Positions 1 through 6,178 of a stretch of DNA of 6,178 nucleotides are shown piece by piece. Positions within the stretch are counted from its first letter, which is position 1; each line of letters opens with the position of its first letter. Under the pieces are notes generated by a model. It was not told where the DNA came from, did no database searches, and was given only the letters and a program-made list of their open reading frames with translations. The position numbers were made by a program, and so were the translations under genes. Where the stretch lies: assembly GCA_946478635.1 (NCBI GenBank), contig CAMLCX010000308.1, forward strand, positions 1 through 6,178. The letters are read 5' to 3'. This DNA is from an uncultured Pseudomonadota bacterium. GTDB lineage: Bacteria > Desulfobacterota_B > Binatia > UBA9968.

Positions 1-66
1 TTGGCGGAGACTATACGCCGGATAAAGCACCAACAGCGTGAGACACTACACTAGAGTAACGGCACC

Positions 67-1143
67 GTGAGCATCTTCACCGGTGAGCTTGGCCTGCAAT
101 TCGTCACCCATCTGGCGAATCACTACACCGTCCCGGAACTCATTGGACTCGCGCAACTGGGAGCCGATAGCGGGTTCAGCCGGATCTGGTTTAACGACAA
201 CATCCGTTACCGCAGCCAGCTCCTGGTCATGACGGCGGTCGCCGCCCATGTGCCGGTTCCTCTCGGCACGGCGGTTCTCGTGCCCTACTTTCATAACCCT
301 CTCGATCTCGCCGACGCCCTCGGCGCGCTGTCTGAATTGCGCCCCAATCAGGAGATCAGCGTGGGCATCGCCCGCGGCGACCTGGGCCAGGCTCCGCAGC
401 ATATTCAAGCGACGAAACCCATCGCCATGGTCAGCGAGACGGTTCAATTCTTACGCCGTGTGCTCGCCAGCGAAACCGTGCGGTACGATGAATTTCCGTT
501 CCTGTGCGATTACTACCGGCTCAATCCGCGCGGAAAATTCTCCCTGGCCTTTGAACCGCGAGCGAGTTTCAAATTTTACGGCGGCGGCAACGGGCCGCAA
601 TCGCTGCGCATGTGCGGCCGGGTGATGGATGGACTGCTGAGTTCGGGAACGTACATCCCGATGCTCAAAGCGGGCAGGCTGAAAGGCATGCTCGAGACGG
701 CCGAAGCGACGGCACGGGAAACCAATCCCGACAAAAAGCTGCGCAAGGTGTGCGAGCTCAACGTGTCGATTTCGCGCAATCGAGAGAAGGCGCAGGAGTT
801 TCCCAAACGCCAGGTGGCCCACTCGATTCTCCAATGGGAAGCGCTCGGTTTCACGCCGGAGGAGTACGCCAGAATGGGCGTTGACCGCGCCGATGTTTTG
901 AAGCTAAAAGCGGCCTTCGAATCCGGCGCGACGGTCGAACAGGCGGCACTGCTCGTGAACGATCAAATGCTGCGCTGCTACTACGCCGCCGGCACACCGG
1001 AAGAAGTCAGAGATCAGATCATCGAGCTGGTCGGCGCCGCCGAGCAACTCGGCTACGACCACGTCGCCTTCGCCAAGCTCGGGCCCGATTATCACGAAGC
1101 GATCAATCTGCTCGCCGAACAAGTCGTGCCGACGCTGCGCTGA
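67..1143 (+). CDS. Luciferase-like (LLM class) flavin-dependent oxidoreductase
   Basis: This is a 358-residue protein of the bacterial luciferase-like monooxygenase family, which are cytoplasmic TIM-barrel enzymes using reduced FMN or F420. The substrate cannot be read from the sequence. Visible family features are an early barrel strand with a helix (GLAQLGADSGFSRIWFND, about residues 27-44), the LGTAVLVPYFHNP strand (66-78), the SVGIARGD segment (98-105) matching the family's 'GxGRGD' region, a glycine-rich GGGNGPQSL stretch (about 172-180) of the kind that binds cofactor phosphate, and a C-terminal AGTPEEVRDQI helix (from 308). The length fits the family. The GTG at 67 is the only plausible start, because an in-frame TAG lies at 52-54; no strong Shine-Dalgarno is visible. 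The last 50 or so codons recur downstream at 1978-2133. The family call is firm; the reaction is unknown. Confidence 0.9.
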   Translation: MSIFTGELGLQFVTHLANHYTVPELIGLAQLGADSGFSRIWFNDNIRYRSQLLVMTAVAAHVPVPLGTAVLVPYFHNPLDLADALGALSELRPNQEISVGIARGDLGQAPQHIQATKPIAMVSETVQFLRRVLASETVRYDEFPFLCDYYRLNPRGKFSLAFEPRASFKFYGGGNGPQSLRMCGRVMDGLLSSGTYIPMLKAGRLKGMLETAEATARETNPDKKLRKVCELNVSISRNREKAQEFPKRQVAHSILQWEALGFTPEEYARMGVDRADVLKLKAAFESGATVEQAALLVNDQMLRCYYAAGTPEEVRDQIIELVGAAEQLGYDHVAFAKLGPDYHEAINLLAEQVVPTLR

Positions 1144-1204
1144 CCGATGAGAAGGTTTTTCTGCTAGTGACGGCAAACTACGGAATGATCGCGGTTACAT
1201 ATTT

Positions 1205-1232
1205 ATGCTGAAAGCAATATGCTTTCCTGCAT
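1205..1232 (+). promoter_or_regulatory. Imperfect inverted repeat at the start of the vapB-like antitoxin, candidate operator
   Basis: The core is AAAGCA (1211-1216), three central bases, then TGCTTT (1220-1225). Outer ATGC (1205-1208) and GCAT (1229-1232) extend the symmetry with a one-base slip. It covers the two possible antitoxin start codons (1219 and 1231). VapB-type antitoxins usually repress their own operon through such sites, so an operator role is a reasonable inference; nothing else shows it. Confidence 0.4.
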
Positions 1233-1467
1233 GCGAATCACGTTGGAGATTAGTGACGAACTTTTCCGCCTGCTCAAACGCAAAGCCGCGGACGACGGCA
1301 CGGCGTTACGCCAGGTCGTCGAGAGCGCATTGCGAGTCTATTTGGGCAAACAGACCAAGCATAAAGGCTATCAGCTTCGATGGAACACGGAACGAGGCCG
1401 TCTTTTGCCTGGAGTTCGGCTTAACGCCCGCGACGCCCTGTTCGATTTGATGGACGGTCGGCGGTGA
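1231..1467 (+). CDS. vapB: VapB-type antitoxin (type II TA module 1)
   Basis: This is a 78-residue antitoxin. The N-terminus (MRITLEISDELFRLLKRKA) is a beta strand plus helix like the ribbon-helix-helix DNA-binding fold, with a second helix around TALRQVVESALRVYL. The C-terminal tail ending in DALFDLMDGRR is the part expected to wrap the toxin. I chose the ATG at 1231 because family members begin MRITL; an in-frame ATG at 1219 would add four residues (MLSC), and neither start has a clear Shine-Dalgarno. Its TGA overlaps the GTG of the toxin (GTGA), the usual translational coupling in these operons. The partner toxin is destroyed, so this is now an orphan antitoxin that may still bind its operator or neutralise related toxins. 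Confidence 0.82.
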   Translation: MRITLEISDELFRLLKRKAADDGTALRQVVESALRVYLGKQTKHKGYQLRWNTERGRLLPGVRLNARDALFDLMDGRR

Positions 1468-1938
1468 TCGCGCTCGACACCAATTATCTTGGTTCACGCC
1501 AGGCGAGCCGAGACCGTGCAATGAAGAACCCCGCCGCAAGCAGCGGGGTTCGAAAGACCTTTGTGAGAATTTTCCCAACGTTCTCACCCCCGAATGTGTT
1601 TATCGGGGGTCCAGATCCGGATCCGCCTCGATTCCCGCTTAAAGCATGCGGGAATGACGGATTTCGGATGAGCGATTTACTTGACGCAGCAAGTTGCGGG
1701 GAATGAACCCACAGTGATTCAATCGCCGTCCCTAAACCTGCTTAGCGAGGGACCGCGACATGCCATTTTCATGCAGCAGCTACTCCGCGCCGGCCAAGCC
1801 GGCGGCAACCTTGCCCACGACGCGCATATCGCCGCACTGGTACTCGAACACGGTGTCAGAGAACTCTGGACTGCCGACCGAGATTTCGCGCGCTTCCCCG
1901 GACTGCGCCTCCACAATCCCTTCGCGACAGGCGCGTAA
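1464..1938 (+). pseudogene. vapC: Broken VapC-type PIN ribonuclease toxin, interrupted by a hairpin cluster
   Basis: The gene starts GTG at 1464, overlapping the antitoxin stop, and reads VIALDTNYL, the PIN N-terminus with its first catalytic aspartate. After about 1493 the family sequence continues one frame over as LVHARRAETVQ, so there is a one-base frameshift near 1493-1496. From about 1522 homology is lost in a hairpin-rich stretch. It resumes in a third frame near the GTG at 1714 (VIQSPSLNLLSEGPRH) and runs to the normal C-terminus, with HDAHIAALVLEHG and WTADRDFARFPGL holding the later acidic residues. Roughly 50 central residues, including the expected catalytic glutamate, are missing. 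The insert has therefore replaced gene sequence rather than simply interrupting it. The toxin cannot be functional. Confidence 0.82.
1522..1706. repeat. Cluster of palindromic hairpins inside the vapC remnant (REP/MITE-like)
   Basis: Four stems occur in 130 bases: GAACCCCGC 1526-1534 with 1543-1551; GTGAGAA 1563-1569 with TTCTCAC 1581-1587; ACCCCCGA 1586-1593 with TCGGGGGT 1603-1610; ATTCCCGC 1631-1638 with GCGGGAAT 1648-1655. All are perfect, with loops of 8 to 11 bases, and the second and third share two bases. A half-palindrome (GCAGCAAGTTGCGGGG, 1686-1701) ends the stretch. ATTCCCGC/GCGGGAAT hairpins resemble dispersed extragenic palindromes of many bacteria. I see no transposase or target duplication. 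The outer limits are approximate, set by where vapC homology stops and restarts. Confidence 0.65.
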
Positions 1939-1956
1939 AGTTTTTCCCTAGCCAAA

Positions 1957-2133
1957 ATGAAGTGCGCGTGGCACACCGCCGGCACGCCGGAAGAGGTCAG
2001 AGATCAGATCATCGAACTCGTCAGCGCCACTGAGACACTCGGCTACGACCACGTCGCTTTCGCCAAACTCGGGCCGGATTATGACGAGGCGATCAAATTG
2101 CTCGCCGAACAAGTCGTGCCCGCGCTGCGCTAG
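1957..2133 (+). pseudogene. Partial second copy of the 3' end of the luciferase-like oxidoreductase gene
   Basis: From 1978 to the stop at 2131-2133 this matches the end of the upstream oxidoreductase gene (988-1143) without gaps. About 132 of the 150 bases after 1981 are identical, many changes fall in third positions, and the encoded peptide AGTPEEVRDQIIELV...LLAEQVVPALR is nearly the same. The ATG at 1957 opens a 58-codon frame, but the peptide is only the last helices of a TIM-barrel enzyme and cannot work alone. The 88% identity says the copy is either an old duplication or comes from a related paralogue. It lies 18 bases after the vapC remnant, so the first TA module is flanked by direct repeats of this gene end. 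Confidence 0.87.
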
Positions 2134-2246
2134 GAGGCGCGAAGTTCGGGCGAATGGCGGCGCAGCGAACAACAACATGATTTGTGCGGCTAGATCCAGT
2201 CCCTCGGTCGACCGACTCGCCGGGAATTTAATTCATATGCCGGGTC

Positions 2247-2489
2247 ATGCGGGGATATAGGTTGAATTTTCATTGCCCGATAACGACCGCAAAGCACCCC
2301 CAATTTGCCATCTGCTCTGTCGTCGCGGTCGCGCTCATTATTAGCTGCGTTGCGGCCCAGCCATCGGGCAACTCGACGAGCGTTGTTCACGATCGATTGT
2401 TCACTCCGCACGACGAGTTCTACTCGGTTCATATCAATCCAAGCGGCAGCGGCTGGGTCGGTGGCAACTTCGGTACGAATTGGAACTGA
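2247..2489 (+). pseudogene. Truncated N-terminus of a secreted lipoprotein, possibly YCF48/BNR-repeat type
   Basis: The 80-codon frame has a hydrophobic segment (FAICSVVAVALIIS, residues 20-33) followed by Cys34. The residues IISC fit a lipobox, so the protein would be exported and lipid-anchored. The mature part contains SVHINPSGSGWVGGNFGT (60-77), and GWVGGNFGT looks like the first blade repeat of YCF48/HCF136-like or BNR-repeat proteins, which normally continue for several hundred residues. Here the frame ends right after this motif, where sequence of an unrelated TPR protein begins. The start at 2247 is uncertain, with no clear Shine-Dalgarno. The signal peptide is fairly clear; the family name is inference from one motif. 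Confidence 0.4.
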
Positions 2490-3583
2490 GCTTCGAACTT
2501 GTCTTAGAGGAGGTTCCTTTTCAAACACGAAAGGCTTCGCGGCTATTGAGACCAAAGAGTCGTTCTCAAGGGCACAGGCTCTATGTGCAACCGTTGATGA
2601 AAAAGCTCTAGTTTTCCGGGCTCTGCTCGGACTTTGGTCTTTTCATCTTGTTCATGCAGCTGGGGGAGGAGATGCTGAAATTAGCGCGTCGCACGCGCGA
2701 CTGTGACCGATTTCACGGAACGTACCGACTGTTCGACCGCCCTTTAGATGGTTCCGGGCCTTCGTAAATTTGGCCAAATAAAAGTGGGCAATTCCAGTCG
2801 CCATATGGTCGACGCTGCCCCATTATGATTTTCAGTTTCATCCTATGGTTTCTAGGCTTCCCTGAACGTGCGGAAACAGCGGCGCAGAACGCGATCGCTC
2901 TGGCGAAAAAACTTGCCAGTCCGTTTAATGAAGCTTTATGCGACGCGATTATTGCTACGTACTATTCTTACCGCCGCGATGCCGCTACAACCCTGACGAT
3001 GGCCGAGGCCGCTCTAAAAATATCCGACGAGCGTGGTTTTCTACACTGGATCGCTCTCGGTAGTATCAACAAGGGCTGGGCCCTGTGCAGTTTAGGTAAA
3101 GTGAACGAAGGCCAACCGATTCTCCTTGATGGTCTAAAAATGTGGAAAATCATGGGCGCAGAAATGGCGTTACCAACTTTTCAGGTGCTGCTGGCTGAAG
3201 TTTATCAGGCCGCGGGCGTATTTAAGGAAGCGTCGGCGGCCGTCGAAGACGGGATTGCAATGGCCGTACGCAACAACGACCGCCATTATGACGCCGAACT
3301 CTATCGTGCTAGGGGAGAAGTGCTACTTAAAAATCTAAATAGAAATGCGCGGAACCATTCTGCCGAAGCCGAAACCTGTTTCTTGCGTGCGATTGAAACC
3401 GCTCGCAAGCAAAAGGCTCGCTCGCTGGAACTCAGAGCAGTCATGGCATTCGCTCGCTTATGGCGAAATACTGGAAAGAAACGAGAAGCTCGAATGCTGA
3501 CAAAAATCTACGGCTGGTTTACCGAAGGCTTCGATACGCCGGATTTGAAGGCTGCTAAGGAACTGCTTGATCAACTCGGCTAG
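2477..3583 (+). pseudogene. Degraded C-terminal TPR region of an adenylate/guanylate cyclase- or ATPase-type signalling protein
   Basis: Homology begins near 2477 as ELELSFELVLEE, shifts frame around 2520 to TKGFAAIETKESFSRAQALC and LLGLWSFHLVHA, shifts again with a small deletion near 2657 to GEEMLKLARR, and is lost over about 2700-2820. It then runs uninterrupted from about 2828 to the TAG at 3583. The last part (FILWFLGFPERA, GFLHWIALGSINKGWAL, AELYRARGEVLL, AETCFLRAIETARKQ and the terminal IYGWFTEGFDTPDLKAAKELL) is the characteristic C-terminus of large bacterial proteins built as cyclase or kinase domain, AAA ATPase, then TPR repeats. The catalytic and ATPase domains are absent, so no function is expected. 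A 252-codon frame from ATG 2825 is open, but it begins mid-repeat and is unlikely to be a native gene. Confidence 0.72.
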
Positions 3584-3626
3584 AACAATTTCAAGAGGAC
3601 AAGGCTCGGCGACAGAGGTATCCGGC

Positions 3627-3773
3627 GTTATGTTCGTGGAGCTAAAGAAAGATTACCACAGCAACTATATGCCCCAAACGCGCATCGACGACATAGACTT
3701 CAAAGTGAACGCGGGATTCAAGATCGAAGACTGGCTGACGCCGACGGCGATGCTGAGCCGGGGGAGGCGGTGA
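3627..3773 (+). pseudogene. 3' gene-end remnant, copy A (unidentified family)
   Basis: The frame reads MFVELKKDYHSNYMPQTRI, then IDDIDFKVNAGFKIEDW, then LTPTAMLSRGRR and a TGA at 3771-3773. It has no convincing start or 5' part and looks like the last 45-50 codons of a longer gene. Its reality as former coding DNA is supported by copy B (5263-5402), which preserves DYHSNY-PQ-RID, DW-TPTA-LSRG-R and the stop, and by the shorter copy C (4518-4577). I do not recognise the parent family. It ends 132 bases before the antitoxin of TA module 2. Confidence 0.6.
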
Positions 3774-3813
3774 CCGCACAAGGAATAGTCACGCGCTCTT
3801 GGCGCCCCCGGCT
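3756..3813. repeat. Long GC-rich inverted repeat over the end of copy A
   Basis: AGCCGGGGG (3756-3764) pairs perfectly with CCCCCGGCT (3805-3813). Inside the loop GTGAC (3770-3774) pairs with GTCAC (3788-3792), giving a two-tier hairpin around the stop codon of copy A. No T-run follows, so it is not a standard intrinsic terminator. It may be a structure at the junction between the gene remnant and the TA cassette. Confidence 0.45.
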
Positions 3814-3905
3814 ACCGAAATCCGGTTTGTTGTCCTGCGTTGCAAAGACATCGAGGCTTATGTAGTTTTTTGTGGAAACAATTACATAGTGAATAGGGTA
3901 AACGT

Positions 3906-4169
3906 ATGGCGAAAGGCAAAGTCCACAAGATCATCCAAGTGCCGATGGAAGAGGATTTGCTAAAACGGATCGACGCAACCGCGGGAATTGTGGCGGAGAG
4001 CCGAGCGGCATTCATTCGTGAGGCTTGTCAGCAGCGGCTAAAAAGTTTGCGCGCTAAGGAACTCGATCGGTTATACATCGAAGGTCACCAGAGCCATCCC
4101 GAGAATCTCGACTGGGCTCAAAGTTCCGCTAAATTGCTCTCCGAACGGCTGCCCAAAGAAAAGTGGTAA
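3906..4169 (+). CDS. Ribbon-helix-helix (CopG/MazE-like) antitoxin, TA module 2
   Basis: This is an 87-residue protein with a strand (KVHKIIQVPM) and two helices (EEDLLKRIDATAGI and SRAAFIREACQQRLKSL) in the order of the ribbon-helix-helix DNA-binding fold. A charged C-terminal tail (residues about 50-87, rich in Glu, Ser and Trp) is suited to binding the toxin. The ATG at 3906 has TAGGG (3894-3898) seven bases upstream, an acceptable Shine-Dalgarno. The stop is directly followed by the mazF start (TAAATG), so the two were cotranslated. RHH antitoxins partnered with MazF are common, and autorepression is expected. Because the toxin frame is broken, this is probably an orphan antitoxin. Confidence 0.82.
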   Translation: MAKGKVHKIIQVPMEEDLLKRIDATAGIVAESRAAFIREACQQRLKSLRAKELDRLYIEGHQSHPENLDWAQSSAKLLSERLPKEKW

Positions 4170-4483
4170 ATGAAGCGCGGCGAGGTCTGGTGGGTTGACA
4201 TGCCGCCGCCTGCGGGCCGGCGTCCCGCGCTGCTGCTCAGCCGTGATGCCGCGCACCGAGTCCGCGCGGCGATTATGGTGCGCCGATCACTCGCACGATT
4301 AGAAACATCCCCGTCGAAGTTGTGTTAGATCGCAGCGACGGTATGCCAGCGCGCTGCGTTGTCAATGTTGACGACATCACAACTCTGCCGAAAGTTCTGA
4401 TCAAGCAGCGGATTACCGCTCTCTCCACGGAAAAGATGCAGCAAGTCGATCAGGCGGTCCGATTTGCGTTGGATCTGGACTGA
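4170..4483 (+). pseudogene. mazF: MazF/PemK endoribonuclease toxin with a one-base frameshift
   Basis: The start MKRGEVWWVDMPPPAGRRPALLLSRD is the classic MazF/PemK opening, with the RRP motif at residues 17-19. After residue 37 (IMV) the original frame gives RRSLARLETS and stops at 4328. One base back, from GCG at 4280-4282, the family sequence continues as APITRTIRNIPVEVVLD, DGMPARCVVNVDDITTLPK and ends ALDLD at the TGA 4481-4483. Restoring one base, probably a G in GGTG|CGCC near 4280, would give an intact 104-residue toxin of normal length. The damage is thus a single deletion, recent or a sequencing error. No slippery heptamer is visible, so programmed frameshifting is unlikely. The active toxin would cleave mRNA at specific short sequences. 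Confidence 0.88.
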
Positions 4484-4517
4484 TCAGATTCCTACTGCCC
4501 AAGATTCGCCCGTCCCG

Positions 4518-4577
4518 AAGTTGATCGAGTGCCCATGCGCGACCCCCACGGCCACGCTGAGCCTGGGAAGCGGGTGA
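4518..4577 (+). pseudogene. 3' gene-end remnant, copy C (short, same family as copies A and B)
   Basis: In frame with the TGA at 4575-4577 the peptide is LIECPCATPTATLSLGSG, aligning with KIEDWLTPTAMLSRGRR of copy A after one codon insertion. The last 36 bases differ from copy A at 8 positions and end at the same stop. It lies between the broken mazF and the promoter of TA module 3. Because it is short, its membership is less sure than that of copies A and B. Confidence 0.45.
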
Positions 4578-4588
4578 ATCGCCGTGGG
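4545..4588. repeat. Inverted repeat over the end of copy C
   Basis: CCCACGGC (4545-4552) pairs perfectly with GCCGTGGG (4581-4588), with an inner CGCT/AGCG pairing (4555-4558, 4569-4572). It encloses the stop of copy C as the larger hairpin at 3756-3813 encloses that of copy A. No T-run follows; it could stop transcription coming from module 2 only weakly, if at all. Confidence 0.4.
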
Positions 4589-4594
4589 ACCTGC

Positions 4595-4622
4595 TTGACT
4601 AGCGGACTTACTTAGCTAATAT
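4595..4622 (+). promoter_or_regulatory. Sigma70-type promoter of the Phd-PIN operon
   Basis: TTGACT (4595-4600) is followed after 16 bases by TAATAT (4617-4622), close to the -35 and -10 consensus. Transcription would start near 4629, only about 8 bases before the antitoxin ATG at 4637. This implies a nearly leaderless message, consistent with the lack of a Shine-Dalgarno there. Confidence 0.65.
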
Positions 4623-4628
4623 TAGCTA
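4613..4628 (+). promoter_or_regulatory. Perfect 16-base palindrome, likely operator of the Phd-PIN operon
   Basis: TAGCTAATATTAGCTA is a perfect palindrome that contains the -10 box and ends 8 bases before the antitoxin start. Phd/YefM antitoxins bind palindromes of this kind in their own promoters, and a bound dimer here would directly block RNA polymerase. Confidence 0.7.
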
Positions 4629-4636
4629 GACTTGCA

Positions 4637-4879
4637 ATGAAACAAATAAACATCCATCAAGCAAAAACCGAATTGTCAAAGCTCGTGGAGCGCGCCGAGG
4701 CTGGAGAGGAGATCGTCATCGCCCGCGCCGGCAAGCCCGCGGCCAAACTGGTTCCGTTAACCCGAGCGCGTGGCCGGCGGAGGTTGGGACTGCTTGACGG
4801 TAAGTTCCGGATCCCCGACGACTTCAACAAGGTTCTGCCGGATTCCGTTATTCACGCTTTCGAAGGGCGAAGGCGGTGA
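4637..4879 (+). CDS. Phd/YefM-family antitoxin, TA module 3
   Basis: This is an 80-residue antitoxin with the standard Phd/YefM N-terminal DNA-binding domain: MKQINIHQAKTELSKLVERA, then AGEEIVIARAGKPAAKLVPL (to about residue 41). The basic and hydrophobic C-terminal part (GLLDGKFRIPDDFNKVL) is the toxin-binding tail; 'G--DG-F-IPDDF' tails are typical of Phd proteins paired with PIN toxins. The ATG at 4637 follows the promoter and palindrome closely. Its TGA overlaps the toxin's GTG (GTGA, 4876-4879), implying coupled translation. It should neutralise the toxin by protein contact and repress the operon. The gene is intact. Confidence 0.93.
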   Translation: MKQINIHQAKTELSKLVERAEAGEEIVIARAGKPAAKLVPLTRARGRRRLGLLDGKFRIPDDFNKVLPDSVIHAFEGRRR

Positions 4880-5262
4880 GGCTGCTGCTCGATACGCACC
4901 TGCTCCTCTGGGCCGCGGCGCACAGCGCGCGCCTGCCGCGTGAAGCGCGCGAGCTTTTGGAAGACGACAACAACGACGTTTATTACAGTGCGGCGAGCAT
5001 CTGGGAAATCGCCATCAAGAGCTCGCTTCGGCGTAAAGATTTTCGCGTCGATCTTACCCAGTTAATGCACGTGCTGCCTGAGATGGATTTGCTCGAGCTT
5101 CCCATAACCGCAGCTCACGCGGCTCGTGTCACAGAACTTCCGTTAATCCACCGTGACCCGTTCGACCGGCTTCTGATCGCCCAAAGCATTGCGGAGCCGC
5201 TCACGCTCCTGACCAACGATGCCCTACTCGATCGGTATCGCGTCGGTGCACGTGTCGTATAA
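4876..5262 (+). CDS. vapC: VapC-type PIN-domain ribonuclease toxin, TA module 3
   Basis: This 128-residue PIN protein has the acidic active-site residues in the usual places: Asp6 (LLLDTH), Glu44 (SIWEIAIK), Asp94 and Asp97 (HRDPFDRLLIAQ) and Asp115 (LLTNDALL). The 'LLLDTHLLLWA' and 'RDPFDRLLIAQ' motifs mark the PIN subgroup normally paired with Phd/YefM antitoxins. Such toxins are Mg2+-dependent endoribonucleases, often cutting tRNA or rRNA; the target here is unknown. The GTG start at 4876 overlaps the antitoxin stop and has GAAGGG (4862-4867) eight bases upstream. Length and residues indicate an active toxin. Gene-end remnant B begins directly at its stop codon. Confidence 0.93.
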   Translation: MRLLLDTHLLLWAAAHSARLPREARELLEDDNNDVYYSAASIWEIAIKSSLRRKDFRVDLTQLMHVLPEMDLLELPITAAHAARVTELPLIHRDPFDRLLIAQSIAEPLTLLTNDALLDRYRVGARVV

Positions 5263-5402
5263 AGTTCGCCGACTTGCATCAAGACTATCACAGCAACTAT
5301 GTCCCCCAGCCGCGCATCGACACATCGATCTAAAGTAACTCCAATTTTTGGATCGCAGATTGGACGACGCCGACTGCAAAGTTAAGTCGAGGACAGCGGT
5401 GA
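5263..5402 (+). pseudogene. 3' gene-end remnant, copy B (same family as copy A)
   Basis: It starts right after the toxin stop with KFADLHQDYHSNYVPQPRID, then loses frame through small deletions near 5320-5335, and resumes as FWIADWTTPTAKLSRGQR with a TGA at 5400-5402. Copy A keeps the same residues in one open frame. Net length differs from copy A by three bases. It ends 74 bases before the antitoxin of TA module 4. The parent gene is not recognised. Confidence 0.6.
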
Positions 5403-5440
5403 GTCTACACGATAGGAGAGTGATCCGCACTTGCTTTACG

Positions 5441-5465
5441 CTTTACTTTCTCTTAGAAGGTAAAG
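5441..5465 (+). promoter_or_regulatory. 25-base quasi-palindrome upstream of the AbrB-type antitoxin, candidate operator or hairpin
   Basis: The arms CTTTACTTTCT (5441-5451) and AGAAGGTAAAG (5455-5465) pair at 10 of 11 positions, the remaining one being G-U capable, around a 3-base centre. The right arm ends just before the Shine-Dalgarno AGGAGG (5467-5472), which is four bases from the ATG. It could be the DNA operator for autorepression or an RNA hairpin affecting ribosome access. A possible -35 TTGCTT (5431-5436) precedes it, but the -10 is poor. Confidence 0.5.
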
Positions 5466-5476
5466 TAGGAGGCTGT

Positions 5477-5698
5477 ATGCATGAAGTCAAACTTTCTACC
5501 AAGAACCAAATTGTTATCGGCCGAGAGGTCAGGAATGCCCTGGGCGTTAAGGCCGGCGACCGCCTGCTTGTTGTCCCAAGAGGAGATGCCGTCATCTTGC
5601 TTCGCAAGCCCAGGAAATACTCGAAGGCAATTGCCGGGATGGGCAGAGATATTTATGCATCGCGCTACCTCGACCAGGAGAGAGAAAGCTGGCGCTAG
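5477..5698 (+). CDS. AbrB/SpoVT-type (swapped-hairpin) antitoxin, TA module 4
   Basis: This 73-residue protein opens with the SpoVT-AbrB DNA-binding domain: VKLSTKNQIVIGREVRNALGVKAGDRLLVVPRGDAVILLRKP (residues 4-45). The tail IAGMGRDIYASRYLDQERESW is the usual toxin-binding helix of such antitoxins. The common 'IP-E-R' motif reads IGREVR here, a proline-to-glycine change at the turn. The ATG at 5477 was chosen because a perfect AGGAGG (5467-5472) precedes it and family members start at this point, although the frame is open further upstream. The toxin follows in the same direction, either after 23 bases or overlapping by 10 if the toxin starts at CTG 5689. It is expected to repress its own operon. 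Confidence 0.88.
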   Translation: MHEVKLSTKNQIVIGREVRNALGVKAGDRLLVVPRGDAVILLRKPRKYSKAIAGMGRDIYASRYLDQERESWR

Positions 5699-5721
5699 CA
5701 GCTAAAGGGCTAGTCCAATTT

Positions 5722-6147
5722 TTGGGCCGACATCGCAAAGTTGGACTGGATACAAGCGTCTTTATTTTTCAGGTCGAGGAAAACAAAAAATATTTTCATC
5801 TCACTGATTCTATTTTTAGTTGGCTTGAAGAGCCAAGAGTGCAAGCGGTGACTTCCACGATCACCTTACTGGAGTTGCTAGTGCAGCCCTACCGGCTAGC
5901 GGACATCGATCGCGTGAATAAATTCTACGCGTTACTCTCCACCTTCCCTCACTTGGAATGGGTCGCTCCGACGCTGGAAATTGCTGATATGGGAGCGCGA
6001 TTGCGAGCCGAGTACAATTTAAGAACCCCGGATGCCCTACAGGCAGCGACCGCCTTGAGCTGCGATGCAACGGGCTTCATATCCAATGATAGCGGATTTC
6101 GAAGAGTGGCTGGACTGGACGTCGTGGTTTTGGATGACCTACTGTAA
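5722..6147 (+). CDS. PIN-domain ribonuclease toxin, TA module 4
   Basis: From TTG 5722 this is a 141-residue PIN protein with intact acidic residues: Asp10 (VGLDTSVFIF), Glu51 (STITLLELLVQPYR), Asp104 (LRTPDALQAAT) and Asp123 (ISNDSGF). The 'GLDTSVFI' and 'TITLLELLVQP' motifs define the PIN group paired with AbrB-type antitoxins. It should be a Mg2+-dependent endoribonuclease of unknown target. TTG 5722 is the only conventional start, but the frame reads LALAAKGLVQFLGRHRKVGLD upstream of it, and AGGAG (5676-5680) sits eight bases before an in-frame CTG at 5689. That CTG would add 11 residues and overlap the antitoxin by 10 bases. The toxin looks active. No terminator is visible in the remaining 31 bases. 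Confidence 0.9.
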   Translation: MGRHRKVGLDTSVFIFQVEENKKYFHLTDSIFSWLEEPRVQAVTSTITLLELLVQPYRLADIDRVNKFYALLSTFPHLEWVAPTLEIADMGARLRAEYNLRTPDALQAATALSCDATGFISNDSGFRRVAGLDVVVLDDLL

Positions 6148-6178
6148 ACAGAATCTTCCAGAGGGCGGCAAGCTCGCC

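Follow-up and report, generated by a model that had tools for sequence, protein, structure and literature searches.

Toxin-antitoxin modules between repeated gene ends as probable scars of chromosomal entry

Introduction

Chromosomal toxin-antitoxin (TA) modules are plentiful and patchily distributed, and most of them come without a mobility gene. The locus described here raises the question of how such modules enter a chromosome. In the window, the whole stretch of 6,178 nucleotides that was analysed, TA modules alternate with short, headless 3′ ends of one gene. A sequence-only reading had offered two explanations: TA cassettes inserted repeatedly beside, or recombined through, the same gene end, or a tandem gene family lost its gene bodies to TA modules. 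We analysed the window together with its relatives, 148 genomes of a Candidatus Binatia-like class.

Structure of the window

The window comprises two host genes and four TA modules, and all features given below lie on the forward strand. Both host genes display the arrangement of a gene end, a single TA module and a gene end again. A full luciferase-like monooxygenase (LLM) gene (67–1143; PF00296, 80.9 bits) is the host gene of the first bracket. It is followed by an 829 bp insert (1144–1972) and then by an orphan copy of the LLM 3′ end (1973–2131), an open frame with 88% identity over 159 bp. The insert contains a VapB-like antitoxin (1219–1467; assigned by position, no Pfam match) and a PIN toxin that is split by intervening DNA. 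The C-terminal part of this toxin (1681–1938) matches PF01850 with 25.8 bits; the toxin also scores 49.6 bits against TIGR00028, under that model's cut-off of 73.6. This bracket is cleaner than the repeats further downstream and had been overlooked by the sequence-only reading. The orphan tail resembles its relatives about as closely as the full gene does (best 47/51 versus 48/51 among 120 listed proteins). Close LLM genes occur in 25 of the 148 genomes, in some of them in tandem (e.g. G110, G116, G117), and some named homologues are labelled Candidatus Binatia. For the window's own locus, no empty or intermediate site of the LLM end was found among the relatives. The LLM gene end probably took a single TA entry.

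A large TPR-type gene follows (2464–3583), which had likewise escaped the first reading. As judged by the match to relatives, only its 3′ half is present and its 5′ part is frame-broken; most relatives are open frames of approximately 1000–1200 residues that match through to the end of the query. This broken gene, and not a full DUF1329 gene, directly precedes the first of three orphan DUF1329 ends.

Tail A (3606–3773) is an open frame for the last 55 residues; its homology begins at approximately 3606 and not at 3627, where the tail had been placed. Behind it are an antitoxin of the ribbon-helix-helix (RHH) type (3906–4169; assigned by look and position, no Pfam match) and a MazF/PemK-like toxin (4170–4483). 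Since its PF02452 matches (24.0 and 28.0 bits) fall in two frames, we regard this toxin gene as broken into two pieces. Tail C (4541–4577) is short and decayed. It precedes a Phd/YefM antitoxin (4637–4879; PF02604, 45.0 bits) and a PIN toxin (4876–5262; PF01850, 51.4 bits). Tail B (5259–5402) starts at the stop of this PIN gene, is frame-broken and is followed by a MazE/AbrB-type antitoxin (5478–5698, inside an ORF at 5348–5698; PF04014, 25.7 bits) and another PIN toxin (5722–6147; PF01850, 51.3 bits). Each tail has a different TA module behind it, and the antitoxin lies 132 bases from tail A, 59 from tail C and 75 from tail B. Both the arrangement and the distances are as originally described. 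Other fragments in the window are the TPR-type 3′ half and the broken MazF and PIN frames.

The observation of related gene ends beside TA modules is confirmed, with C as a weak third copy. The local alignment score of A and B is 75 (best of 2000 dinucleotide shuffles: 35). A and C score 34 (shuffle maximum 28, n = 2000) over an aligned stretch of only 37 bp, so that tail C is not the 60-bp copy it had been taken for. B and C score 15, which was equalled or beaten in 1116 of 2000 shuffles and is at chance level. Homology is therefore found for A and B and, weakly, for A and C; the B/C pair is no better than shuffled sequence.

A search for the parent gene, as the sequence-only reading had suggested, recovered DUF1329 (PF07044, 446 residues) from tail A. 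All four proteins found with this tail have 446 residues, match PF07044 and are 77–85% identical to it across the last 55 residues. Within the class, DUF1329 tails occur in three of the 148 genomes, each within a full-length frame; none of the 148 contains an orphan DUF1329 tail or an empty or intermediate site. One relative (G001) has four tandem DUF1329 copies in 21 kb. Among the DUF1329 loci that carry a title, the nearest (L001) comes from a groundwater MAG of Deltaproteobacteria, whose class supplied the 148 genomes. The full DUF1329 gene of the window has presumably been lost or lies beyond its borders. Most likely, unrelated TA modules entered one DUF1329 end several times in succession; docking by tail homology at this DUF1329 array is possible.

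Neither an integrase nor a transposase was found among the 17 sequences scanned from the 6-kb window. None of the inverted repeats listed for the window falls within a tail, and PADLOC returned no match for six window proteins.

Direct repeats around PIN genes in related genomes

The survey yielded 137 PIN toxin matches in 11 relatives; 89 of these, in 80 loci, were analysed for direct repeats that are 50 bp or longer and not more than 2 kb apart. Such repeats flank 24 of the 89 PIN matches (two of the 24 are pieces of one toxin, L082) versus 250 of 3200 anchors placed at random in these loci, a rate that is inflated by tandem gene arrays (e.g. L099, L101, L135). An assembly artefact is unlikely, as brackets are also present in single-contig genomes: with a slightly looser cut (45 bp, 3 kb), six of 40 PIN loci were bracketed in a set covering 20 of the 54 PINs of G007, 16 of 28 of G008 and 4 of 19 of G117. 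A uniform test within ±1.5 kb gave 23 of 89 for PIN, 4 of 30 loci for MazF (30 of 50 matches sampled) and 0 of 30 for response regulators (30 of 373 matches sampled). The difference between PIN and the response-regulator control is significant (p = 0.0009); the excess for MazF alone is not (p = 0.11). One MazF case (L291) is the same locus as L090 and another (L290, genome G007) adjoins the end of a 246-residue gene. Homologues of the L200 and L221 inserts elsewhere (L228–L230, L233, L237, L238, L263–L265, L267) show no long brackets.

A strict test was applied to the complete arrangement of gene X, insert and X tail. Gene X had to be an ORF of at least 150 residues with its stop not more than 25 bp from the end of the repeat and a second copy downstream, with no trace of a second gene body ahead of that copy. 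The last filter, for upstream homology, removed 4 of 28 candidates as paralogue-like; it is imperfect, and the retained entries L090, L135 (no PIN) and L101 still resemble tandem arrays. In the relatives we found 24 strict structures at gene ends versus three mirror structures at gene starts. The PIN set yielded 16 entries, nine with a PIN inside (eight loci, L101 being counted twice), and the single-contig set five entries, four with a PIN inside.

For comparison we took ten large contigs from G130 and ten from G127 and used the initial 40 kb of every contig (800 kb, 648 qualifying ORFs). Contigs already taken for PINs were avoided and the set holds one listed PIN. Since it is nearly PIN-free by this choice, the fair comparison is per gene end. 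The strict structure is present at 12 of 129 PIN matches (8/89 and 4/40) versus 3 of 648 comparison gene ends (p = 8e-8, with differing units on the two sides); 117 of the 129 PIN matches do not show it. PIN modules are thus strongly over-represented in the brackets.

The host genes encode LLM, ThyX, enoyl-CoA hydratase, AFOR, an FrsA-like esterase, an ABC ATPase, HsdS, PdxJ, a GST-like protein and YchF. Repeats in the strict PIN set are 46–176 bp long and inserts measure approximately 0.7–1.2 kb. In 15 of 18 measured structures the end of the repeat lies in the interval from 21 bp ahead of the X stop codon to 4 bp past it; in the other three the repeat runs 20 bp (L200), 32 bp (L206) and 53 bp (L157) beyond the stop. 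The toxin is co-stranded with X at 10 of 12 PIN loci, the exceptions being L079 and L096. Cargo other than PIN comprises MazF (L090), a CinA-like protein (L157), an SNF2 helicase (L163) and small membrane proteins (L171, L206). A TA-specific mechanism is ruled out, since CinA-like, SNF2 and small membrane protein genes are bracketed as well.

Sites with a single copy of the tail

The comparison with TA-free relatives, also proposed in the sequence-only reading, revealed sites with one tail copy at the pdxJ and GST-like gene ends. Bases 1–912 and 1749–2801 of L221 (G007, GST-like gene) join in G002 over a single 99-bp tail with no TA module between them. Bases 1–980 and 1716–2701 of L214 (G007, pdxJ) join in G004 over a single 69-bp copy. 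A third case is the GST-like gene of G006, whose two matches in G004 have 91 bp in common. The TA-bearing genomes at the two loci, wholly or within the matched part, are G005, G006 and G007. No clean one-copy site was found for L200 (G008), for which G002 and G003 carry other DNA between the flanks.

Apparent allelic differences between the two copies

Differences between the two copies of a tail were counted by codon position in 18 of the 25 strict structures, the window included; L108, L112, L135, three L090 entries and the second L101 entry were omitted. The 197 differences are distributed over codon positions 1, 2 and 3 as 42:28:127, and 133 are synonymous and 64 non-synonymous. The third-position share of 127/197 exceeds the share expected from decay only (p = 2e-8, relative to our own rough estimate of 44%). 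Simple duplication, with the orphan decaying afterwards, fits this pattern poorly and was rejected as a general explanation.

At pdxJ, the X copy next to the TA module ends in KA or GA before the stop codon in G005, G006 and G007, and the TA-free G008 is alike. The orphan of G007 ends in TAP before the stop and its onward sequence is like that of the TA-free G004; G002 and G003 likewise end in TAP. That the insert supplied pdxJ with a new end (L214) can be rejected, as G008 has the same end type with no TA module. The TA-free G008 shares the KA/GA-type end, and the pdxJ copies therefore represent allele types.

For the GST-like gene, the first 56 bp of the G006 and G007 orphans are closest to each other (8 differences) and differ at 10–16 positions from all X copies compared. 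Over the last 42 bp, the G006 orphan has two differences from the G004 gene and eight from its own X, and the G007 orphan has one difference from its own X and seven from the G006 orphan. Both run into matching downstream DNA, G006 with G004 (95.8% over 1591 bp) and G007 with G002 (96.1% over 1853 bp). Recombination has thus taken place inside the tail, with two TA-bearing genomes switching to the local allele and the local downstream DNA. The tail is thus able to act as an arm for recombination. Crossovers inside the tail were seen at the GST-like locus only.

Taken together, the two copies look like different alleles, with X and TA resembling an incoming unit and the orphan resembling the recipient's own tail. 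The allele patterns at pdxJ and the GST-like gene therefore indicate that X and TA behave as a unit and the orphan as the recipient tail.

Proposed mechanism and alternatives

Based on the one-copy sites and the allele patterns we propose that the gene-end repeats are probably scars left by the chromosomal entry of single TA modules, through a unit of X end and TA that orphaned the tail of the recipient. The incoming DNA would carry the 3′ end of gene X with a TA module behind it, which calls for a donor in which a TA already stood behind X. Homologous recombination with the X gene of the recipient would leave X whole. The far end of the incoming DNA would be joined within the recipient's X tail, yielding a headless orphan behind the TA module. 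This first joining was presumably illegitimate; in later transfers the orphan tail could provide a second arm of homology, with a crossover inside the tail. Insertions that disrupt X would be lost, and TA modules would be retained through their addictiveness and hence be over-represented.

The insertion of TA modules beside, or recombination through, the same gene end, as first suggested for the window, is supported in part: the survey provides TA modules between a gene end and its second copy, one-copy sites without TA and, at one locus, recombination inside the tail; the counterpart at the DUF1329 end, an empty or intermediate site, was not found. As a tentative extension, the bracketed tail could act as a portable attachment arm for integrase-free docking of cassettes. 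Ordinary homologous recombination might then exchange TA modules that share a tail, or stack them at that gene end, and the order tail A – TA – C – TA – B – TA would be one of the integron-like arrays to result.

We consider it rather doubtful that the repeats are true target duplications, in which the gene end breaks with a stagger, a TA fragment is caught in the break and fill-in synthesis copies the target. The copies would start out identical, and alleles would diverge later by replacement of the X side or the downstream side. Long, variable repeats that are single in TA-free relatives agree with this, and so do the near-identical copy pairs of L200 (61/62) and L214 (67/69); one L214 variant is confined to both G007 copies, as expected of a true duplication or of later conversion. 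The same description has been published for restriction-modification genes (excerpts of PMC3874152). Against it stand the third-position bias across the 18 structures and the pdxJ copies, which end in two natural allele types. The latter moved the odds from a true duplication toward an incoming unit of X end and TA.

The tandem explanation, by which X was present in several copies and TA modules replaced the gene bodies of all but the leading ones, is unlikely. The tandem DUF1329 and LLM genes noted above show that such arrays exist, the third-position bias is also compatible with functional paralogues, and L101 has its PIN gene within a tandem array. However, the hosts include pdxJ, thyX, ychF, AFOR and ABC ATPase genes. 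Because pdxJ, thyX and ychF are usually single-copy, tandem genes are improbable as a general cause, and the one-copy sites carry one gene and not two. A decaying region in which TA modules and gene fragments accumulate in neutral DNA and alternate by chance is highly improbable and, across the class, already contradicted: the window does hold further fragments, but tail-insert-tail demands the same gene end on both sides, brackets are rarer at random anchors and absent at the 30 response-regulator loci, and the structure is polymorphic between relatives.

Relation to known systems

Insertion of restriction-modification genes with a long target duplication was reportedly described by Nobusato et al. 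in 2000 (Gene 259:99). According to excerpts of several papers, the insertion of restriction-modification systems produces target duplications that are long, variable and on the order of 100 bp (PMC3874152; PMC3031569; also PMC1643837, PMC4978471). In the excerpt of PMC3031569, spread of this type "could be true" of TA systems as well, and in that of PMC2654758 the work of Nobusato is cited solely alongside restriction-modification. The entry of TA modules, for which we favor an X end and TA unit, is alike in that an addictive unit stands between long, variable direct repeats of approximately 100 bp (PMC3874152, in part) and is detected by comparing related genomes; related genomes with one copy and no insert were found here as well (G002 for L221, G004 for L214 and G004 for G006). 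It differs in its cargo, type II TA modules and sometimes other genes in place of restriction-modification genes. Furthermore, the repeats are mostly gene 3′ ends, their copies are often like different alleles, and in the window one gene end was apparently used several times. Among the titles and abstracts searched, which covered few subscription papers, there was no report of TA modules with long target duplications. The pattern belongs to a kind already known from restriction-modification genes, insertion with long target duplication. New are the TA cargo, the bias toward gene ends and the evidence that the copies are different alleles.

Homology-facilitated illegitimate recombination has been proposed for the orphan effector-immunity arrays of the Vibrio cholerae type VI secretion system (T6SS) (excerpts of PMC5361080). 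The mechanism proposed here would share with it an anchoring by homology at one flank, an illegitimate junction at the opposite flank and successive events that lead to arrays of displaced pieces. In the Vibrio arrays, as excerpted, the displaced pieces are immunity genes together with effector ends, all from a single kind of locus (PMC5361080), whereas here unrelated host-gene tails alternate with unrelated TA modules. The pairing of homologous and illegitimate joining fits the allele patterns of pdxJ and the GST-like gene, with a founding event that we infer.

Integron cassette arrays are rich in TA modules and resemble the window in having single TA cassettes with a repeat between them. In the window, however, the repeats are DUF1329 and LLM coding ends, the inverted repeats listed include no attC-like palindrome within a tail and the 17 sequences scanned (6 kb) include no integrase. 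Transposons and insertion sequences differ likewise, as no transposase is among the 17 window sequences and the repeats are long, in contrast to a short target duplication.

About one in ten PIN modules (12/129 by the strict test; 24/89 or 6/40 by looser ones) retains a readable scar of its entry, with TA-free sites available for comparison. For annotation this means that a short orphan gene end next to a TA module can be a scar rather than a gene. With the scars, the entry of TA modules into new loci becomes testable, as donor alleles are traceable and the part played by the duplicated tail is open to laboratory trial. They tie TA modules to a pattern of mobility known from restriction-modification genes and may help to explain how selfish gene pairs spread.

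Broken toxins and a gene remnant in the window

Two of the four toxins encoded in the window are broken. The MazF toxin (4170–4483) is split over two frames, and the first PIN toxin (1464–1938) is interrupted by DNA which, judged by inspection only, looks like a dispersed intergenic repeat. Upstream of the orphan gene end A, a possible 5' piece of a YCF48-like secreted gene was recognized solely by eye at positions 2247–2489; this candidate piece passes into a TPR-type remnant at approximately position 2464.

Inserts and repeats in related genomes

At locus L200 (genome G008) the insert includes a HigA-like gene (4641–4970), which matches HTH_3 and was named by inspection. Copies with 87–92% identity are present in four sister genomes (G002, G003, G004 and G006), together with a partial copy in G005.

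Four genes of the DUF1329 family, the parent family of the orphan ends A and B, lie within ~21 kb on a single contig of genome G001 (C343, loci L023 and L024). A further copy in this genome (L001) adjoins genes that appear hydantoinase-like by inspection.

Locus L131 (2557–6448, G125) contains six short repeats of 30–60 bp, spaced 0.3–1.2 kb apart, with a PIN toxin nearby. This stretch could be an integron-like array. Genes of ~1 kb each form long tandem arrays with repeated gene ends at L101 (G130) and L135 (G125), and a PIN match is located inside or close to the array. At the MazF locus L276 (G130), MazF is bracketed by three longer repeat pairs (139–422 bp, 64–86%), which look like duplicated neighbouring genes rather than a single gene end.

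At L171 (17715–19493, G127), ychF is followed by a gene for a membrane-type protein of 138 amino acids and then by an orphan ychF end of 109 bp. The cargo at this core gene is non-TA.
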